Shown here piece by piece: positions 1-64,000 of a DNA stretch of 64,000 nucleotides. The position numbers and the translations under genes are program-made. Each line of letters opens with the position of its first letter. Within the stretch, counting starts at the first letter, position 1. The notes under the pieces were generated by a model. That model was not told the DNA's origin. It saw only the letters and a program-made list of their open reading frames with translations, and ran no database searches. The DNA is from Collinsella aerofaciens (GTDB lineage: Bacteria > Actinomycetota > Coriobacteriia > Coriobacteriales > Coriobacteriaceae): assembly GCF_015558785.1 (NCBI RefSeq), contig NZ_JADMOP010000004.1:45707-109706 (forward strand), written 5' to 3'.

Positions 1-3
1 CAA

Positions 4-79
4 GCGGACATGGCTCAGTTGGTAGAGCACAACCTTGCCAAGGTTGGGGTCGCGGGTTCGAGCCCCGTTGTCCGCTCCA
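4..79 (+). tRNA. tRNA-Gly (GCC), copy 1
   Basis: A 76-nt cloverleaf can be drawn. The acceptor stem GCGGACA pairs with TGTCCGC, the anticodon loop TTGCCAA carries GCC, the T arm reads GGGTTCGAGCCCC, and CCA is encoded. The same sequence recurs exactly at 230-305 and 2359-2434. Confidence 0.97.
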
Positions 80-89
80 TTGCATTTCC

Positions 90-112
90 GGACCGTTTAG
101 GCGGTCCTTTTT
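90..112 (+). terminator. Rho-independent terminator after tRNA-Gly
   Basis: A stem GGACCG/CGGTCC with a 6-nt loop is followed by five T. It lies between two tRNA genes, so tRNA-Gly and tRNA-Cys may be separately terminated or processed. Confidence 0.7.
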
Positions 113-113
113 C

Positions 114-187
114 GGCGAAGTGGCCAAGTGGTAAGGCAGAGGCCTGCAAAGCCTTTACCCCCGGTTCGAATCCGGGCTTCGCCTCCA
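114..187 (+). tRNA. tRNA-Cys (GCA)
   Basis: A 74-nt tRNA. The acceptor GGCGAAG pairs with CTTCGCC, the anticodon loop CTGCAAA contains GCA, and the CCA end is encoded. It sits between two tRNA-Gly copies. Confidence 0.96.
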
Positions 188-196
188 GGCAACATC

Positions 197-222
197 CGGG
201 CGCTCCGGCGCCCGTTTTGTTT
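197..222 (+). terminator. Terminator after tRNA-Cys
   Basis: A stem CGGGCGC/GCGCCCG with a 4-nt loop is followed by TTTTGTTTT. Confidence 0.75.
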
Positions 223-229
223 TACATAT

Positions 230-305
230 GCGGACATGGCTCAGTTGGTAGAGCACAACCTTGCCAAGGTTGGGGTCGCGGGTTCGAGCCCCGTTGTCCG
301 CTCCA
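230..305 (+). tRNA. tRNA-Gly (GCC), copy 2
   Basis: Identical over all 76 nt to the copy at 4-79, with encoded CCA. Confidence 0.97.
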
Positions 306-313
306 AACGCAGC

Positions 314-345
314 AGCCCGACTACCACGGTAGCCGGGCTTTTTTG
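314..345 (+). terminator. Terminator after second tRNA-Gly
   Basis: A stem AGCCCG/CGGGCT, with further pairing of TACC and GGTA inside, is followed by six T. It ends the first tRNA cluster upstream of the glucosidase. Confidence 0.8.
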
Positions 346-483
346 TACCCATCGCATGGGCTCGAACCCGAGAGGGAGCGAGCGTTTTGGGGCGTGGCTG
401 TGGCGTTGTTTGCTGCGAATGTGCGCTTTGGGCGTATCATCGTGGGCATCTCGCATAACCTCGTTGCAAGGGAGATACGCCCC

Positions 484-2217
484 GTGGCTACAGAAAAGTC
501 TTCTTCGCGCTCATGGATGTCCGATGCCGCGATCTATCAGATCTACCCGCGCTCGTTTAAGGATTCGACTGGTTCGGGTCTGGGCGATATCGCGGGCATT
601 ACCCAGCAGATGGACTATCTTGAGCGGCTGGGTATCGAGGCCATCTGGCTGAGCCCGTTTTACCCATCGCCTCTTGTCGATGGTGGCTATGATGTGGCGG
701 ACTACTGCGATGTCGATCCACGTCTCGGCTCGCTTGACGACTTCGATGATATGATCGCTGCGGCTCACGCGCGCGGCATCAAGGTCATCGTCGACATCGT
801 GCCCAACCATTCATCCAGCCAGCACCCCTGGTTCAAAGCCGCTCTTGCCGCCGGCCCCGGATCGCCCGAGCGCGCCCGTTATATCTTCCGCGATGGTCGC
901 GGCGAGCATGGCGAGCTGCCTCCCACCAATTGGAATGCCAACTTTGGCGGCCCCGCATGGACGCGTGTTGCGGACGGTCAGTGGTATCTGCACATGTTTA
1001 CGCCCGAGCAGCCGGACTTTGACTGGTCATGCCCTGAGGTTCACGCGCTCTTTTGCGACGTCCTGGCGTTTTGGAGCGATCGAGGCGTCGACGGCTTTCG
1101 CATTGATGTGGCGCAGGGTCTCGCCAAGGATCTCGACCGCGATGACCTCGACCGGTGGCATCTCGCCGAGGGCGATGACATGGTTGACGACGGCACCCAT
1201 CCGCTGTGGGACCGCAACGAGGTCCACGAGATCTATCGAGAGTGGCGCCGCGTGTTCGACCGCTATAATCCGCCACGCAGCGCCGTTGCCGAGGCGTGGG
1301 TGCTGCCCGAGCGCCAGTATCTCTACGCGCGTCCCAGCGAGCTTGGCCAGACATTCAACTTTGAGTTTGCCAAGGACACTTGGACCTATGATGACATGCA
1401 CACTGCAATCGAGAAGGGCTTGAAGGCAGCCGTCGAATCCGATTCCGCCTCGACCTGGGTACTCTCCAACCACGACGTGCCGCGCGTGGCGACACGCTAT
1501 GCCCTGCCGCAAATCAAGGCGACGCGCTACCACCAGATTGCGCTCGACTGGCTCTTGCGCGACGGGTCGTCTTATGATGAGGACCGTGGACTCGGCGAGC
1601 GCCGCGCGCGGGCGGCCCTTTTGCTTGAGCTGGCGCTTCCGGGCTCGGCATACGTGTATCAGGGTGAGGAGCTCGGCCTTTTTGAGGTGGCTGATATTCC
1701 GTGGGATGCACTCGAAGATCCCACTGCGACCAATACGCACGGACCGAAGCGTGAGAAGGGGCGCGACGGCTGTCGTGTGCCCCTGCCGTGGGTGGCGGCG
1801 GACGATCCCGCGCAGGGCGGATCGTTTGGGTTTTCGCCGGCGGACGCCGATGCGGCGCCCCATCTGCCGCAACCTGCATGGTTTTCCGATTACGCTGTCG
1901 ATAGGGAAGAAGCGGACCCGACATCGATGCTTGCGCTCTATCGTGACGCCCTCTGGCTGCGGCGCAAGCTGCGCGGGTGCGCCAACGATCTTGCGTGGCT
2001 CGATCTTGACGGGCGCACCGGTCTTGCGGATGGCGCCGAGGGCGCCGAGGGCGGCGTCATCGCCTATCGCCGCGACAACGGCTGGGCGTGTGTGACGAAC
2101 TTCGGTGCAGCACCCGTGGAGTTGCCGGCGGGCAGGGTCCTGCTCACCTCATCACCGCTTGCAGACGGCAGGCTCGCGCAGGACAGCTCTGCCTGGATCA
2201 TGCTCGGTGAGATGTAA
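484..2217 (+). CDS. GH13 alpha-glucosidase (oligo-1,6-glucosidase type)
   Basis: This 577-aa cytoplasmic glycoside hydrolase family 13 enzyme likely releases glucose from short alpha-glucosides such as isomaltose or maltose. All four GH13 regions are visible: DIVPNH at about residue 104, GFRIDVA with the nucleophile Asp near 208, AEAW with the acid/base Glu near 270, and NHD near 329. The N-terminal AIYQIYPRSF is typical of oligo-1,6-glucosidases and trehalulose synthases, and the length fits. I chose the GTG start because AGGGAGA lies about 10 bases upstream; the open frame continues backwards through the tRNA genes, which is not meaningful. No signal peptide is seen. The exact linkage preference cannot be read from motifs. 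It stands alone between two tRNA clusters. Confidence 0.9.
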   Translation: MATEKSSSRSWMSDAAIYQIYPRSFKDSTGSGLGDIAGITQQMDYLERLGIEAIWLSPFYPSPLVDGGYDVADYCDVDPRLGSLDDFDDMIAAAHARGIKVIVDIVPNHSSSQHPWFKAALAAGPGSPERARYIFRDGRGEHGELPPTNWNANFGGPAWTRVADGQWYLHMFTPEQPDFDWSCPEVHALFCDVLAFWSDRGVDGFRIDVAQGLAKDLDRDDLDRWHLAEGDDMVDDGTHPLWDRNEVHEIYREWRRVFDRYNPPRSAVAEAWVLPERQYLYARPSELGQTFNFEFAKDTWTYDDMHTAIEKGLKAAVESDSASTWVLSNHDVPRVATRYALPQIKATRYHQIALDWLLRDGSSYDEDRGLGERRARAALLLELALPGSAYVYQGEELGLFEVADIPWDALEDPTATNTHGPKREKGRDGCRVPLPWVAADDPAQGGSFGFSPADADAAPHLPQPAWFSDYAVDREEADPTSMLALYRDALWLRRKLRGCANDLAWLDLDGRTGLADGAEGAEGGVIAYRRDNGWACVTNFGAAPVELPAGRVLLTSSPLADGRLAQDSSAWIMLGEM

Positions 2218-2317
2218 GGGCCTCTTGCGGCGAGTTTGCGTTTGCCTACACCTTCCGTGGCGGCTGATGTCTTCGCGAGGTTCGCGAGGGCGTTGCAAAA
2301 CTTTTCAAAAAAAGTTC

Positions 2318-2346
2318 TTGCATAGGATGCGGGCATCACGTAAGAT
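2318..2346 (+). promoter_or_regulatory. Sigma-A type promoter for tRNA-Gly/tRNA-Val
   Basis: TTGCAT and TAAGAT are separated by exactly 17 bp, ending 12 bp before the mature tRNA-Gly 5' end. Placement and spacing fit a stable-RNA promoter. Confidence 0.7.
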
Positions 2347-2358
2347 TAATCCTCGTAA

Positions 2359-2434
2359 GCGGACATGGCTCAGTTGGTAGAGCACAACCTTGCCAAGGTT
2401 GGGGTCGCGGGTTCGAGCCCCGTTGTCCGCTCCA
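2359..2434 (+). tRNA. tRNA-Gly (GCC), copy 3
   Basis: A third identical 76-nt copy with anticodon GCC and encoded CCA. It is cotranscribed with tRNA-Val, 3 nt downstream. Confidence 0.97.
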
Positions 2435-2437
2435 TTT

Positions 2438-2512
2438 GGGCGTTTAGCTCAGGGGGAGAGCGCTTCCCTGACACGGAAGAGGTCAGAAGTTCAAATCTTC
2501 TAACGCCCACCA
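2438..2512 (+). tRNA. tRNA-Val (GAC)
   Basis: A 75-nt tRNA. The acceptor GGGCGTT pairs with AACGCCC, the anticodon stem CTTCC/GGAAG encloses loop CTGACAC with GAC, and CCA is encoded. Confidence 0.96.
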
Positions 2513-2520
2513 AATGTTCG

Positions 2521-2557
2521 CAGCTCAGAGGCTATGTCCTCTGGGCTGTTTTGTTTT
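2521..2557 (+). terminator. Terminator of the tRNA-Gly/tRNA-Val unit
   Basis: An 11-bp stem CAGCTCAGAGG/CCTCTGGGCTG with one G-T pair is followed by TTTTGTTTT. Confidence 0.85.
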
Positions 2558-2872
2558 GCCACCAAGCACGCCGCCAAATAAGCCACCAAATATTGATCCA
2601 AGGTCTGTACGCGATGGTCTTCGCATCCCGTAGAGGTGCCGGCAGATTGCATACGTCCTGGCCGATCGTGACCGCAACATGTTGGTCAAGCATAATCTTT
2701 TGGATTCTTTTGGCGTGAACGGCTTGGTTTTGGTAGGATTTGTCAGCGGCTTGACTAAGGGGGTTTTATAACTGCCATGCAGGTAGCCGTGTTGGTAACG
2801 TTTTACCGACTTGCCAAGAACCCCTCATAATTAATGCGTCTGGAAAATGACCAATTGCTTTGACCTGCTGAA
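2558..2872. other. Intergenic stretch downstream of tRNA-Val, no supported gene
   Basis: No convincing gene is found. On the plus strand the phase from about 2646 to 2769 is open for roughly 40 codons with host-like codons but has no start or ribosome binding site; the opposite strand also has a ~50-codon open phase with no recognisable product. The motif CCACCAAAT at the tRNA-Val 3' end recurs near 2583, which could be a decayed attachment-site repeat or chance. The stretch is more AT-rich than its surroundings. Confidence 0.4.
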
Positions 2873-2923
2873 ACACTATATGTTGTGTTTGAACTAAAAA
2901 AAGAATACAGGATATAGATGTGT
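2873..2923 (+). promoter_or_regulatory. NrdR box and promoter of nrdD
   Basis: The sequence ACACTATATGTTGTGT at 2873-2888 matches the known NrdR-box consensus at 15 of 16 positions. Directly after it, TTGAAC (2889-2894) and ATATAG (2912-2917) are spaced 17 bp as a promoter. A degenerate second box, ACAGGATATAGATGTGT (2907-2923), overlaps the -10. NrdR bound here would block RNA polymerase. This is the expected arrangement for dATP-sensing repression of ribonucleotide reductase genes. Confidence 0.75.
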
Positions 2924-3145
2924 CTTTGTCGTATGATAGATGGCGGACAGAGAACGAAGACCTTAATTGCCTCTTTCGAACGTGTCCTTGAGCCGCTTGA
3001 TTGGCTCTAGGGAATGTCCGCATGGAGGCTTATGGTTTATCGAGAACACAGATTGCGCGACGGCGCCGCAAGACAGGGGCAAGCCCTGCCGGGCATCGTT
3101 TGGCTCTGAAGCGCAATGAGGCTACGACGCGAAAGAGGCAAGAGG

Positions 3146-5368
3146 ATGAAGATCATCAAGCGCAGCGGCACCGAGGTTGTCTTTGACATCGATAAGATCG
3201 TCAATGCCATCCGCGCCGCCAACTTGGAGGTCGAGGAGAGTTCTCGTCTAACCGACCGCCAGGTGGTTTATGCGGCGCAAAACGTCGCCGAGGCATGCGA
3301 GAACGCGGGCCACACCGTTTCGGTCGAGGAGATCCAGGATTTGGTCGAGGACGAGATCATGCGTCTCGACTGCTACGAGGTTGCCCGCCACTACATCATC
3401 TATCGCTATGTTCAGAGCCTGAAGCGCCAGAAGAACACGACCGATGACAAGATCCTGTCGTTGATTGAGTGCAATAACGAAGAGGTCAAGCAGGAGAACT
3501 CCAACAAGAACCCGACCGTCAACTCCGTTCAGCGCGACTATATGGCCGGCGAGATTTCCAAGGACCTGACCCAGCGCGTGCTGCTGCCCCAGGAGATCGT
3601 GGACGCCCATAATGAGGGCCTGATCCACTTCCATGATTCGGATTACTTTGCTCAGCACATGCACAACTGCGACCTGGTGAACCTGGAGGACATGCTCCAG
3701 AACGGCACCGTTATCTCGGGCACGCTGATCGAGAAGCCGCACAGCTTCTCGACCGCCTGCAACATCGCGACGCAGATTATCGCTCAGGTTGCTTCCTCCC
3801 AGTACGGCGGCCAGTCGATTTCGCTGACCCATCTTGCTCCGTTTGTTGAGGTGAGCCGTCAGAAGATTCGCGGCGAGGTCGCCCGCGAGCTCGAGGAGCT
3901 CGGCGTTTCCGCATCTCCCGAAAAGGTCCGCGAGGTTGTTGAGGACCGCCTGCGTGACGAGATCCGTCGCGGCGTTCAGACGATTCAGTATCAGGTCGTA
4001 ACTCTTATGACCACCAACGGCCAGGCGCCGTTCGTGACGGTCTTTATGTATCTTAACGAGGCCCGTACGCCTCAGGAGAAGCACGACCTTGCCATGATCG
4101 TGGAGGAGACGCTTCGCCAGCGCTACGAGGGCGTTAAGAACGAGGCCGGCGTATGGATTACCCCGGCATTCCCCAAGCTCATCTATGTGCTCGAGGACGA
4201 TAACGTTCACGAGAATTCCCCGTACTTCTACCTGACCCAGCTGGCCGCTAAGTGCACCGCCAAGCGCATGGTGCCCGACTACATCTCCGAGAAGAAGATG
4301 CGCGAGCTCAAGCTGTCGAAGGGCGAGACCGCGGGCAACGGCGACTGCTATACCTGCATGGGCTGCCGCAGCTTCCTGACGCCCGACCGTTCGGGCAACG
4401 GCTTTAACAATGTCGCCAACGCGCTGAACTATGACCCGACCAAGCCTAAGTACTATGGCCGCTTTAACCAGGGCGTTGTGACCATTAACCTGCCTGATGT
4501 CGCGCTGAGCTCGCATCAGGACATGGACAAGTTCTGGAAGATCTTCGACGAGCGCCTTGAGCTATGCCACCGCGCCCTGCTGTGCCGTCATAAGCGTCTG
4601 ATGGGTACGCTTTCGGATGCCGCGCCGATTCTTTGGCAGTACGGTGCCCTCGCCCGCCTGAAGAAGGGCGAGACGATCGACAAGCTGCTCGTGGGCGGTT
4701 ACTCCACCATTAGTCTGGGTTATGCCGGCCTGTATGAGTGCGTCAAGTACATGACGGGCCACAGCCACACCGAGAAGGAGGGCACGCCCTTTGCCATGGC
4801 CGTCATGCAGCGCATGAACGACAAGTGCGCGGAGTGGAAGGCCGAAAGCGATATTGACTTCTCGCTGTACGGTACCCCGCTTGAGTCGACGACCTACAAG
4901 TTCGCCAAGTGCCTGCAGCGTCGTTTTGGCATCATCCCGGGCGTGACGGACAAGGGCTACATCACCAACAGCTACCACGTCCACGTGTCCGAGGAGATCG
5001 ACGCATTCGACAAGCTCAAATTCGAGGGTATGTTCCAGCAGCTTTCGCCGGGCGGTGCAATCTCCTACGTCGAGGTTCCCAACATGCAGGACAACCTCAA
5101 GGCTGTCATCCGCGTGATGCAGTACATCTACGACAACATCATGTACGCCGAGCTCAACACCAAGAGCGATTACTGCCAGGTGTGCGGCTACGACGGTGAG
5201 ATCAAGATTGTCGAGGATGACGGCAAGCTGGTGTGGGAGTGCCCCAACTGTGGCAATCGTGACCAGGAGAAGATGAACGTCGCCCGTCGTACGTGCGGCT
5301 ACATCGGTACCCAGTTCTGGAACCAGGGTCGAACCGAGGAGATCCGCGACCGCGTGCTGCATCTCTAA
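3146..5368 (+). CDS. nrdD: Anaerobic (class III) ribonucleoside-triphosphate reductase
   Basis: This 740-aa enzyme reduces ribonucleotides to deoxyribonucleotides without oxygen, using a glycyl radical. An N-terminal ATP-cone (about residues 1-90, starting KIIKRSGTEVVFDIDKI) gives allosteric control. The TCMGC segment near 410 lies in the catalytic domain. A C-terminal zinc site CQVC...CPNC precedes the glycyl radical loop RTCGYIGTQF, with the radical Gly near 718. The start was chosen at MKIIKRSG because AAAGAGG sits 7 bases upstream; an earlier in-frame ATG at 3116 lacks this. An NrdR box lies about 260 bp upstream. Its activase NrdG follows, but 426 bp away, an unusually long gap filled by two palindromes. 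Confidence 0.97.
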   Translation: MKIIKRSGTEVVFDIDKIVNAIRAANLEVEESSRLTDRQVVYAAQNVAEACENAGHTVSVEEIQDLVEDEIMRLDCYEVARHYIIYRYVQSLKRQKNTTDDKILSLIECNNEEVKQENSNKNPTVNSVQRDYMAGEISKDLTQRVLLPQEIVDAHNEGLIHFHDSDYFAQHMHNCDLVNLEDMLQNGTVISGTLIEKPHSFSTACNIATQIIAQVASSQYGGQSISLTHLAPFVEVSRQKIRGEVARELEELGVSASPEKVREVVEDRLRDEIRRGVQTIQYQVVTLMTTNGQAPFVTVFMYLNEARTPQEKHDLAMIVEETLRQRYEGVKNEAGVWITPAFPKLIYVLEDDNVHENSPYFYLTQLAAKCTAKRMVPDYISEKKMRELKLSKGETAGNGDCYTCMGCRSFLTPDRSGNGFNNVANALNYDPTKPKYYGRFNQGVVTINLPDVALSSHQDMDKFWKIFDERLELCHRALLCRHKRLMGTLSDAAPILWQYGALARLKKGETIDKLLVGGYSTISLGYAGLYECVKYMTGHSHTEKEGTPFAMAVMQRMNDKCAEWKAESDIDFSLYGTPLESTTYKFAKCLQRRFGIIPGVTDKGYITNSYHVHVSEEIDAFDKLKFEGMFQQLSPGGAISYVEVPNMQDNLKAVIRVMQYIYDNIMYAELNTKSDYCQVCGYDGEIKIVEDDGKLVWECPNCGNRDQEKMNVARRTCGYIGTQFWNQGRTEEIRDRVLHL

Positions 5369-5379
5369 TAACCATCCCA

Positions 5380-5517
5380 GGCCGCCCCGTAGCGAGGCCC
5401 CGGACCTTTACTCGCTATTTCGGACAGTCCTGGCTCACGACGGAGGCGCCACTGGCGCCTCCTGTTCGTGCGGAACTCATATCGAGCAAAGGTCCGGGGC
5501 CTCGCTACGGGGCGGCC
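5380..5517. repeat. Long nested inverted repeat between nrdD and nrdG
   Basis: The outer arms 5380-5414 and 5483-5517 are complementary over 35 positions with one mismatch; the first 30 pair perfectly. Between them a second perfect palindrome pairs GGAGGCGCC (5442-5450) with GGCGCCTCC (5454-5462). The whole can fold into a GC-rich cruciform or RNA hairpin beginning 12 bp after the nrdD stop codon. No T run follows, so it is not a simple terminator. It may stabilise the nrdD transcript or be a REP-like or MITE-like insertion. Confidence 0.9.
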
Positions 5518-5697
5518 AAGTTGACGTAGCTGAGATGTAGCTCGCGGTCTGCTCACTCCTCGAAGTTTTTAGCGGAAATAATTCGAGCTGCAGCAGCGAT
5601 TGATTTGCAATGGCGGTTGAGCTGCAACAAAGTTTTTATTGGACCTCGAACCCTATACTCGATGTTCGCTTCGTTCATTGAGTTACCCTTTGCATGA

Positions 5698-5777
5698 GGC
5701 CGGGACATATCGTCCCGCCCGCAGTTTCGCAGGCCGAAGGCCGAGAATGTTTGAGGACGGGATGATATGTCCCGGCC
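5698..5777. repeat. 20-bp inverted repeat in the nrdG leader
   Basis: GGCCGGGACATATCGTCCCG (5698-5717) pairs with 5758-5777 at 19 of 20 positions. The 40-nt interior contains a further small hairpin, GGCC-GAA-GGCC. It ends 5 nt before the nrdG ribosome binding site, so it could affect translation or separate nrdD from nrdG expression. Its sequence differs from the larger palindrome upstream. Confidence 0.85.
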
Positions 5778-5794
5778 TCCCGGGAGAGTTACCT

Positions 5795-6376
5795 ATGAAC
5801 TACGCGAACATTAAGTATTTCGACATTGCTGATGGAGAAGGCGTTCGTACTTCTCTGTTTGTGAGCGGGTGCCGTCGTGGGTGCAAGAATTGCTTTAACT
5901 CTGTCGCGTGGGACTTTGCTGCGGGTGAGCCGTTCGATCGTGCCGTCGAGGACAAGATTATCGAGAGCCTCGACCACCCCTTTATCGATGGTCTGACGAT
6001 TCTGGGCGGCGAGCCTATGGAGCCCGAGAATCAGGTGGGGCTTGTTGACTTTATCGAACGCGTGCGTGCGGCCTATCCCGCGGGGTCGGGCAAGACCATT
6101 TGGTGCTTTACCGGCGACGTGCTCGAGGAGCTTATGCCGGGTGGCCGTCATCATACCGAGGTGACGAACCGTATCCTGGCCCGCCTCGACATGTTGGTGG
6201 ACGGCCCGTTTGTTCAGGATCTGTACGATATCTCATTGCGTTTTAGAGGCTCGAGTAACCAGCGTGTGATCGATATGAACGCTACGCGCGACCGTGCTGA
6301 GCGCGAGGGTGTTGCGCTTTGTGATGCGGTTGAACTTTGGCGGGACGATCCAGTCTATTCGACCCATACTATGTAG
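5795..6376 (+). CDS. nrdG: Anaerobic ribonucleotide reductase activating protein (radical SAM)
   Basis: This 193-aa radical-SAM activase installs the glycyl radical on NrdD using S-adenosylmethionine and a 4Fe-4S cluster. The cluster motif CxxxCxxC is visible in GCRRGCKNCFN near residue 30, and GGEP near 70 is the SAM-binding motif. GGGAGAG upstream of ATG supports this start. The length matches short NrdG proteins. It is preceded by a 20-bp inverted repeat and followed closely by folE. Confidence 0.95.
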   Translation: MNYANIKYFDIADGEGVRTSLFVSGCRRGCKNCFNSVAWDFAAGEPFDRAVEDKIIESLDHPFIDGLTILGGEPMEPENQVGLVDFIERVRAAYPAGSGKTIWCFTGDVLEELMPGGRHHTEVTNRILARLDMLVDGPFVQDLYDISLRFRGSSNQRVIDMNATRDRAEREGVALCDAVELWRDDPVYSTHTM

Positions 6377-6442
6377 CTTGTGGCCGATGCCAAAGGGCGT
6401 GGTACCATAGCGCGAACGCAAAATCGGAAAAGTGAGGCCCAG

Positions 6443-7000
6443 ATGATCGATCAGGAAAAAGTCGAGGCCGCCATTAAGCTGTTGCTTGAGGGCATAGGCG
6501 AGGACCCAACTCGTGAGGGCCTGCTGGAGACCCCGGCGCGCGTTGCCCGTATGTATGGTGAGATCGCCGGCGGTATGGACCAGAGTGCCGAGGAGCACCT
6601 GTCCAAAACCTTTGCCGTCGCTTCGAACGATTTGGTTATCGAGCGCGACATCACGTTCTACTCGCTGTGCGAACATCATCTGCTGCCGTTTTATGGCAAG
6701 GCCGCCATTGGTTATATCCCCAACGGCCGTGTCGCAGGGCTCTCTAAGCTTGCCCGCACGGTTGAGGTCTACGCCCGTCGTCTGCAGCTGCAGGAGCAGC
6801 TGTGCGCACAGGTTGCCGATGCCCTCATGGAGTATCTCGCTCCCCAGGGAGCGATTGTGCTCATGGAGGCTGAGCATATGTGCATGACCATGCGCGGCGT
6901 GCAAAAGCCTGGCACCAAGACCGTGACGCTCGCTCGCCGCGGCGTCTTTGAGACCGATCCGTCGCTCGAGGAGCGGTTCTTTAGGATGCTGGGCCGTTAG
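6443..7000 (+). CDS. folE: GTP cyclohydrolase I
   Basis: The enzyme converts GTP to 7,8-dihydroneopterin triphosphate, the first step of folate synthesis. In 185 aa it shows [20 protein letters not shown], the zinc-binding CEHH near residue 74, the core [16 protein letters not shown] and the C-terminal EHMCMTMRG containing the second zinc Cys. GTGAGG precedes ATG. It starts a folE / HD-domain / folB cluster; the next gene begins 1 nt after its stop. Confidence 0.96.
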
Positions 7001-7001
7001 C

Positions 7002-7583
7002 ATGAGGGTCGTCAATGACTTTACATCGAAGACCGATGGGGGGACGCCGCGTCGCGGCTTCATGGCTTCGGGCCTGGCGCCTTTTGGCGTTATGCCTCGT
7101 ATCGATTACATCTGTGCCAACGGCCTGTTCCGGCGCCACCTGGGCAACATTGCTCAGCTGGAATCGGGGCGCATCTTCTGCCGCCACGGTATCGACCATC
7201 TGCTCGATGTCGCTCGCATTATGTGGATTAAGAATCTCGAGGAAGATCTCGAGTTTGACCGCGAGGTCATCTACGCCACGGCACTTCTTCACGATATCGG
7301 CAAAGATGAACAGTATGAATCGGGTATATCCCATGATGTTGCAAGCGAACGCGTCGCTGATGCAATTCTCGGCGGCATGCCTGATGACGTGGCGTTTGAG
7401 CCGGCCGATGCCGCAGCCATTAAGACGGCCATTCTGGGCCATCGAAAGCTGCGCGTGAACAGCCAACCGCTTGAGCGTTTGCTCTATGCAGCCGACAAAG
7501 CGTCGCGCGCCTGCTTTGCATGCCCCGCGCGCAATGCTTGCAACTGGAGCGATGATAAAAAGAACCTGTCGATTCGCGTGTAG
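7002..7583 (+). CDS. HD-domain phosphohydrolase, folate-cluster associated
   Basis: This 193-aa protein has an HD-superfamily metal site: RHGIDH near residue 60, LLHDIGKDE near 98 and ILGHRK near 145. Such proteins hydrolyse phosphoester bonds, often of nucleotides. The C-terminus carries CFACPARNAC, a Cys cluster that could bind zinc or an iron-sulfur cluster, which is uncommon in plain HD domains. It lies between folE and folB, so a role on dihydroneopterin phosphates is conceivable, since the phosphatase for that step is often unknown. The start is uncertain: internal ATG codons at 7062 and 7092 are possible, and none has a strong ribosome binding site. Confidence 0.75.
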   Translation: MRVVNDFTSKTDGGTPRRGFMASGLAPFGVMPRIDYICANGLFRRHLGNIAQLESGRIFCRHGIDHLLDVARIMWIKNLEEDLEFDREVIYATALLHDIGKDEQYESGISHDVASERVADAILGGMPDDVAFEPADAAAIKTAILGHRKLRVNSQPLERLLYAADKASRACFACPARNACNWSDDKKNLSIRV

Positions 7584-7626
7584 TTAGTTTGCGCGGTCGG
7601 GGTTCTAAACGAAGGAGACGATCGCG

Positions 7627-8112
7627 ATGAGTAACAAAAAACTGCCCGAGAATGCAACCAAGACTGAAGGTGCCGAGCTCGCACGCCGTGGAAGGGGCGA
7701 AATATCCACCGCAACGGCGGTGCCCCACGTGAGCTATGACGATCTGCGCCATGCCGATCGCATTACTATCGACGGTCTCGAGGTCTTTGCCAACCACGGC
7801 GTGTATCCCGAAGAGAACGCGCTGGGCCAGAAGTTCATCGTGTCCTTGGTGCTCTATGCCGACCTGCGTGCAGCGGGGGAGCACGATAACCTGGACGCCT
7901 CGATTGACTACGGCTCGGTGTGCCACGATGTCGATGGCTATCTGCGCGAGCATACGTTTAAACTCATCGAGGCGGCAGCCGAGGGTGTGGCCCAGATGCT
8001 GCTGCGTCGTTACCCCTTGCTGCTTGGCGTGCGTGTTAAGCTCGATAAGCCTTGGGCGCCCGTCGGTCTTCCCCTGGCAAGCTGCGGCGTCGAGATCGAG
8101 CGCGTGCGCTAA
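7627..8112 (+). CDS. folB: Dihydroneopterin aldolase
   Basis: The product converts 7,8-dihydroneopterin to 6-hydroxymethyl-dihydropterin. The FolB domain starts near residue 45 (DRITIDGLEVFANHGVYPEE) and runs to the end, including DNLDASIDYGSV and KLDKPWAP. The first ~40 residues are a polar extension not usual for FolB (about 120 aa); the AAGGAGA site before ATG supports the long form. folP and folK are not in this window. Confidence 0.92.
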   Translation: MSNKKLPENATKTEGAELARRGRGEISTATAVPHVSYDDLRHADRITIDGLEVFANHGVYPEENALGQKFIVSLVLYADLRAAGEHDNLDASIDYGSVCHDVDGYLREHTFKLIEAAAEGVAQMLLRRYPLLLGVRVKLDKPWAPVGLPLASCGVEIERVR

Positions 8113-8118
8113 CCGGTT

Positions 8119-8895
8119 CTAATACGTCTCTATGGGTGGCTGCTTGAGCCGCTGCGACAGCGCTCTATTGTTGGGGCAGTACCTGTCGAGCAGGGCGTGA
8201 AACCGCTGATTGTGGCTTGGCTCGAGCAAGTGGACGAGCTCGTGGGCGACAACCATGTCGAGACACTCGATGGGATAAGCGGCAAGTTCGCGTGCGATGC
8301 GAACGGCGCCGGATTTGGGTGTGCATGAGCCCCAACGCGTTTTCATGCTGCGTACGGAAACGCGGGAAACGGCGACACCCATTGCGATTTCGTATGTGCG
8401 CACCATATCGCGCAGCGCCGTGGTGACCTCGGATGCATAGAGCTGGTCGATGCGGGTCTGGAGCTCGTCGGACGTTAGGCCGTCGAGGATTGCGCGCCGC
8501 TTGGCCTGTGGGCCTTCGTCCGATTCGTCGGTACCCATAAAGCTTGCGAAGGTGGCCTGCTTGGGCCGCGGCGCGGGTGATGCAAAGTTGTGATCGAGTG
8601 CATCCTGTACCGTGATGGGCTTGCCCCAAAGTGCAATGACGGACGAGGTGCTGAGCGGCTCTCGCGCCGTCGCCTGATGTTGCTCGCGCTTGGCAAGTCG
8701 GCTGACAATCCAGGTGCTGTTGCGCTTCACAAATGCCTCGATGCGCTCGCGGCTGGCGCCGAGCGGTGCGCTGGCGTGGACCTCACCGCTTGATGTGACG
8801 CGTAGGTTGAAGTTTTTGACGCGCTTTTTGGTAACGACGACGGAGATGGGCGTCCCATCCGGTCGGGATATGGAAATCGTAAATTGCTGCGTCAA
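8119..8895 (-). CDS. YgjP/DUF45-family zinc metallopeptidase-like protein
   Basis: This 258-aa protein belongs to the YgjP-like family. The zinc motif HELVHLLEPSHNQRFH lies near the C-terminus after the family signature RWGSCTPKSGAVRIARELAAYP. The N-terminal half has the expected RVKNFNLRVTSSGEVHASAP strand region. I chose a TTG start: GAAGGA lies 6 bases upstream, while the upstream ATG codons lack a ribosome binding site. The cellular role of the family is poorly defined. A ~50-residue insertion between the halves (PAPRPKQATFASFMGTDES region) is low in conservation signs. Confidence 0.85.
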   Translation of the reverse strand: MTQQFTISISRPDGTPISVVVTKKRVKNFNLRVTSSGEVHASAPLGASRERIEAFVKRNSTWIVSRLAKREQHQATAREPLSTSSVIALWGKPITVQDALDHNFASPAPRPKQATFASFMGTDESDEGPQAKRRAILDGLTSDELQTRIDQLYASEVTTALRDMVRTYEIAMGVAVSRVSVRSMKTRWGSCTPKSGAVRIARELAAYPIECLDMVVAHELVHLLEPSHNQRFHALLDRYCPNNRALSQRLKQPPIETY

Positions 8896-8969
8896 AAGCG
8901 GTCCTTCAGATTGGGGACGGGCCGGCATGTCGACCGTTCGGCATGCCGGCCCGCTCAAGGGATGTGAAA

Positions 8970-9983
8970 TTAATAACGCTCAAAGAAGGCAAGCGCGTTG
9001 TCGCTACAGAGCTTCTGCATCACGGTCTTGCCAAAATGCTTGGAAAGCATGTTCTGGAACTCGGGCATCATGCTGGCATCGGAGAGGAAAGCGGGCACCG
9101 TGGCACCGTCCCAGTCGCCGCCGAGCGCGATGACGTCCTCGCCGCCCAGGTCGAGCCAGTGCTCGATATGTGCCGCCAGCTGGTCGAAGGTGACGTCTGC
9201 GGCGGTCTTGTCGGTTGCGTCGTTGGATAGGAACTCGCTGCAGTAGTTGAGGCCGACGATACCGCCCATGTCGCGAATGGCGCGGAACTGGTCGTCGGTG
9301 AGGTTGCGCTTGACGCTGCAGACGGTGCGGGAGTTGGAGTGGCTGGCGACGAAGGGACGCGTGGCGTGGGCGACAACCTCGTCAAAGCACTCATCGTTGA
9401 GGTGGGAGACGTCGAGTACCATGCCGGCGTGCTCCATCTGCGCAAGCGCCTCGATGCCGGCGGCGGTGAGGCCGGCGTGGGTATCGTGTCCGCTCGCGAG
9501 CGGTCCCTGCGCGTTCCAGCTGAGTGATGACATGAGTACGCCCAAGCTCTTGAGCACCTCGATCAGCGCGGGGTCCTCGGCAAAGAACGTGGCGTTTTCG
9601 ATGGTGTGGATGCAAGCGACCTTGCCGTCTTTGAGCGCAGGGCGAATGTCAGCGGTGCTGCGTACGTTGACCATGCGGTCGTGGTTGAGCATGGCCTGGC
9701 CGCTCATGTGCGCCATGATTTGCGCCTGGAAGCGCGCGGCGTGGGCGGTGGGAATCTCGTCGGGGACAAACGTGGCGAAGCACTGTGCCCACGGCGTGTT
9801 GCCGATCTTTGCGAGCGAGATGGCGCAGGCGTTGCCCTCGATGAGGTCGAAATCTTGCGGATGCGTCTCGTCGCCGGGGAAATAGCCGTCGGTGCCGGCG
9901 GTAAAGCGCAGGTCGAGATCGAGCGTGGCCCAGCCGATGCGGTCGGCGGTGTCGCAGTGTAGGTCAAATACGGGGTATGCCAT
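8970..9983 (-). CDS. Membrane dipeptidase-like M19 peptidase
   Basis: This 337-aa zinc hydrolase of the renal-dipeptidase family probably cleaves dipeptides in the cytoplasm. It begins with the metal motif FDLHCDT and contains HTIENA, a DVSHLND segment, FVASHSN and GGDWDG, all in expected family order. GGAGGAACC directly precedes the ATG chosen; the open frame extends 10 codons further without a binding site. No signal peptide is seen. Confidence 0.93.
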   Translation of the reverse strand: MAYPVFDLHCDTADRIGWATLDLDLRFTAGTDGYFPGDETHPQDFDLIEGNACAISLAKIGNTPWAQCFATFVPDEIPTAHAARFQAQIMAHMSGQAMLNHDRMVNVRSTADIRPALKDGKVACIHTIENATFFAEDPALIEVLKSLGVLMSSLSWNAQGPLASGHDTHAGLTAAGIEALAQMEHAGMVLDVSHLNDECFDEVVAHATRPFVASHSNSRTVCSVKRNLTDDQFRAIRDMGGIVGLNYCSEFLSNDATDKTAADVTFDQLAAHIEHWLDLGGEDVIALGGDWDGATVPAFLSDASMMPEFQNMLSKHFGKTVMQKLCSDNALAFFERY

Positions 9984-10103
9984 GGTTCCTCCGGTTGCAG
10001 CGTTTCTTTGCAAACTGTCATTGAATTGTATGACTAGGGTATAGTTAGCGCCATATGTTCATGGCGGCCCGCGTTGTGCGCCGCCCTTATCACGGAGGTT
10101 ACC

Positions 10104-10532
10104 ATGTCCAACCAGGGCAAGAAGGTCAAGACCCATTATCGCGGCACGCTCGACGACGGCACGCAGTTCGATAGCTCCTACGATCGCGGCGAGCCGCTGG
10201 AGTTCACCTGCGGCGCCGGCCAGATGATCAAGGGCTTCGACGCCGCCGTGGTCGACATGCAGGTGGGCGAGAAGAAGACCGTGCACATTCCTGCTGCCGA
10301 TGCCTACGGCGAGCACAATCCCGAGATGGTTCTGACCTTCCCGGCCGAACAGGTTCCCAACATCGAGCAGATCGAGAAGGGCATGAAGCTCTTCCTGTCC
10401 ACGCCGAGCGGCATGCCCGTCCCCGCCGTGGTCATCGACGTGACGCCCGAGGCCGTGACGCTCGACGCCAACCACGAGCTTGCCGGCAAGGATCTCAACT
10501 TTGATATCGAGCTTGTTGAGGTCGAGGGTTAG
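10104..10532 (+). CDS. SlyD-like FKBP peptidyl-prolyl isomerase
   Basis: This 142-aa FKBP-type isomerase/chaperone has an N-terminal FKBP half (KKVKTHYRGTLDDGTQFDSS) followed by the inserted chaperone flap (AADAYGEHNPEMVLTFPAEQVP), the SlyD arrangement. The His/Cys-rich nickel tail of E. coli SlyD is missing. The start was chosen at MSNQGKK, with CGGAGG 7 bases upstream. The next gene begins 3 nt after the stop and resembles nickel chaperone UreE, so the pair may act in metal delivery. Confidence 0.9.
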   Translation: MSNQGKKVKTHYRGTLDDGTQFDSSYDRGEPLEFTCGAGQMIKGFDAAVVDMQVGEKKTVHIPAADAYGEHNPEMVLTFPAEQVPNIEQIEKGMKLFLSTPSGMPVPAVVIDVTPEAVTLDANHELAGKDLNFDIELVEVEG

Positions 10533-10535
10533 AGT

Positions 10536-11114
10536 ATGCCTGAACGCTTGGTTTCGACGACATGCTTGGGAAATCTCAACGATCCGTCCTATGAACTCCT
10601 GCTTCGCCGGAAGTTGGGCGGCGTCTTTGAAGTTGACGAGCTGCTGCTCGATTGGGACCAGGCTGATGTGTACGCGTTTGTGGGCGTGACGGAGCTGGGG
10701 CGCACGGTCGATGTTCGGCTGGATGCTGCCGACGGCGGTCGTCTTGCCGACGGCGACGTGCTCGCCATCGACCGTTCGGGCATGGTGCCCGTGGCGGTTG
10801 TCGTGCGCCTGCGCAGCGCCGAGGTCTATTTGGTCGAAGTCGACCGCATGGACCCGATTGCGCTCGCGCATACATGCTGGGAGATTGGCAATATGCACGC
10901 GCCGCTTTTCCGAGGCGATTCGGACGAGCATACCGTGCGCATGTATACGCCGGTGCAGCCTGTTTTGGGCCGCATGCTCCGAGGCGTCGAGGGTGTTCGG
11001 CTCTCGGTGGTTACCCGTGAACTCGATGCGGGCCGGCGCTTTGCGTCGAGTGCGGCGGATGCCGTTGTGAGTATGGCTCCAGACTTTACGATCGTAAAGA
11101 AGGCGCGCGGTTAA
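10536..11114 (+). CDS. UreE-like metallochaperone family protein
   Basis: This 192-aa protein has a two-part layout like the urease accessory protein UreE: an N-terminal beta domain (LGRTVDVRLDAADGGRLADGDVLAIDRSG) and a C-terminal domain with WEIGNMHAPLF. In UreE the matching GNRHxPL motif carries the conserved nickel-binding His. The His-rich C-terminal tail is absent. No urease gene is in the window. Its tight coupling to a SlyD-like gene suggests nickel handling for another enzyme; this is inference. The residues that match are few, so the family call is moderate. Confidence 0.6.
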   Translation: MPERLVSTTCLGNLNDPSYELLLRRKLGGVFEVDELLLDWDQADVYAFVGVTELGRTVDVRLDAADGGRLADGDVLAIDRSGMVPVAVVVRLRSAEVYLVEVDRMDPIALAHTCWEIGNMHAPLFRGDSDEHTVRMYTPVQPVLGRMLRGVEGVRLSVVTRELDAGRRFASSAADAVVSMAPDFTIVKKARG

Positions 11115-11125
11115 CGTGCGTATGA

Positions 11126-11168
11126 GCAAGACGGACTTTGAGAGGCAACTATTCAAAGTCCGTCTTGC
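11126..11168. repeat. Perfect 16-bp stem hairpin between ureE-like and HAD genes
   Basis: GCAAGACGGACTTTGA pairs perfectly with 11153-11168 around an 11-nt loop. There is no following T run, so it may be an attenuator or processing hairpin rather than a canonical terminator. It shows that the open frame upstream of the HAD ATG at 11200 is not coding. Confidence 0.8.
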
Positions 11169-11199
11169 TGTTGATGAGGTGCTTTGGGGGGGAAAGCGT

Positions 11200-11997
11200 A
11201 TGGGTCTTGAGGGAATCAAGCTGATTGCATGCGATTTGGACGGCACGTTGCTGCATCCGGGGGAGCGCGAGCCGCGTTCCGAGGCCTTTGAGCTCATCGA
11301 CGAGCTGCATCGTCGCGGCATTGTGTTTATGCCGGCGAGTGGCCGTCAATATGCGAGCTTGCGCTACCTGTTTGCCCCGGTGGCCGATGAGCTCGCCTAT
11401 GTATGCGAAAACGGAGCTCTGGTGATGAGCGAGGGGCGTGCCGTTGTCAAGCGTTCCATGGAGCGCAGCCTTGCTATGGATATCGCGAATGCCGTGGTTG
11501 CGTATCCCCATGCCGACGTGACCCTTTCGTGTGAGGGGCACCTCTACACCATGAGCGGCAACGATGCGTTCGTCGACCATTTGCGCTATGAGGTCCACTG
11601 CGATGTGGCGGTTGTCGACCGTCCCGAGGACATCGACGAGGACGTCATTAAGATTGCCTTCCAGACGCCTGAGGTGGATCAGCCGGCGGCCCTGGATTAT
11701 TTCGAGCGCCTCTTTAGCGACCGTGTCGACGTGATGACGTCGGGAACCGAATGGACGGACTTTATCGGTTTTGGTTCGGGCAAGGGCTCCGCGCTTGCCG
11801 ATTACGGTCGTGCCCTGGGGATTTCGCCCGATGAGATGATGGCGTTTGGCGATAACGAAAACGACCGCGACATGCTCAACGTCGTAGGCCATCCTTATCT
11901 CATGGAGAGCTGCAATCCCTCTATGCGTGGCATCAACGACCGCGTCCGCTACGTGCGCACGGTCGAAGAAGAACTGCATCGCCTGCTCGCCGAGTAA
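11200..11997 (+). CDS. Cof-type HAD-superfamily phosphatase
   Basis: This 265-aa cytoplasmic phosphatase of the Cof/YidA class has motif I DLDGTLL near residue 11, motif II PASGR near 45, a cap region, the Lys in GSGKGSAL and motif IV FGDNENDRDML. Substrates of the class are sugar phosphates or flavin nucleotides; none can be assigned. ATG at 11200 follows GGGGGGAAAG. A 16-bp hairpin lies just upstream. Confidence 0.9.
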   Translation: MGLEGIKLIACDLDGTLLHPGEREPRSEAFELIDELHRRGIVFMPASGRQYASLRYLFAPVADELAYVCENGALVMSEGRAVVKRSMERSLAMDIANAVVAYPHADVTLSCEGHLYTMSGNDAFVDHLRYEVHCDVAVVDRPEDIDEDVIKIAFQTPEVDQPAALDYFERLFSDRVDVMTSGTEWTDFIGFGSGKGSALADYGRALGISPDEMMAFGDNENDRDMLNVVGHPYLMESCNPSMRGINDRVRYVRTVEEELHRLLAE

Positions 11998-12073
11998 ATA
12001 TTTGGGACATGCCTAGAAATGTGCTGTTTGCTGTAGCAGATGGGCAAGTAGATTTGCGGGCATGCCCCTAAGG

Positions 12074-12454
12074 CTACCGACAGTCGGGGCAGAGTCCTTC
12101 AAAGATGGTGTAGTGCGAGGTGACGTCCCATCCAATTAGCTCGGATACCTCGGTATCGAGCTCGGTATCGAAGGGGAGCGCTACATCGACGACGCGGCTG
12201 CACGAGGTACAGATGACATGCGCATGCGGTTCGGTGGTGCGATCGAAACGGCTCCCGCCCGGTGTCTTGATGGAGAGGATCTCGCCGGCATCGGCCAAGA
12301 GGTTGAGGTTGCGGTAGACCGTGCCGCGACTGATCTTGTCATCCTGTTCGCGCACGGCGTTGTAGATTTCATCGGCGGTGGGATGGTTATAGCTTTGGCG
12401 CACGGCGTCAAGAACCAGCTTTCGCTGCCTGGTATTCCTTCTTTGCACCGCCAT
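12074..12454 (-). CDS. Fur-family regulator (PerR/Fur-like)
   Basis: This 126-aa metal-dependent repressor has an N-terminal winged helix (RNTRQRKLVLDAV to SRGTVYRNLNLLADAG) followed by the dimerisation/metal domain with HAHVICTSC and the C-terminal CPDC, giving the two CxxC zinc pairs of structural zinc in Fur/PerR. The metal sensed cannot be decided. An imperfect palindrome TTAG...CTAA lies at about 12500-12520 upstream and could be a self-operator. It is last in a minus-strand run after acylphosphatase. Confidence 0.9.
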   Translation of the reverse strand: MAVQRRNTRQRKLVLDAVRQSYNHPTADEIYNAVREQDDKISRGTVYRNLNLLADAGEILSIKTPGGSRFDRTTEPHAHVICTSCSRVVDVALPFDTELDTEVSELIGWDVTSHYTIFEGLCPDCR

Positions 12455-12515
12455 GCGCCTCGCCTCTTTTCTATCAACGGTCGTAGGTAAATGATACCGT
12501 ATTTAGCACACAATA

Positions 12516-12926
12516 CTAATAATGAGGACTAAAACCATCCTCGTTGGCAAGCGGGGTGCGAGTCTGGGCGTCTACAAGGCGAAAACGTGTCCCCATGCGC
12601 TCGTAGGAGGCATGAAGCGCCTCGAGCTGAGACACGATGTTTGCCGGCGTGCCCTGTAGCTCCATCTCAACCGAGCCGTCTTCCATGTTACGCACCCAGC
12701 CGGTGAGTGCGCGTGCCTGCGCGAGGTTGGTGTTGGTAAAGCGGAAACCGACGCCCTGGACCTGCCCCTCCCACCGCAGGAAATAGCGCTGCGGGGCGTC
12801 CTGAGCGACCTCGTCGCTTGCGAGCACGGTGAGCCTACGGCGCAGCTCGAGCTCGACGCCAGAAGGCTTTTGGGGTTCGCGGCTGCCGACGGCGACGCCC
12901 GAGAAAAGCTTGTCGAAAAAACCCAT
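12516..12926 (-). CDS. Acylphosphatase with N-terminal extension
   Basis: The enzyme hydrolyses acylphosphates such as acetyl phosphate. The acylphosphatase domain occupies about residues 45-136, with GQVQGVGFRF (catalytic Arg in the loop) and GWVRNMEDGSVEMELQG. The normal size is ~90 aa; here ~45 additional polar residues precede it. It starts 2 nt after the upstream oxidoreductase stop, so both are cotranscribed. Confidence 0.92.
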   Translation of the reverse strand: MGFFDKLFSGVAVGSREPQKPSGVELELRRRLTVLASDEVAQDAPQRYFLRWEGQVQGVGFRFTNTNLAQARALTGWVRNMEDGSVEMELQGTPANIVSQLEALHASYERMGTRFRLVDAQTRTPLANEDGFSPHY

Positions 12927-12928
12927 CG

Positions 12929-14035
12929 CTATGCCTGCTTGTTAGAGTCGGCGGGGAAGGCGATGCCCGCCTGCTGGCGCACGGCATCCATGATACGCAG
13001 CGACACGAGCGTGACATCGCGGTAGTGTCCGAGTTCGTGGCGTCCTGTCGGCGTTTCCCAAATCTCATCTTTAACGTGATGAACGCCGTCGATGGCGGTG
13101 ATAAAGTCCGCGAGCTCGTATTCCATGGTGTTGCTTGACTTGGGAAGGTCGAGCGCGCGTCCGTTGTTGCCTTGCTCGCGCGGCGCCTCGGTCGCCGATC
13201 CGCGCACGACGTCACCGCGATAGTCGATGCGTACGTTGCGGGGCGTCGACAGGTGGTCAATCTGGATGGTGCCGCGCTCGCCTTCGATTTGCGAGGGCAG
13301 CAGATCGTTGGTGATCTTTGAATGCGCAAGTTCGACAGAGATGCGGCCTCCGCCATAGTTGGCGAGAATGGAGCCGCAGCCGTCGATGGGGCCATGGGTG
13401 AGCTCTTGCGTTGAGGGGTCGAGCAGCGTGGTCATGCTGGTGAGACCGGAGGGCATGCCGAAGATCTCGACCATGGGCTCGACGGTATAGACGCCGATGT
13501 CCATGAGGGAGCCCGAGGCCATGTGGCAGTCGAAGATATTGGTGGCGCGCCCCGCGAGAACCTCGTTGTAGCGCGAGGAATATTTGCCAAAGCGCAATGA
13601 GGCGCGGCGGATGGGCACAATCTCGCCCAGGGCGTCCTCGACGGCGTGGAAAGCGGGGTCATGGAGCGGGCGCATGGCCTCGAGGGCTACGACGCCCGCC
13701 GCCTCGGCTGCACGAAAGACCTCGAGCGCCTGCGCCTCGGTGGCACAAAAGGGCTTTTCGACGATAACGTGCTTGCCGCCGGCGATACAGGCGAGCGCCT
13801 GCTCGTAGTGGAGCGCATTGGGGCTGCCGATGTAGACGGCGTCGACGTCGGCAGCGGACGCAAGCTCGTCAAGCGCGGTGAAGTTACGCTCGCCGCCGTG
13901 CTTAGTGGTGAAGGCGGCGCCGCGATCTGCATCGCGCGAGAGCGTGCCCACAAACGCGGCTTGGTCGTTGGCGTTGACGACCTGGATAAAGTCGTCGGTA
14001 ATCATGGATGTGCCGATGGTCGCTATACGCAGCAT
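12929..14035 (-). CDS. Gfo/Idh/MocA-family NAD(P)-dependent oxidoreductase
   Basis: This 368-aa protein has an N-terminal Rossmann fold (IATIGTSMITDDF), the catalytic EKPF motif near residue 95 and the C-terminal alpha/beta domain (SGSLMDIGVY). The family oxidises or reduces sugars, inositols and related polyols; the substrate is unknown. GAGGGGG lies 4 bases before ATG. It is first in an apparent operon with acylphosphatase and the Fur-family gene. Confidence 0.92.
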   Translation of the reverse strand: MLRIATIGTSMITDDFIQVVNANDQAAFVGTLSRDADRGAAFTTKHGGERNFTALDELASAADVDAVYIGSPNALHYEQALACIAGGKHVIVEKPFCATEAQALEVFRAAEAAGVVALEAMRPLHDPAFHAVEDALGEIVPIRRASLRFGKYSSRYNEVLAGRATNIFDCHMASGSLMDIGVYTVEPMVEIFGMPSGLTSMTTLLDPSTQELTHGPIDGCGSILANYGGGRISVELAHSKITNDLLPSQIEGERGTIQIDHLSTPRNVRIDYRGDVVRGSATEAPREQGNNGRALDLPKSSNTMEYELADFITAIDGVHHVKDEIWETPTGRHELGHYRDVTLVSLRIMDAVRQQAGIAFPADSNKQA

Positions 14036-14110
14036 GTATCCCCCTCGTGCCGTTCGGTTTATAGGATGAGTGTAGCGCGAGGGGGCAGGAAATAGCGTGC
14101 GAAAACGCCG

Positions 14111-14596
14111 TTACAGGTCGCTCTCGTTAAAGCCGGTGTCGATATCGAGGTTGCTGCCGTCGGCCGCCGTGGTGGCAAGCTCGTCACAGCGCTCGTTGAG
14201 CTCGTGGCCGGCGTGGCCCTTAACCCAGATGAACTCCACTTTGTGCTTGCTCTTTGCGGTGAGCAGGCGCTCCCACAGATCGCGGTTCTTGACAGGCTGC
14301 TTGTTGGCGGTCTTCCATCCGCGCTTTTTCCAGCCGTCAATCCAGTGCTTGTTAAAGGCGTTGACGACGTACTGCGAGTCGGAATGAACTTCGACCTCGC
14401 AGGGGCGGTTGAGCGCCTCGAGTGCCACGATAACGGCCATGAGCTCCATGCGGTTGTTGGTGGTCTTGGCGTAGCCGCGCGAAAGCTCAGAGGTGAAGGT
14501 CTTGCCGGCGGGGTTGGTGTATTTGAGCACGGCGCCGTAGCCGCCGCGTCCCGGATTTGATCGGGCCGAGCCGTCGGTATAGATGATGACCTTCAC
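14111..14596 (-). CDS. rnhA: Ribonuclease HI
   Basis: This 161-aa enzyme degrades RNA in RNA:DNA hybrids. The catalytic acidic residues are visible: [11 protein letters not shown] near residue 6, [12 protein letters not shown] near 48, VHSDSQYV near 70 and the late [15 protein letters not shown] basic handle-like KKRGWK segment is present. The GTG start is preceded by AAAGGAAC; the longer frame reading from 14647 lacks a site. Confidence 0.95.
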
Positions 14597-14659
14597 ATGG
14601 TTCCTTTCGTTGGGTACGTTTCGCGTGAGTGACCATTGTAGCGCCATGCCCGCCGGGGG

Positions 14660-15598
14660 CTAGCAATCTACGATTTCTACCCCGTCTTCCGACAGTTGGT
14701 TGGCATGGATGATGCGGTTGAGCTCGTCGAGGTATTGCTGCAAGAGGGGAGAGGGCTTGCGGTCGTCATGCATGATGTAGCCCACATGCATCGTCGGGGC
14801 GTCTGCCAGGGGGATCGAGGCCATGCCCCACTGCATTTCGCTGGAGAGTACGCCGGTCGACAGCGCATAGCCGTTCGAGGTGATAAGCAGGTTGGTGAGC
14901 GTCCCGCGGTCGGATACGCGGATATTGCGGTTGCAGGGAATATAGCTAAACGGTTCCTCGGCGTAATAGAAGGAGTTCGAGGTGCCTTGCTCAAAGCTGT
15001 AGCGCGTATAGGGCGTGAGGTCGGCAAGGGACAGCTGCGAACGGCGTGCGAGCGGGTGGCGTTCGCTGACGAACACGTGGACTTTTGCATCAAAGAGGGG
15101 ATGAAAGCTCGCTCGGGCATCGGTAAAGGCCTTCTGCAAGACACGGGTATTAAAGTCATCCAGATAGAGGATGCCGATATCGCTGCGAAACGCGCGCACG
15201 TCGTCGATAATCTGCGCTGTGGTGGTCTCGCGCATGATGAACTCGAACTTGCTGTCGCGGCAGCGCTCGACTACGTTGACAAAGGCCTCGACCGAAAAGG
15301 CGTAGTGTTGGGCGGAAATGGCGAGGCGGGCTTGCGGGGTACCGCCGTCCTCGTAGCGGGCCTCGAGCATGTCGGCCTGCTCTACGACCTGGCGTGCATA
15401 ACCCAAAAGCTCGGTGCCGTCGTTGGTGAGTGCAACACCGCGGCTGGAGCGCGTAAAGATTTCGATATGAAGCTCCTGCTCCAGGCTTTTGACGGCATTG
15501 GAGATATTGGACTGTGCCGTATAGAGGCGCTGGGCTGCGGCGTTGATCGAACCGGACTCTGCCACGGCGATCAAAAAGCGAAGCTGTTGGAGGGTCAT
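14660..15598 (-). CDS. LysR-family transcriptional regulator
   Basis: This 312-aa regulator has an N-terminal winged helix-turn-helix (LQQLRFLIAVAESGSINAAAQRLYTAQSNISNAVKSLEQELH) and a periplasmic-binding-protein-like effector domain from about residue 90. It is divergent from metY, and a T-N11-A type palindrome lies at its own start. A role in methionine/cysteine control is therefore likely, as with other LysR regulators next to sulfur genes. Confidence 0.93.
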   Translation of the reverse strand: MTLQQLRFLIAVAESGSINAAAQRLYTAQSNISNAVKSLEQELHIEIFTRSSRGVALTNDGTELLGYARQVVEQADMLEARYEDGGTPQARLAISAQHYAFSVEAFVNVVERCRDSKFEFIMRETTTAQIIDDVRAFRSDIGILYLDDFNTRVLQKAFTDARASFHPLFDAKVHVFVSERHPLARRSQLSLADLTPYTRYSFEQGTSNSFYYAEEPFSYIPCNRNIRVSDRGTLTNLLITSNGYALSTGVLSSEMQWGMASIPLADAPTMHVGYIMHDDRKPSPLLQQYLDELNRIIHANQLSEDGVEIVDC

Positions 15599-15618
15599 CG
15601 GCGCCCGTCCTTTCGAGT

Positions 15619-15639
15619 GTTATCTATAAAACCGATAAC
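15619..15639. promoter_or_regulatory. LysR-type operator candidate
   Basis: GTTATC and GATAAC form a perfect inverted repeat separated by 9 bp, about 20 bp upstream of the lysR ATG. This is the usual architecture of an autoregulatory LysR site in a divergent promoter region. Confidence 0.6.
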
Positions 15640-15702
15640 AGGTTAGCGCTTTAAAGTGATTGACCGAGGAAAACAATGCTCGTACTATTCAAAACACACA
15701 AA

Positions 15703-15802
15703 GACGGTAGGTAATTAAGCCAACTACGGAACCGGGATGCGAAAGGAGGCCCGCATATGAATTGCTTACCAAGACGAATGCCGGGCTCCTGTTTGCGCCC
15801 GT
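15703..15802 (+). promoter_or_regulatory. metY leader with alternative stem-loops (attenuator candidate)
   Basis: Mutually exclusive pairings can be drawn. A small hairpin pairs ATGCG with CGCAT around AAAGGAGGCC. The downstream hairpin pairs AGGAGGCCCGCAT (15745-15757) with ATGCCGGGCTCCT (15778-15790), allowing one bulge per side. An outer pairing joins GACGG to CCGTC. A 17-codon open frame with a strong ribosome binding site lies inside. This resembles a translation-coupled attenuator; it does not match the SAM riboswitch sequences I know. Confidence 0.5.
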
Positions 15803-15810
15803 CGGCGTGA
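15757..15810 (+). CDS. Candidate cysteine-containing leader peptide
   Basis: The 17-codon frame encodes MNCLPRRMPGSCLRPSA and ends in TGA. AAAGGAGG lies 7 bases before ATG, a better site than many genes here. Cys occurs at positions 3 and 12. The frame overlaps the hairpin that could control metY, so ribosome stalling at Cys or Met codons could select between stems. The function is inferred from position only. Confidence 0.5.
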   Translation: MNCLPRRMPGSCLRPSA

Positions 15811-15871
15811 TCAGGAGACAGCGACTCACTTCTCTTACTCTTATTACTTTTGTTCGATCAAGGAGATCATC

Positions 15872-17182
15872 ATGAGCCAGTTTATCAACAACCCCGAGCA
15901 CACCTTTGGTTTCGATACCCTGCAGCTGCACGTTGGCCAGGAGAGCGCCGATCCTGCATCCGACTCCCGCGCCGTGCCTATCTACCAGACCACGAGCTAT
16001 GTGTTCCGCAACTCCCAGCACGCCGCCGACCGCTTTGGTCTTGCCGACGCCGGTAACATCTACGGCCGTCTGACCAACTCCACCCAGGGCGTCTTCGAGG
16101 ACCGTATCGCCGCCCTCGAGGGTGGCGTGGCAGGTCTTGCCGTCGCCTCCGGTGCTGCTGCCATCACCTATACCCTGCAGGCTCTTGCCCAGGCCGGTGA
16201 CCACGTGGTGGCTCAGAAGACCATCTACGGTGGCTCCTACAACTTGCTGGAGCATACGCTCTCCCAGTTTGGCGTCGAGACCACGTTTGTCGATGCCCAT
16301 AACCTTGAAGAGGTCGAGGGTGCCATCAAGGACAACACCACGGTCATCTATCTCGAGACGCTCGGCAACCCCAACTCCGACATCCCCAACATCGACGCCA
16401 TCTCCGAGATCGCCAAGAAGCACGGTCTGCCGGTTGTCGTCGACAACACCTTCGGCACCCCGTATCTGCTCCGTCCGCTGGAGCATGGTGCCAATATCGT
16501 CGTCCACTCCGCAACCAAGTTCATCGGCGGCCACGGCACCTCGCTGGGCGGTGTGATCGTCGACGGCGGTAACTTCGATTGGAAGGCGAGCGGAAAGTAC
16601 GCCCAGATTGCTGAGCCCAACCCCTCCTACCACGGTGTCTCGTTTGCCGAGGCTGCCGGTCCCGCCGCCTTTGCAACCTATGTCCGCGCTATCCTGCTGC
16701 GTGACGAGGGCGCTTGCATCAGTCCGTTCAACGCCTGGGTCCTGCTCCAGGGCACCGAGACTCTGTCGCTGCGCGTTGACCGTCATGTCGAGAACACCAA
16801 GAAGGTCGTTGAGTTCCTGGCTGGTGACAGCCACGTCGCCAAGGTGAACCACCCGAGCCTGCCTGAGCACCCCGATCACGAGCTCTATCAGAAGTACTTC
16901 CCCCGTGGCGGTGCCTCGATCTTTACCTTTGAGATTAAGGGTGGCCAGGAGGCAGCTTGGAAGTTCATCGATCATCTGCAGGTGTTCTCGCTGCTCGCCA
17001 ACGTGGCCGACGTCAAGTCGCTCGTCGTGCACCCGGCTACCACCACGCACTCCCAGCTCTCTGCCGAGGAGCTCGCCGAGCAGAACATCACGCCCTCCAC
17101 GATCCGTCTTTCCATCGGTACCGAGAACGCCGAGGATATCATTTGGGATCTGAAGCAGGCCTTCGCCGCGCTGGACGAGTAA
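15872..17182 (+). CDS. metY: O-acetylhomoserine sulfhydrylase
   Basis: This 436-aa PLP enzyme makes homocysteine from O-acetylhomoserine and sulfide (direct sulfhydrylation). The PLP Lys sits in HSATKFIGGHG near residue 215; YGRLTNST and the C-terminal SLVVHPATTTHSQL are typical of MetY rather than MetB. The length fits MetY (~430). AAGGAG lies 9 bases upstream. It is preceded by a possible attenuator leader and divergent from a LysR gene, and followed by a strong terminator. Confidence 0.95.
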   Translation: MSQFINNPEHTFGFDTLQLHVGQESADPASDSRAVPIYQTTSYVFRNSQHAADRFGLADAGNIYGRLTNSTQGVFEDRIAALEGGVAGLAVASGAAAITYTLQALAQAGDHVVAQKTIYGGSYNLLEHTLSQFGVETTFVDAHNLEEVEGAIKDNTTVIYLETLGNPNSDIPNIDAISEIAKKHGLPVVVDNTFGTPYLLRPLEHGANIVVHSATKFIGGHGTSLGGVIVDGGNFDWKASGKYAQIAEPNPSYHGVSFAEAAGPAAFATYVRAILLRDEGACISPFNAWVLLQGTETLSLRVDRHVENTKKVVEFLAGDSHVAKVNHPSLPEHPDHELYQKYFPRGGASIFTFEIKGGQEAAWKFIDHLQVFSLLANVADVKSLVVHPATTTHSQLSAEELAEQNITPSTIRLSIGTENAEDIIWDLKQAFAALDE

Positions 17183-17242
17183 GGCGACTTGTGCAAGGAC
17201 CCCTTGCGACTCGATAGGTATAACTGCATAAAATGCCTGCTC

Positions 17243-17284
17243 AAGGCGCCTGTGCGAACAATGGTTGCACAGGCGCCTTATTTG
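17243..17284 (+). terminator. Terminator after metY
   Basis: A perfect 13-bp stem AAGGCGCCTGTGC/GCACAGGCGCCTT with an 11-nt loop is followed by ATTTGC. The T run is weak. Confidence 0.75.
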
Positions 17285-17494
17285 CATAGAGAGGGTGCAA
17301 AAACAGGGTTTTTGACACGCTTTATGCATTCGAGTTGTGGAAAACTCCTGTTGAGAGGATGTGAGTTTTACGCAATTGACGTGCGCCTTTTAAGTAAAAC
17401 CGCAGGTCGCGATTTGCTCGGGGTACTATGCAGCGCGATCGAATCACACGCAGCTCAAACGCAGCAAAAACGCACTACGGAGGTTTCCAGCTAC
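17285..17494 (+). other. Long upstream region of the secreted protein gene
   Basis: About 210 bp with no gene. CTACGGAGG lies before the next ATG. I could not settle on a single promoter; TACTAT at about 17425 is a possible -10. Confidence 0.4.
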
Positions 17495-18268
17495 ATGAGG
17501 ATTGATTCACGAAAACCGAAAACCGCCGCCCTTTCCGCCGCTCTGACCGTGGCACTTTTGGCGGGCGCCGGTGCAACTGATGCCCACGCCGCAACACTGT
17601 CCGATACGGTTGGATCTACTCCGTCCGAGACGACGCTGGTGCAGCCCGTTGACTATCGTGGCGATGGTTATGGTTCCATGCAGGAGTGGAACGCCTCGAT
17701 GGAGGCCAAGCGCGATTCCCTGGAGATGCGCGCTCAGATCATCATGAATATGTATGGCGACTATGCCACCGATGACGAGCGCGCTGTGCTGCAGGGTTGC
17801 ATCGACGGTGCGGGTAGCCTGTTGACGATGGGGGAGGTCGACGCCAAGTCGACCGAGCTCGATGAGCTGCGCGCTGCGCTTGAGGATGCCAAGTGCGAAG
17901 CGCTCGAGGCTGCCGTCGAGGCGGAAGCTGCCGAGGCCGCCCAGGCTTCGTACTACAACGCCGGTTATACTCCGCCTTACGCGTCTGCCGCGTCCTACGC
18001 GAACGGATCGGGCCTGACGCGCTCTGCGGGTGTCAATAACTACAACGGGCGCCGCGAGACCTATTACAGCAGCAATGTGCTTTATCACTATCGCACGGGC
18101 GAATGGACTCAGGATTCTGAGGGCTTCTGGCGCGATTCCGACGGCTATTACGTTGTTGCCGCGGGCGATATGGCCCAGGGCTCGACCTTTACGGGCTCCA
18201 AGGGTGATTGCAAGGTCTATGACTCCGGCTGCGCTGCCGGAACCACCGACTACTACACCGGTTGGTAA
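17495..18268 (+). CDS. Secreted protein of unknown function with aromatic C-terminal module
   Basis: This 257-aa protein starts with a signal peptide (basic RKPK, hydrophobic ALSAALTVALLAGAGA, cleavage after AHA near residue 32). The middle is an Ala/Glu-rich helical segment (about 65-150). The C-terminal ~70 residues are rich in Tyr, Trp and Gly, with TYYSSNVLYHYRTGEWT and two Cys (GDCKVYDSGC) that may form a disulfide. It resembles modules on cell-wall proteins, but I do not recognise a named family. GGAGG precedes ATG. Confidence 0.75.
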   Translation: MRIDSRKPKTAALSAALTVALLAGAGATDAHAATLSDTVGSTPSETTLVQPVDYRGDGYGSMQEWNASMEAKRDSLEMRAQIIMNMYGDYATDDERAVLQGCIDGAGSLLTMGEVDAKSTELDELRAALEDAKCEALEAAVEAEAAEAAQASYYNAGYTPPYASAASYANGSGLTRSAGVNNYNGRRETYYSSNVLYHYRTGEWTQDSEGFWRDSDGYYVVAAGDMAQGSTFTGSKGDCKVYDSGCAAGTTDYYTGW

Positions 18269-18457
18269 TCTGCCATAAGCAAAATAGGCACATGATGGGC
18301 GGGCGTCTTTACTGAGCTTTTAGGCAACGTAAAGCCGCCCGTTCTTTATGTGCGTTCGAGTTAACAGAGCCCTTACCGTGGCGGTACGCTGGGCGTATGG
18401 ATGCGGGGCACACTAGTTCATGAGAAATAAGGTCTTTCTCGTGGAGGAAGTGGTCTT

Positions 18458-18664
18458 GTGAACGCTCGAGATATCGCCGTTGCCGCCATTGCATTGACGC
18501 TTGGTTGCCTTGGTCCTACGGCCGCGCTCGTCGCAGGTGTGCAGGGGTCTTGTGGGGCTGCCTCTATTGTGGTCGGCGCGCTGATCGCGGCCACGCTGCT
18601 GGGAAGCGCAGGCGTGGTTCTTTGCCGCGACGATGAGGACGAGGTGCCGGGGTCGCAACGCTAA
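18458..18664 (+). CDS. Small two-helix membrane protein
   Basis: A 68-aa protein with two hydrophobic segments (about residues 5-27 and 34-55) and an acidic, charged tail CRDDEDEVPG. The GTG start has GGAGGAAG 7 bases upstream, which supports it as a real gene. No family is recognised. Confidence 0.6.
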   Translation: MNARDIAVAAIALTLGCLGPTAALVAGVQGSCGAASIVVGALIAATLLGSAGVVLCRDDEDEVPGSQR

Positions 18665-18705
18665 CTGTTGTGAGATCGGCCGCCGGTCATAGACGAAGAT
18701 GAAGG

Positions 18706-18741
18706 CCGCCGCAGGGGAAAGGTTCCCTTGCGGCGGTTTTG
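18706..18741 (+). terminator. Terminator of the small membrane protein gene
   Basis: A 14-bp stem CCGCCGCAGGGGAA/TTCCCTTGCGGCGG with one G-T pair and a 3-nt loop is followed by TTTT. Confidence 0.85.
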
Positions 18742-18773
18742 CTGTTAAGGCTGTTGAATGCGGCGCGTCGGCG

Positions 18774-19688
18774 CTACCAGCTTTTCTCGATATCGCGGAT
18801 GCGCCGATAGAGCCACTCGTTTTGCGGTGCCTGGATATCGTGTTTGGCTGCGAGGCGGCAGATGGTGCCCGCGAACTCATCAACCTCGGTTTTGCGCCTT
18901 GCGATGCGGTCTTGAGCCATCGAGGGCATACCGGCGGGGTCGATTCCCTCGATGAGGTGCACCATTTGCGTCAGATCTGCCTCGGTCAGCTCAACGTCCT
19001 CGGCGTTGGCAACCGCAAGCGTCTCGCGCATGGCGGAGACAAAACAGCGGCGCTGCTCGGAGCCCGGCTCCGTGGCGCTTCCGTAGGTCCCGCCGTAGGC
19101 CATGCAGGTCTGGTTGATGCCGTCGTTGAGCATGAGTTTGGCCCACATGCGGTGCGCAATGTCGCTCTCGACGGTATGGGCGATGCCGCAGCGCGTATAG
19201 AGCTCGTCGATAGCGGCGACGGTCGCGGGGTCCGTGCCGGCCGCCGCGCCAAAGCGGATCTCGCCCGCATTGGTAAAGGTGAGCGCGCCGTTGAGGAACA
19301 CGGCGTCCATGCCCTGGCAGATACCAAGAACGGTATGCTCCCAGCCAAAGCGTTCGGCAATCTTTTGCTCGCTCGTAATGCCGTTGCATAGCGAGGCGAT
19401 GAGCGTGTTGGGTCCCACGACGCGCTCCATAGTCTTGAGTGCTTGGTCGAGACCGGTGGTCTTGACTGTCAGGATGACCAGATCGGCGGGCGTCGCCTCG
19501 CTGGCGCGGACGGACGTGAGATCGCAGGGCTTGCCGTTGACAGTGAGCGCATCGCCCGCGTGACGCTCAAAACGGGTGTCATCCATAACGTATTCGACGG
19601 CGTCATTGCCGAGGGCCCTGGCAATCATGCTGCCGTAGAGCAGGCCGACGCCGCCCTTGCCGATAAAAGCGACCTTGTTGATCTGCAT
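18774..19688 (-). CDS. panE: 2-dehydropantoate 2-reductase (ketopantoate reductase)
   Basis: This 304-aa NADPH-dependent enzyme makes pantoate for coenzyme A synthesis. The N-terminal dinucleotide motif is GKGGVGLLYG; the catalytic Lys lies in MWAKLMLNDGINQTCMAYGG near residue 177, and the late conserved Glu/Ser region matches ApbA/PanE. I chose the second ATG (MQINKV) because GGAGAG lies 9 bases upstream; the first ATG abuts that site. Some members of this family act on other 2-oxo acids. Confidence 0.88.
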   Translation of the reverse strand: MQINKVAFIGKGGVGLLYGSMIARALGNDAVEYVMDDTRFERHAGDALTVNGKPCDLTSVRASEATPADLVILTVKTTGLDQALKTMERVVGPNTLIASLCNGITSEQKIAERFGWEHTVLGICQGMDAVFLNGALTFTNAGEIRFGAAAGTDPATVAAIDELYTRCGIAHTVESDIAHRMWAKLMLNDGINQTCMAYGGTYGSATEPGSEQRRCFVSAMRETLAVANAEDVELTEADLTQMVHLIEGIDPAGMPSMAQDRIARRKTEVDEFAGTICRLAAKHDIQAPQNEWLYRRIRDIEKSW

Positions 19689-20013
19689 GTGAATCATCTC
19701 TCCATGTAAAAGGCGCCCGCGTAAGGGGCGCCTGATGGATTGTATGCTGCCAGGGTGATTGGTGGGTGCGCGGGGCGGCTGTTATAAAAAAGAAACGTTT
19801 GCCTGGACGCTACGCTGCAGGGCAGACCGCAAAGACATGCGCGTGGTCATGCCCGGCTCCTTTCATCGGGCTTTTTGCTGATGTTAAAGCGGTGCCGTGA
19901 CGGCTCGATTTCTGCTGCGTTACGATACGTTCTCGATTGCGATTCCACGATGATTCGGCTGCGTGACCATTGTGTTTCGCCTTGCCGGGGCGCTGATGGC
20001 GAAGGGAGGGGCC
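19689..20013. other. Divergent intergenic region between panE and an aldo-keto reductase gene
   Basis: It contains a palindrome AGGCGCCC/GGGCGCCT at 19711-19733 and a short stem GCCCG/CGGGC followed by TTTTT at about 19851-19876. No gene is supported. The open frame from 19963 into the reductase has no ribosome binding site. Confidence 0.4.
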
Positions 20014-21201
20014 GTGCAATACCGTGTTGACCCCAAAAGTGGTAACCGAATATCCGCTCTGGGTCTGGGCTGCATGAGGTTTCCCGGTGCGCCGGGACAC
20101 CCCGATGCGAAGACCGCCGACGCTATCATCTCCCGTGCGGTGGAGCAGGGGATTAACTACCTGGACACGGCCTATCTCTATCCCGGCAACGAGGCGTGCA
20201 TGGGCGCTTCGCTTGAACGATTGGGGCTGCGTGACCGGGTGTTGCTGGCGACCAAGTTGCCGCATGCTTCGTGCAAGTGTGCGGAGGATTTCGACCGGTT
20301 CTTCGATGAGCAATTGCGCCGCCTGCGGACCGACCATATCGACTATTACCTCATGCACAACATTACCTCGCCCGCCCAGTGGGAACGTGTGGTGGCGTTG
20401 GGCATCGAGGACTGGATTGCGCGCCAAAAGGCTTCGGGGCGCATTCGCCAGATCGGTTTTTCGTACCACGGCAGTGCGGCGGACTTCCTCACGATGCTCG
20501 ATGCGTATGTGTGGGACTTTTGCCAGATCCAGTACAACTACGCTGGAGAGCGATATCAGGCGGGAACGGCGGGGCTCATGGCCGCCGCCGAGCGAGGTCT
20601 CGCGGTGTTTGTGATGGAGCCGCTTTTGGGCGGACGCTTGGCAGGCAAATTGCCTCCGCGGGCGCGCGCTGTTCTCGATGGTGCATGCGATCGGCATTTG
20701 CATACGCCTGCCGCTTGGGGGCTCTCGTGGGTGTGGAATCATCCCCAGGTGACCATGTTGCTTTCTGGTATGACCGATACCGCGCAAGTGGACGAGAATT
20801 CGTCACTGGCAGACCTCGCGTTGCCGAATTCGATGACGGCCAACCAGCTCGACACGATTGCGCGCGTGTTGATGGAGTTTGAGAAATCGAACCGTGTGCC
20901 CTGCACGGGATGCGGCTACTGCATGCCATGTCCCAAGGGTATTAACATTCCCGGCTGCTTTGCCGCTTACAACGCGAGCTACGCGCACAGCTGGTTTACG
21001 GGGCTGTCTCAATACTTTACGGCGAGCGCGGTGCGCACGAGCGAGCCCAAGCTGGTGAGCAATTGTGTCAAGTGCGGTAAATGCGCACGTCACTGCCCGC
21101 AGCACATCGATATTCCCGAGCGTCTCGACGATGTGCGCCGACGTTTCCAGCCTGGCCCCGTAACGGCCGCGCTTAAAGCCTTTTGCAAAACGCGCTCCTA
21201 A
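20014..21201 (+). CDS. Aldo-keto reductase with C-terminal 4Fe-4S ferredoxin domain
   Basis: This 395-aa cytoplasmic redox enzyme has an aldo-keto reductase barrel (about residues 1-275; catalytic Asp-Tyr in YLDTAYLYPGNE, HIDYYLMHN). A ferredoxin-like tail follows, with CTGCGYCMPCPKGINIP and CVKCGKCARHCPQHIDIP, each able to ligate a 4Fe-4S cluster. Such fusions are common in anaerobes, but their substrates are mostly unknown. The GTG start with GGGAGG upstream was preferred; an ATG at 19996 is the alternative. Confidence 0.9.
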   Translation: MQYRVDPKSGNRISALGLGCMRFPGAPGHPDAKTADAIISRAVEQGINYLDTAYLYPGNEACMGASLERLGLRDRVLLATKLPHASCKCAEDFDRFFDEQLRRLRTDHIDYYLMHNITSPAQWERVVALGIEDWIARQKASGRIRQIGFSYHGSAADFLTMLDAYVWDFCQIQYNYAGERYQAGTAGLMAAAERGLAVFVMEPLLGGRLAGKLPPRARAVLDGACDRHLHTPAAWGLSWVWNHPQVTMLLSGMTDTAQVDENSSLADLALPNSMTANQLDTIARVLMEFEKSNRVPCTGCGYCMPCPKGINIPGCFAAYNASYAHSWFTGLSQYFTASAVRTSEPKLVSNCVKCGKCARHCPQHIDIPERLDDVRRRFQPGPVTAALKAFCKTRS

Positions 21202-21283
21202 TGCCCCTTTTATAACTTGCGGTGGAATAGTTCCTGTTTGCGGCAGAATAGGGGCCAAACAGGAGCTATTCCACCGCAACTGA
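21201..21283. repeat. Palindromic repeat, copy 1
   Basis: The 63-bp palindrome 21217-21279 has 24-bp arms with one G-T pair around the loop CGGCAGAATAGGGGC. The first 29 bp of the unit (ATGCCCCTTTTATAACTTGC onward) are identical to copy 2 at 22368. It ends 16 bp before the next gene's start. The core differs from copy 2 but stays paired. Confidence 0.9.
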
Positions 21284-21294
21284 AGGGGGCTGTC

Positions 21295-22314
21295 GTGGGC
21301 CATCGGGATTCATGTGATGATTTGCGTGAGGTTCGTTGGGGCGTTTTGGGCGCTGGGCGCATTTCGCATCGATTTGCATCGTCGCTCAAGGAGGTGGACG
21401 GGGCACGGCTTGTGGCTGCCGCCGGTCGCACTCCTTCGCATGTTGAGGAGTTTTGCAGGGCGTTTTCGATCGATAGCGCTCACGGCTATGCCTCCGCCGA
21501 CGATAGCGGCGACGCGGCGTATGACGCGCTGCTTGCCGATTCCAATGTCGATGCAATCTACTTGGCTCTTCCGCATGGCATGCATACGCGTTGGGCCTGT
21601 CGCGCGCTGCGCGCCGGAAAGGCCGTGCTGTGCGAAAAGCCGGCCGTTTTGAGTGAGGAAGAGGCTCTCTCGATTGCCTCCACCTCTCGTGAGCGCGGCG
21701 TGCTGTTTATGGAGGCGATGAAGAATCGGTTTTGCCCGATGCGCACTCGCGTGAAGGACTTGCTTGCGTCGGGTGAGCTTGGCCGTATTGTCTCGATTGA
21801 AAGCGTGCAAAAGCTCGATTACGGCGAGCCTCCTTCGGGCTATCTGCTTGATTCGTTGCAGGGCGGCTGTCTATATGACATGGGCTGCTATGCGGTCGGT
21901 TGGTTTGAGGATTTGCTCGCGGGCGCGTGCGAGGTTTCATCCCGTGAAGTTCGCTGGCGTGACGTATCAGGCGGCCGCGTCGATTGGGCCGACGAGATCC
22001 GTATGAGCGTCGGCGGTATACCCATTCATATGGTGTGCGACGGCAAAGCAACATATGAAAGCCGCTTAACGATTGTCTGTGAGCGAGGCTCGTTGGAAAT
22101 CGAGCGTCTCCATCGCCCCGAGCTCGCCCATGTGAAGTATTCCGACGGTCGAACGCTCGAAATAAATGCCCCGTTTGAGATCGATGATTTCTACGGCGAA
22201 ATCCAGCATGCGACCCAGCTCATCCGGGCGGGGAAACTCGAGAGTCCCGTCATGCCCCTTGCCGCCACGCAGCGCTGCGCGCGCATTATCGATGCGATTC
22301 GCTTTAAACTTTAG
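21295..22314 (+). CDS. Gfo/Idh/MocA-family oxidoreductase
   Basis: This 339-aa NAD(P)-dependent oxidoreductase has a Rossmann motif GVLGAGRISHRF, catalytic CEKP near residue 107 and FMEAMKNRFCP, which is typical of the dihydrodiol-dehydrogenase-like branch. The substrate is unknown. The GTG start with GAAGGGGG upstream is used because the earlier ATG lies inside the palindromic repeat. Confidence 0.9.
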   Translation: MGHRDSCDDLREVRWGVLGAGRISHRFASSLKEVDGARLVAAAGRTPSHVEEFCRAFSIDSAHGYASADDSGDAAYDALLADSNVDAIYLALPHGMHTRWACRALRAGKAVLCEKPAVLSEEEALSIASTSRERGVLFMEAMKNRFCPMRTRVKDLLASGELGRIVSIESVQKLDYGEPPSGYLLDSLQGGCLYDMGCYAVGWFEDLLAGACEVSSREVRWRDVSGGRVDWADEIRMSVGGIPIHMVCDGKATYESRLTIVCERGSLEIERLHRPELAHVKYSDGRTLEINAPFEIDDFYGEIQHATQLIRAGKLESPVMPLAATQRCARIIDAIRFKL

Positions 22315-22367
22315 TGCGTGGGGGCATGGCGCCAGCGCCTGGAATGCCTTGGAGGCCTTTGCCCCTG

Positions 22368-22450
22368 ATGCCCCTTTTATAACTTGCGGTGGAATACGGT
22401 CTGTTTGCGCCAAAATAGGGCACCAATAGACCGTATTTCACCGCAACTGA
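22368..22450. repeat. Palindromic repeat, copy 2
   Basis: The palindrome 22384-22446 is 63 bp, the same length as copy 1. The arms pair over 23 bp with two G-T pairs; the loop CGCCAAAATAGGGCAC resembles that of copy 1. The stem core CGGTCT/AGACCG replaces AGTTCC/GGAGCT, so base pairing is kept while sequence changes. It ends 22 bp before nfo. Confidence 0.9.
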
Positions 22451-22467
22451 TGAGGAGGGAGCTGGAG

Positions 22468-23334
22468 ATGCTGACGATCGGGTGTCATCTTTCGACGACG
22501 AAGGGCTATCGGGCAATGGGGGAGACGGCGTTGTCCATTGGCGCCAATACCTTTGCGTTCTTTACGCGCAACCCGCGCGGTGGCAAGGCAAAAGAACTTG
22601 ACATGGATGACGTGGCGGCTCTGCGCGAGCTTATGTCGCAAAACGACTTTGGACCGCTGGTGGCGCATGCCCCGTATACCTACAACCCCTGTTCTGCCAA
22701 AGAGCGGGCGCGCGAGTTCGCCTTGGAGGCTATGGCAGAGGACCTGCGGCGCATGGAGGCGCTGCCCGGCAACTACTACAACTTCCATCCCGGTGCGCAT
22801 GTGGGGCAGGGCTCCGACGCCGGCATTCAGATGATTGTCGACGCCCTGTGTCAGGTGATGTTTGAGGGCCAGCAGACGACGGTGCTGCTCGAGACCATGT
22901 CGGGCAAGGGCACCGAGGTGGGCCGCAGCTTTGAGGAACTGGCGCTCATCATTGAGGGTGTTGCCGGCAAACGCCCCGAGCTGTCGGCCAAGCTGGGCGT
23001 TTGCCTAGACACCTGCCATGTGAGCGATGCCGGCTACGACATCATCCATGATCTGGACGGCGTACTCGACGAGTTCGACCGCGTGGTGGGTATCGATCGC
23101 TTGCATGCCGTACACATCAACGATTCGAAGAACTCTTGTGGCGCCCATAAAGATCGTCACGAGTGCATCGGCAAGGGATACCTTGGCAGCGAGGAATTTG
23201 GTGGAGGTATGCAGGTTATGCAGAATATTGTATCGAATGGCCACTTGCGTTCGCTGCCGTTTATTTTGGAGACTCCGAACGAACTTGCAGGTTATGCAGC
23301 TGAAATTAGACTATTAAGGTCATTGCAGCAGTAA
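22468..23334 (+). CDS. nfo: Deoxyribonuclease IV (AP endonuclease)
   Basis: This 288-aa zinc enzyme cleaves DNA at abasic sites in base excision repair. Family motifs in order: [83 protein letters not shown] and LETP. GAGGAGG precedes the chosen ATG; the longer frame reads into the palindromic repeat. Confidence 0.96.
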
Positions 23335-23395
23335 TGACTGTCACAAAGTAGAGTATTCCATTCACGTTATGGGTTTGTTTCAATCAGTTTTCTCA

Positions 23396-23424
23396 TTGCA
23401 GATTCGTAATTCCGGGTGCATAAT
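23396..23424 (+). promoter_or_regulatory. Promoter of the amino-acid transporter genes
   Basis: TTGCAG and CATAAT are separated by 17 bp, about 57 bp upstream of the binding-protein start. Confidence 0.6.
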
Positions 23425-23481
23425 AGCCAACAGTTTTTGCAGACCTCTGAATCAAACGAGGTCACCGGAAGGAGACTGATT

Positions 23482-24342
23482 ATGAAGCTGAAGAAGCTTG
23501 GCGCATTTGCCGCCACGGGTGCTATGGCGCTCGCCCTTGCTCTGACGGGCTGCGGTTCGTCCAACGCCACCTCTGGTTCTGATGCCGGTTCCAGCAGCTC
23601 TGACGACGCTAAGGTCGAGAAGGTCGACGGCTCCAAGGAGTACGCGCTCGTCAAGGACGGCACGCTGACCGTCGGCACCTCTGCCGAGTACGCGCCGTTT
23701 GAGTACAAGGATGACAACGGCGACTACCAGGGCTTTGACCTTGAGCTCATCAAGGCTATCGGTGACAAGCTGGGCCTGGATGTCGAGTACGTCAACAATG
23801 ACTTTGACACGCTGGTTCCGGGTGTCGCTTCGGGCGCCAAGTACGACGTCTCCATCGCGGCTATCACCGACACGCCCGAGCGTGAGAAGGAAGTCACTTT
23901 CTCCGATTCCTACTACATGGACGATCAGGCTATCGTGACCAAGGTCGATAACACCGACATCACGGCCGACAACTACAGCGAGAAGCTCAACAACGCCGAC
24001 GCTACCATCATCGTTCAGTCTGGCTCGACCGCCGAGTCTTTTGCCCAGGAGAACTTCCCCAAGGCCAAGATCGTCCCCTACAAGGACGCTACCGAGTGCT
24101 TCAGCGCCCTGCAGTCCGATAAGGGCGACGCCGTAGTCACCAACCGCTCCGTTGCCAGCCAGCTGACCGCCGAGCAGTTCAACACCTGCCAGACCATTAA
24201 GCAGATCAGCACCGGCGAGGAGTACGCCATCGCCATCAACCAGGGTAACACCAAGCTCAAGGAAGACATCAACCAGGCCATCAAGGACCTGACCGACGAC
24301 GGTACCATTGACGCCCTCATGGCTAAGTACAACATCAAGTAA
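23482..24342 (+). CDS. Amino-acid ABC transporter substrate-binding lipoprotein
   Basis: This 286-aa extracellular solute-binding protein (family 3) has the lipobox LTGC near residue 23, so it is anchored by a lipidated Cys, followed by a Ser-rich linker. The mature domain begins LTVGTSAEYAPFEYKDDNGDYQGFDLELIKAIG and contains DTPEREKEVTFSDSYY, typical of polar amino-acid binders. AAGGAG precedes ATG. Permease and ATPase genes follow; a hairpin after this gene may favour excess binding protein. Confidence 0.94.
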   Translation: MKLKKLGAFAATGAMALALALTGCGSSNATSGSDAGSSSSDDAKVEKVDGSKEYALVKDGTLTVGTSAEYAPFEYKDDNGDYQGFDLELIKAIGDKLGLDVEYVNNDFDTLVPGVASGAKYDVSIAAITDTPEREKEVTFSDSYYMDDQAIVTKVDNTDITADNYSEKLNNADATIIVQSGSTAESFAQENFPKAKIVPYKDATECFSALQSDKGDAVVTNRSVASQLTAEQFNTCQTIKQISTGEEYAIAINQGNTKLKEDINQAIKDLTDDGTIDALMAKYNIK

Positions 24343-24364
24343 AATAGCTACTTGATTGCTCGCG

Positions 24365-24397
24365 GGCCCTTTCCGTTTTGGCGGAGAGGGCCTTTGC
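24365..24397 (+). terminator. Attenuating hairpin between binding protein and permease genes
   Basis: An 11-bp stem GGCCCTTTCCG/CGGAGAGGGCC with one G-T pair is followed by only TTT. A partial terminator here would reduce downstream expression. Confidence 0.6.
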
Positions 24398-24460
24398 GCT
24401 TCTCTTGACGGAGAGTATTTCCGTCTCGTTTTGCCGGCAACTTCTACGATAGGAGCCACC

Positions 24461-25822
24461 TTGTCTCGACTGAACAAAGGGGCCGCGGAGCAGCGTTTTC
24501 CACTGCCCGCCTTGCTCCAAAAGCTAGCCTGCGCCATGGCCGTGGCGCTCGCGCTGGTGTGCGCAGGGGCATATGCGCCCACGACCGCCCAGGCGCTTGA
24601 GACCGCAAAGATTACCGCCCGACCCAACACTGGTTCGGGCAGCGCTGTGGTCGGCGGTACCGAGACGCGCATTACCTGGGAGGTCCAGGCCGATGCCGAC
24701 GAGGAGCTGAGCGGTCTTTCGCTGACGTTTGTCGACGGCACGACGTTTGGTACCGATGACACGCGATTGACGATGCTCTCGGGCGAGGACCTCATGGATC
24801 GTACGCCCATGAAGCCCACGTGCAAGGCTGACGGCCAGACGCTCAAGATCGACTTTGGCGAGACGGCGCCTGCCGGCGGCTTTTTCCGTGTCGAGGTTTA
24901 CGGCGTGACCTTCCCCGTCGAGGGCGGCGATGAGGCCTTTAGCGGCACCTGCACTTTGGCCGATGGCTCGACCAAGAAGATCTCCAAGATTCCGTCGGTG
25001 GAGATCAAGGGCGTGACGGCATTCGATAACTTCCTGGCCGATCTTAAGGAGCAGCCGTGGGTCGAGGCCTGGAACTCCAATATGTTCCTGCGCCTGTTCT
25101 TAAACCCAGTCATTTTGGTCCAAAGCCTGCCGATCGTCTTTAAGGGCTTCCTTATGTCGCTCTCGATCGTGCTTGTGGCGTTTCCGCTGGCAATTCCCTT
25201 TGGCTTTGCCTTGTCGCTCATGCGCATCTCCAAGTCGCGCATCCTGCGCTGCCTCGCCGGCATCTATGTGAATATCATCCGCGGTACGCCGGCGTTCCTG
25301 CAGATCTATATCGCGTTCTTCGGTCTGCCGTTGGCCGGCGTCAAGGTTGATGACTACGTGCTTGGCGTTATCGTCATGGCCATGAACTCGTCTGCGTACC
25401 TATGCGAGATCTTCCGTGCCGGTATTCAATCGATCCCCAAGGGCCAAAACGAGGCTGCGCGTTCGCTGGGCATGAACGCGTTCCAGACGCTGCTCTATGT
25501 CATGATTCCGCAGACGTTCCGTAATGTTTTGCCTACGCTGACCAGCGAGTTTATCTTGCTTTACAAGGATACGTCGCTGCTTGCCGCCGTGGGTGTGGTC
25601 GAGATCGTCATGAACGCCCGTACCATCGTGGCCACGACGGGCTCCATTACACCGTACGTGGTTGCCGCCCTGTTCTATCTGGTCATCACCCTGCCGCTCG
25701 CTCGCTTGGTGAGCGGTCTTGAGGCGAGGCTTTTGGGCACGGCCGAGACCAAGAAGAAGCGTCCCGCCAAGAGCGCCGGACAGGTTGTCGCGACGCCCGC
25801 CGATCACATCGCCGGTCTGTAA
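24461..25822 (+). CDS. Amino-acid ABC transporter permease with extracellular N-terminal domain
   Basis: This 453-aa protein has three parts: a signal-like hydrophobic segment (LACAMAVALALVCAGAYA, about 20-37), an extracytoplasmic beta-rich domain of ~150 residues (ETAKITARP to EIKGVTAFD), then a permease of the polar amino-acid class with five or more helices and the EAA loop AARSLGMNAFQTLLYVMIPQTFRNVLP. Usual permeases of this family are ~220 aa, so the N-terminal half is an added module. The TTG start with AGGAGCC upstream was chosen. The ATPase gene follows after 12 nt. Confidence 0.9.
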   Translation: MSRLNKGAAEQRFPLPALLQKLACAMAVALALVCAGAYAPTTAQALETAKITARPNTGSGSAVVGGTETRITWEVQADADEELSGLSLTFVDGTTFGTDDTRLTMLSGEDLMDRTPMKPTCKADGQTLKIDFGETAPAGGFFRVEVYGVTFPVEGGDEAFSGTCTLADGSTKKISKIPSVEIKGVTAFDNFLADLKEQPWVEAWNSNMFLRLFLNPVILVQSLPIVFKGFLMSLSIVLVAFPLAIPFGFALSLMRISKSRILRCLAGIYVNIIRGTPAFLQIYIAFFGLPLAGVKVDDYVLGVIVMAMNSSAYLCEIFRAGIQSIPKGQNEAARSLGMNAFQTLLYVMIPQTFRNVLPTLTSEFILLYKDTSLLAAVGVVEIVMNARTIVATTGSITPYVVAALFYLVITLPLARLVSGLEARLLGTAETKKKRPAKSAGQVVATPADHIAGL

Positions 25823-25834
25823 GGAGGTCCTATC

Positions 25835-26587
<753 letters not shown>

Positions 26588-26608
26588 CCGGTTGATGTAA
26601 CTGCCGTT

Positions 26609-26654
26609 ACAAAAGAGCGGGGGCTGGACTTGAATCCAGCCCCCGCTCTTTTGT
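26609..26654. terminator. Bidirectional terminator between convergent genes
   Basis: A perfect 20-bp stem beginning ACAAAAGAGCGGGGGCTGGA has a 6-nt loop and ends in CTCTTTTGT. A/T tracts on both sides let it serve the transporter operon and the flavodoxin gene. Confidence 0.92.
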
Positions 26655-26704
26655 AGGGATGGGGATGTGCTTTGATGCAGGCTCTTTTGGAAGCCCTGGG
26701 TTCG

Positions 26705-27124
26705 TTACGCGAGCTCGGCTCCGAGGGCCTTGCAAGCGGTCTCGCCCTCGTCGTCGGGCACGTCGTAGCAGATGGTGGAGTCCACGACGTTGACGCCGGC
26801 ATCGTCGGCGTCGGCCTTCCAGTTGTCCATCCACTCGCCCTCGGCCCACGAATAGGAGCCAAAGAGGACGACCTTCTTGTCGCCGAGGGTCTCCTTGACC
26901 TCATCCCACATGGGCTGGAACTCATCATATTCAAGCTCCTCGGAACCCATGGCGGGGCAGCCGAAGGCGATAGCGTCATAGCCAGCGGCCTTGTCTGCGG
27001 AGAAGTCGGCGCAGGAGATGACCTCTGCCTCGGCGCCGGCATCGGTTGCACCTTCGGCAACGAGGTTTGCCATGGCCTCGGTGTTGCCCGTGCCGCTCCA
27101 GTAGACGACGGCGATCTTGCTCAT
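26705..27124 (-). CDS. Flavodoxin
   Basis: This 139-aa short-chain flavodoxin has the FMN phosphate loop WSGTGNTEAMA at residues 9-19, and FGCPAMGSEELEYDEFQP and FGSYSWAEGEWMDNW around the isoalloxazine ring. It is a low-potential electron carrier that can replace ferredoxin, commonly under iron shortage. The neighbouring DUF3793 gene has the same orientation. Confidence 0.95.
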   Translation of the reverse strand: MSKIAVVYWSGTGNTEAMANLVAEGATDAGAEAEVISCADFSADKAAGYDAIAFGCPAMGSEELEYDEFQPMWDEVKETLGDKKVVLFGSYSWAEGEWMDNWKADADDAGVNVVDSTICYDVPDDEGETACKALGAELA

Positions 27125-27170
27125 GTTGAGTCCTTTCAGTTGTGCGGCAGGTTGCCACGGCTTCTATGTT

Positions 27171-27833
27171 CTATCGGGTTGCCTGGGCAAGTTGCGCCAA
27201 GCTGTAGCCCTGCTGATAGACAAAGGTGAAGTATTGGGTGCAGGCGCGGTAGGCATCAAACGTCGCAAGTGCCTGCTCGACATTTGCGTAGACCTTCCAG
27301 GCCCCAAAGACCTTATAGTTCTCGCCGCGCTGGACGATAAACTCGTGCACGTCGTCGTAGGGATATCCTAGGAAGTAGCCTATTTCGTGCGGAAACTCGC
27401 AGGTGCAGTCGTTGCTGCAGCTAGCTTGCTGGGGTAGTGCGCATCGAGTCTGGCTACAGGCGCATTCCGCGACGTTATTACTCGCGAGCGTGATGCGTGA
27501 TGCCAAATGCACAAGGCATGTCGAAAGGTCTCTCGTGTCGTAGCCTTCCGAGGCGAGCGCCGTTTTGGCGCGAGGGTCCGCGAAATAGGTGGTGAGGCTT
27601 TTGGCTCGGTACACGTACACGAGCGCTCCGCAGGGCCGCCAGACCAAAACACTCAGGTGGATGCCAAGCGGGTCAAGCTCGCGGTTGCACTGGGCGATAA
27701 CGTTGAGCAGGCGTGCTCGGCGTTCTGCGATGGTTTCTGTTGCGGTCGAGCCGTCCCCGTGGGCGTAGGTGCCTGGATAGGTAAAGAGCGATGCCGGCTT
27801 GATGCCCGCGAGCGTGGGGGAGCAGTTGCGCAC
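27171..27833 (-). CDS. DUF3793-family protein
   Basis: About 220 aa. The family signature FPHEIGYFLGYPYDDVHEFI and the early CSPTLAGIKPASLF match DUF3793 proteins, which often lie beside flavodoxin genes; their function is unknown. Several Cys form clusters (ECACSQTRC, CSNDCTC). The start is uncertain: the GTG used lacks a clear ribosome binding site, and homologous-looking codons (DIPTFQAVVV) continue upstream toward an AAGGAG without a standard start codon. A TTAGCCTA core near 27899-27906 slightly resembles a DtxR/IdeR site. Confidence 0.75.
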   Translation of the reverse strand: MRNCSPTLAGIKPASLFTYPGTYAHGDGSTATETIAERRARLLNVIAQCNRELDPLGIHLSVLVWRPCGALVYVYRAKSLTTYFADPRAKTALASEGYDTRDLSTCLVHLASRITLASNNVAECACSQTRCALPQQASCSNDCTCEFPHEIGYFLGYPYDDVHEFIVQRGENYKVFGAWKVYANVEQALATFDAYRACTQYFTFVYQQGYSLAQLAQATR

Positions 27834-28001
27834 GACTACTGCCTGAAACGTTGGGATGTCTATGGTTCGAGTCGCGTCGCTCCTTACGGATCTAACTGTT
27901 AGCCTAGGAAAACTTATACACGAAAGTAAGCCATGGTCAACAAAAAAGTTTGAAGAGGAAAACTAATTGACCGAACGGACATGATTTTGGGTTAAGATGG
28001 G

Positions 28002-28020
28002 GACACCCCATGGGGGTATC
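28002..28020. promoter_or_regulatory. Candidate CsoR-like copper operator
   Basis: GACACCCCATGGGGGTATC is a near-palindrome of G/C blocks flanked by A/T, the general form of CsoR operators. It lies 28 bp upstream of a heavy-metal-associated protein gene, just downstream of TTGACC at 27967. Confidence 0.45.
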
Positions 28021-28047
28021 TAGATAGTGCTACTGAAAGGGGAACGC

Positions 28048-28431
28048 ATGAGTGACTTGCTCAACCCTGCGAATCTCATCGTGCTGACCGTCATTGCCGT
28101 CGGCATGTTTTTTGGACTGCGTCGCATTGCCGCTTCGACACACGGGAAGAGTTGCTGCAGCGATGGTGCGAGCGGCAAGAAGGCCAAAAAGGTTGTGGTG
28201 GCAGACACCGACGAGTCCCACTACCCCTATCGTGAGGAACTCCTTATCGGCGGCATGAGTTGCGACGGCTGCGCCCGGAATGTGACGAATGCCCTCAATG
28301 CGCTTGATGGCGTGTGGGCTACGGTAACGTACGCGGACCACACGGCACGCGTGCGCTCGAAGCGCCCGGTTGATCGCGACACACTCGAGACGGCAGTGAG
28401 GGGTGCGGGCTATTACGTTATGAAAATGTAG
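28048..28431 (+). CDS. Membrane-anchored heavy-metal-associated (HMA) domain protein
   Basis: This 127-aa protein has an N-terminal transmembrane helix (about 8-25, ANLIVLTVIAVGMFFGL), a CCSDG motif like FeoB-associated Cys-rich proteins, then a CopZ-like HMA domain (about 60-127) with the metal-binding GMSCDGC. It probably binds copper or another soft metal at the inner membrane face. No metal ATPase gene is adjacent. AAAGGGGA precedes ATG. Confidence 0.85.
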   Translation: MSDLLNPANLIVLTVIAVGMFFGLRRIAASTHGKSCCSDGASGKKAKKVVVADTDESHYPYREELLIGGMSCDGCARNVTNALNALDGVWATVTYADHTARVRSKRPVDRDTLETAVRGAGYYVMKM

Positions 28432-28597
28432 GCGTTGCCCTCTCCGGTGGGTACCAGCCTCCTGCCCATTGTGACTATCGGCATCCAAAAATTTGCGCAA
28501 AAATAACCTTTAGATGCGGCAAAAGTGGAGTTTGGTGACGGTTTGCGCGGAATTCGCTACCAATCGAGCATCTATGAACCCGTCCAAAAAATTACAG

Positions 28598-28613
28598 GTG
28601 TATATTTATACAC
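28598..28613. promoter_or_regulatory. Palindromic operator candidate upstream of the surface protein gene
   Basis: GTGTATA and TATACAC form a perfect inverted repeat around TT, about 90 bp upstream of the start codon. It is an AT-rich island in a 272-bp intergenic region. No regulator can be assigned. Confidence 0.45.
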
Positions 28614-28703
28614 TGATTATTGCTGTGCTCAGATTGCAATTAACCGTGGACAGAAATGAAGAATGCTAAAACTGGGCTTTAGGACAGGGGAGGCTATAAC
28701 CTT

Positions 28704-31256
28704 ATGAGACGAGTGGGAACACTTGGCTTGGTGGCAGCGCTTGCCGCTATCTTGGTATCGCCGCTGCCGGCGCACGCCGAAGACGCATCGGGTGCCGTTA
28801 CCTACAATGCGGGAAATGGGTATTCCTTTGAGAAGCTCTCGCATCCTACGGTAGGAACGTCGCAGCCGGATGGCATCGTCGACTACCAGGGTAACGGTGC
28901 CGTTGCCGTTCCGGGCGCCGATGGTAATACGGCCAACAACGAAGGCGATCGCGGCCAGAGCTACACTTGGGCGGCTGCGAGCTATGGTGACTGGCTTTAT
29001 GTGGGCACCTGCTATGCGGCGATGGGCAACACGCTGACGCTCATGAACAGCACGCTGGGCGATTCCTTTGATGTCGAAACCATGCGCCTGACGCTGGAGG
29101 CCATGTTTAACGGTACCTTCTTCTATGGACAGCAGAAGGAGGACGGCACGGCCGACAAGGACAGCGGCGGCATCTTGGTCAAGATCAATACCAAGACCGG
29201 TGAGACCAAGCTGCTACTCTCTGAATCGCTCAACGGCGTCGCTCCTTTGTTCCGCAATGCCGTGAGCTATAAGGGTAAGCTCTATTTCTGCGGCAGCGTC
29301 AGGACCAATGACGGCAAAGGCGGCCTGCCTGCTGTATACGAGATCGATCCTAAGACGGATGAGTACAAAGTTGTCTATCAGGGCCTTTCGAGCATGCAGG
29401 ATTACGGTGCTGCCTACAAGCAGGGCATTTCTACCGGTATCCGCGGCATGTGCGTCCATGATGGCCAGCTCGTCATCAGTAATGTGGGTAAAGACGCGAA
29501 CGGTAATTTTGTGTCGACAATCCTGACGTCGTCTGACCCCTCGAAGGGCCAGGACAGCTTCACCGAGATTGCCAACTCGGAGACGCTGTTTGGCTATCCG
29601 GCGATTCGCTATCAGGACAGCATCTACGGCGGCGCCATTTGGGATATGGTCTCGTACAATGGCCATCTCTATGCGACCATCTGCACCGGTACGCCCGAGA
29701 ACGCTCCCGATGATAATTCCATGCAGTCGTTTGCCATGGTCCGTGGCGACAAGAATGCCGACGGCAGCTATTCGTGGACTCCCATTGTCGGCGATCAGAA
29801 GACGGACGGTGCAAAGTACTGCTTTGGCATCGATCCTGCCCGTACCCGTTCTGGCGCTGCCAACCTCATCGTCTACAACGACTACCTCTATATCGGTGAA
29901 TACAACGACGAGGAGATTGCCCTCGAGCGCATCCTGTTCAACAAATCCAACACCGAAGAGGGCGGCAAGAGCAGCATGGGTGGCGTTGACTGCTCGTTTG
30001 TGAATGCCAATCTTGAGCAGTCGGTTAACATCTATCGCATGGACAAGGACGAGAACATGGAGCTCGTCGTTGGCGATCGCACCGACATGTTCCCCGAGGG
30101 CGGTATTTCCGGCCTGACTTCGGGCTTTGGCCGAAACGAGAACCAGTACATTTGGCGCATGCAGAAGTTCGACGGCAAGCTGTATATCGGTACCTTTGAT
30201 ACCGCGAGCCTGCTTGAGCCGATCGGCCAGTTCTCCAATGGCGACATTATCGATATGACGCCCGAGGAGTGGGACTCTCAGGTTCAGCGCCTTAGGGACC
30301 TGCTCAATCACCTGCTCGACAAGAAATCGCCTGACGACCCCATCGTTCCCGTGAACACGCTTGCGGACGATGATTCAAACGAGGCCGTCGAGGTCGATGA
30401 TTCGAACGAAGCTGCTGAGGTTGATGATTCAAACAAGGCCGTCGATGTCGATGACGAGAAGACCGAGGTTGCTAAGGGCTTTGGCGATCTGAGCGATGCG
30501 CTGGAGGATGCCGCGGGCGGTCTTTGCGATCAGGCCGCGACGATGTCCCAGGACTTTGAGGACGACGCCGCTTATGTCCAGAAGATCGATGGCGAGATCG
30601 CGTACTTCAAGTCCTTTGCCGACCAGTATCAGGACATGCTCGATAGCTATGAGAGCCTTAAGCAGCAGTACGAGGATGCCTATGGCACCGAGCTGCCGAG
30701 CGATATTCAGGATGCGCTCGATAAGCTGCTGAGCGAGGAGAACCTCAAGAAGTTGCAGAGTGTCCTTACGTGCATGTGTTACCTGCGCGATGCCGAGCGC
30801 GGCTTTGATATGTATGTGACCGAGGACGGCGTGAACTTTACGACGCTGACGACCAATGGCTTTAACGATCCGTATAACCATGGTCTGCGCACCTTTGCGG
30901 TGACCAACCAGGGTCTGTGCCTTGGTACCGCCAACCCGTTCTATGGTTGCCAGGTCTGGATCCAGCGCAAGGAGAATTCGGAGAATCCGGTTGATCCCGG
31001 TACTCCGGATCCGACGGAACCCACCGATCCTTCGCAGCCGGGTGGCGGCGATCAGCCTGGCGGCAGCCAGACGGGTGGCAACGACCAGTCGAGCAGCACC
31101 ACGACCACCGTCACGACGACCGCTAAGAAGACTCCGAAGGACGGCTCGCTGCCTCGCGCTGGCGACTCGACCCTCACGCTGGTCTTGGGATTGCTGGTTG
31201 CAGCTGCCGCAGTGCTTGGCATTGCTCTCGTCTTGCGCAAGCGTTCTCGTCGCTAG
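28704..31256 (+). CDS. Large cell-wall-anchored surface protein
   Basis: This 850-aa exported protein has a signal peptide (residues 1-26, cleavage after AHA). Residues ~30-530 have repeated beta-rich segments (YKGKLYFCGSVR, YNGHLYATICTG, YNDYLYIGEYND, FDGKLYIGTFD) suggesting a beta-propeller. Then come three 9-residue DDSN repeats, a helical region (~590-700), a further propeller-like blade, a Pro/Gly/Ser/Thr wall linker, the sortase-type motif LPRAG, a transmembrane helix and the basic tail RKRSRR. The ligand is unknown. Its stop codon overlaps the convergent yolD stop by 4 bp. Confidence 0.85.
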   Translation: MRRVGTLGLVAALAAILVSPLPAHAEDASGAVTYNAGNGYSFEKLSHPTVGTSQPDGIVDYQGNGAVAVPGADGNTANNEGDRGQSYTWAAASYGDWLYVGTCYAAMGNTLTLMNSTLGDSFDVETMRLTLEAMFNGTFFYGQQKEDGTADKDSGGILVKINTKTGETKLLLSESLNGVAPLFRNAVSYKGKLYFCGSVRTNDGKGGLPAVYEIDPKTDEYKVVYQGLSSMQDYGAAYKQGISTGIRGMCVHDGQLVISNVGKDANGNFVSTILTSSDPSKGQDSFTEIANSETLFGYPAIRYQDSIYGGAIWDMVSYNGHLYATICTGTPENAPDDNSMQSFAMVRGDKNADGSYSWTPIVGDQKTDGAKYCFGIDPARTRSGAANLIVYNDYLYIGEYNDEEIALERILFNKSNTEEGGKSSMGGVDCSFVNANLEQSVNIYRMDKDENMELVVGDRTDMFPEGGISGLTSGFGRNENQYIWRMQKFDGKLYIGTFDTASLLEPIGQFSNGDIIDMTPEEWDSQVQRLRDLLNHLLDKKSPDDPIVPVNTLADDDSNEAVEVDDSNEAAEVDDSNKAVDVDDEKTEVAKGFGDLSDALEDAAGGLCDQAATMSQDFEDDAAYVQKIDGEIAYFKSFADQYQDMLDSYESLKQQYEDAYGTELPSDIQDALDKLLSEENLKKLQSVLTCMCYLRDAERGFDMYVTEDGVNFTTLTTNGFNDPYNHGLRTFAVTNQGLCLGTANPFYGCQVWIQRKENSENPVDPGTPDPTEPTDPSQPGGGDQPGGSQTGGNDQSSSTTTTVTTTAKKTPKDGSLPRAGDSTLTLVLGLLVAAAAVLGIALVLRKRSRR
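30369..30449 (+). repeat. Three in-frame 27-bp tandem repeats in the surface protein gene
   Basis: The units encode DDSNEAVEV, DDSNEAAEV and DDSNKAVDV. Acidic tandem repeats of this kind can change in number by slippage and act as a spacer between domains. Confidence 0.85.
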
Positions 31257-31690
31257 GCTCGTCCGCGTAGCTCAATGTCCTGGATATCGTCGAAGTTGAT
31301 GGCGATATCCCTGAGTTTGAGCAGCTTGAATGCGGGTAACGCTTCGTCGAGAATGCCCGTGCGGCTACGATAGCCGTACGTATCGTAATAGGTGACGCGC
31401 ACCAAGTCGCCGCGTTTGAGGCCCTCGAGCTTTTGCGAAAGCTCGAGGGCTTTTTCTTCCGTGAGCTCACGTTTTTGCTCGACGGTGATTTCCTGCTTGC
31501 GCACGAGTTCGTAGTATCCCGTGAGGGCGGCAAAGGGCATAAACTGTGCGGCGCGGTTGGCGCGCACGGCACCGTTGGCAGTGAGGTTGGGGTCGGCTGC
31601 GCGGCGTCTGCCCTCGGGGTCCGCCAGGCGCTCGAAGGCGGTCGGCGGGCGCATGGGCTGTTGTTTGGGTTTAGGCACGGTGTCCTCCAA
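31253..31690 (-). CDS. YolD-like protein
   Basis: This 145-aa protein carries the YolD-like domain (RAAQFMPFAALTGYYELVRKQE, then LKRGDLVRVTYYD, GILDEALPAFKLLKLRDIAINFDDI). YolD-like proteins are usually encoded beside UvrX-type Y-family polymerases and are thought to work with them. The gene overlaps the polymerase gene by 20 bp and its stop codon overlaps the convergent surface-protein stop. Confidence 0.9.
   Translation of the reverse strand: MEDTVPKPKQQPMRPPTAFERLADPEGRRRAADPNLTANGAVRANRAAQFMPFAALTGYYELVRKQEITVEQKRELTEEKALELSQKLEGLKRGDLVRVTYYDTYGYRSRTGILDEALPAFKLLKLRDIAINFDDIQDIELRGRA
31421..31455 (+). terminator. Plus-strand terminator inside the yolD coding region
   Basis: A perfect 13-bp stem GCCCTCGAGCTTT/AAAGCTCGAGGGC with loop TGCG is followed by TTTTTC on the plus strand. 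It lies 165 bp beyond the surface-protein stop, antisense to yolD codons for EKALELSQKLEGLKRG. The convergent genes leave no intergenic space for a terminator. Confidence 0.75.
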
Positions 31691-33176
31691 CTTGATCGTT
31701 GCGCTCGCGCGCGGTGGCGCCGGCGGTAAAGCTTAATCCCTTGACGAGCGCGTTCTTGCCGTACTTGCCTTTCACGGCCAGGACGGCGCGCGCCAGGTCG
31801 CGCTCGCGCTCATCGGCCTCGATATCGCTGAACAGATCGATGGTGGCAAATTCCTCGGGCACAAGATTGCTAAAGCCCAGGTTGATGCGCTTGACCGGTC
31901 GTTTGGGATCGACAGTCTGCGCCCAGAGCTCATCGAAATAGCCCATGATCTTCTTAAACGAATTGGTACGCTCGGGCAGCTTGCGCGAGGCGTTGGAGTG
32001 CGCAAAGAGCGCGGCATAGCCACCACGCGGTTTGCCACCATGCTCTCCCACAAAGATGCCATCGATTGCCTGCGCTTCGCGCACCAGGCGGCGCCGTTCG
32101 TCATCGCGCTGGACGGGCTTGGGAGCACGGGGCGCGAGCTCGGGGCCGGCGGTTGCGGTGGGTTCGATGCTCGACGTACTCGAGCGCAGGTGTCCGCATC
32201 CGTCCACATATTGTGCAGTACCGCTGGCATCAAGCCTGCGTATGTCGGCGCGCTCGCTCGCGTAGCCCACAAAGAGCGAGATGCTGTCGCAGACCACGTG
32301 CTTATCGATCAAGTCCAACACGGCGTTGTCGACCATCTCGCGCAAGACGGTGTAGGCCTGCTCGTAGGCATAGCCCTTCGAGAGCACCTGTCCTGTGGTG
32401 GTCGAAGTTGCTTGCGGGCGATAGGCTTGGATATCGGCGATGGTTGTCGGCTCGCGTCCGAAGGCGTGGTCGATGAGATACTCGGCATTGACGCCGAGCT
32501 CGTCGTAAAGCAGGTTTTCGTCGAGCGCCGCGACGCCCATCAGATCGTAGACGCCGTATTTTTCGAGTCGTGCTGCCACGCCGGGGCCGATGCCCCAGAT
32601 ATCGGTGATGGGACGATGGGGCCAGATTTCCTTGCGAAAGGTCTCATCGTCGAGTATGCCGATGCGGCTGGGTACGTGCTTGGCGGTGATATCGAGTGCA
32701 ACTTTGGCCTGGAATAGGTTGGGGCCGATGCCGACCGTCGCCGTGATGCCGGTGCGCGCCAGGACCTCGTCGCGCAACATGCAGGCGAAGCCTTCCGCAT
32801 CGGTGTGATAGAGGTCCAGATAGGGTGTCACGTCGATAAAGCACTCGTCAATTGAGTAGACGTGAACGTCTTGCGGACTGACGTATTCCAGGTAGATACC
32901 GTAGATCTGCGCCGACACCTCCATGTAGTGCTGCATGCGCGGTACGGCCTTGATGTAGTCGATGCCGTCGGGAATCTCGAATAGGCGGCAGCGGTTGTGA
33001 ATACCTAAGTCCTTCATGGCCTGCGTGATGGCGAGGCAGATGGTCGTGCGTCCGCGCGATTCGTCGGCAACGACTAGGTTGGTGGTGAGCGGATCGAGCC
33101 CACGGTCGACGCACTCGACGCTGGCATAAAACGTCTTGAGGTCGATGCAGATATAGGTGTGCTGCTCGTGCGCCAT
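31671..33176 (-). CDS. Y-family DNA polymerase (UvrX/YqjW type)
   Basis: This 501-aa translesion polymerase has catalytic motifs IDLKTFYASVECV near residue 12 and SIDECFIDVTPYL near 115, with the acidic metal ligands. Then come GIGPGVAARLEKYGV (helix-hairpin-helix, ~180) and a little-finger domain. A polar insert around residues 320-370 is variable. A LexA-type box lies 32 bp upstream, so it is probably SOS-induced with yolD. The ATG after GGAGGGAC was preferred over an upstream one. Confidence 0.93.
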   Translation of the reverse strand: MAHEQHTYICIDLKTFYASVECVDRGLDPLTTNLVVADESRGRTTICLAITQAMKDLGIHNRCRLFEIPDGIDYIKAVPRMQHYMEVSAQIYGIYLEYVSPQDVHVYSIDECFIDVTPYLDLYHTDAEGFACMLRDEVLARTGITATVGIGPNLFQAKVALDITAKHVPSRIGILDDETFRKEIWPHRPITDIWGIGPGVAARLEKYGVYDLMGVAALDENLLYDELGVNAEYLIDHAFGREPTTIADIQAYRPQATSTTTGQVLSKGYAYEQAYTVLREMVDNAVLDLIDKHVVCDSISLFVGYASERADIRRLDASGTAQYVDGCGHLRSSTSSIEPTATAGPELAPRAPKPVQRDDERRRLVREAQAIDGIFVGEHGGKPRGGYAALFAHSNASRKLPERTNSFKKIMGYFDELWAQTVDPKRPVKRINLGFSNLVPEEFATIDLFSDIEADERERDLARAVLAVKGKYGKNALVKGLSFTAGATARERNDQVGGHRA

Positions 33177-33207
33177 CCGTGTCCCTCCATCAAACACATG
33201 TTCTTAT

Positions 33208-33221
33208 CGAATATCTGTTCG
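33208..33221. promoter_or_regulatory. LexA (SOS) box
   Basis: CGAATATCTGTTCG matches the Gram-positive consensus CGAAC-N4-GTTCG at 9 of 10 defined positions. It is placed just upstream of the uvrX-like start. Confidence 0.75.
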
Positions 33222-33348
33222 ATAATACCCGCTCGTCCGGACATCGTCAAAACCTGTTCCTTTTTGCCAGGTATAGTCGTGCAACTGCATCGGGTTTTAA
33301 CGCAGCTCTAAAGAGTGCGAAACAGCTCGGAAAACCTTGCTTCGTAGC

Positions 33349-33924
33349 ATGAGCCTAACGATTGATACCGCCTATGCGCACGGAAGGGTTGTGGGAAAGA
33401 TGGTCAATTATGGGTTTGGTATGCCGACGCGCTTGGTTGCGGATGGGGATGTGGCTCGCTGGTGCGGGCGATTGGTTGCCCACTACGCTGGCGCCAAGGC
33501 ACTGGTCGTGTTGGGCGGTGACAAGCATACGCGCGATGAGCTTGTCTCGGCGGCACTTGGTTCGCTCGCTCGAGCCCTACTCGAGCGTGTGCTTTTCCGC
33601 TGCGGCTCGTTTGAGGGCGACGGGGGAGACGAACTGGTCGACGAAGCCGTGGCCCTGGCGACCGACGAAGGCGTGGACTTTGTCCTGGCGATCGGCGATG
33701 CCGATGCTGCCGGCTTTGCGCGCGAACTCGCGCGTCGCATGGCGGCGCTCGATGCCGGCGAAGATGGTTTTGTCCCTTATGGATGCATTGTCTCGGAGGG
33801 CAAGGTGCCTGCTGTCGTGGGCACCGGCGAGGTTCCCGTTTTTGCCATTATCGCGCCCGAACTGCTGGAGGGCATCGGGTCTCCTCTGCGTGAGTTGCTC
33901 GGTAGCGTCTGCGCCGTGGCCTAA
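33349..33924 (+). CDS. Half-length iron-dependent alcohol dehydrogenase (N-terminal domain only)
   Basis: About 191 aa. The sequence follows the nucleotide-binding half of Fe-ADH proteins: MVNYGFGMPTRLV, then KALVVLGGDKHTRDELV, and a stretch ending DFVLAIGDADAAGF where family members have the NAD-binding GGGS loop. The second half, which holds the iron ligands, is absent and the frame simply stops, against a usual length of ~385 aa. The frame is intact, so it may be a diverged or regulatory remnant. The start is uncertain (33337, 33349 or 33400). Confidence 0.6.
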   Translation: MSLTIDTAYAHGRVVGKMVNYGFGMPTRLVADGDVARWCGRLVAHYAGAKALVVLGGDKHTRDELVSAALGSLARALLERVLFRCGSFEGDGGDELVDEAVALATDEGVDFVLAIGDADAAGFARELARRMAALDAGEDGFVPYGCIVSEGKVPAVVGTGEVPVFAIIAPELLEGIGSPLRELLGSVCAVA

Positions 33925-34123
33925 TATTTGCCATAAAGGGATGGGTTATTTTTGGTTGGTAAAGCGTTTGACCTGCCAAAATAAGCCTGTCTCTTTTTGA
34001 TCGGTTGCCGTTTGGGGGCCGATTGGCAACGCTCGCTGATTGTAGTCTTGACCTGCGCTAGAATAGTGGCATCTGAATGTCCGGGCGCATGGAGGCGTGC
34101 GCCCGTATGCTGAGGAGGACTCT

Positions 34124-35818
34124 ATGGCAACTGTTGCCGCACCTATCGATGCTACGTCGACTGCCGCTTGGAAGGCACTCGAGGCCCATCAGGAGAAGCT
34201 CGAGGCCGAAGGTATCGACCTCAAGGCCTGGTTCGCTGCTGACGCCGACCGCGTGAACAAGCTGAGCTTTGACGCCGGTGACCTGCACTTCGATCTGTCG
34301 AAGAACCTGGTGACCGATGAGACCGTCAAGCTGCTGTGCGATCTTGCTCGCGAGGTGAAGCTCGAGGAGCGCCGCGACGCCATGTTCTCTGGCGAGCACA
34401 TCAACACCACCGAGGACCGCGCTGTCCTGCACACCGCGCTGCGCCGCCCGGCAAGCGAGAAGGGCCAGCTCATCGTCGACGGCCAGGACGTCGTCGCCGA
34501 CGTGCACGAGGTCCTCGATCGCATGTATGCCTTCGCCGAGCGCGTGCGCTCCGGTGAGTGGAAGGGCGTTACCGGCAAGAAGATCGAGCACCTGGTGTCC
34601 ATCGGCATCGGCGGCTCCGATCTGGGCCCGGTCATGGCCTACGAGGCCCTGCGTCCCTATGCCGACGCCGGTATCGACTGCCGCTACATCTCCAACATCG
34701 ATCCCAACGATCAGGCCGAGAAGCTCAAGGGCCTGGATCCCGAGACCACGCTCGTGATCATCGTCTCCAAGACCTTCACCACGCTCGAGACCCTCACCAA
34801 CGCCCGCGAAGTCAAGACCTGGATGCTCGAGCAGCTCAAGGCTCAGGGCGCCATCGACGGCTCCGATGAGCAGAACGCCGAGGCCGTGGCAAAGCACTTC
34901 GTCGCCGTCTCCACCGCACTCGAGAAGGTCGAGGCCTTCGGTATCGACCCCGCCAACGCCTTCGGTTTCTGGAGCTGGGTTGGCGGCCGCTATTCCGTTG
35001 ACTCCGCCGTGGGCCTGTCGCTGATCGTCGTGCTCGGCCCCGAGCGCTTCCAACAGTTCCTCGAGGGCTTCCACGCCATCGACGAGTACTTCTGCAACAC
35101 GCCGCTCGAGAACAATGCCGTCGCGCTGATGGGCCTGCTCAACGTCTGGTACGTCAACTTCTTCGGTTCCAAGAGCCACGCCGTGCTGCCGTACTGCCAG
35201 TACCTGCACCGTTTCCCGGCCTACCTGCAGCAGCTCACCATGGAGTCCAACGGCAAGCACGTCCGCTGGGACGGCAGCGCCGTGACCTCCGATACCGGTG
35301 AGATCTTCTGGGGCGAGCCCGGCACCAACGGCCAGCACGCCTTCTACCAGCTGCTGCACCAGGGCACTGTGGTGGTTCCGGCCGACTTTATCGCTTTCGC
35401 CAACACTGCCAACCCTGCGACCGACAGCGGTCAGGACGTGCACGAGCTGTTCCTGGGCAACTTCCTGGCCCAGACCAAGGCGCTCGCCTTTGGCAAGACG
35501 GCCGACGAGGTGCGCGCCGAGGGCACGCCCGAGCAGATCGTCCCGGCCCGCTGCTTTGAGGGCAACCGCCCGACGACCTCGATCTTCGGCGACACGTTGA
35601 CCCCGTTCGCGCTCGGCGAGCTCATCGCCCTGTACGAGCACATTACGTTTGTCGAGGGCACGGTCTGGGGCATCGACTCCTACGACCAGTGGGGCGTCGA
35701 GCTGGGCAAGCAGCTTGCCAAGCAGATCACCCCGGCCTTCCACGACGACGCTGCCAAGGCCGAGCAGGACGCTTCGACCCAGGCGCTCATCGAGTTCTAC
35801 CGCGCTCACCGCAAGTAG
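34124..35818 (+). CDS. pgi: Glucose-6-phosphate isomerase
   Basis: This 564-aa glycolytic enzyme interconverts glucose 6-phosphate and fructose 6-phosphate. SIS-fold phosphate motifs are visible: [18 protein letters not shown] near residue 165, [10 protein letters not shown] near 220, [17 protein letters not shown] near 285 with the PGI signature, and the catalytic Glu/His region [24 protein letters not shown] precedes ATG. Very strong codon bias suggests high expression. Confidence 0.96.
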
Positions 35819-35851
35819 TCGCTGCTGTTAACGCATCGCGCCTTATAGTCA

Positions 35852-35886
35852 GGGGCCCGTATCCTATCGGATGCGGGCCCCTTTGC
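35852..35886 (+). terminator. Terminator after pgi
   Basis: A 14-bp stem AGGGGCCCGTATCC/GGATGCGGGCCCCT with one G-T pair and a 4-nt loop is followed by TTTG. Confidence 0.8.
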
Positions 35887-35959
35887 TTTGCCGTGGTCCC
35901 GGGGTGCACGGCCTTTGTGGAACATCGCCGGGGCGCCGCGCGCTGCGAGAACCCTGCGC

Positions 35960-37264
35960 CTAGATTTCGGCCTCCGCATGGCCTCGCTGCGCCTCGGGCA
36001 GCTCCCCGTAGAGCGGATGGTCTTCGAGCCTAAAGCGCTCGACCTGTTCGGGAGTGCGACCGCGTACAAAGAGCCACGAGCGATCGATTGGCGTCGCCAT
36101 GAGCGTGCTGGGCAGCGCGTCGGCGCGGTCTGAAAACACCCGGGCACTCTCGGGATCCTGGAACGCCAGCACCAGATGCGTGTCGCAGTTGCCCATGATG
36201 GAGCGTGCGCGTGCCTCGCCATAGAGCGCATCGAGCTGGTTGGTCGACTGCAGCAGCAGCGTTGCCCAGATGTTGCGGCTTCGGATAATCGAGAGCACGT
36301 TGTCGATCTGGGGGATCTGCAGATTTGCGAAGTCATCGAGCATAAAGCGCACGGGCACGGGCAGGCTGCCGTCGGGCTGCCTATCGGCCTCACGAATGAG
36401 GCCCATAAACGCCTGCGAAATAAAGAGGCCGGTCAGCGGATCGAGATTGCGGTCAATATCGCTCACGGTTACAAACAGGGCGCAGGGGGTGTGTCCCATG
36501 GAAGCGAAGTCCACCTGATGGCACTCACGATAGAGCTGTGCCGCACCGTCGAATCCCAGACACATGACCTTTTCGGCAAGGATGCCGACGATGCTCGCGT
36601 GCATGCGCTCGGCATTTTGCGTAATGGCGTAGCGCCGCCATAGCGAGAGGGCATAGCTTTGGGGGTCGGTCGTGATCAGGTCGTCAAACAATCGACCTGT
36701 GGCACCGTCCTGCAGGTGCTCGATCAGCTTGATGACCGAGCTGATCGTCTGCTCGTCGGCGGGTAGCTGTTCGGTGACGTAGGCGATAAGACACGACAGC
36801 AGGTTTGCCGCCGCATGATCCCAAAAAGGCTGGTTGTTGTCCTCGATGGGGCAGATGGCCTTTGCCACCGAGAGGATGTCCTGCTGGTTGGGCCTGCCGT
36901 CCGCCTTGCGGCGAATGTGCCTCAGGGGGTTGTAGCCGCAGCGCTCGATGCCGGGCGCAAGGGCCGGGACGGTGTTGAGGTCGGCGAAGTTGAGGCATTG
37001 CACGCGGTAACCGTGGGCTGCCAGCACGGGTCCCACTTCGCGACAGAGCGTGCCTTTGGTGTCGAGCACGATGTAGCTTGCGTTCATTTGCAGCAGGTTG
37101 GGCTTGAGGACGTTTCGGGTCTTGCCGGCTCCCGAGGGGCCGATCACAAGTGCGTTGTTGTTGAGTCCCGTTTGGCGGGTGTCGCAGGAGAGCGTTCGAT
37201 CCTTGGCGAGGATGGTGGACGATGCGGACTCAGATGCGGCGAGGCGGCTGGCGAGGTTAGACAT
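35960..37264 (-). CDS. VirD4/TraG-like coupling ATPase without membrane domain
   Basis: This 434-aa ATPase resembles type IV coupling proteins, which feed DNA or protein substrates to secretion channels. Walker A GPSGAGKT lies near residue 42, Walker B RFMLDDFANL near 300, and the late LLQSTNQLDALYGEARARSIMGNCDTHLVLAFQD is a TraG/TraD hallmark. The N-terminal membrane helices of VirD4 are missing. Its start overlaps the stop of the ClpP-like gene by 8 nt, so the two are translationally coupled. No other conjugation gene is in the window. Confidence 0.88.
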   Translation of the reverse strand: MSNLASRLAASESASSTILAKDRTLSCDTRQTGLNNNALVIGPSGAGKTRNVLKPNLLQMNASYIVLDTKGTLCREVGPVLAAHGYRVQCLNFADLNTVPALAPGIERCGYNPLRHIRRKADGRPNQQDILSVAKAICPIEDNNQPFWDHAAANLLSCLIAYVTEQLPADEQTISSVIKLIEHLQDGATGRLFDDLITTDPQSYALSLWRRYAITQNAERMHASIVGILAEKVMCLGFDGAAQLYRECHQVDFASMGHTPCALFVTVSDIDRNLDPLTGLFISQAFMGLIREADRQPDGSLPVPVRFMLDDFANLQIPQIDNVLSIIRSRNIWATLLLQSTNQLDALYGEARARSIMGNCDTHLVLAFQDPESARVFSDRADALPSTLMATPIDRSWLFVRGRTPEQVERFRLEDHPLYGELPEAQRGHAEAEI

Positions 37265-37874
37265 GGGCGACCTCCTTGGTGGTCGAGAGAATTTCGTGGG
37301 CAAAGCCGAGCTCGACGGCGCGCTCGGCCGAAAGGTAGGTGTCTTTTGCAGTGAGGGACTGGATGCGCTTGGGCGTGAGGCCGCTGCGGTCCGAGAGGAT
37401 TTGCGTGAGGGTCTTGCGGGTCTGCATGAGACGCCGGCTGGTTTCCTGCAACGCAAGTGCCGAGCCGCCTGCCCCCTGGGGGATCAGCGGGTCATGAATC
37501 ATGAGCTCTGCATGGGGCGCCATACGGCGATCGTCGCCGCCCATAAAGATCACGGCGCCCATGGACGCGGCGAATTCCAGGCAGACGGTGCGGATGGGGC
37601 ACGATGCGAGGCGCATGGCGTCATAGATCGCAAGACCCGATCGCACGCTTCCGCCGGCGCTGGCGACAAATATGGTGATGGGGCGGCTGGGGTCGGTGGC
37701 ATCGAGCAGACGAATCTGCTGGCATAGGTCGTGGGCCATCGGGGTTTCGATGTTTCCCATGACGGAGAGCTCGCGACGGGCGAGCATCTCATCGTAAATG
37801 CTGGTGAGCGTGATACCTCGGGCGGATTCACGCATGGTGAGGGGGCTGATGATGGGGGAATGATTGGTGTCCAT
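37257..37874 (-). CDS. ClpP-like serine protease of an accessory operon
   Basis: 205 aa. The ClpP triad can be placed: Ser in FAASMGAV near residue 105, His in HAELMIHDP near 130 and Asp in TAKDTYLSAERAVELGFAHEIL near 180. The oxyanion strand FVASAGGSVRSGLAIYDAM is conserved. The sequence is divergent from housekeeping ClpP, and no Clp ATPase is adjacent. AAGGAG precedes ATG. It lies between an unknown gene and a VirD4-like gene in one minus-strand operon. Confidence 0.88.
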   Translation of the reverse strand: MDTNHSPIISPLTMRESARGITLTSIYDEMLARRELSVMGNIETPMAHDLCQQIRLLDATDPSRPITIFVASAGGSVRSGLAIYDAMRLASCPIRTVCLEFAASMGAVIFMGGDDRRMAPHAELMIHDPLIPQGAGGSALALQETSRRLMQTRKTLTQILSDRSGLTPKRIQSLTAKDTYLSAERAVELGFAHEILSTTKEVAHV

Positions 37875-37937
37875 GAGGACTCCTTTCTGTTGGTTGTGTT
37901 GTGGAATAGGATTGTTGCCCGCGGAGGGGCTGGCGGG

Positions 37938-38828
37938 CTACAGGGTTCGTCCGAGCCTGAGATCGAGCTCGGTTGTGGGGCAGGCTGCCTGTTCGTGCGG
38001 CTCGCAAGCGCCAAGGGCTCCAAAGCGATGGAGCGTTGCGACGGGCGTGGTGTAGGCGAGCCGCAGCTGATGCTCGATAGGGGCACATCCGTCATTTTTG
38101 TAATGAGCCGCGTAGTACTGCGCGATGCTGGCGTTCATCTCGCTGCCATTGCGATGGCGCTCAAACTGGCGTCTGCAGGTCTCGATGATCTTTGCTACCG
38201 ACTTGGGTGCCGTCGCGGGAACAAGGGCGAGATAGCCCTCAAATAGTTCGTTGATGCTCAGGAGGCACAGCAGGTCGATCAGCGTCCTTATGGCTGCTCC
38301 CTCGGCAGAAAAGTGCGCGGTCATGCGGTTATATCGGTTGCGGTCGACGATGGCCACATGGGGTCTAGGAGTTTTCTGCCCCGTGGTCCCGGGCTTTTGC
38401 CGCGCCTGTGAATTGAGCTCGACGTTGCAGCGCTTGAGGCCGTCCAACGGAAGGAACAGTGCGGTGCGCAGGGTGTTCCGCTTGCTTTCGAGTTCATGAC
38501 GCTCGTCGGGTTCCCATTCGAGCTTGAGTTTCGTGTCGAGCGCCGTAAGCATATGGGCTAGGCAGCCTACGGTAAGAATGTGCGAATCGTTGTCGCGTTT
38601 TGGGGCATAGGGGTCTGTCAGCTTGCGAATGTCGGGGTCGCCCATGATCTTTGTGCAGCGCTTCAGCAGTTGAGGGTGATCGGCCAAGATCGTCGCGAGC
38701 GGTAGCGACGCGTAGTTCTTGATGGTCGCGGCGGCAAAGGCGGCGTCATATTCGTTTGCATATGCTCGCTCAATGCGGGCATCCAGAATGCTTTTCTTAT
38801 CGCCGTCTTCAGCGTGGTGGTTTGTCAT
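37938..38828 (-). CDS. Unknown protein heading the ClpP/VirD4-like operon
   Basis: A 296-aa, mostly helical, soluble protein with no recognised domain. It has a charged N-terminus, DNDSHILTVGCLAHMLTALDTKLKLEWEPDE, and a basic middle (ARQKPGTTGQKTPRPHVAIVDRNRYNRM). The last ~50 residues contain several Cys and His. GGAGAAG precedes the chosen ATG; the frame extends 52 codons upstream through TGATGT direct repeats without a site. Given its neighbours it may serve DNA processing or replication of a mobile element, but that is inference. Confidence 0.65.
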   Translation of the reverse strand: MTNHHAEDGDKKSILDARIERAYANEYDAAFAAATIKNYASLPLATILADHPQLLKRCTKIMGDPDIRKLTDPYAPKRDNDSHILTVGCLAHMLTALDTKLKLEWEPDERHELESKRNTLRTALFLPLDGLKRCNVELNSQARQKPGTTGQKTPRPHVAIVDRNRYNRMTAHFSAEGAAIRTLIDLLCLLSINELFEGYLALVPATAPKSVAKIIETCRRQFERHRNGSEMNASIAQYYAAHYKNDGCAPIEHQLRLAYTTPVATLHRFGALGACEPHEQAACPTTELDLRLGRTL

Positions 38829-38843
38829 AGCTTCTCCAATCGG

Positions 38844-38910
38844 TTGATGTTCGTGCTGTTTGTTGATGTGTTGGTTGTCGTGAGTGATGTGCTTGCCGTG
38901 GGTGATGTGC
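38844..38910. repeat. Four iteron-like direct repeats upstream of the accessory operon
   Basis: The core (G/T)TGATGT recurs at 38844, 38863, 38883 and 38901, about 18-20 bp apart; the last two share GTGATGTGCT. Regular spacing near two helical turns resembles binding sites or iterons. They lie just 5' of the unknown gene. Confidence 0.5.
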
Positions 38911-39317
38911 TGACGTTGGGGTGCTATGCGGTTTTCAATGAGCCCGTGAGGCAGTTGCTGCAGGGGCGGGATGGAACGGCCCATGCAAGGCGGAAGGCAT
39001 CGTGCTCAAAATCGAGACAGCAATGCCCTGGGTGCCTCACATGTGGCAGTTACCTCATTAAGTTGTCATTGCGTTTGGGGTTGTACTTTGCCGATCTTCC
39101 TTCTCTTACACGCTAAAACTCAAACTTCATATGCTCGATCTACTTAAAACCGCAACGGCGGTCTTTTATCAACTTATATGTCGGAACGCGTCTTTGCAAG
39201 TACTTTTTTGTCTTTGTTTCAAATGGGGTGGTTTTGCAACCGTCATACGCGCGCCGTGCGAACGTGCCCCGGCTCGGATAAGATAGTGCGCGATAAAAAC
39301 GATGCAAGGAGGCACAT
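38911..39317. other. AT-richer intergenic region upstream of a HAD gene
   Basis: No gene is supported over ~400 bp. A small hairpin ACCGC-AACG-GCGGT, flanked by A and T tracts at 39146-39168, could terminate transcription in both directions. The GGAGG site before 39318 belongs to the next gene. Confidence 0.4.
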
Positions 39318-40160
39318 ATGGCAATTAAAGCCATCGCAATGGATATCGATGGTACGCTCACCAACGATCAGAAGGTGATCAGCCCGCGTACGCGCGAAAA
39401 GCTGCTCGCGGCGCAGGAGTCGGGCATTAAGCTCATCTTGGCTTCGGGTCGTCCCGCATGGGGGCTACATGCTCTGGCACAGGAGCTCGACCTCCAAAAC
39501 CATGACGGTCTGCTAGTCGCTTTCAATGGCGCGCATGTTGTCGACGCTCAGACCGATGAGGTCCTTTTTGACCAGGCCATGCCAGCTGACGAACTGCACC
39601 GTCTGATTGATCACCTGCAAAACTATGATGTGATCCCCATGATCTCGCTCGGGCGCGACCTGCATGTAGAGGACTCGTATCGCTGCATGATTACACTGCC
39701 GGACGGCTCGCAGAAGAATATCGTCAAATACGAGCGCGATGCCTGCGACCTTAAGATCCGCGAGGTCGAGAGCTTGCATGAGGTCGTGGACACTTATCCC
39801 GTAGACAAGCTGCTGACGGCAGGCGATCCGGCCTACCTGCAGGCGCATTACGAGGAGATGTATGCGCCCTTTACCCAGACGCTTTCGGGCATGTTTACGG
39901 CCGACTGGTACTTTGAGTACACGGCGCCTGGTATCGACAAGGCCCGCGCGCTCGAGGGTGCCCTGCCCAAGCTCGGCATCGATGCCAGCGAGGTCGTCTC
40001 GTTTGGCGACGGCCAGAACGACAAGTCCATGATTGAGTGGGCCGGCACCGGTGTTGCCATGGGCAACGCCGTCGATGAGGTCAAGGCTGTAGCCCAGATG
40101 GTGACCGCCAATAATAACGAAGACGGCATTGCGGTGGCGCTGGATAAGCTGCTGGGTTAG
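39318..40160 (+). CDS. Cof-type HAD phosphatase (YidA-like)
   Basis: This 280-aa HAD phosphatase has motif I MDIDGTL near residue 8, motif II LASGRPAWG near 41, a C2 cap, the Lys of GIDKARAL and motif IV SFGDGQNDKSMIEWAG. Likely substrates are sugar phosphates. AAGGAGG precedes ATG. A second HAD gene of another subfamily follows. Confidence 0.92.
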   Translation: MAIKAIAMDIDGTLTNDQKVISPRTREKLLAAQESGIKLILASGRPAWGLHALAQELDLQNHDGLLVAFNGAHVVDAQTDEVLFDQAMPADELHRLIDHLQNYDVIPMISLGRDLHVEDSYRCMITLPDGSQKNIVKYERDACDLKIREVESLHEVVDTYPVDKLLTAGDPAYLQAHYEEMYAPFTQTLSGMFTADWYFEYTAPGIDKARALEGALPKLGIDASEVVSFGDGQNDKSMIEWAGTGVAMGNAVDEVKAVAQMVTANNNEDGIAVALDKLLG

Positions 40161-40223
40161 AATCGCCGATAGTGCATGGCTCGGGCGTCCGCTTGCGGGC
40201 GCCCTTTTGTTAGGGAGGGTGCC

Positions 40224-40883
40224 GTGTCCGCATTTCCGTTCGACGCCGTTATCTTTGACATGGACGGCGTGATTGTCGATACCGAGTATTACTACCTGGG
40301 CGAGACTGCCGCGTTTGCCAAGGAGCTTGGGCTTAACCTGACTCAAGAGGAGTTGAATGGGCAGGTCGGTACTTCGCACCAGTTCTTCCTGCATATGCTG
40401 GTCGATTGGTTTGAGCGCGCCGGTAAGGGGCATTTCACTGGCGAGGAAGCGTTGGCCCGTTGGAACGAGTGGGCGCATAAGCGTCCGCGCGACTATCAGG
40501 CTTTGATTAACCCAGGCGCCGTGGATACGATTCGAGAGCTGCCGCGCCGTGGCGTTCGCGTGGCGCTTGCCAGCTCGTCTCCCATGGATAGCATCGAGGA
40601 AGTGCTCAACGCATGCGGGCTGTCGGATGCCTTTGAGTATGTGGTGAGCGGCGAGCAGTTTAAGGAGAGCAAGCCCGAGCCCGACATCTACCTGCATGCG
40701 CTGGACCTGCTGGGGCTGCCCGCGAATCGCTGCTGCTGCGTCGAGGATTCGGTGCCTGGCATCACTGCCGGCAAGCGAGCCGGCCTGACAGTCATTGCCA
40801 AGCGCGAGGAGCGCTTTGGCTTTAGCCAGGATGCCGCGGACAAGATTATCGACCAGCTGCCGGAGCTGCTCACGCTTTCTTAG
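40224..40883 (+). CDS. HAD phosphatase, beta-phosphoglucomutase-like subfamily
   Basis: 219 aa. Motif I FDMDGVIVDTE lies near residue 10, which is typical of the beta-phosphoglucomutase/sugar-phosphatase branch; motif II LASSSP is near 110, and the Lys FKESKPEPDIYL and VEDSVPGITAGKRAG follow. The helical C1 cap is present. A GTG start with AGGGAGG upstream is used. Phosphatase or mutase activity cannot be separated by eye. Confidence 0.92.
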   Translation: MSAFPFDAVIFDMDGVIVDTEYYYLGETAAFAKELGLNLTQEELNGQVGTSHQFFLHMLVDWFERAGKGHFTGEEALARWNEWAHKRPRDYQALINPGAVDTIRELPRRGVRVALASSSPMDSIEEVLNACGLSDAFEYVVSGEQFKESKPEPDIYLHALDLLGLPANRCCCVEDSVPGITAGKRAGLTVIAKREERFGFSQDAADKIIDQLPELLTLS

Positions 40884-40967
40884 GAGCGCGGTAGTTGCGC
40901 GTTTTTCGGGTCTGATGAGTAAATAGCCAACATTTTGGTGCGACACCTAGCATACTTTAAGCTAATG

Positions 40968-41006
40968 CGGGCTTAAGGGCTTGTTGAATGCCCTTAAGCC
41001 CGTTTT
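40968..41006 (+). terminator. Terminator before gntR
   Basis: A perfect 13-bp stem CGGGCTTAAGGGC/GCCCTTAAGCCCG with a 9-nt loop is followed by TTTT. It isolates the GntR gene from the HAD genes. Confidence 0.8.
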
Positions 41007-41033
41007 AGAATTAATTGTGCTGGGAGAGGGTAT

Positions 41034-41777
41034 ATGCCACCGACTGAAGGGCCAACTGACGGTAAAGCAGCGATACCGCTGTACCAACAGGTTATTGATA
41101 TCATCAAAAACGAAATCAACTCCGGCGCCTACAAGGCGGGCGCGCGGATACCCAACGAATTCGAATTGGCTGAGAGCTATAAAGTTGGCCGCGTTACCGT
41201 GCGACGCGCTATTGAGGAGCTCGTCCAGCAGGGCTATCTAACGAAGCGGCAGGGGAAAGGCACGTTTGTCAATGCCCCCAAGCTTAAGCGCAAGATTCGC
41301 CAGAAGGATGACGTCCAGAGTTTTTCGGACGCATGTCGCGTTAACGGAATGGAACCGGGGGCGTGTGTCATTTCGAGAAAGATACTGCCGGCGGATTCCA
41401 CCGAAGCACAGTTCTTTGGTGTTCCCGTTGGAACTGACTTGATTTGCGTTGAGCGCGTGCGCACTGCCGATGGCGTCCCTGTCATGCTCGAGAACAACAT
41501 ATATGTTTACGAGGACAACGCCTATCTATCAACGGCACCTCTATCTAACCAATCCATTTTTGAGTTCGTGCGCAACCGGACGGGCCGCACGCCCGCGTTT
41601 ACCGACCCGTGCACGCTCGAGATCGCGTGCGCGTCGCCCGAGGTCGCTCGACTGTTGGCAGTTCCCGTTGGCGAGCCCTTGTTTTATATGGAAGCCTTCT
41701 TTTTCGATGAGCAGCGGCGGCCGTTTATCATCGGTCGTCAGCGGATCGTTGGGTCTCGCTACGTTTTTGACATCTAG
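41034..41777 (+). CDS. GntR/HutC-family repressor of the Amadori-product operon
   Basis: This 247-aa regulator has an N-terminal winged helix (IPLYQQVIDIIKNEINSGAYKAG to RVTVRRAIEELVQQGYLTKRQGKGTFV) and a C-terminal UTRA ligand domain (from about residue 95). UTRA regulators respond to small sugars or sugar phosphates. FrlR, the regulator of fructoselysine operons, is of this family. A perfect 23-bp palindrome lies in the promoter of the next gene and is its likely operator. Confidence 0.93.
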   Translation: MPPTEGPTDGKAAIPLYQQVIDIIKNEINSGAYKAGARIPNEFELAESYKVGRVTVRRAIEELVQQGYLTKRQGKGTFVNAPKLKRKIRQKDDVQSFSDACRVNGMEPGACVISRKILPADSTEAQFFGVPVGTDLICVERVRTADGVPVMLENNIYVYEDNAYLSTAPLSNQSIFEFVRNRTGRTPAFTDPCTLEIACASPEVARLLAVPVGEPLFYMEAFFFDEQRRPFIIGRQRIVGSRYVFDI

Positions 41778-41787
41778 GACATTGCGA

Positions 41788-41827
41788 ATGGAAACACCCG
41801 GTGGATCATCTCACCGGGCGTTTCCAT
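41788..41827 (+). terminator. Hairpin after gntR
   Basis: Arms of 16 nt, ATGGAAACACCCGGTG and the complementary segment ending in GTTTCCAT, pair with one mismatch around an 8-nt loop. It separates gntR from the operon promoter. Confidence 0.65.
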
Positions 41828-41887
41828 ACCGTTCACGGCGCAAACGCAACCGTTCAACCGCGTTGCGGCAATCAGTTTGAAATTATC

Positions 41888-41953
41888 TTGATGAAGGAAA
41901 AAGCTGCTGGTAATCTATGGAACGTCATAGAACGTTTGCATTGTGCAAACGTT
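41888..41953 (+). promoter_or_regulatory. Promoter and palindromic operator of the Amadori-product operon
   Basis: TTGATG (41888-41893) and TAATCT (41911-41916) are spaced 17 bp. At 41931-41953 AACGTTTGCA and TGCAAACGTT form a perfect palindrome around TTG. This puts the operator just past the transcription start, a classic repression site, probably for the GntR protein encoded upstream. Confidence 0.8.
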
Positions 41954-41995
41954 GAAGCGAGATACGATGCAGTCTCGAGTTCTTTGGAGGTATCT

Positions 41996-43459
41996 ATGTC
42001 AGATACGAAGGCGAAGAAGACAAACAGACGTTTTAAGTTCAAATTACCGCATGTCTATACGATCATGTTCTTGCTGATCGTTGTCTTTGCGGTCCTGACT
42101 TGGATCGTTCCCTCTGGTCAGTATCAGCGCAAGACGATTTCGACAGCGGCGGGCGAGCGTGAAGTCGCCGTTGCTGGAACCTATGAACAGGTCGATAAGA
42201 ACTACACCGATTCCGAGGCCGGCGAGACCATCAATCTGGGCCAGGATATCTTCGCGGTTCTGCAAGCGCCCACCAAGGGCATCCAGGAGGCTGCCGACGT
42301 CGTTGCGTTCGTCTTATTGATTGGCGGATCGTTCGCGATCATCACCAAGACCAACGCTTTGAATGCCGGCATGAGCCGTGTGATTAAAAAGCTCAAGAAC
42401 AAGGACATCCTCATCATTCCCATCACGATGACATTGCTGTCCATTTGCGGCACTACGTTTGGTATGTCTGAGGAAGCCCTGCCGTTCTATGCCATCTTCA
42501 TTCCCATCATGATGGGTATCGGTTATGACTCGATGACGGCATTCATCATCTGCTTCCTTGGTCCTAACCTGGGATATTGTGCTTCGACCATCGACCCGTT
42601 TAATGTTTTGATCGCCCAAGGCATCATTGGCATCGAGGGTAATCCGCAACTGTGGCTGCGCGCCGTTTCTTGGGTTATCTTCACTGCCGTCGGTATCGCA
42701 TGGGCCATGCGCTACGCCATGCGCGTCAAGAAAAACCCCGAGTCGTCCATTGTGTACGAGGACGATAAGCTCAAGCGTATTGAGTTTTCCGTGACCGATG
42801 CCTCCATCGAGGAAGAGTTCACTATCCGTCAGAAGCTCGTGCTCATCGATTTTGCTTGCGGTATGGGCATTATCGTCTGGGGTCTTGTTACCCAGGGCTG
42901 GTACATGAATGAGATTTCCGCCGTGTTCCTTGGCATGGGCTTGCTTGCCGGTATCCTGGGCGGTCTTGACCAGCAGACAATCGCAGAGGAGTTCGTTAAG
43001 GGTCTCGCCGACTTTGCGTACGCTGCCATCGTTATCGGTATCGCTCGCGGTATTCTGGTCATCGCCGAGGGCGGCATGATCATCGACACCATCCTCCAGG
43101 CGCTCGCTACCGCGCTCGCCGGCGCACCCGCCGCCGTCTACACCACGTTTATGTATATCGTCCTTGGCCTGCTCTCTTTGCTGGTTCCCTCGAGTTCTGG
43201 CCTGGCGGCGCTCACCATGCCCGTTATGGGCCCCCTGACCGAGCTCATGGGCCTCAATCCCGAGGCAGCCGTCACCGCGCTCCAGTTTGCCAACCAGACC
43301 ATCAACACCATCAGCCCCGTGGCGGGCATGACGGTCGCCGGTCTTGCCGTGGCTAGGATTTCGTTTGGCCAATGGTGGAAGACCATTTGGAAGTTCTTCA
43401 TTTTCATGGTCGTCTTTGGCGTGATTGTAACGGCAATCTCTGGCATGCTTCCGGTGTAG
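41996..43459 (+). CDS. YfcC-family membrane transporter
   Basis: This 487-aa membrane protein has about 12 hydrophobic segments, beginning VYTIMFLLIVVFAVLTWIVPSG. It contains ICGTTFGMSEEALPFYAIFIPIM and the C-terminal PSSSGLAALTMPVMGPL and NQTINTISPVAGMTVAGLA, typical of YfcC proteins (ion-transporter superfamily, thought to move carboxylates, amino acids or peptides). TTTGGAGG precedes ATG. Its place first in the operon makes it the probable importer of the substrate, replacing the FrlA permease of E. coli. Confidence 0.9.
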   Translation: MSDTKAKKTNRRFKFKLPHVYTIMFLLIVVFAVLTWIVPSGQYQRKTISTAAGEREVAVAGTYEQVDKNYTDSEAGETINLGQDIFAVLQAPTKGIQEAADVVAFVLLIGGSFAIITKTNALNAGMSRVIKKLKNKDILIIPITMTLLSICGTTFGMSEEALPFYAIFIPIMMGIGYDSMTAFIICFLGPNLGYCASTIDPFNVLIAQGIIGIEGNPQLWLRAVSWVIFTAVGIAWAMRYAMRVKKNPESSIVYEDDKLKRIEFSVTDASIEEEFTIRQKLVLIDFACGMGIIVWGLVTQGWYMNEISAVFLGMGLLAGILGGLDQQTIAEEFVKGLADFAYAAIVIGIARGILVIAEGGMIIDTILQALATALAGAPAAVYTTFMYIVLGLLSLLVPSSSGLAALTMPVMGPLTELMGLNPEAAVTALQFANQTINTISPVAGMTVAGLAVARISFGQWWKTIWKFFIFMVVFGVIVTAISGMLPV

Positions 43460-43468
43460 GTGGTTGTG

Positions 43469-45052
43469 ATGTCTGATCGTTTGACGGTCCTGACGTCTAA
43501 GAGCGTCTTTACCGGTACGGGGGACCTGCCGTTTGAAGGTTTCGTAGCGGTCCGTGGCAATCGAATTGAGGCTGTTGGCACCAAGTGTGAGGTAGCTTCG
43601 TATTTGACCCAGGCGGACGAGGTAGTTGACCTGGGCGACCGCACCGTCATGCCCGGCCTGATCGATGTACATACCTTCTATACAGGCTGGGCGCTGCGGA
43701 CGTTGGGGTCTGATCTGTCCGGCATCGCTGATGCCAAAGAGGCCGTGTCGCTCTTGCGTACATGGAAAGAAGATCATCCGGATTGCGCGGCGGCTTTTGG
43801 CCACAACCTACCCGAAACGTTGGCATCGGATGCCGAGAACGCAAATACGGCAGCTGTGTTTGACGATTGTTTTGGCGATATCCCCGTCGTCTGCTTTACA
43901 TCGGGTGCGGAGACCTGCGTTCTCAATGCTGCCGCCAGTGCGCGATACGGCTTTACACCCCAGGCGTGCTATGCCGAGAAGATCTGGCGCATGATGAGCG
44001 ATTTCCTCGCGCTGCCCGAGGTGCGTGCCGGGTATTCGGACTACATGAGCATGCTTAACGAGCGCGGCGTTACCGCCATCAAGGAAATGGCGTTTGATGA
44101 CTACTACGGCTTTGCCGACGAAATGGCTCGCCGTGAGGAATCTGGTGAGCTGACGGTTCGCGTCTCTATGATGTCGCAGCCGGTGGGCGCCGGTGCAAAT
44201 CTGGCATATGCCCGCGAGGCGCGAGAGCGCTTCCGGGGACCGTTCGTTCGTTTTTCTGGCTTCAACCGTATGACCGACCGCGGCGTATGGGCGGGGCTTG
44301 CCGAGATGATAGACCCCTATGAGGACTCGGCCGATGCGGGCGCTGCCGGCAAGACGGTCGTCGAGGAGCCAGAGTGGGATCTGATTGAGAACGAGCTGCG
44401 TGCAATTGATGCTGACGGCTTCCGATATTCCTTGCATTGCCAGGGCGATGGCGCCGTTCGTCGCACCGTGGCGCTCTATGCCTCGCTGCCTCGAGACGAG
44501 CATGGACGGATGCTTCGTCGCCATGCGATTACCGATCTCGAGAACTCTGACCCGACCGATCTTGTCAAGTTTGGCAAGTTAGGTGGAATTTGCGAGGTCT
44601 ATCCGCAGATTCTGACGCTGGACCGGCGCGAGGATTGCCTGTCGATGATGCGTCGACAAATTGGCGAGACGCGACTTTTGCACAGCTGGAATCGCCGCGG
44701 CATGGAAGATTCCGGATGCACAGTGTGCTGTGGCACGGATTTGCCGCTGTTGATTCCGAGCTTGGGCGAGTCAATCTACAGTGCGTGCGGCGGATACTTC
44801 GACGACGGACTGCCCGTGAATGAGGTCAACACGCTGACGCTTGTCGAGCTCTTGTGCGCTTGGACTGCCGGGGGCGCGTACGACCTGATGCGCGAAGACG
44901 AGCTGGGTACGCTTGAGGTTGGCAAGCTTGCCGATATCTGCGTGCTCGATCGGGATGTGTTCGACCTCGATTATCGCGACGCACGTGATCTTGCGGTTGA
45001 CATGACGATGTCGGACGGACAAATCGTGTTCGATCGAAATAAGGAGGCATAA
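43469..45052 (+). CDS. YtcJ-like amidohydrolase with altered metal motif
   Basis: This 527-aa amidohydrolase-3 family protein has a beta-sandwich N-terminus (MPGLIDVHTFY near 65), SLHCQGDGAVRRTV near 330, GTDLPLLIPSLGESIYSACGGYF near 430 and a C-terminal GTLEVGKLADICVLD. The usual HxH metal pair after MPGLID is HxF here, so one ligand is missing, and the activity may use a single metal or be changed. Inside this operon it could remove an acyl or amide group from the glycated substrate. AGGTGG lies upstream of ATG; GTG at 43460 is an alternative start. Confidence 0.85.
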   Translation: MSDRLTVLTSKSVFTGTGDLPFEGFVAVRGNRIEAVGTKCEVASYLTQADEVVDLGDRTVMPGLIDVHTFYTGWALRTLGSDLSGIADAKEAVSLLRTWKEDHPDCAAAFGHNLPETLASDAENANTAAVFDDCFGDIPVVCFTSGAETCVLNAAASARYGFTPQACYAEKIWRMMSDFLALPEVRAGYSDYMSMLNERGVTAIKEMAFDDYYGFADEMARREESGELTVRVSMMSQPVGAGANLAYAREARERFRGPFVRFSGFNRMTDRGVWAGLAEMIDPYEDSADAGAAGKTVVEEPEWDLIENELRAIDADGFRYSLHCQGDGAVRRTVALYASLPRDEHGRMLRRHAITDLENSDPTDLVKFGKLGGICEVYPQILTLDRREDCLSMMRRQIGETRLLHSWNRRGMEDSGCTVCCGTDLPLLIPSLGESIYSACGGYFDDGLPVNEVNTLTLVELLCAWTAGGAYDLMREDELGTLEVGKLADICVLDRDVFDLDYRDARDLAVDMTMSDGQIVFDRNKEA

Positions 45053-45053
45053 G

Positions 45054-45905
45054 ATGCCTGAATCCAAACCGACGCTGCGCCGCGAGCAGATTGCGGGCAT
45101 GAATATCCACTACATCATGTGGTCGCTCGATTACTTCCTTGATGTGCAGCAGCGCTTGGGCTTTGAGTCCATTGAGCTGTGGTGTGCGGAGCCGCATGTG
45201 ACGCTCGACCACACGGGCTACTTTGAGGCTGAGGTCCTGGCGAAAAAGGCTGCAGACCGTGGGCTTAGGTATCGTACTCTGTGCCCCGAGAATGTTGTCT
45301 ATCCTTGGCAGTACTGCGCACGCAAACCGCTGCATGAACAGCGCAGCCTGGCGTACTTTAAGCACGGCATTGAGCTTGCCGAGGTACTTGGGTGCGACCG
45401 TATGTCCGTCAACTCGGGCTGGGGCGACTGGGACGAGGACCGCGAGGAAGCCTGGAAGCGCAGCCGCGAGCACTTGTCCATTCTGGCGGAGTATGCCGGC
45501 GAGCACGGTCTGGTGCTTACGATGGAAAGCCTGCGTCCCGAGGAGAGCAACCTTGTGACGACGGTTTCCGATGCGAAGCGCATGATTGACGAGGTCGCGA
45601 GCCCGTACTTACAGCCCATGGTTGATACAACCGCGATGGGCGTTGCAGGCGAGACGCTCGAGGACTGGTTTGCCGCCTTTGGTGATGGGGCAATTCACGA
45701 GATGCACTTTATCGACGGTGACCCGTATGGCCATCTGGTGTGGGGCGATGGCAAGCACGATATGGACGCCTTCGTCGCCACGCTCAACGCCCATGGTTTC
45801 GACGGCATGCTGGGCCAGGAAATCACGGACGGTCGTTACTACGATGATCCGGCGGCGGCGGATGCCAAGAACATGGCCGCATTCGAGAAATATCTGATTG
45901 ACTAA
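45054..45905 (+). CDS. FrlC-like sugar epimerase/isomerase (TIM barrel)
   Basis: This 283-aa protein is of the xylose-isomerase-like TIM-barrel family. Metal-ligand regions are ESIELW near residue 41, LTMESLRPEESNLV near 160 with the Glu, MVDTTAM near 185, EMHFIDGDPYGHLVWGDGKHD and GQEITDGRYYDDP. In E. coli and Bacillus operons FrlC epimerises psicoselysine and fructoselysine. It lies 1 nt after the amidohydrolase stop and before FrlB-like and FrlD-like genes. Confidence 0.85.
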   Translation: MPESKPTLRREQIAGMNIHYIMWSLDYFLDVQQRLGFESIELWCAEPHVTLDHTGYFEAEVLAKKAADRGLRYRTLCPENVVYPWQYCARKPLHEQRSLAYFKHGIELAEVLGCDRMSVNSGWGDWDEDREEAWKRSREHLSILAEYAGEHGLVLTMESLRPEESNLVTTVSDAKRMIDEVASPYLQPMVDTTAMGVAGETLEDWFAAFGDGAIHEMHFIDGDPYGHLVWGDGKHDMDAFVATLNAHGFDGMLGQEITDGRYYDDPAAADAKNMAAFEKYLID

Positions 45906-45967
45906 AACAACCATCGGCCACGCAACCAACGTCATTGATTGCGGGCCAAATAAGAAAGGAACTGGAT

Positions 45968-46936
45968 ATGAACGCACACGATCTGATCAAAGAGGCAATT
46001 GCCGAGAAGGGCAAGTTCGACAGCGTCTACTGGATTGCTTGCGGTGGCTCCATGATCGATTTGATCCCGGCTCATGAGCTTCTGCAGCGCGAGGCAACCA
46101 CCTTCACTTCGTATATCTATACGGCTCGCGAGTTCGATATCATGCGTCCGCGTCGTCTGGGCGAGAAGTCCCTGGTCATCGCTTGTAGCCACAGTGGCAA
46201 CACCCCCGAGGTCGTCGAGGACTGCGAGATTGCCCTTGCTGCCGGCGCTACGGTGATCGCCCAGACCGACAACGCTGGATCCAAGATCGACTCCGGCAAG
46301 TGGACCACGTGGGTCTACCCGTGGGGCGAGGGCGTGCCGCAGGCCGAGGTCCCCGCTGGCATTTCGCTGTCGCTTGCGGCCGAGCTGCTCGATCAGCAGG
46401 AGGGCTACGCCGATCTTGCCGATATGTATGCCGGTATCGCCGAGATGGATAAGATTCTTCCCCCGGCACGCGAGAAGGTAAATGCCGAGCTGGGCGATCG
46501 CTTTGCCAAGCTTTGCCAGGAGCACGAGTTCTTCTACATTCTGGGCAGCGGTCCCAACTTTAGCCAGACCTACGGTTTCGCTATCTGCTCTCTTATGGAG
46601 ATGCAGTGGCAGCACTGTAGCTACATCCACTCTGCCGAGTACTTCCACGGCCCCTTCGAGGCTACTCAGGATGGCGTTTTTTACTTCCTGCAGATGGGCT
46701 CCAGCGAGTGCCGTGCTATGGACGAGCGCGCCCTGGCGTTCCTTAAGACGCATACCGATACGCTGATGGTGCTCGATGCCAAGGAGTACGGTATGGAAGC
46801 CGTGCCGGCGAGCGTCCGTGCCTATCTGGACCCGGTGCTGTTCTACGCCATGAACTGCGAGCTGCGTGCTGCACGCGGCAAGGTGTTTGATCACGATCCC
46901 GATTTCCGTCGCTATATGGGTGTTGTCGAGTACTAG
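45968..46936 (+). CDS. FrlB-like SIS-domain deglycase
   Basis: This 322-aa protein has two SIS domains. Phosphosugar-binding CGGSMIDLIPA near residue 24 and SHSGNTPEVVEDC near 77 form the first; GSGPNFSQTYGFA near 195, with the following SAEYFHGPFE, forms the second. FrlB/FraB enzymes cleave 6-phosphofructosyl amino acids to glucose 6-phosphate and amino acid. AAAGGAAC precedes ATG. The kinase gene follows after 14 nt. Confidence 0.88.
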   Translation: MNAHDLIKEAIAEKGKFDSVYWIACGGSMIDLIPAHELLQREATTFTSYIYTAREFDIMRPRRLGEKSLVIACSHSGNTPEVVEDCEIALAAGATVIAQTDNAGSKIDSGKWTTWVYPWGEGVPQAEVPAGISLSLAAELLDQQEGYADLADMYAGIAEMDKILPPAREKVNAELGDRFAKLCQEHEFFYILGSGPNFSQTYGFAICSLMEMQWQHCSYIHSAEYFHGPFEATQDGVFYFLQMGSSECRAMDERALAFLKTHTDTLMVLDAKEYGMEAVPASVRAYLDPVLFYAMNCELRAARGKVFDHDPDFRRYMGVVEY

Positions 46937-46950
46937 AAGGGGCAAAGGCC

Positions 46951-47814
46951 ATGGCATTTAACGTTAACGCGCTCGGATTTGGCGACAACGTCGTCGATCG
47001 CTACGAGCATATCCACACCATGTATCCCGGCGGCAATGCGGTGAACTTCGCCGTTTATGCCAAGAAATGCGGTGCCGCACGCTCCGCATACATGGGCATT
47101 TTTGGCAATGACGCCGCTGCCGAGCATGTCATTGCAAGCCTCGAGGATGAAGGTATCGAGCTTGACAAGTGCGAGCAGATGATTGGCGAGAACGGAGCGG
47201 CTCGCGTGACCGTCGTTGACGGTGACCGTGTCTTCCTTGGCTCCAACGAGGGCGGTATCCGTGGCGATGCGCGCTATGTCCTCGATCGCTTTGACCTTTC
47301 GTACATGAAGCAGTTCGATGTGGTTCATTCGGGCAACTATTGCTTTACCGAGCGCGAGCTGCCCAAGCTGAAGGCTGCGGGCGTCACGGTCTCTTTTGAC
47401 TTTTCGGATGACTCCACCGACGAGTACTACGAGCAGATTGCGCCCTACGTCGATTTCGCTTTCTTTAGTGCGGCGGATGCCGCGAGTGAGGACGAGATTC
47501 GCGAGCGTCTGGCATGGGTGAAGGGCCTGGGTCCGCGTTTTGTGTCGGCTACGGCGGGCGCCGAGGGCTGCATTGCTTACGACGGCGAGCGTTATTACCG
47601 CCAGCTGGCTAAACCGGTAACGGACATGAAGGACACCATGGGGGCGGGCGACTCGTTCCTCACCTCGTTTTTGATGTGCTATCTCGATTCCGCCAAGCGT
47701 GGTGAGGATGGCGCCGAGGCCATCGAGCGCGCGCTCGACTTTGCTGCCGGGTTTGCCTCGACCGTGTGCGGCATGGAAGGTTCTTGGGGCCACGGAGCAC
47801 CAATCGTCGAATAG
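46951..47814 (+). CDS. FrlD-like PfkB-family sugar kinase
   Basis: This 287-aa ribokinase-family enzyme has the sugar-binding start GFGDNVVDRY and YPGGNAVNFAVYAKK near residue 27, plus the PfkB signature DTMGAGDSFLTSF near 228 with catalytic Asp. FrlD phosphorylates fructoselysine at O6, giving the substrate of FrlB. The short form and early GGNAVN motif fit FrlD. AGAAGGGG lies upstream. Last gene of the operon. Confidence 0.88.
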   Translation: MAFNVNALGFGDNVVDRYEHIHTMYPGGNAVNFAVYAKKCGAARSAYMGIFGNDAAAEHVIASLEDEGIELDKCEQMIGENGAARVTVVDGDRVFLGSNEGGIRGDARYVLDRFDLSYMKQFDVVHSGNYCFTERELPKLKAAGVTVSFDFSDDSTDEYYEQIAPYVDFAFFSAADAASEDEIRERLAWVKGLGPRFVSATAGAEGCIAYDGERYYRQLAKPVTDMKDTMGAGDSFLTSFLMCYLDSAKRGEDGAEAIERALDFAAGFASTVCGMEGSWGHGAPIVE

Positions 47815-47858
47815 CCGAGCTGTCCCGGGGAGCTGTATTGGTGCCTTCCCGTGACTCG

Positions 47859-48087
47859 GTGGTCAAAAAAGCCAAATATGAGTACTGTGACTAATTTAGT
47901 CGCAGCAAAATCGACCCCTTCAGACGTGATTTGAGCGTTTGGAGGGGTTTAAGATTGCGAAAATGCAGGATGAGTGACTGTAAAAGTGTTAGTTAATGGA
48001 CAATCGTAGATTATTCTGGTGGTCGGAAAGCTCAGGGTAATGTATCCATTTCGCTAGCAGTACTCATATTTGACGTTTTTTGACCAC
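47859..48087. mobile_element. MITE-like element with ~29-bp terminal inverted repeats
   Basis: The arms 47859-47887 and 48058-48087 are complementary apart from a three-position difference near the middle (GTGGTCAAAAAA...CAAATATGAGTACTG). The 170-bp interior is AT-rich and encodes nothing; it holds a small hairpin ACCCCT/AGGGGT. The size and structure suit a non-autonomous transposable element. No clear target duplication is visible. It abuts the tatD stop codon. Confidence 0.7.
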
Positions 48088-48092
48088 AGGGG

Positions 48093-48875
48093 TTAGCGAA
48101 GGCTAAAAACAGAGTGTGCATTCGCTAAAACCGCCGACTCAATATGCTTTGCGTCGCATTTTTTGAGCGAGGCGACGTGTTCTGAGGCGCTTTCGAGCGA
48201 TCTGATGAGTGACTGTGCGCTTATTTCTGCGTTTGCCTCCGCTGGTGCATCGGTCTCGAGCAGTAAACGATCGAGTGGAATTTGTCGTACGTATTCGCGT
48301 CCTCGTTTAGATGCGAGCATGCGTTCGTTGACGGAAAAATAACAGCCCGCATTACGCGCGCGGACGAGTTCGTCCGAAGTACCGCTAAACCAGTGGAAGA
48401 TGATAACGGGGGAGTCGGGGTTTGGGATGAGTAGTCCATGCGATTCGAGGACGTCCAGTACGGCTCCTGCCGAACGAACGGCGTGAATTGATATCACGCG
48501 CCCGGTAAGAGGATGCTGCACGAGCGCATCGCAGAGCCGGTTAAGTGCCTGTATTTGTAGCGGCTCACTTCCAGCAAAGCGCGCGGAAAAGTCGAGTCCG
48601 ACTTCGCCGATGTAGCGTTCTTGGGCAGCAACTTCGCAAAGCAGATTGACTTCGACAAAACCGCAGTGGCCATCGGCGAGCCACCAGGGGTGAAGCCCAA
48701 CGCCGGCGATGATGCCTGGTTGGCGACAGGCGCGCTCGTTTGCGGCCGAAAAGTCGCGCGGATTGACGCCGCAGTCAAATAGACCCAAGCCCAGCGCCGT
48801 CGCCTCATCGGCAACGGCGTCCGGGTGAGCCATTAAATCAAGATGGCAGTGTGCATCAAATAACCGGGGCTCCAT
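48093..48875 (-). CDS. TatD-family metal-dependent hydrolase
   Basis: This 260-aa putative DNase has an N-terminal metal motif FDAHCHLDL, GVGLHPWW near residue 58, the Glu in IGEVGLDFSARF near 90, HWFSGT near 160 and LLLETDAPAE near 205. The family has 3'-5' exonuclease activity in DNA repair. It contains more Cys than most and lies downstream of tcdA on the same strand. Confidence 0.92.
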   Translation of the reverse strand: MEPRLFDAHCHLDLMAHPDAVADEATALGLGLFDCGVNPRDFSAANERACRQPGIIAGVGLHPWWLADGHCGFVEVNLLCEVAAQERYIGEVGLDFSARFAGSEPLQIQALNRLCDALVQHPLTGRVISIHAVRSAGAVLDVLESHGLLIPNPDSPVIIFHWFSGTSDELVRARNAGCYFSVNERMLASKRGREYVRQIPLDRLLLETDAPAEANAEISAQSLIRSLESASEHVASLKKCDAKHIESAVLANAHSVFSLR

Positions 48876-48889
48876 CTCGGTGCGCTCCG

Positions 48890-49687
48890 CTAGTCCAGAC
48901 GTTGGCCATCGGAGCGTACGCGCTCAGTGCCGCGGCCGCTGATCTGGCGGATAACCTCGCCGGCAATCATCTGGCCCATGATGGGCGGCATAAAGCTGGC
49001 GGTTCCCAGCTCGGTGCGCTCGTGGATGTTGGAAGGGTCGCGGGGCTGTGTCTTAACCGATTCCTCGCAGCTAAACAGTACATGCAGGCTCTTGATTCCG
49101 CGCTTCTTGCATTCTTTGCGCATGATGCGGCTCATGGGGTCACGTACCGTATCGAAAATGTCGGCAAAGCGGAGGCACTCGGGATGGAGCTTGTTGGCCC
49201 CGCCCATGGAGCTAACCAAACGAATGTCGTGGTCCTGAGCATATTTGGCAATGGTGAGCTTGGCCGAGATGGTGTCGATGGCGTCGACGACGTAGTCGAG
49301 CTTGCCGTCCGTCTGCTCCAAAACGCGCGCGAAAAATTCGTCGATATTGTCGCTCAACAGGTATTCGGTGCGCTTGATGACGGTAGCGGCTGGATTGATG
49401 TCGTGGATCATGGCTTCCATAACATCGACCTTGCACTTGCCGATGGTGCTTTGAAAGGCGATGGCCTGGCGATTGATATTGCTGGGCGCGATGATGTCCT
49501 TATCCAGAATGACGAAATGACCAATGCCGCCGCGGGCAAGTGCCTCGCAGCAATTGGAGCCCACACCTCCGCAGCCGAGCACCAGCACCGTGGCGGCGGC
49601 GAGTTTGTCGAGTGCCTCGCGGCCCATGATGATCTCGAGCTTGGTGTCGCGTGTCTCGATGGGAGTTGCGGCTGTGGTTTCGGTCAT
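48890..49687 (-). CDS. tcdA: tRNA threonylcarbamoyladenosine dehydratase
   Basis: This 265-aa E1-like enzyme converts t6A37 of tRNAs to cyclic ct6A. It has the nucleotide-binding VLVLGCGGVGSNCCEALARGGIG near residue 33, the adenylation segment DIIAPSNINRQAIA and DAIDTISAKL near 118, as in TcdA (CsdL). TatD follows 15 nt downstream. ThiF/MoeB are relatives, but the lack of the CxxC zinc pairs and the length point to TcdA. Confidence 0.93.
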   Translation of the reverse strand: MTETTAATPIETRDTKLEIIMGREALDKLAAATVLVLGCGGVGSNCCEALARGGIGHFVILDKDIIAPSNINRQAIAFQSTIGKCKVDVMEAMIHDINPAATVIKRTEYLLSDNIDEFFARVLEQTDGKLDYVVDAIDTISAKLTIAKYAQDHDIRLVSSMGGANKLHPECLRFADIFDTVRDPMSRIMRKECKKRGIKSLHVLFSCEESVKTQPRDPSNIHERTELGTASFMPPIMGQMIAGEVIRQISGRGTERVRSDGQRLD

Positions 49688-49802
49688 TAATATCCTCCGA
49701 TGGGGAAGCAGGTCGTGTTTTAGCTATCGCCATTATAGGTAATCGCCCATAGGTTGCGATGGCGTTTGCTTTGATGTGGTTTGAAGCATTGCGATTTGAT
49801 AG

Positions 49803-49832
49803 TTAGACAAACATCTAAATATTGAGTATAGT
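49803..49832 (+). promoter_or_regulatory. Promoter with overlapping operator for the ArsR/SdpI pair
   Basis: TAGACA (49804-49809) and TATAGT (49827-49832) are separated by 17 bp. The inverted repeat TTAGA/TCTAA (49803-49807, 49814-49818) covers the -35, so the ArsR-type product may repress itself. Confidence 0.6.
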
Positions 49833-49866
49833 GTGCACGTCATGAGAGATGATGAGAGGAGGTCTT

Positions 49867-50145
49867 ATGCCGGGAGAGGGTTTTAAGGCGCTGACCGATC
49901 CTACACGGCGTCACATTTTGGAACTGCTGCGCGAGGGCAATCGCACGGCTGGGGAGCTTGCCGAGCATTTTGACATCAGCAAGCCGTCATTGAGCCATCA
50001 TTTGGCGACGCTCAAAAACGCCGGGTTGGTGACCGACGAACGTCATGGCCAAAACATCGTTTACAGCTTAAACACCACCGTCATGCAGGACTTGATCGGT
50101 TGGTTTATGGGCTTTACAAACACGGAAGGTGATAAGGATGAATAA
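49867..50145 (+). CDS. ArsR-family autorepressor (SdpR type)
   Basis: This 92-aa winged-helix repressor has FKALTDPTRRHILELLREGNRTAGELAEHFDISKPSLSHHLATLKNAGLV, with no metal-binding Cys. SdpR proteins of this size repress their own operon with sdpI. AGGAGG precedes ATG. The SdpI-like gene overlaps its 3' end by 8 nt. Confidence 0.92.
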   Translation: MPGEGFKALTDPTRRHILELLREGNRTAGELAEHFDISKPSLSHHLATLKNAGLVTDERHGQNIVYSLNTTVMQDLIGWFMGFTNTEGDKDE

Positions 50146-50842
50146 CGAAAACAAGGGCATTCACGCCACGGGGGTATCGTCGCGCGCGTGGGCCATGCTT
50201 GTTGTGGTCTGCGCTATTAATGTTGCCGCGCATCTCTGGGTGATGCCGAGCTTGCCTGCGCAGATTCCCACGCACTGGGGCGCGAACGACGCTGTCGACG
50301 GTTGGGGTCCTAGCTGGATGGCATCGGCGCTCGGCGCGTTGCCGCTGGCGCTTCTCGCAATGTTCCGCGTGGTGCCGCGCATCGATCCCAAAGGTGAGGC
50401 ATATCGAACCTCGGGCAAGTTCTATCAGGGCTTCGTAATCGCCTTTACCTTGTTCATGTGTGCCGTAAGCTGGCTGGGAGAGCTTACGGTCTGGGGCGTG
50501 GTGCCGGCGGTCGGTTCGGTCAACGTGCTGATTTCCGGTGCTATCGGTTTGCTGTTCATCGGCGTAGGCAACTACTTGCCGCGTGTGAAGCAGAACTATA
50601 CGCTCGGTATCAAGACGCCTTGGGCGCTTGCCGATCCCGAGAACTGGCGCCGTACGCAGCGCTTTGGCGGTGCCTGCTTTATGGTGCTGGGTGTTGGCCT
50701 GATTGCGATGGGCGTGGCAGGTGCGGTGCTTTCGAATGAAGTCGTCGCCGCGGTGATTGCGGTTCTGGCGTTTGGTTCGGTCGGAGCCGTCTACGTCTAC
50801 TCGTATCTGCTGTGGCGCAAATCTCAGCGGGCTGTTCGTTAA
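50138..50842 (+). CDS. SdpI-family membrane protein
   Basis: This 234-aa protein has six or so hydrophobic segments, an early PAQIPTHWGANDAVDGWGP (DUF1648-type) and NYLPRVKQNYTLGIKTPWALADPENWRRTQRFGG, the SdpI signature. In Bacillus, SdpI protects against the SdpC toxin and works with SdpR. No sdpC-like gene is nearby, so it may give immunity to foreign toxins or act in envelope stress. Confidence 0.9.
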   Translation: MNNENKGIHATGVSSRAWAMLVVVCAINVAAHLWVMPSLPAQIPTHWGANDAVDGWGPSWMASALGALPLALLAMFRVVPRIDPKGEAYRTSGKFYQGFVIAFTLFMCAVSWLGELTVWGVVPAVGSVNVLISGAIGLLFIGVGNYLPRVKQNYTLGIKTPWALADPENWRRTQRFGGACFMVLGVGLIAMGVAGAVLSNEVVAAVIAVLAFGSVGAVYVYSYLLWRKSQRAVR

Positions 50843-50908
50843 GGTTGCGGAAAACTAGCGTACGCAGTTCATGGTATGTTCTGGGGGATTTTTCCCAGGT
50901 AGTATTAG

Positions 50909-50935
50909 GGGGTATGGGCAACCATGCCCCTTTTT
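50909..50935 (+). terminator. Terminator after sdpI-like gene
   Basis: A stem GGGGTATGG/CCATGCCCC with loop GCAA is followed by TTTTT. It lies about 90 bp upstream of ettA. Confidence 0.75.
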
Positions 50936-51026
50936 CGTTACGTTTCAGAGCTGATTTCCTCATTTCGTTTCTACTAAAGCGAAACAAGAATAGAGAAACA
51001 GCAGGTAGAAAGGATAAAACAGGCAA

Positions 51027-52706
51027 ATGGCAGAGTTTATCTACCAGATGTATCAGGCTCGTAAGGCCCATGGCGACAAGGTGATCCTTGACGACGTGAC
51101 CCTGAGCTTCTACCCCGGTGCCAAGATCGGCGTCGTGGGCCCCAACGGTATGGGCAAGTCGACCCTGCTCAAGATCATGGCCGGCATCGAGGAGGTCTCC
51201 AACGGCGATGCCAGGCTTACCCCCGGCTACACCGTGGGCATCCTGCAGCAGGAGCCGCCGCTTGACGACGACAAGACCGTCATCGAGAACGTGCGCATGG
51301 CGTTTGGCGACATGATCGCCAAGGTCGATCGCTTCAACAAGATCGGCGAGGAGATGTGCGATCCGGACTGCGACATGGACGCCCTCATGGCCGAGATGGG
51401 AAAGCTCCAGGACGAGATTGACGCCGCCGACGGCTGGGATATCGATTCCAAGCTCGGCCAGGCCATGGACGCCCTGCAGCTGCCCGATTCCGACATGCCG
51501 GTCAACGTGCTCTCTGGCGGCGAGCGCCGTCGCGTGGCCCTGTGCAAGCTGCTGCTCGAGGCTCCCGACCTGCTGCTGCTCGACGAGCCCACGAACCACC
51601 TGGACGCCGAGTCGATCCTGTGGCTCGAGCACTTCCTGCACAACTACCAGGGCGCGGTGCTTGCCGTCACACACGATCGCTACTTCCTGGATAACGTTGC
51701 CGAGTGGATCTGCGAGGTCGACCGCGGTCACCTTTATCCCTACAAGGGCAACTACTCCACGTATCTGGAGACCAAGGCCGCCCGTATCGAGGCACAGGGC
51801 AACCGCGACGCCAAGCTCGCCAAGCGCATGGAGGCCGAGCTCGAGTGGGTGCGCAGCTCGCCCAAGGCCCGTCAGGCCAAGAACAAGGCCCGTCTGGCCC
51901 GCTACGAGGAGATGGAGGCTGAGGCGCGCGCAAGCCAGAAGCTCGACTGGACTGACATTCGCATCCCTGTGGGCCCGCGTCTGGGCAACAAGGTGCTCGA
52001 GGCCCATCATCTGCACAAAGAGTTCGATGGCCGCGTGCTCATCGACGACCTTTCGTTCACCCTGCCGCGTAACGGCATCGTGGGCGTCATCGGTCCCAAC
52101 GGTGTGGGTAAGACTACGCTCTTCAAGACCATCGTGGGTTTGGAGCCGCTGACTTCGGGCGAGCTCGAGGTGGGCGAGACCGTCAAGATTTCTTACGTCG
52201 ACCAGAACCGTTCCGGCATCGACCCCGATAAGAACCTATGGGAGGTCGTCTCGGACGGCCTAGACCACATGATGGTCGGCGAGACCGAGGTTCCGAGCCG
52301 CGCGTACGTGGCGAGCTTTGGCTTTAAGGGCCAGGACCAGCAGAAGCGCGCTGGCGTACTCTCCGGTGGCGAGCGCAACCGTCTGAACTTGGCGCTTACG
52401 CTCAAGCAGGGCGGCAACTTGCTGCTCCTCGACGAGCCCACGAACGACCTCGACGTCGAGACGCTGTCCTCGCTCGAAGCGGCGCTGCTCGAGTTCCCGG
52501 GCTGCTCGGTGGTCATTAGCCACGATCGTATGTTCCTGGACCGCGTTGCCACGCACATTCTGGCGTGGGAGGGCACCGACGAGAATCCGGGCAACTGGTA
52601 TTGGTTCGAGGGCAACTTCGAGGCCTATCAGGCCAACCGCATCGAGCGCCTGGGCGAGGATGCAGCCCAGCCGCATCGTATTCACCGTAAGCTGACGCGC
52701 GACTAG
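51027..52706 (+). CDS. ettA: Energy-dependent translational throttle protein (ABC-F ATPase)
   Basis: This 559-aa cytosolic ABC-F protein has two ATPase domains. The first has GPNGMGKST near residue 39, LSGGERRRVALC and LLLLDEPTNHLD; the second has GPNGVGKTT near 357, LSGGERNRLNLA and LLLLDEPTNDLD. The linker contains the charged KAARIEAQGNRDAKLAKRMEAELEWV helix pair that reaches the tRNA. EttA gates ribosome entry into elongation according to ATP/ADP. The length and motifs match EttA rather than resistance ABC-Fs. Confidence 0.94.
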   Translation: MAEFIYQMYQARKAHGDKVILDDVTLSFYPGAKIGVVGPNGMGKSTLLKIMAGIEEVSNGDARLTPGYTVGILQQEPPLDDDKTVIENVRMAFGDMIAKVDRFNKIGEEMCDPDCDMDALMAEMGKLQDEIDAADGWDIDSKLGQAMDALQLPDSDMPVNVLSGGERRRVALCKLLLEAPDLLLLDEPTNHLDAESILWLEHFLHNYQGAVLAVTHDRYFLDNVAEWICEVDRGHLYPYKGNYSTYLETKAARIEAQGNRDAKLAKRMEAELEWVRSSPKARQAKNKARLARYEEMEAEARASQKLDWTDIRIPVGPRLGNKVLEAHHLHKEFDGRVLIDDLSFTLPRNGIVGVIGPNGVGKTTLFKTIVGLEPLTSGELEVGETVKISYVDQNRSGIDPDKNLWEVVSDGLDHMMVGETEVPSRAYVASFGFKGQDQQKRAGVLSGGERNRLNLALTLKQGGNLLLLDEPTNDLDVETLSSLEAALLEFPGCSVVISHDRMFLDRVATHILAWEGTDENPGNWYWFEGNFEAYQANRIERLGEDAAQPHRIHRKLTRD

Positions 52707-52709
52707 ATC

Positions 52710-52736
52710 GTTACGCGGTTTTCCAAACCGCGTAAC
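52710..52736 (+). terminator. Hairpin immediately after ettA
   Basis: A perfect 12-bp stem GTTACGCGGTTT/AAACCGCGTAAC with loop TCC sits 3 nt after the stop. No T run follows. A related hairpin follows dapH at 62538-62564 on the minus strand. Confidence 0.7.
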
Positions 52737-52747
52737 TGCTCGACGCC

Positions 52748-52850
52748 GCGCGGGTCGCAAGCACCCCATCTTGCCGTTCAAGCCGTCGCTCGCGTATCGA
52801 AGTACGCGTCGCTCCTCTTTCACGGCAACCTGGGGCACTTGCGGCCCGCT
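52748..52850 (+). ncRNA. Structured 3'-flanking element, copy A
   Basis: Three nested helices can be drawn. P1 pairs GCGGGTCGCAAGCACCCCA with 52831-52849; P2 pairs TTGCCGT (52771-52777) with ACGGCAA (52822-52828); P3 pairs GCGTAT with GTACGC around CGAA. The single-stranded CTCCTCTTTC and TCAA-CGTCG are shared with copy B near dapH, whose helices differ by compensatory changes. It is therefore probably a selected RNA or DNA structure; its role is unknown. Confidence 0.65.
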
Positions 52851-52880
52851 CGCTGTTGGTTACGCAACATCAACAAATAA

Positions 52881-52916
52881 AAACGGCTCAAATCCTGATT
52901 TGGATTTGAGCCGTTT
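52881..52916. terminator. Bidirectional terminator
   Basis: A perfect 15-bp stem AAACGGCTCAAATCC/GGATTTGAGCCGTTT with a 6-nt loop lies just after the stop of the minus-strand gene that ends at 52921, with A/T tracts at both ends. Confidence 0.88.
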
Positions 52917-52920
52917 GTCG

Positions 52921-54186
52921 TTACTGCCCGGGTTCTTCGACTTTATCGATGGCCCAGGTGGATCCGAGGCCACCGGTGGTGTTGCGGCGGACGCGCACGG
53001 TAACTTCGTGGCGCTCGCCGGCCTGCGTGTAGCGCAGGGGGAAGCTTGCGCGGTTTCGCGCGGCCTCGATAGTACCGCGCTCGCGGGCGATCCAGTAGTA
53101 CTCGCCGACGATGCCGAGGGTATCGGCGCCGTAGGGGAGATAGGTCGACAACTGGTGCAGAAGCGGGCCGGGGCAGAAGACCTCGGTTGCGAAATCGACG
53201 GGGAAGTCCTCAGGGATGGTCGGTGCTGCGGGCGCGGGGACCGGAGCCGGTACAGGTGCGGATGTGGACTCGATGACGGGTACAGACTCAGGCACCGGTT
53301 CCGGATTAACTGCGGAATCTGTCGGTTCCACGGAGACGGATGTGTCTTCAGTCTCGGTTTTGGCATCGGCTTCTGGGGCGTCCTCCGCCTCGATAGACGG
53401 CTTTGCCTCGATGGGCGTGGATGCCATGGTGGTGATGCCGGCGTTGGCGTTCTCGGGGTCATAGACGACCGTGAGCGAGATGGCAGGCTGCGGTACCTCG
53501 GGCTCCGATGCCGCCTCGGCAGCGTCCTGTTCTGTGGGCTCTTCGGGCTGATTGTCCTCAGCCTCGTCGCCAAAGACATCGCTGTTTTGGAACGCAGGCG
53601 TTTCGGATAGGTTAGCGGCTTCTTCGGCTGTCGACTTGGGAGCCTCGTTGAGCTCGGCAGTGGCTTCCTGCTCGGATATGACTACGGGCTCGGTCGTGGC
53701 AGCGATTTCGGTTTCGGCTTCTGCCGTTACCTCAATAGCGACTTCGATCTCTGTCTCGGGCTCGGGTTCCGGCACGACTTCAACCATGGCTTCGGGCTCG
53801 GGACGCTTAACGTGCTTGGGGCGCACGGCCTTGAGGTCCTTCTCGCCGCGCTTTTTCTTTTTGTAGGACTGCTTGGCGCCCTTGGCAGCTTTGGGCTTGT
53901 CCTCGCCTTTGGCAAGGGCGGCATCCCAAGCCTCGTTGGCGATGACGGTGGCATACAGGCGACCGCCCTTAAAGACAGTCAGCTTAATGCAGTCGTCGAG
54001 CTCCTCGAGCAGCTCGCGCGTGGACTCAAAGCCCAGGTCATATGCGACCATGTCACCAGCGGCGAGTGCCTCCTCGACCTGCGTCATAAACGTTTGCTTG
54101 CCGCACCCAATCGCGTCGCGCAGCAGGCGATACAGATAGATGTGGTTGCCCAGCGATAGCGTGGGCTTAACTATTGTCTTGCTCAT
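52921..54186 (-). CDS. Unknown protein with long acidic Pro/Glu/Ala linker
   Basis: 421 aa, apparently cytoplasmic. Residues 1-95 form a folded domain (LGNHIYLYRLLRDAIGCGKQTFMTQVEEALAAGDM, GFESTRELLEELDDCIKLTVFKGGRLYATV). A basic Lys-rich stretch (95-130) is followed by ~190 residues of Glu/Pro/Ala/Thr-rich low complexity. A conserved-looking C-terminal domain (~90 aa) begins IPEDFPVDFATEVFCPGPLLHQLSTYLPYG. I recognise no family. The layout of two domains on a disordered tether suggests a scaffold or nucleic-acid-binding role, which is speculative. Confidence 0.7.
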   Translation of the reverse strand: MSKTIVKPTLSLGNHIYLYRLLRDAIGCGKQTFMTQVEEALAAGDMVAYDLGFESTRELLEELDDCIKLTVFKGGRLYATVIANEAWDAALAKGEDKPKAAKGAKQSYKKKKRGEKDLKAVRPKHVKRPEPEAMVEVVPEPEPETEIEVAIEVTAEAETEIAATTEPVVISEQEATAELNEAPKSTAEEAANLSETPAFQNSDVFGDEAEDNQPEEPTEQDAAEAASEPEVPQPAISLTVVYDPENANAGITTMASTPIEAKPSIEAEDAPEADAKTETEDTSVSVEPTDSAVNPEPVPESVPVIESTSAPVPAPVPAPAAPTIPEDFPVDFATEVFCPGPLLHQLSTYLPYGADTLGIVGEYYWIARERGTIEAARNRASFPLRYTQAGERHEVTVRVRRNTTGGLGSTWAIDKVEEPGQ

Positions 54187-54324
54187 GGCAAATCTCCTCT
54201 TTACACACCAAAGCATCTTACCATCGCGCGGGGCTTGCCATCTCGTCGCCCAAGGCAAACGGGCGCGACCGTTGCCGGTTCGCGCCCGTTATGCAGGTCG
54301 GTTATCTATGAGGGGCAAACGTGC

Positions 54325-55269
54325 TTAGTTGCCCGATGCCGTGTCTTGGCTCGAGCTGTCTGATGCCGTGCCGGAAGCGGTTCCGCTCGAGCTGTTGGTG
54401 TTGCTATTGTCGGTAGATCCCGTGCCCGATGCATTGCCGCTCGTCTGGTCGCCTGTGCTCGGTTGAGAGCCGTCAGTCGTTTGGCTTGAGTCGGTCGTGC
54501 TGGATTGCGTGCCGCCGCTGTTCGCAGAGGAATCAGCGCTCTGCGACTGATCGGGGGTGTTCGAGGACGAGTCGGTGGATGCGGAGGCGCCCTGCGAGTC
54601 GTCCTGCTGGCTTTGCGATTGACCGGTGTTATCCGCGTCGTGCTCGGTCGTGCGCGACGAAAGGATTGGCTCGGGACGCTCGCCCAGACCCTCACCGGCG
54701 GTGGTGATAAGGATGGCACCGGTGCAGGCGATGACCGCGACGATGGCGATGGCGATCGAGAAGATGATGACCTTCTTTTGCGTCTGGCTGCGCTCTGCCG
54801 CCGCCTTGGCGCGCAGGCTGTTGGGAGCGACGCGTGCCGTGGTCGCGCGCCCCGCAATCTGGCGCATCTCTTGCGTAGTCGCGGCGCCGCCCAGGTGCTC
54901 CTCGGCATTAAATTCAACGGGCTCATAGGCGCCGGCGGGGTAGTCGACGTCGGCGTGCGTACCTTTGAGGGCTTTGGCGCTGGCAGAGATAAAGTGGCGG
55001 TAGACCTGCGAGGACACAACGGTGATGACCGAGCTCACGGCGGCGCCGATCACCGATCCGGCGATACCGATTTTGGAAGCAAGCGCGACGCTCGTGGCGG
55101 CGGCTGCAGCGCCGGCGATGATTTGGGGAATGGAAATGTCGTCGAACAGGCCCTTTTTGGGCGCGATGGCCATGGTCTGTCCGATGGAATGGTTTTCGTG
55201 AACGCCGTTGTTGAGCGCGGCCGGTGTCATGACGCGTGTGCGCGGCGCGTCGGTGTACTTGGTTGTCAT
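54325..55269 (-). CDS. Membrane protein with long Ser/Thr/Gln-rich extracellular tail
   Basis: 314 aa. A cytoplasmic N-terminus is followed by a hydrophobic glycine/alanine-rich region (about 45-90, ISIPQIIAGAAAAATSVALASKIGIAGSVIGAAVSSVITVVSS). A second transmembrane helix (about 165-188, VIIFSIAIAIVAVIACTGAILITTA) precedes ~120 residues rich in Ser, Thr, Gln and Asp. This looks like a surface stalk. No family is recognised. GGGAGGG precedes the chosen ATG. Confidence 0.7.
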   Translation of the reverse strand: MTTKYTDAPRTRVMTPAALNNGVHENHSIGQTMAIAPKKGLFDDISIPQIIAGAAAAATSVALASKIGIAGSVIGAAVSSVITVVSSQVYRHFISASAKALKGTHADVDYPAGAYEPVEFNAEEHLGGAATTQEMRQIAGRATTARVAPNSLRAKAAAERSQTQKKVIIFSIAIAIVAVIACTGAILITTAGEGLGERPEPILSSRTTEHDADNTGQSQSQQDDSQGASASTDSSSNTPDQSQSADSSANSGGTQSSTTDSSQTTDGSQPSTGDQTSGNASGTGSTDNSNTNSSSGTASGTASDSSSQDTASGN

Positions 55270-55472
55270 GCGGGACCCTCCCGGTGTAAATCTGCTTCGT
55301 TTCATGTAGCCATCAGGGTACCCACCAGATGTGAATCGTACGTGACATTTAACAGATACCATCAACTCATCAATAGCTCACCAAGTTGGTGGGATGCGGT
55401 TGCACCCGGCGGTTGAACTACAATAGGGCTTGCTAATTGTTGTGAATGGCGTCTACGCACGGGAGCATTCTT

Positions 55473-57452
55473 ATGAATCTTCACCTTTCTCAGTCTGATG
55501 GCTTTTTGCGTGTGGCGGCGGCGTCGCCGCAGATTCGCGTGGCCGATGTCGAAGGCAATGCCGAGGTTGCGCTGGCGGCTGTTCGCGAGGCTACCGAGCG
55601 CGGCGTTCGCGCGCTGGTGCTGCCCGAGCTCAACTTGTGCGGCTATACCGCGGCCGACCTGTTCCATAACCGCACGCTGCTGCATGCCTGTGAGGCCGCT
55701 CTGGTACATATCCTCGACGAGACTCGTGAGCTGCCGATTGTCTTTACCATCGGTCTTCCCGTTGCAGTTGCCGAGAATATCTACAACTGCGCCGCCGTGT
55801 GCTGCGCGGGCGAGCTTTTGGGTCTTACGGCCAAAAAGTATCTGCCCAACTATGGCGAGTTCTACGAGCGCCGCTGGTTTGCTCCGGCGCCTGCGGATCC
55901 CGTGTGGGTTGAATTTGCCGGTCAGGGTCCGGTTCCGCTGGGTTCGGGGCTTGTCTACCGCTGCTGTGATGAGGGCGCCGAGGACCTGGTGCTGGGCGTT
56001 GAGGTCTGTGAGGACCTGTGGGTGCCGGCGCCGCCTTCGACCGAGATGGCGCTTGCCGGTGCGACGGTGATTCTCAACCCGTCGGCCTCGGATGAGATTA
56101 TCGGTAAGGCAGACTATCGCCGCAGTCTCATCTCCAATCAGAGTGCGCGCCTGTACTGCGCCTATGCCTATGCGGATGCGAGCGAGGGCGAGTCCACGAC
56201 CGATATGGTCTTTGCAGGCGAGAACCTTACCTACGAAAACGGCTCCAAGCTCGCCGCCACCAAACTGCTTACCTGCGATATGGCCGTCGCCGATGTCGAT
56301 CTTGACCGTCTGGTTGCCGAGCGCCGTCGCTCGACGACGTGGACGCGCGCGGACGATGCGCCGGAGGCCACGACCGTTGAATTTTCGTTTGAGGGCGTGC
56401 TGGCAGACGAACCTGTCCTGCGCGATGCCTGCGATATCGACCGTGTCTTCCCCCGTGCGCCCTTTGTGCCGGCCGACCATGGCGACCTGGCCGAGCGTTG
56501 CGAGACCATCCTCGACCTGCAGACCGCCGGCCTCAAGACCCGCCTTGCCCATACGGGTACCAAGGCTGCAGTCATCGGTCTTTCGGGCGGCCTGGACTCC
56601 ACGCTGGCACTGCTCGTGACAGTTCGCGCCTTCGATGCACTGGGGCTGCCGCGCACCGGTATCACAGCCGTGTCCATGCCCGGCTTTGGCACGACGCATC
56701 GCACTAAGTCCAACGCCGAGTCGCTCGCTCACGACCTGGGTGTGAGCTTCCGCGAGGTTTCGATCCACGCGGCTGTGGAACAGCACTTCAAGGACATAGA
56801 GCACGATCCGACCGTGCAGGACGTGACCTACGAGAACAGCCAGGCCCGCGAGCGTACGCAGATTCTGATGGATCTGGCCAACCAGGCTGGCGGTTTTGTC
56901 ATCGGCACGGGCGACTTGTCGGAGCTGGCACTCGGTTGGGCTACCTATAACGGCGACCACATGAGCATGTATGCCGTCAACGCGAGCGTGCCCAAGACGC
57001 TTGTGCGCCATCTGGTGCGTTATGCTGCCGATGTCTTTGGCGGGCGTATTGCCGAGACGCTGCTCGACATCCTCGATACACCGGTGTCCCCCGAGCTTCT
57101 GCCGCCCACGGGCGACGGCGAGATTGCGCAGAAGACTGAGGATTTGGTGGGCCCGTACGAGCTGCACGACTACTTCCTCTACTACCTGCTGCGTTTTGGC
57201 TTTGAGCCGGGCAAGATCTACCGCATGGCGCTCAAGAGCTTCGAGGGCGTCTACGACGCCAAGACCGTCCACACGTGGTTGCGTACGTTCTACCGTCGCT
57301 TCTTTGCTCAGCAGTTTAAGCGCAGCTGCCTGCCCGATGGTCCCAAGGTGGGCTCGGTGACGCTCAGCCCGCGCGGCGATTGGCGTATGCCGAGTGACGC
57401 CAGCTCGCGTCTGTGGCTTGCGCAGATCGATGCGCTCAATGCAATTGACTAA
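55473..57452 (+). CDS. nadE: Glutamine-dependent NAD+ synthetase
   Basis: This 659-aa enzyme makes NAD+ from deamido-NAD using glutamine. An N-terminal nitrilase-like glutaminase domain (Glu in LPELNLCGY, Lys in AKKYLPNYGEFYE, Cys in GVEVCEDLW near 172) is followed by the ATP-pyrophosphatase synthetase domain with GLSGGLDSTLAL near 375 and GTGDLSELALGWATYNGDHMSMYAVN. GGGAG lies 7 bases before the chosen ATG; an ATG at 55446 has none. The length is that of actinobacterial NadE. Confidence 0.95.
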   Translation: MNLHLSQSDGFLRVAAASPQIRVADVEGNAEVALAAVREATERGVRALVLPELNLCGYTAADLFHNRTLLHACEAALVHILDETRELPIVFTIGLPVAVAENIYNCAAVCCAGELLGLTAKKYLPNYGEFYERRWFAPAPADPVWVEFAGQGPVPLGSGLVYRCCDEGAEDLVLGVEVCEDLWVPAPPSTEMALAGATVILNPSASDEIIGKADYRRSLISNQSARLYCAYAYADASEGESTTDMVFAGENLTYENGSKLAATKLLTCDMAVADVDLDRLVAERRRSTTWTRADDAPEATTVEFSFEGVLADEPVLRDACDIDRVFPRAPFVPADHGDLAERCETILDLQTAGLKTRLAHTGTKAAVIGLSGGLDSTLALLVTVRAFDALGLPRTGITAVSMPGFGTTHRTKSNAESLAHDLGVSFREVSIHAAVEQHFKDIEHDPTVQDVTYENSQARERTQILMDLANQAGGFVIGTGDLSELALGWATYNGDHMSMYAVNASVPKTLVRHLVRYAADVFGGRIAETLLDILDTPVSPELLPPTGDGEIAQKTEDLVGPYELHDYFLYYLLRFGFEPGKIYRMALKSFEGVYDAKTVHTWLRTFYRRFFAQQFKRSCLPDGPKVGSVTLSPRGDWRMPSDASSRLWLAQIDALNAID

Positions 57453-57520
57453 GGTTGGCTAAATTGAACCAATACGAGGGTTGCAAGCGTTACACTTTTG
57501 CAATCTGATGGCCCGTATCG

Positions 57521-57551
57521 CGCGGCGCTCTTGTCGGAGCGCCGCGTTTTT
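57521..57551 (+). terminator. Terminator between nadE and the aminotransferase gene
   Basis: A perfect 10-bp stem CGCGGCGCTC/GAGCGCCGCG with loop TTGTCG is followed by TTTTT. It lies 20 bp before the next ATG, so it could also attenuate that gene. Confidence 0.85.
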
Positions 57552-57570
57552 CATATCGAAAGGTGGCACC

Positions 57571-58734
57571 ATGCAGGCATCGCAGCGTCTCGACCGCTTT
57601 GGCGCGGAGGTCTTCGCCTCGCTCAACAACAAACTGCTCGCGCTGAAGGCTCAGGGCAAGACCATTTACAACATGAGCGTGGGCACGCCCGACTTTAAGC
57701 CGTACGGCCACGTGGTGGAGGCGCTCACACAAGCCGCCCAGGATCCCGAGATGTGGAAGTACGCCCTGCGCGACCTGCCCGAACTCAAGCAAGCCGTGTG
57801 CGATTACTATGAGCGTCGCTTTGGTGTCTCCGGCATTACGCCGTCCATGGTGCAGTCGTGCAACGGCACGCAGGAGGGCGTGGGCCATTTGGGCCTGGCC
57901 CTGCTCGATCCGGGCGACACTATTTTGGTTCCCGATCCGTGCTACCCGGTCTTTGAGGCGGGTGCCAAGATCGCCGATGCCAAGCTCGAGTACTATCCGC
58001 TGGTTGCCGAGCACAATTACCTGCCCTATGTGGCGGGCATCGATCCCGAAGTGGCCGATCGCGCCAAGTATATGATCGTGTCGCTGCCCGCCAACCCGGT
58101 GGGCTCGGTGGGCACGCCCGAGATCTACGAGGAGATCATCGCTTTTGCCCGCGAGCACGACCTGCTCATCGTCCATGACAACGCGTACTCCGACATCGTG
58201 TTCGACGGCGAGCCGGGCGGCAGCTTCTTGCAGTATCCCGGTGCGCTCGAGGTGGGCGTTGAGTTCTTCTCGCTCTCCAAGTCGTTTAACGTCACCGGTG
58301 CTCGCATCGGCTTTTTGGTCGGCCGCGAGGACGTGGTCTCTGCCTTTGCCAAGCTACGCAGCCAGATCGACTTCGGTATGTTCTTCCCGATCCAGAAGGC
58401 TGCTATCGCCTGCCTGAACGGTCCGCGTGATGAGGTCGAGGCGCAGCGTTTGAAGTACCAGGAGCGTCGCGATGCCCTGTGCGACGGTCTTGAGGGCCTG
58501 GGCTGGGAGCGTCCCAACGCGCATGGCTCCATGTTTGTGTGGGCCAAGCTTCCCGGTGGTCGCACCGATTCCATGACGTTTTGCGAGGAGCTCATGGAGA
58601 AGGCCGGTGTTGTGGTGACGCCGGGCGCGAGCTTTGGTCCTTCGGGCGAGGGACACGTGCGTATGGCGCTGGTTTTGCCGCCCGACCAGATCGCTTTGGC
58701 TGTCGAGGCCATCCGCGAAGCGGGCCTGTATTAG
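57571..58734 (+). CDS. Class I aminotransferase, diaminopimelate-type
   Basis: This 387-aa PLP enzyme has NGTQEGVGHLGLALLDPGDTILVPDPCYP near residue 110, SLPANPVGSVG near 175, the PLP Lys in SLSKSFNVTGARIGFLVG near 235 and the late GHVRMALVLPPDQI. It is closest by motif to LL-diaminopimelate/N-acetyl-diaminopimelate aminotransferases. Since dapH (acetylase branch) lies 4 kb away, it may provide the N-acetyl-diaminopimelate transamination step, but other 2-oxo acids cannot be excluded. AAAGGTGG precedes ATG. Confidence 0.82.
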   Translation: MQASQRLDRFGAEVFASLNNKLLALKAQGKTIYNMSVGTPDFKPYGHVVEALTQAAQDPEMWKYALRDLPELKQAVCDYYERRFGVSGITPSMVQSCNGTQEGVGHLGLALLDPGDTILVPDPCYPVFEAGAKIADAKLEYYPLVAEHNYLPYVAGIDPEVADRAKYMIVSLPANPVGSVGTPEIYEEIIAFAREHDLLIVHDNAYSDIVFDGEPGGSFLQYPGALEVGVEFFSLSKSFNVTGARIGFLVGREDVVSAFAKLRSQIDFGMFFPIQKAAIACLNGPRDEVEAQRLKYQERRDALCDGLEGLGWERPNAHGSMFVWAKLPGGRTDSMTFCEELMEKAGVVVTPGASFGPSGEGHVRMALVLPPDQIALAVEAIREAGLY

Positions 58735-58878
58735 AAAGCTATTTCGGCTCGTCAATAGCTCGAAACCGATTTCGTGCAGTTATTTTACGAATTCTGCAAA
58801 TAATTTCGGCAAACGGTCGATATTTGGCTGCGAATAGGAGCATAATCAAAGTCCCGATTGGATGTATTGGGATTACGG

Positions 58879-58914
58879 CAAGCCGCTCGGGTCGTTCCCG
58901 GGCGGCTTGTTTGT
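58879..58914 (+). terminator. Terminator-like hairpin in the ldh leader
   Basis: CAAGCCGCTCGGG pairs with CCCGGGCGGCTTG (one G-T) around a 5-nt loop and is followed by TTTGT. It lies 22 bp upstream of ldh. It may attenuate ldh or end the preceding transcript. Confidence 0.65.
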
Positions 58915-58935
58915 GGAGAGAGATGGGAGTTTCTA

Positions 58936-59886
58936 ATGGTTAACGAGAAGAAGGTCGCTATTGTCGGCTGCGGTTTCGTCGGTTCGTCTTCGGCGTTCGC
59001 GCTGATGCAGAGTGGTCTGTTCTCCGAGATGGTTCTCATCGACGTGGACAAGAACCGCGCTGAGGGTGAGGCTCTGGATATTGCGCACGGCATGACGTTT
59101 GCCGAGCCGATGAAGATCTACGCTGGCGATTATTCCGATGTCGCCGACGCCGCCATGATCGTCGTCACCGCTGGCGCTGCCCAGAAGCCCGGCGAGACCC
59201 GCCTGGACCTGGTCAACAAGAACGTTAACATCTTTAAGTCCATTATCCCCGAGATTAAGAAGTCCGGCTTCGACGGCATTCTGCTCATCGTCTCCAACCC
59301 GGTCGACGTTCTGACCTACGCCGCCATCAAGATGTCCGGCCTGCCCGAGGGCCATGTCATCGGCTCCGGTACCGTGCTCGACACCGGCCGTCTGCAGCAG
59401 ATGCTCGGCGCTCACGTCGAGGTTGACCCGCGCGACGTTCAGGCTTATGTCATGGGTGAGCACGGCGACTCCGAGTTTGTCGCTTGGTCCAGCGCCCAGG
59501 TTGCCGGCGTGCCGCTGAACACCTTCTGCGAGCTTCACGGTCATCTGGAGCATGAGGCTGCCGAGAAGCGCATCGCCGAGGACGTCAAGAACTCCGCCTA
59601 CACCATCATCGAGAAGAAGCACGCCACCTACTACGGCGTCGCCATGGCCGTTAAGCGCATCTGCACTGCCGTCATGCGCGATGAGCAGACCGTTCTGCCC
59701 GTTTCCTCGCTCATGGTGGGCGAGTATGGCCTGTCCGATCTTGCCATTTCCATGCCGACGGTCGTTGGCCGCGACGGCGTCGTCTGCCGCGTCCCCGTGC
59801 CGCTGAACGATGGCGAGCAGCATGAGCTCACCGCCTCTGCAAAGGCCCTCAAGGACATCATCGACAGCGTCGACTTCTCCTGCTAA
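58936..59886 (+). CDS. ldh: L-lactate dehydrogenase
   Basis: This 316-aa NAD-dependent fermentative enzyme reduces pyruvate to L-lactate. It has the Rossmann motif AIVGCGFVGSSSAFAL, the specificity loop AGAAQKPGETRLDLV with the lactate-type Gln, VSNPVDVLTY, and the catalytic His in GEHGDSEFVAWSS near 180. GGGAG precedes ATG. Malate dehydrogenase would carry Arg at the specificity site. Confidence 0.95.
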   Translation: MVNEKKVAIVGCGFVGSSSAFALMQSGLFSEMVLIDVDKNRAEGEALDIAHGMTFAEPMKIYAGDYSDVADAAMIVVTAGAAQKPGETRLDLVNKNVNIFKSIIPEIKKSGFDGILLIVSNPVDVLTYAAIKMSGLPEGHVIGSGTVLDTGRLQQMLGAHVEVDPRDVQAYVMGEHGDSEFVAWSSAQVAGVPLNTFCELHGHLEHEAAEKRIAEDVKNSAYTIIEKKHATYYGVAMAVKRICTAVMRDEQTVLPVSSLMVGEYGLSDLAISMPTVVGRDGVVCRVPVPLNDGEQHELTASAKALKDIIDSVDFSC

Positions 59887-59917
59887 ATGCGGCTCGTTTG
59901 AGCAACAGGCTACAATG

Positions 59918-59954
59918 AAGGCGCCCGGATCCATGTGACCCGGGCGCCTTTTTG
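59918..59954 (+). terminator. Terminator after ldh
   Basis: An 11-bp stem AAGGCGCCCGG with CCGGGCGCCTT forms around a short loop and is followed by TTTTT. Its T run abuts the direct repeat at 59952. Confidence 0.88.
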
Positions 59955-59983
59955 GTGCAAGGTAACCTGACCCCAATGCACCA
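59952..59983. repeat. 32-bp direct repeat, left copy
   Basis: It matches 61165-61196 at 27 of 32 positions (shared TTGGTGCA, AACCTG, CCCCAATGCA). Its own ends TGGTGCA and TGCACCA are complementary. The two copies flank one gene. Confidence 0.85.
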
Positions 59984-60000
59984 TAGTTGATGGGAGGGTC

Positions 60001-61161
60001 ATGTCGGATTCGCCTAATTTTTTAACCTATGCCCAGACGGCGTTTGATCCGTTTGAGGAGAGGCCGTTCTGCGCGGTGGATAGCCTCGTCTTTGCGTGGT
60101 TGTCCTATTTGCGTTTGCCGGGCGATATGGCGGAGCTGACGAACTGGCAGGGCCTAGACGTACGCGAGCTGCTGCGTGCCGAGTGCTACCGGGACATGAT
60201 TGACGACTTGTGGGATCCAGAGGGGAGCAGGGCCTTGTTGGAGGCCGTGGCAGCAAGCCCTCGCTACCGTGGCGTGCACGTTTGCGGCTATCGTGCCGTG
60301 AGCGATGTGGTGGCGACAGAGCAGTTTGCAGCCATGGCGTTCCGGTTTCCGGCGGGGTTTAGCTATCTTTCCTTCCGGGGGACCGACAGCACGATTGTGG
60401 GCTGGAAAGAGGACTTTAACATGGCGTTCCGGTGTCCTGTGCCGGCCCAGGAATCCGCGGCGCGTTATGTGGACGAGGCGGCGGATGCGATTGACGGGCC
60501 GCTCTTGTGCGGAGGCCATTCCAAGGGCGGAAATCTGGCTGTGTATGGTGCAGCGATGTGCTCAAGCGGTGCTCGTAACCGGATTGAGCGGGTCTTCTCC
60601 CACGATGGCCCTGGCTTTGTCGAGGAGTTTCTGAACGGAGACGCCTTTGCGAGCCTTTCTGGTCGTATCGATAAAACCCTGCCCCAGTCTTCGATCTTCG
60701 GCATGATGTTCGAGACGCAAGAGGACTACGCTATCGTCGAAAGCACCGAGTTTAGCCTGCTGCAACACAATCCCTTTAGCTGGGTGGTCGACGGCTGCGA
60801 TTTTGTGTATTGCGAACGCCTGTCTGCTGGCGCGCGATATGTTGATGGCTCTATTCGCGAGATGCTGCTTGCAGTGTCACCTGGCGAGCGCGAGCGTTTT
60901 GTAGAAGCGTTGTTCTCCGTGTTTGAGGCTACGGGCGCCGAACGTTTTGCGGATATCGCCGGGAACATGCGCGAGAACCTGCCTGTGATGCTCCGGGCCG
61001 CCCAAGGCTTTGACAAGGATACGCGCCATTTTGTTTCGCAGACCATCGCGGCAATCCTTAGATGTGCATTGCTGCCCAAACGCCCTCAGATCGACATGTC
61101 CGCTGCCGGTAAGAGTCTGGCAGAACAACTCGAGGCCTGGCAGTCCGAGCTCCTGCGTTAA
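60001..61161 (+). CDS. Mbeg1-like (DUF2974) alpha/beta-hydrolase
   Basis: 386 aa. The nucleophile elbow GGHSKGGNLAVY near residue 168 is the hallmark of DUF2974 lipase-like proteins; YLSFRGTDSTIVGWKEDFNM comes before it and FSHDGPGF after it. No signal peptide or membrane helix is seen. The substrate is unknown, probably an ester. GGGAGG precedes ATG. The gene lies between two 32-bp direct repeats. Confidence 0.85.
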   Translation: MSDSPNFLTYAQTAFDPFEERPFCAVDSLVFAWLSYLRLPGDMAELTNWQGLDVRELLRAECYRDMIDDLWDPEGSRALLEAVAASPRYRGVHVCGYRAVSDVVATEQFAAMAFRFPAGFSYLSFRGTDSTIVGWKEDFNMAFRCPVPAQESAARYVDEAADAIDGPLLCGGHSKGGNLAVYGAAMCSSGARNRIERVFSHDGPGFVEEFLNGDAFASLSGRIDKTLPQSSIFGMMFETQEDYAIVESTEFSLLQHNPFSWVVDGCDFVYCERLSAGARYVDGSIREMLLAVSPGERERFVEALFSVFEATGAERFADIAGNMRENLPVMLRAAQGFDKDTRHFVSQTIAAILRCALLPKRPQIDMSAAGKSLAEQLEAWQSELLR

Positions 61162-61164
61162 CCA

Positions 61165-61196
61165 TTGGTGCAGAGAAACCTGGCCCCAATGCAGCA
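61165..61196. repeat. 32-bp direct repeat, right copy
   Basis: It starts 3 nt after the Mbeg1-like stop and matches the left copy at 27 of 32 positions in the same orientation. The interval between copies is about 1.2 kb. Confidence 0.85.
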
Positions 61197-61263
61197 ATCT
61201 TCGATGCGCTTGGGGCGGGCTCGACCGCTATACTGGTTCGTGCCGAAATCGATCTAGAACGGA

Positions 61264-62277
61264 ATGCCGTATATGAAAATCAATCACGCGATTCTGCATA
61301 TCCTGGACTTTGACTCTGCCGTTAACGTTATGAGCCAGCGCGAGCTCGATATCGAAAGCCGTACCGTGCGCAACTTCGTGACCACGCATCTGCGCCGCGC
61401 ACGAACCTCGGCCGACAATAAACGTGCCACGTTTGCCGAGAACTCTGCGTTTGGCGGCGAGCTCAAGGGCTATTTCTTTGGCGAGCGCGAGTTCGTGGAC
61501 CTGTCGCAGCAGATTGCGGAGTTCATCTCTTCCGAGCTCACCAAAGCCGAGAAAGCCGAGTCCACCGACGTGCTCGTGGCCGATTTTGACGACGATGAGG
61601 ATGCCCGCTGGTTTGCCGTGATGCTGCTGGGCTCCAAGCAGGCTTTTATGCACGAAGTGGGCCGCGAGGAGGGGGAGGTACGCAACGACATCGCGCGCCA
61701 CTACGCCATTCTGCCGAACCCCTCGCAAAAGGTGCCGAGCTATGCCATCGTGCGCGCGAGTACCATGGAGATCGGCTATGTGGACAAGAAACGCAAGATC
61801 GCCGGCGAGGACCGTATGCTTATCCCCGATGGCCTGCTGCAGTGCGACACGGGCGTATCGGGCAAGGAGGTCATCGACACCGTGACGCGTGTGGTCGAGG
61901 AAGTCGCCGAGGAGCACGGTGCCAATACGGCCGTAGCGCTCGCCAAGGTTAAGGCTGCTGTTGCCGAGAAGGTCGAGGATGACGAGGAACTGCCGCCTTG
62001 GGATATCGTCGACGAGGTCTTTGAGGACGAGCCGGTCATCAAGGAGAGCGTGCGCGCGGCACTGACCGAGGAGAAGGTGCCTGAGCGTGTGCCCGTGGAG
62101 CGCAAGCAGGTCGAACGCGCGGCCGTGCGCAATCACAAGATCCGTACCGACACGGGTATCGAGATCAGCTTCCCGGCCGAGATGGGTTCGAACTCCGAGT
62201 ACATTGAGTTCGTCAACGAGCCCAACGGCCTCATTTCCATCGAGCTCAAAAATATCGGGTCAATTGAGAATCGATAA
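61264..62277 (+). CDS. Nucleoid-associated protein (NdpA/YejK family)
   Basis: This 337-aa protein matches the 37-kDa nucleoid-associated family: KINHAILHILDFDSAVNV at the N-terminus, EFISSELTKAEKAESTDVLVADFD near 95, and SYAIVRASTMEIGYVDKKRKIAG near 160. An acidic helical region (~200-260) and the final ISFPAEMGSNSEYIEFVNEPNGLISIELKNI complete it. DNA compaction or phage-defence associated roles are known for relatives. The start may be the second ATG at 61273. Confidence 0.85.
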   Translation: MPYMKINHAILHILDFDSAVNVMSQRELDIESRTVRNFVTTHLRRARTSADNKRATFAENSAFGGELKGYFFGEREFVDLSQQIAEFISSELTKAEKAESTDVLVADFDDDEDARWFAVMLLGSKQAFMHEVGREEGEVRNDIARHYAILPNPSQKVPSYAIVRASTMEIGYVDKKRKIAGEDRMLIPDGLLQCDTGVSGKEVIDTVTRVVEEVAEEHGANTAVALAKVKAAVAEKVEDDEELPPWDIVDEVFEDEPVIKESVRAALTEEKVPERVPVERKQVERAAVRNHKIRTDTGIEISFPAEMGSNSEYIEFVNEPNGLISIELKNIGSIENR

Positions 62278-62302
62278 ACTGCGCTTGAACTTCAGACAAA
62301 GC

Positions 62303-62335
62303 AAAGGCCGAAACCCTTCGGGACTTCGGCCTTTT
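62303..62335 (+). terminator. Terminator after the nucleoid-protein gene
   Basis: AAAGGCCGAA pairs with TTCGGCCTTT around an inner CCC-TTC-GGG pairing, followed by TTTTT. Confidence 0.88.
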
Positions 62336-62378
62336 TGCTTGGAGCTGAATTGAGTTGCAGACTGAGCATAAGTCAGCG

Positions 62379-62477
62379 AAAACGCCCCTAGGCGAGCAAG
62401 GTGACGTGAAAGAGGAGGGAAGCGTACTCCGGTACGCGACCGACGATTGAACGTCAGATTGCCGCTTAGGGGCGTTT
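62379..62477 (-). ncRNA. Structured 3'-flanking element, copy B
   Basis: Read on the minus strand, downstream of dapH. P1 pairs AAACGCCCCTAAGCG with CGCCTAGGGGCGTTT; P2 pairs TGACGT with ACGTCA; P3 pairs GCGTAC with GTACGC around CGGA. The unpaired CTCCTCTTTC and TCAA-CGTCG match copy A at 52748-52850, while the helices vary and stay paired. Both copies lie 3' of a gene in the same orientation. Confidence 0.65.
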
Positions 62478-62485
62478 GCAGCGTC

Positions 62486-62532
62486 GAGAGATCCGTCGTT
62501 CGTTAGAACGACGGAACCAAAGGTGCAGCGTC
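62486..62532 (-). repeat. Hairpin flanked by TCGACGCTGC direct repeats
   Basis: CGACGCTGC occurs at both ends of this stretch (minus strand). Between them lies the hairpin CCGTCGTT/AACGACGG. Copy A after ettA has a single CGACGCCGC and no such insert, so this may be a small insertion in copy B. Confidence 0.5.
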
Positions 62533-62537
62533 GACTA

Positions 62538-62564
62538 GTTACGCGGTTTGGTAAAACTGCGCAG
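62538..62564 (-). terminator. Hairpin immediately after dapH
   Basis: On the minus strand GCGCAGTTTT pairs with AAACCGCGT with a G-T pair and a short loop. It is related to the hairpin after ettA (shared CCAAACCGCGTAACT). Confidence 0.6.
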
Positions 62565-62566
62565 CC

Positions 62567-63286
62567 CTAGAGTTGACGTAAGCCCTCTTCCAGGCCGGTC
62601 TTGCTGTCGGTCTTCTCGTCGCGCATCTTGATGACGCGGGCGGGGACACCGGCCACGACGGCACCGGCGGGGACGTCCTCGACGCACACGGCGCCGGCGG
62701 CAACGACAGCGCCCTTGCCTACGTGCACGCCCTCCAGGACCACGGCATTGGCGCCGATCATAACGTCGTCCTCGATGATGACGGGCGTGGCACTGGCGGG
62801 CTCCACGACGCCTGCCAGCACGGTGCCGGCGCCGATGTGGCAGTTCTTGCCCACGGTGGCGCGGCCGCCCAGCACAGCGCCCATGTCGATCATGGAGCCT
62901 TCGCCAATGACGGAGCCGATGTTGATGATGGCGCCCATCATGATGACGGCGCGATCGCCAATCTCGACACGGTCGCGGATGATCGCGCCCGGCTCGATGC
63001 GGGCGTTGATACCCTTGAGGTCGAGCATGGGCACGGCGGAGTTGCGGCAGTCGTTCTCTACGTCGTAGTAGTCGATGGAGTCGGCGTTGGCGTCGAGGAT
63101 TGCCTTGAGCTCATCCCAGTCACCAAAGACGGTCTTGCCACGACGACCGCCGTAGACGTGCGCATTGCCCCACTGGACCTTCATGCCCGGCTTTTCGCGC
63201 ACGTACAGTTTGACGGGCGTTTTCTTGGGCGCGGTTGCGATGTAGTTGATAATCTCCTGTGCGTCCATCTCGGCTGCATTACTCAT
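62567..63286 (-). CDS. dapH: Tetrahydrodipicolinate N-acetyltransferase
   Basis: This 239-aa left-handed beta-helix acyltransferase makes N-acetyl-2-amino-6-oxopimelate in the lysine/diaminopimelate pathway. An N-terminal helical domain ([23 protein letters not shown]) is followed by hexapeptide repeats from about residue 90 ([52 protein letters not shown]). The length and N-domain match DapH rather than the longer succinylase DapD. AAGGAGAG precedes ATG. dapB lies 39 nt upstream in the same operon. Confidence 0.93.
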
Positions 63287-63325
63287 TTGCTGTCTCTCCT
63301 TTGAGTGGATCCGGTTGATACCTGG

Positions 63326-64000
63326 TTAGGCAAACATGACCTGGTCGAACGTATAGAAGCCAGGCTCGCGGGTGACGAGCTTCTGCGCGGCTGCCAGGGC
63401 GCCGTTGACGAAGATCTGACGGCTCGTGGCGCGGTGCGTGAGCGTGACCTCCTCGTCCTGGCCGAAAAAGCTTACCTCGTGCACGCCGGCGACGGTGCCG
63501 CCGCGCAGCGAGTGCATGCCGATCTCCTTGGGGTCGCGCGCGCCGCACATGCCCTCGCGGCCATAGACGGGGTGGTAGCCTGCCTCGGGCTCGGCTTCGA
63601 CGACGGCGTCGAGCAACAACTTGGCAGTGCCGCTGGGGGCGTCGACCTTTTGATTATGGTGCGTCTCGACGATTTCGCAGTCAAAGCCGGGCAGCTCGCG
63701 CGTGGCCTGGGCAACCAGATGGCGCAGGGCGGCGATACCGATAGAGTAGTTGCCCGAGTGCATAACACGGGCGTTCTGACCCAGCTCGCGCAGGCGATCC
63801 ACCTGCTCGGGCGTATAGCCCGTGGTGCCGGAAACGAGTGCGGCACCCGTGCGCTCGACATAGGCGACAACGGCATCGAAGGTCACGACGTTCGAGAAGT
63901 CGATGATTACATCGGCGGCCGGTGCGCTCTCGAGCTCGGACAAGTCGAAGCCGATCTGGGCGACGATATCAAAAACGGGCTCTCCAGCGGTGTTGACAAT
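63326..64000 (-). CDS. dapB: 4-hydroxy-tetrahydrodipicolinate reductase, 5' end outside the window
   Basis: 225 codons of the C-terminal part are present; the frame is open to the window end (IVNTAGEPVFDIVAQIGFDL...), so the N-terminal nucleotide-binding start is missing. It reduces the dihydrodipicolinate precursor with NAD(P)H. IIDFSN, SGTTGYTPEQ, NYSIGIAALRHLV, the catalytic ETHHNQKVDAPSGTAK and the final FYTFDQVMF match DapB. Confidence 0.93.
   Translation of the reverse strand: MVNTAGEPVFDIVAQIGFDLSELESAPAADVIIDFSNVVTFDAVVAYVERTGAALVSGTTGYTPEQVDRLRELGQNARVMHSGNYSIGIAALRHLVAQATRELPGFDCEIVETHHNQKVDAPSGTAKLLLDAVVEAEPEAGYHPVYGREGMCGARDPKEIGMHSLRGGTVAGVHEVSFFGQDEEVTLTHRATSRQIFVNGALAAAQKLVTREPGFYTFDQVMFA

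Follow-up and report, generated by a model that had tools for sequence, protein, structure and literature searches.

The metY gene in the window (the whole 64,000-nt stretch of Collinsella aerofaciens DNA that was analysed) is preceded by a short, Shine-Dalgarno-led frame, and we consider it likely that this frame encodes a leader peptide and forms part of a ribosome-mediated attenuator, which would couple metY to how much charged Met-tRNA and Cys-tRNA is available. The frame is one of 31 distinct leaders found in Coriobacteriia and Lachnospiraceae genomes, i.e. in two phyla (hereafter the ‘RMxxSR’ family, after the peptide motif R-M-x-x-S-R). The features of the window leader and its surroundings are as follows:

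14660–15598, minus strand: divergent LysR-type regulator gene (Pfam HTH_1 and LysR_substrate).
15619–15639, no strand assigned: perfect inverted repeat GTTATC-N9-GATAAC, seen in the sequence between the LysR-type gene and the metY promoter.
15660–15688, plus strand: promoter-like site TTGACC-17-TACTAT (9/12 consensus).
15742–15749, plus strand: Shine-Dalgarno (SD) sequence AAAGGAGG of the leader frame, also region 0, which pairs with region 1.
15757–15810, plus strand: leader peptide frame MNCLPRRMPGSCLRPSA, stop TGA, intact in 22/22 relatives and homologous to 30 other leaders.
15775–15780, plus strand: CGA-ATG (Arg-Met), core of the RMxxSR motif.
15786–15799, plus strand: region 1 (CTCCTG-T-TTGCGCC), within the leader frame, pairing with region 0 or region 2.
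15804–15817, plus strand: region 2 (GGCGTGA-T-CAGGAG), overlapping the leader stop codon and forming the 1:2 hairpin.
15838–15847, plus strand: possible region 3 (CTCTTATTAC), pairing with 15807–15817 in the free fold (P up to 0.66).
15872–17182, plus strand: metY, O-acetylhomoserine sulfhydrylase (homocysteine synthase; TIGR01326, 611.7 bits against a cutoff of 495.1).

The frame runs for 17 codons, from the ATG at 15757 to the TGA at 15808–15810, with 61 nt between it and metY, and the initial annotation, which had proposed a 17-codon frame with a strong ribosome binding site at this place, was correct on both counts. No other frame of 10–40 codons preceded by AAGGAGG occurs in the 64 kb window, whichever strand is read, and the window form of the leader is present once in its own genome. 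A transcript start is expected at about 15694, and the -10 element of the promoter-like site is almost invariant in 22 close relatives, defined here as the 22 of 43 genus genomes with a leader match of at least 90%. The inverted repeat is, as read from its sequence, a possible regulator site, and its position beside the promoter means that metY may be under two layers of control. Elsewhere in the window, five tRNA genes, three of which score identically, lie within the first 2.5 kb (4–2509).

Folding of the modelled free leader yielded a stem between AGGAGGCCCGCAT (15744–15756) and ATGCCGGGCTCCT (15778–15790), i.e. the region 0:1 pairing, with P = 0.80, and the long helix of which it is part is paired in 558/572 cells across the 22 relatives. 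The competing fold joins CTCCTG in region 1 (15786–15791) to CAGGAG in region 2 (15812–15817), the latter just beyond the stretch covered by the initial annotation, and forms a 13-bp hairpin (15786–15817) that overlaps the leader stop and is paired in 286/286 cells. The stem spelled out in that annotation was recovered, together with an alternative that excludes it; region 2 and the RMxxSR family are additions of the present analysis. Three kinds of change occur in the 1:2 hairpin among the relatives and all preserve pairing, one of them being the change of the stop from TGA to TAA. The significance of the 1:2 pairing comes from these relatives, as in the window alone the 6-bp core match was not significant by itself (shuffle p 0.245) and the stability of the whole leader was not unusual (z = -1.26, with 20/200 shuffles folding equally well). 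When a ribosome was modelled by masking a footprint of assumed size, its placement at Cys3 raised P(1:2) from 0.19 to 1.00, placement at Met8 gave P(1:2) = 0.52, and placement at Cys12 left neither 0:1 nor 1:2. The possible region 3 is weak and poorly conserved, and 15830–15849 is the stretch of lowest conservation in the leader across the relatives. A switch that traps the metY SD was also modelled for the window and set aside, as access to that SD (0.32–0.51) changed little between states.

The initial annotation had named a frame broken in close relatives that keep the stems as an outcome that would count against a leader peptide; the frame was broken in 0/22. Changes within it are silent (AAT/AAC, TTA/TTG, TGT/TGC and stop TGA/TAA) or substitute single residues (N2K, P5L, P15S and S16L), so that the codon-level signal alone is mild and the kept stop and unbroken frame weigh more.

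Beyond the close relatives, metY orthologs from 30 genus genomes provided eight upstream regions that differ from the window type. Six of the eight contain an SD-led frame with R-M-x-x-S-R, coded CGA-ATG-...-CTCTCGG, followed downstream by CCGGGAG or TCGGGAG; the remaining two (L072 and L074) are without a leader, which places a leader before metY in 28/30 genus orthologs. These genus leader places recur in Collinsella and Coriobacteriaceae records. A draw of 256 genomes from the class contained 49 with metY (at E up to 1e-160), and the leader was found at 33/49 of these genes, comprising 24/25 in the genus and 9/24 elsewhere; the other 15/24 metY genes outside the genus were without it. One of the leaderless genes (L130) has an Rrf2-family gene (PF02082) as its divergent neighbour, which suggests that there a protein regulator stands in for the leader. 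Repeats like ACCTACT..AGTAGGT were seen upstream of the leaderless metY genes L130, L134, L136 and L138, the latter three similar by eye. We also searched the 24 non-genus metY upstream regions together with L072 and L074 for the peptide RM..S[RC] in three frames, irrespective of codon usage. All nine matches were metY leaders outside the genus, each in frame with an SD-led ATG, and the first Arg codon was CGA in 9/9.

Similarity of DNA outside the genus was limited to two weak matches to the window leader (L044 and L045, E 0.003 and 0.005). Pattern scans extended the family further; in these, a leader was called by an SD-led frame and a position before a gene, Met/Cys content not being a criterion, and every pattern left the bases before CGA unconstrained. 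When 84,980 species, each represented by a single genome, were scanned with the pattern CGAATGCNNNNCTCTCGG plus a paired element, 24 matches were returned, 13 of which were SD-led leaders before metY (3 of them in Lachnospiraceae records), and the other 11 were dismissed, having no metY at the locus and no SD-led leader frame. In 396 class genomes the CTCCCG form of the pattern matched 11 times, against none for a reversed control: four known leaders, four new ones, two places left out (L149 and L150) and one dismissed as a leader (L153). Downstream of the new leaders lie a MetE-like methionine synthase (L154; NF005085), an MFS transporter (L155, in G230:C18, with the peptide ...MMMMCCC-RMPNSR), metY (L156) and cysK (L159; best NCBIfam match cysKM/cysK, the gene being cut by the contig end), and the transporter is a candidate for methionine or cysteine transport. 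A looser pattern applied to 23 leader-holding genomes gave 35 matches, of which 24 were known, nine were dismissed, one was left out (G108:C1:937219) and one (L182) was a new leader before a metN-like ABC ATPase. A further pattern search produced 25 places, eight of them leaders and 17 dismissed on inspection, with 13 matches for its reversed control.

Among 220 genomes of the family to which a Lachnospiraceae record belongs there were five matches in four genomes and none for the control, and 5/5 were leader-like; a second search returned these five places again. Two precede metY (L192 and L193), one metQ (L190), one a relative of OAH-sulfhydrylase that scores under the family cutoff (L191), and one a GST-domain gene (L194, in G441:C116) which we take to be possibly a glutathionyl-hydroquinone reductase relative. 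Lachnospiraceae metY genes with a leader are thus L102, L107, L109, L192 and L193. The MetY proteins of L102, L107 and L109, the three measured, share about 77% identity with the Collinsella enzyme, and their sequences hint at exchange between phyla, any single case of which could be a binning error in a metagenome-assembled genome. Three genomes (G230, G250 and G441) have two leaders apiece. The 31 distinct leaders count the 22 window-type leaders once and exclude repeat places and L103, L105, L118 (peptide as in L096) and L108 (as in L085). Their targets are metY (24), metQ, metN, a MetE-like gene, cysK, the MFS transporter, the OAH-sulfhydrylase relative and the GST-like gene.

A start preceded by an SD and in frame with R-M is present in 31/31 leaders, a figure to be read with the fact that pattern matches without an SD-led frame had been dropped as chance. 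The typical peptide is ...MMCC-R-M-x-x-S-R, and Met and Cys codons crowd immediately ahead of CGA-AUG; MMMMCCC, MMCC and MCC are among the runs that abut the shared R-M. Leaving the start Met aside, 84/151 of the five residues that precede R-M are Met or Cys, compared with 43/391 after the motif and a background of 3.5% in eight open reading frames of the window. At least two Met/Cys residues fall within these five positions in 24/31 leaders, and L125, L132 and L182 have none there. These runs, together with targets that are mostly methionine or cysteine genes, lend support at the sequence level to the cysteine/methionine leader peptide that had been suggested in the initial annotation, which suits the comparative data more closely than the other readings tested.

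Region 1 (CUCYCGG), which lies inside the frame and begins 11 nt past the C of CGA, pairs and covaries with the downstream region 2 (CCGGGAG); the window has the variant core CTCCTG and CAGGAG, and the loop between the two regions ranges from 14 to 79 nt. Since the search patterns had partly selected positions 1–6, covariation was tested at positions 7–12, in 30 leaders (L148, which has no such core, was excluded) and with region 2 dealt to other leaders in each permutation. Watson-Crick pairs numbered 128/180, and none of 10,000 permutations reached this value (mean 78.9, sd 5.6, maximum 103), in a test that ignores relatedness and carries a small bias from picking region 2 in each leader as the best-pairing core. 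The excess persisted without L001, L071 and L127 (117/162 against 72.5), and the best-helix score gave the same result (26.7 against 21.0; 0/10,000 permutations). An intrinsic terminator is present in 14/31 leaders and its 5' arm is region 2 in each of the 14, so that the 1:2 pairing and the terminator are mutually exclusive; a terminator was not found in the other 17/31, the window included. Pairing of region 1 with the leader SD was not retained as a general feature of the family, its support by permutation being modest (18/10,000 permutations reach it, or 132/10,000 when two near-duplicates are removed).

The frame, the shared motif, the Met/Cys crowding, the 1:2 covariation, the terminator arm common to 14/31 leaders and the sulfur-gene targets are observed; stalling of the ribosome, the sense in which control acts and, for the window with its missing terminator, the output step are inferred. 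In the free RNA, region 0 would be folded onto region 1. A ribosome slowed at the Met/Cys codons just ahead of CGA-AUG would open this 0:1 stem and uncover region 1, which would then capture region 2. Because region 2 is the 5' arm of the terminator in relatives, capture would mean read-through, i.e. expression when either methionine or cysteine is short. With an ample supply of both, the ribosome would proceed over region 1, leaving region 2 free, and the terminator would form. Counted from the first base of the A-site codon, the footprint of a bacterial ribosome usually reaches about 12 nt downstream. A ribosome paused at the codon before CGA would therefore not reach region 1, and would cover it after moving on by one or two codons; the Met/Cys codons thus lie at the point from which a stalled ribosome would leave region 1 exposed. 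Judging from its sequence, the leader appears to serve as an internal gauge of how much methionine and cysteine is at hand. For the window, the stretch that follows region 2 (15818–15858), which is C-rich and G-poor (11 C, 4 G), might, speculatively, suit Rho.

Because region 1 does not include the R-M pair or the CGA codon, the 1:2 pairing leaves them unexplained. The same fact can be taken to mean that R-M-x-x-S-R is a regulatory arrest peptide, i.e. that abundant Met, SAM or Cys causes the nascent chain to halt the ribosome over region 1, freeing region 2 for the terminator, and CGA in 9/9 of the matches found irrespective of codons, against 9/144 Arg codons in eight window frames, is in keeping with this, as is L125 (MRHTKRMPNSR-stop), which retains the motif with the start Met as the only preceding Met or Cys. 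We nevertheless regard arrest as rather unlikely: the upstream crowding of Met/Cys has no need of it, the S and R codons overlap region 1 and may be conserved for pairing, the sample is small, and CGAATG was required by design in all DNA pattern searches. A combination of the two ideas is offered with considerable doubt, namely that R-M-x-x-S-R/CGA-AUG acts as a nascent-peptide or codon-pair brake, common to Coriobacteriia and Lachnospiraceae, which parks the ribosome on region 1 by default (off), perhaps in response to Met or SAM within the exit tunnel, with the upstream Met/Cys codons holding the ribosome back during starvation (on). If this were true, a leader of about 150 nt would house a two-input sensor of sulfur amino acids.

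Attenuation by charged-tRNA supply, which we favour for the family, is less conspicuous in the window leader itself. Its only Met/Cys codons are Cys3, Met8 and Cys12, with no run ahead of R-M, and the search for a terminator there found none. Together with the LysR-type gene and the inverted repeat beside the promoter, this reduction would fit an element that in the window clade is a fading relic, metY being controlled mainly by the divergent regulator. We think this unlikely, as the frame, its stop and the 1:2 hairpin have all been kept in the 22 relatives while 15830–15849 drifted.

It is highly improbable that the element switches by RNA alone, as a riboswitch of unknown class or a protein site, with the frame playing no part, for although the base-pairing constraint is strong and the conserved CGAAUG could be an RNA motif, an in-frame, SD-preceded start occurs throughout the 31 leaders (after matches without one were dropped) and in the 9/9 non-genus metY leaders found by peptide, the 1:2 loop varies in length, and no Rfam family matches. 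Specifically, no SAM riboswitch or other family was found in the window leader at gathering level, which bears out the initial annotation in that no SAM riboswitch pattern fits, and at E up to 10 there were merely chance microRNA and snoRNA matches. The leaders of 20 related loci likewise had no Rfam match, and five leader peptides had none among NCBIfam profiles at E up to 1. The sole Rfam match at those loci was an FMN riboswitch elsewhere in L182 (1015–1153, minus strand), adjoining the metN-like leader locus.

Overall, the RMxxSR family offers a candidate RNA mechanism that extends from import (metN, metQ) to synthesis (metY, MetE-like, cysK), uniting Met and Cys codons in one sensor with a peptide motif beyond what base pairing explains, and CGAATGNNNNNCTCYCGG with a downstream CCGGGAG provides a simple marker by which genes under sulfur control could be found in gut bacteria.

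Control of methionine genes from the mRNA leader is also exerted by SAM riboswitches, T-boxes and other Rfam leaders, none of which matched the leaders of the window or of the 20 related loci. In classical trp/his-type attenuators, control codons govern an antiterminator and a terminator that share one arm. Compared with these, RMxxSR leaders have the 5' arm of the antiterminator inside the frame, just past the control codons, and also keep a peptide motif. Of the parts that make up an attenuator, the window has the short SD-led frame (putatively translated); Met/Cys control codons are evident in the family and weak in the window; and an exclusive antiterminator/terminator pair is found in 14/31 leaders, the window showing only 0:1 against 1:2. 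Leader peptides with Cys runs in Actinobacteria were reportedly also described by Canestrari in 2020, a study cited in PMC13236596. The window frame does not match the polycysteine leaderless ORF of mycobacteria, as it has an SD and its Cys codons (3 and 12 of 17) are separate. The Actinobacteria leaders in the part of Seliverstov 2005 considered here (PMC1262725) resemble ours in having a leader ORF with cognate codons ahead of sulfur genes; there, Cys runs lie near the stop, before cys operons, with no conserved hairpins reported, and that study states that RNA structure showed no conservation ahead of actinobacterial methionine operons. The nearest published precedent that we found, judged from part of its source, is the metL leader of Streptomyces lividans (PMC8079986), which lies upstream of metNIQ and encodes a peptide ending ...CMCRRMCAF. 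Like the window leader, metL is a short leader peptide with Met/Cys codons before methionine genes of an actinobacterium. Unlike RMxxSR leaders, metL is described in that part of the source as leaderless, with termination unclear, and, compared by this description only, has no RMxxSR and no defined paired elements (PMC8079986). Our literature search, whose coverage mostly excluded subscription papers, returned nothing on a metY or RMxxSR leader and no RNA mechanism for methionine genes of Coriobacteriia or these Lachnospiraceae. Leader-peptide attenuation itself is already known, and the RMxxSR family appears to be a new variety of it.
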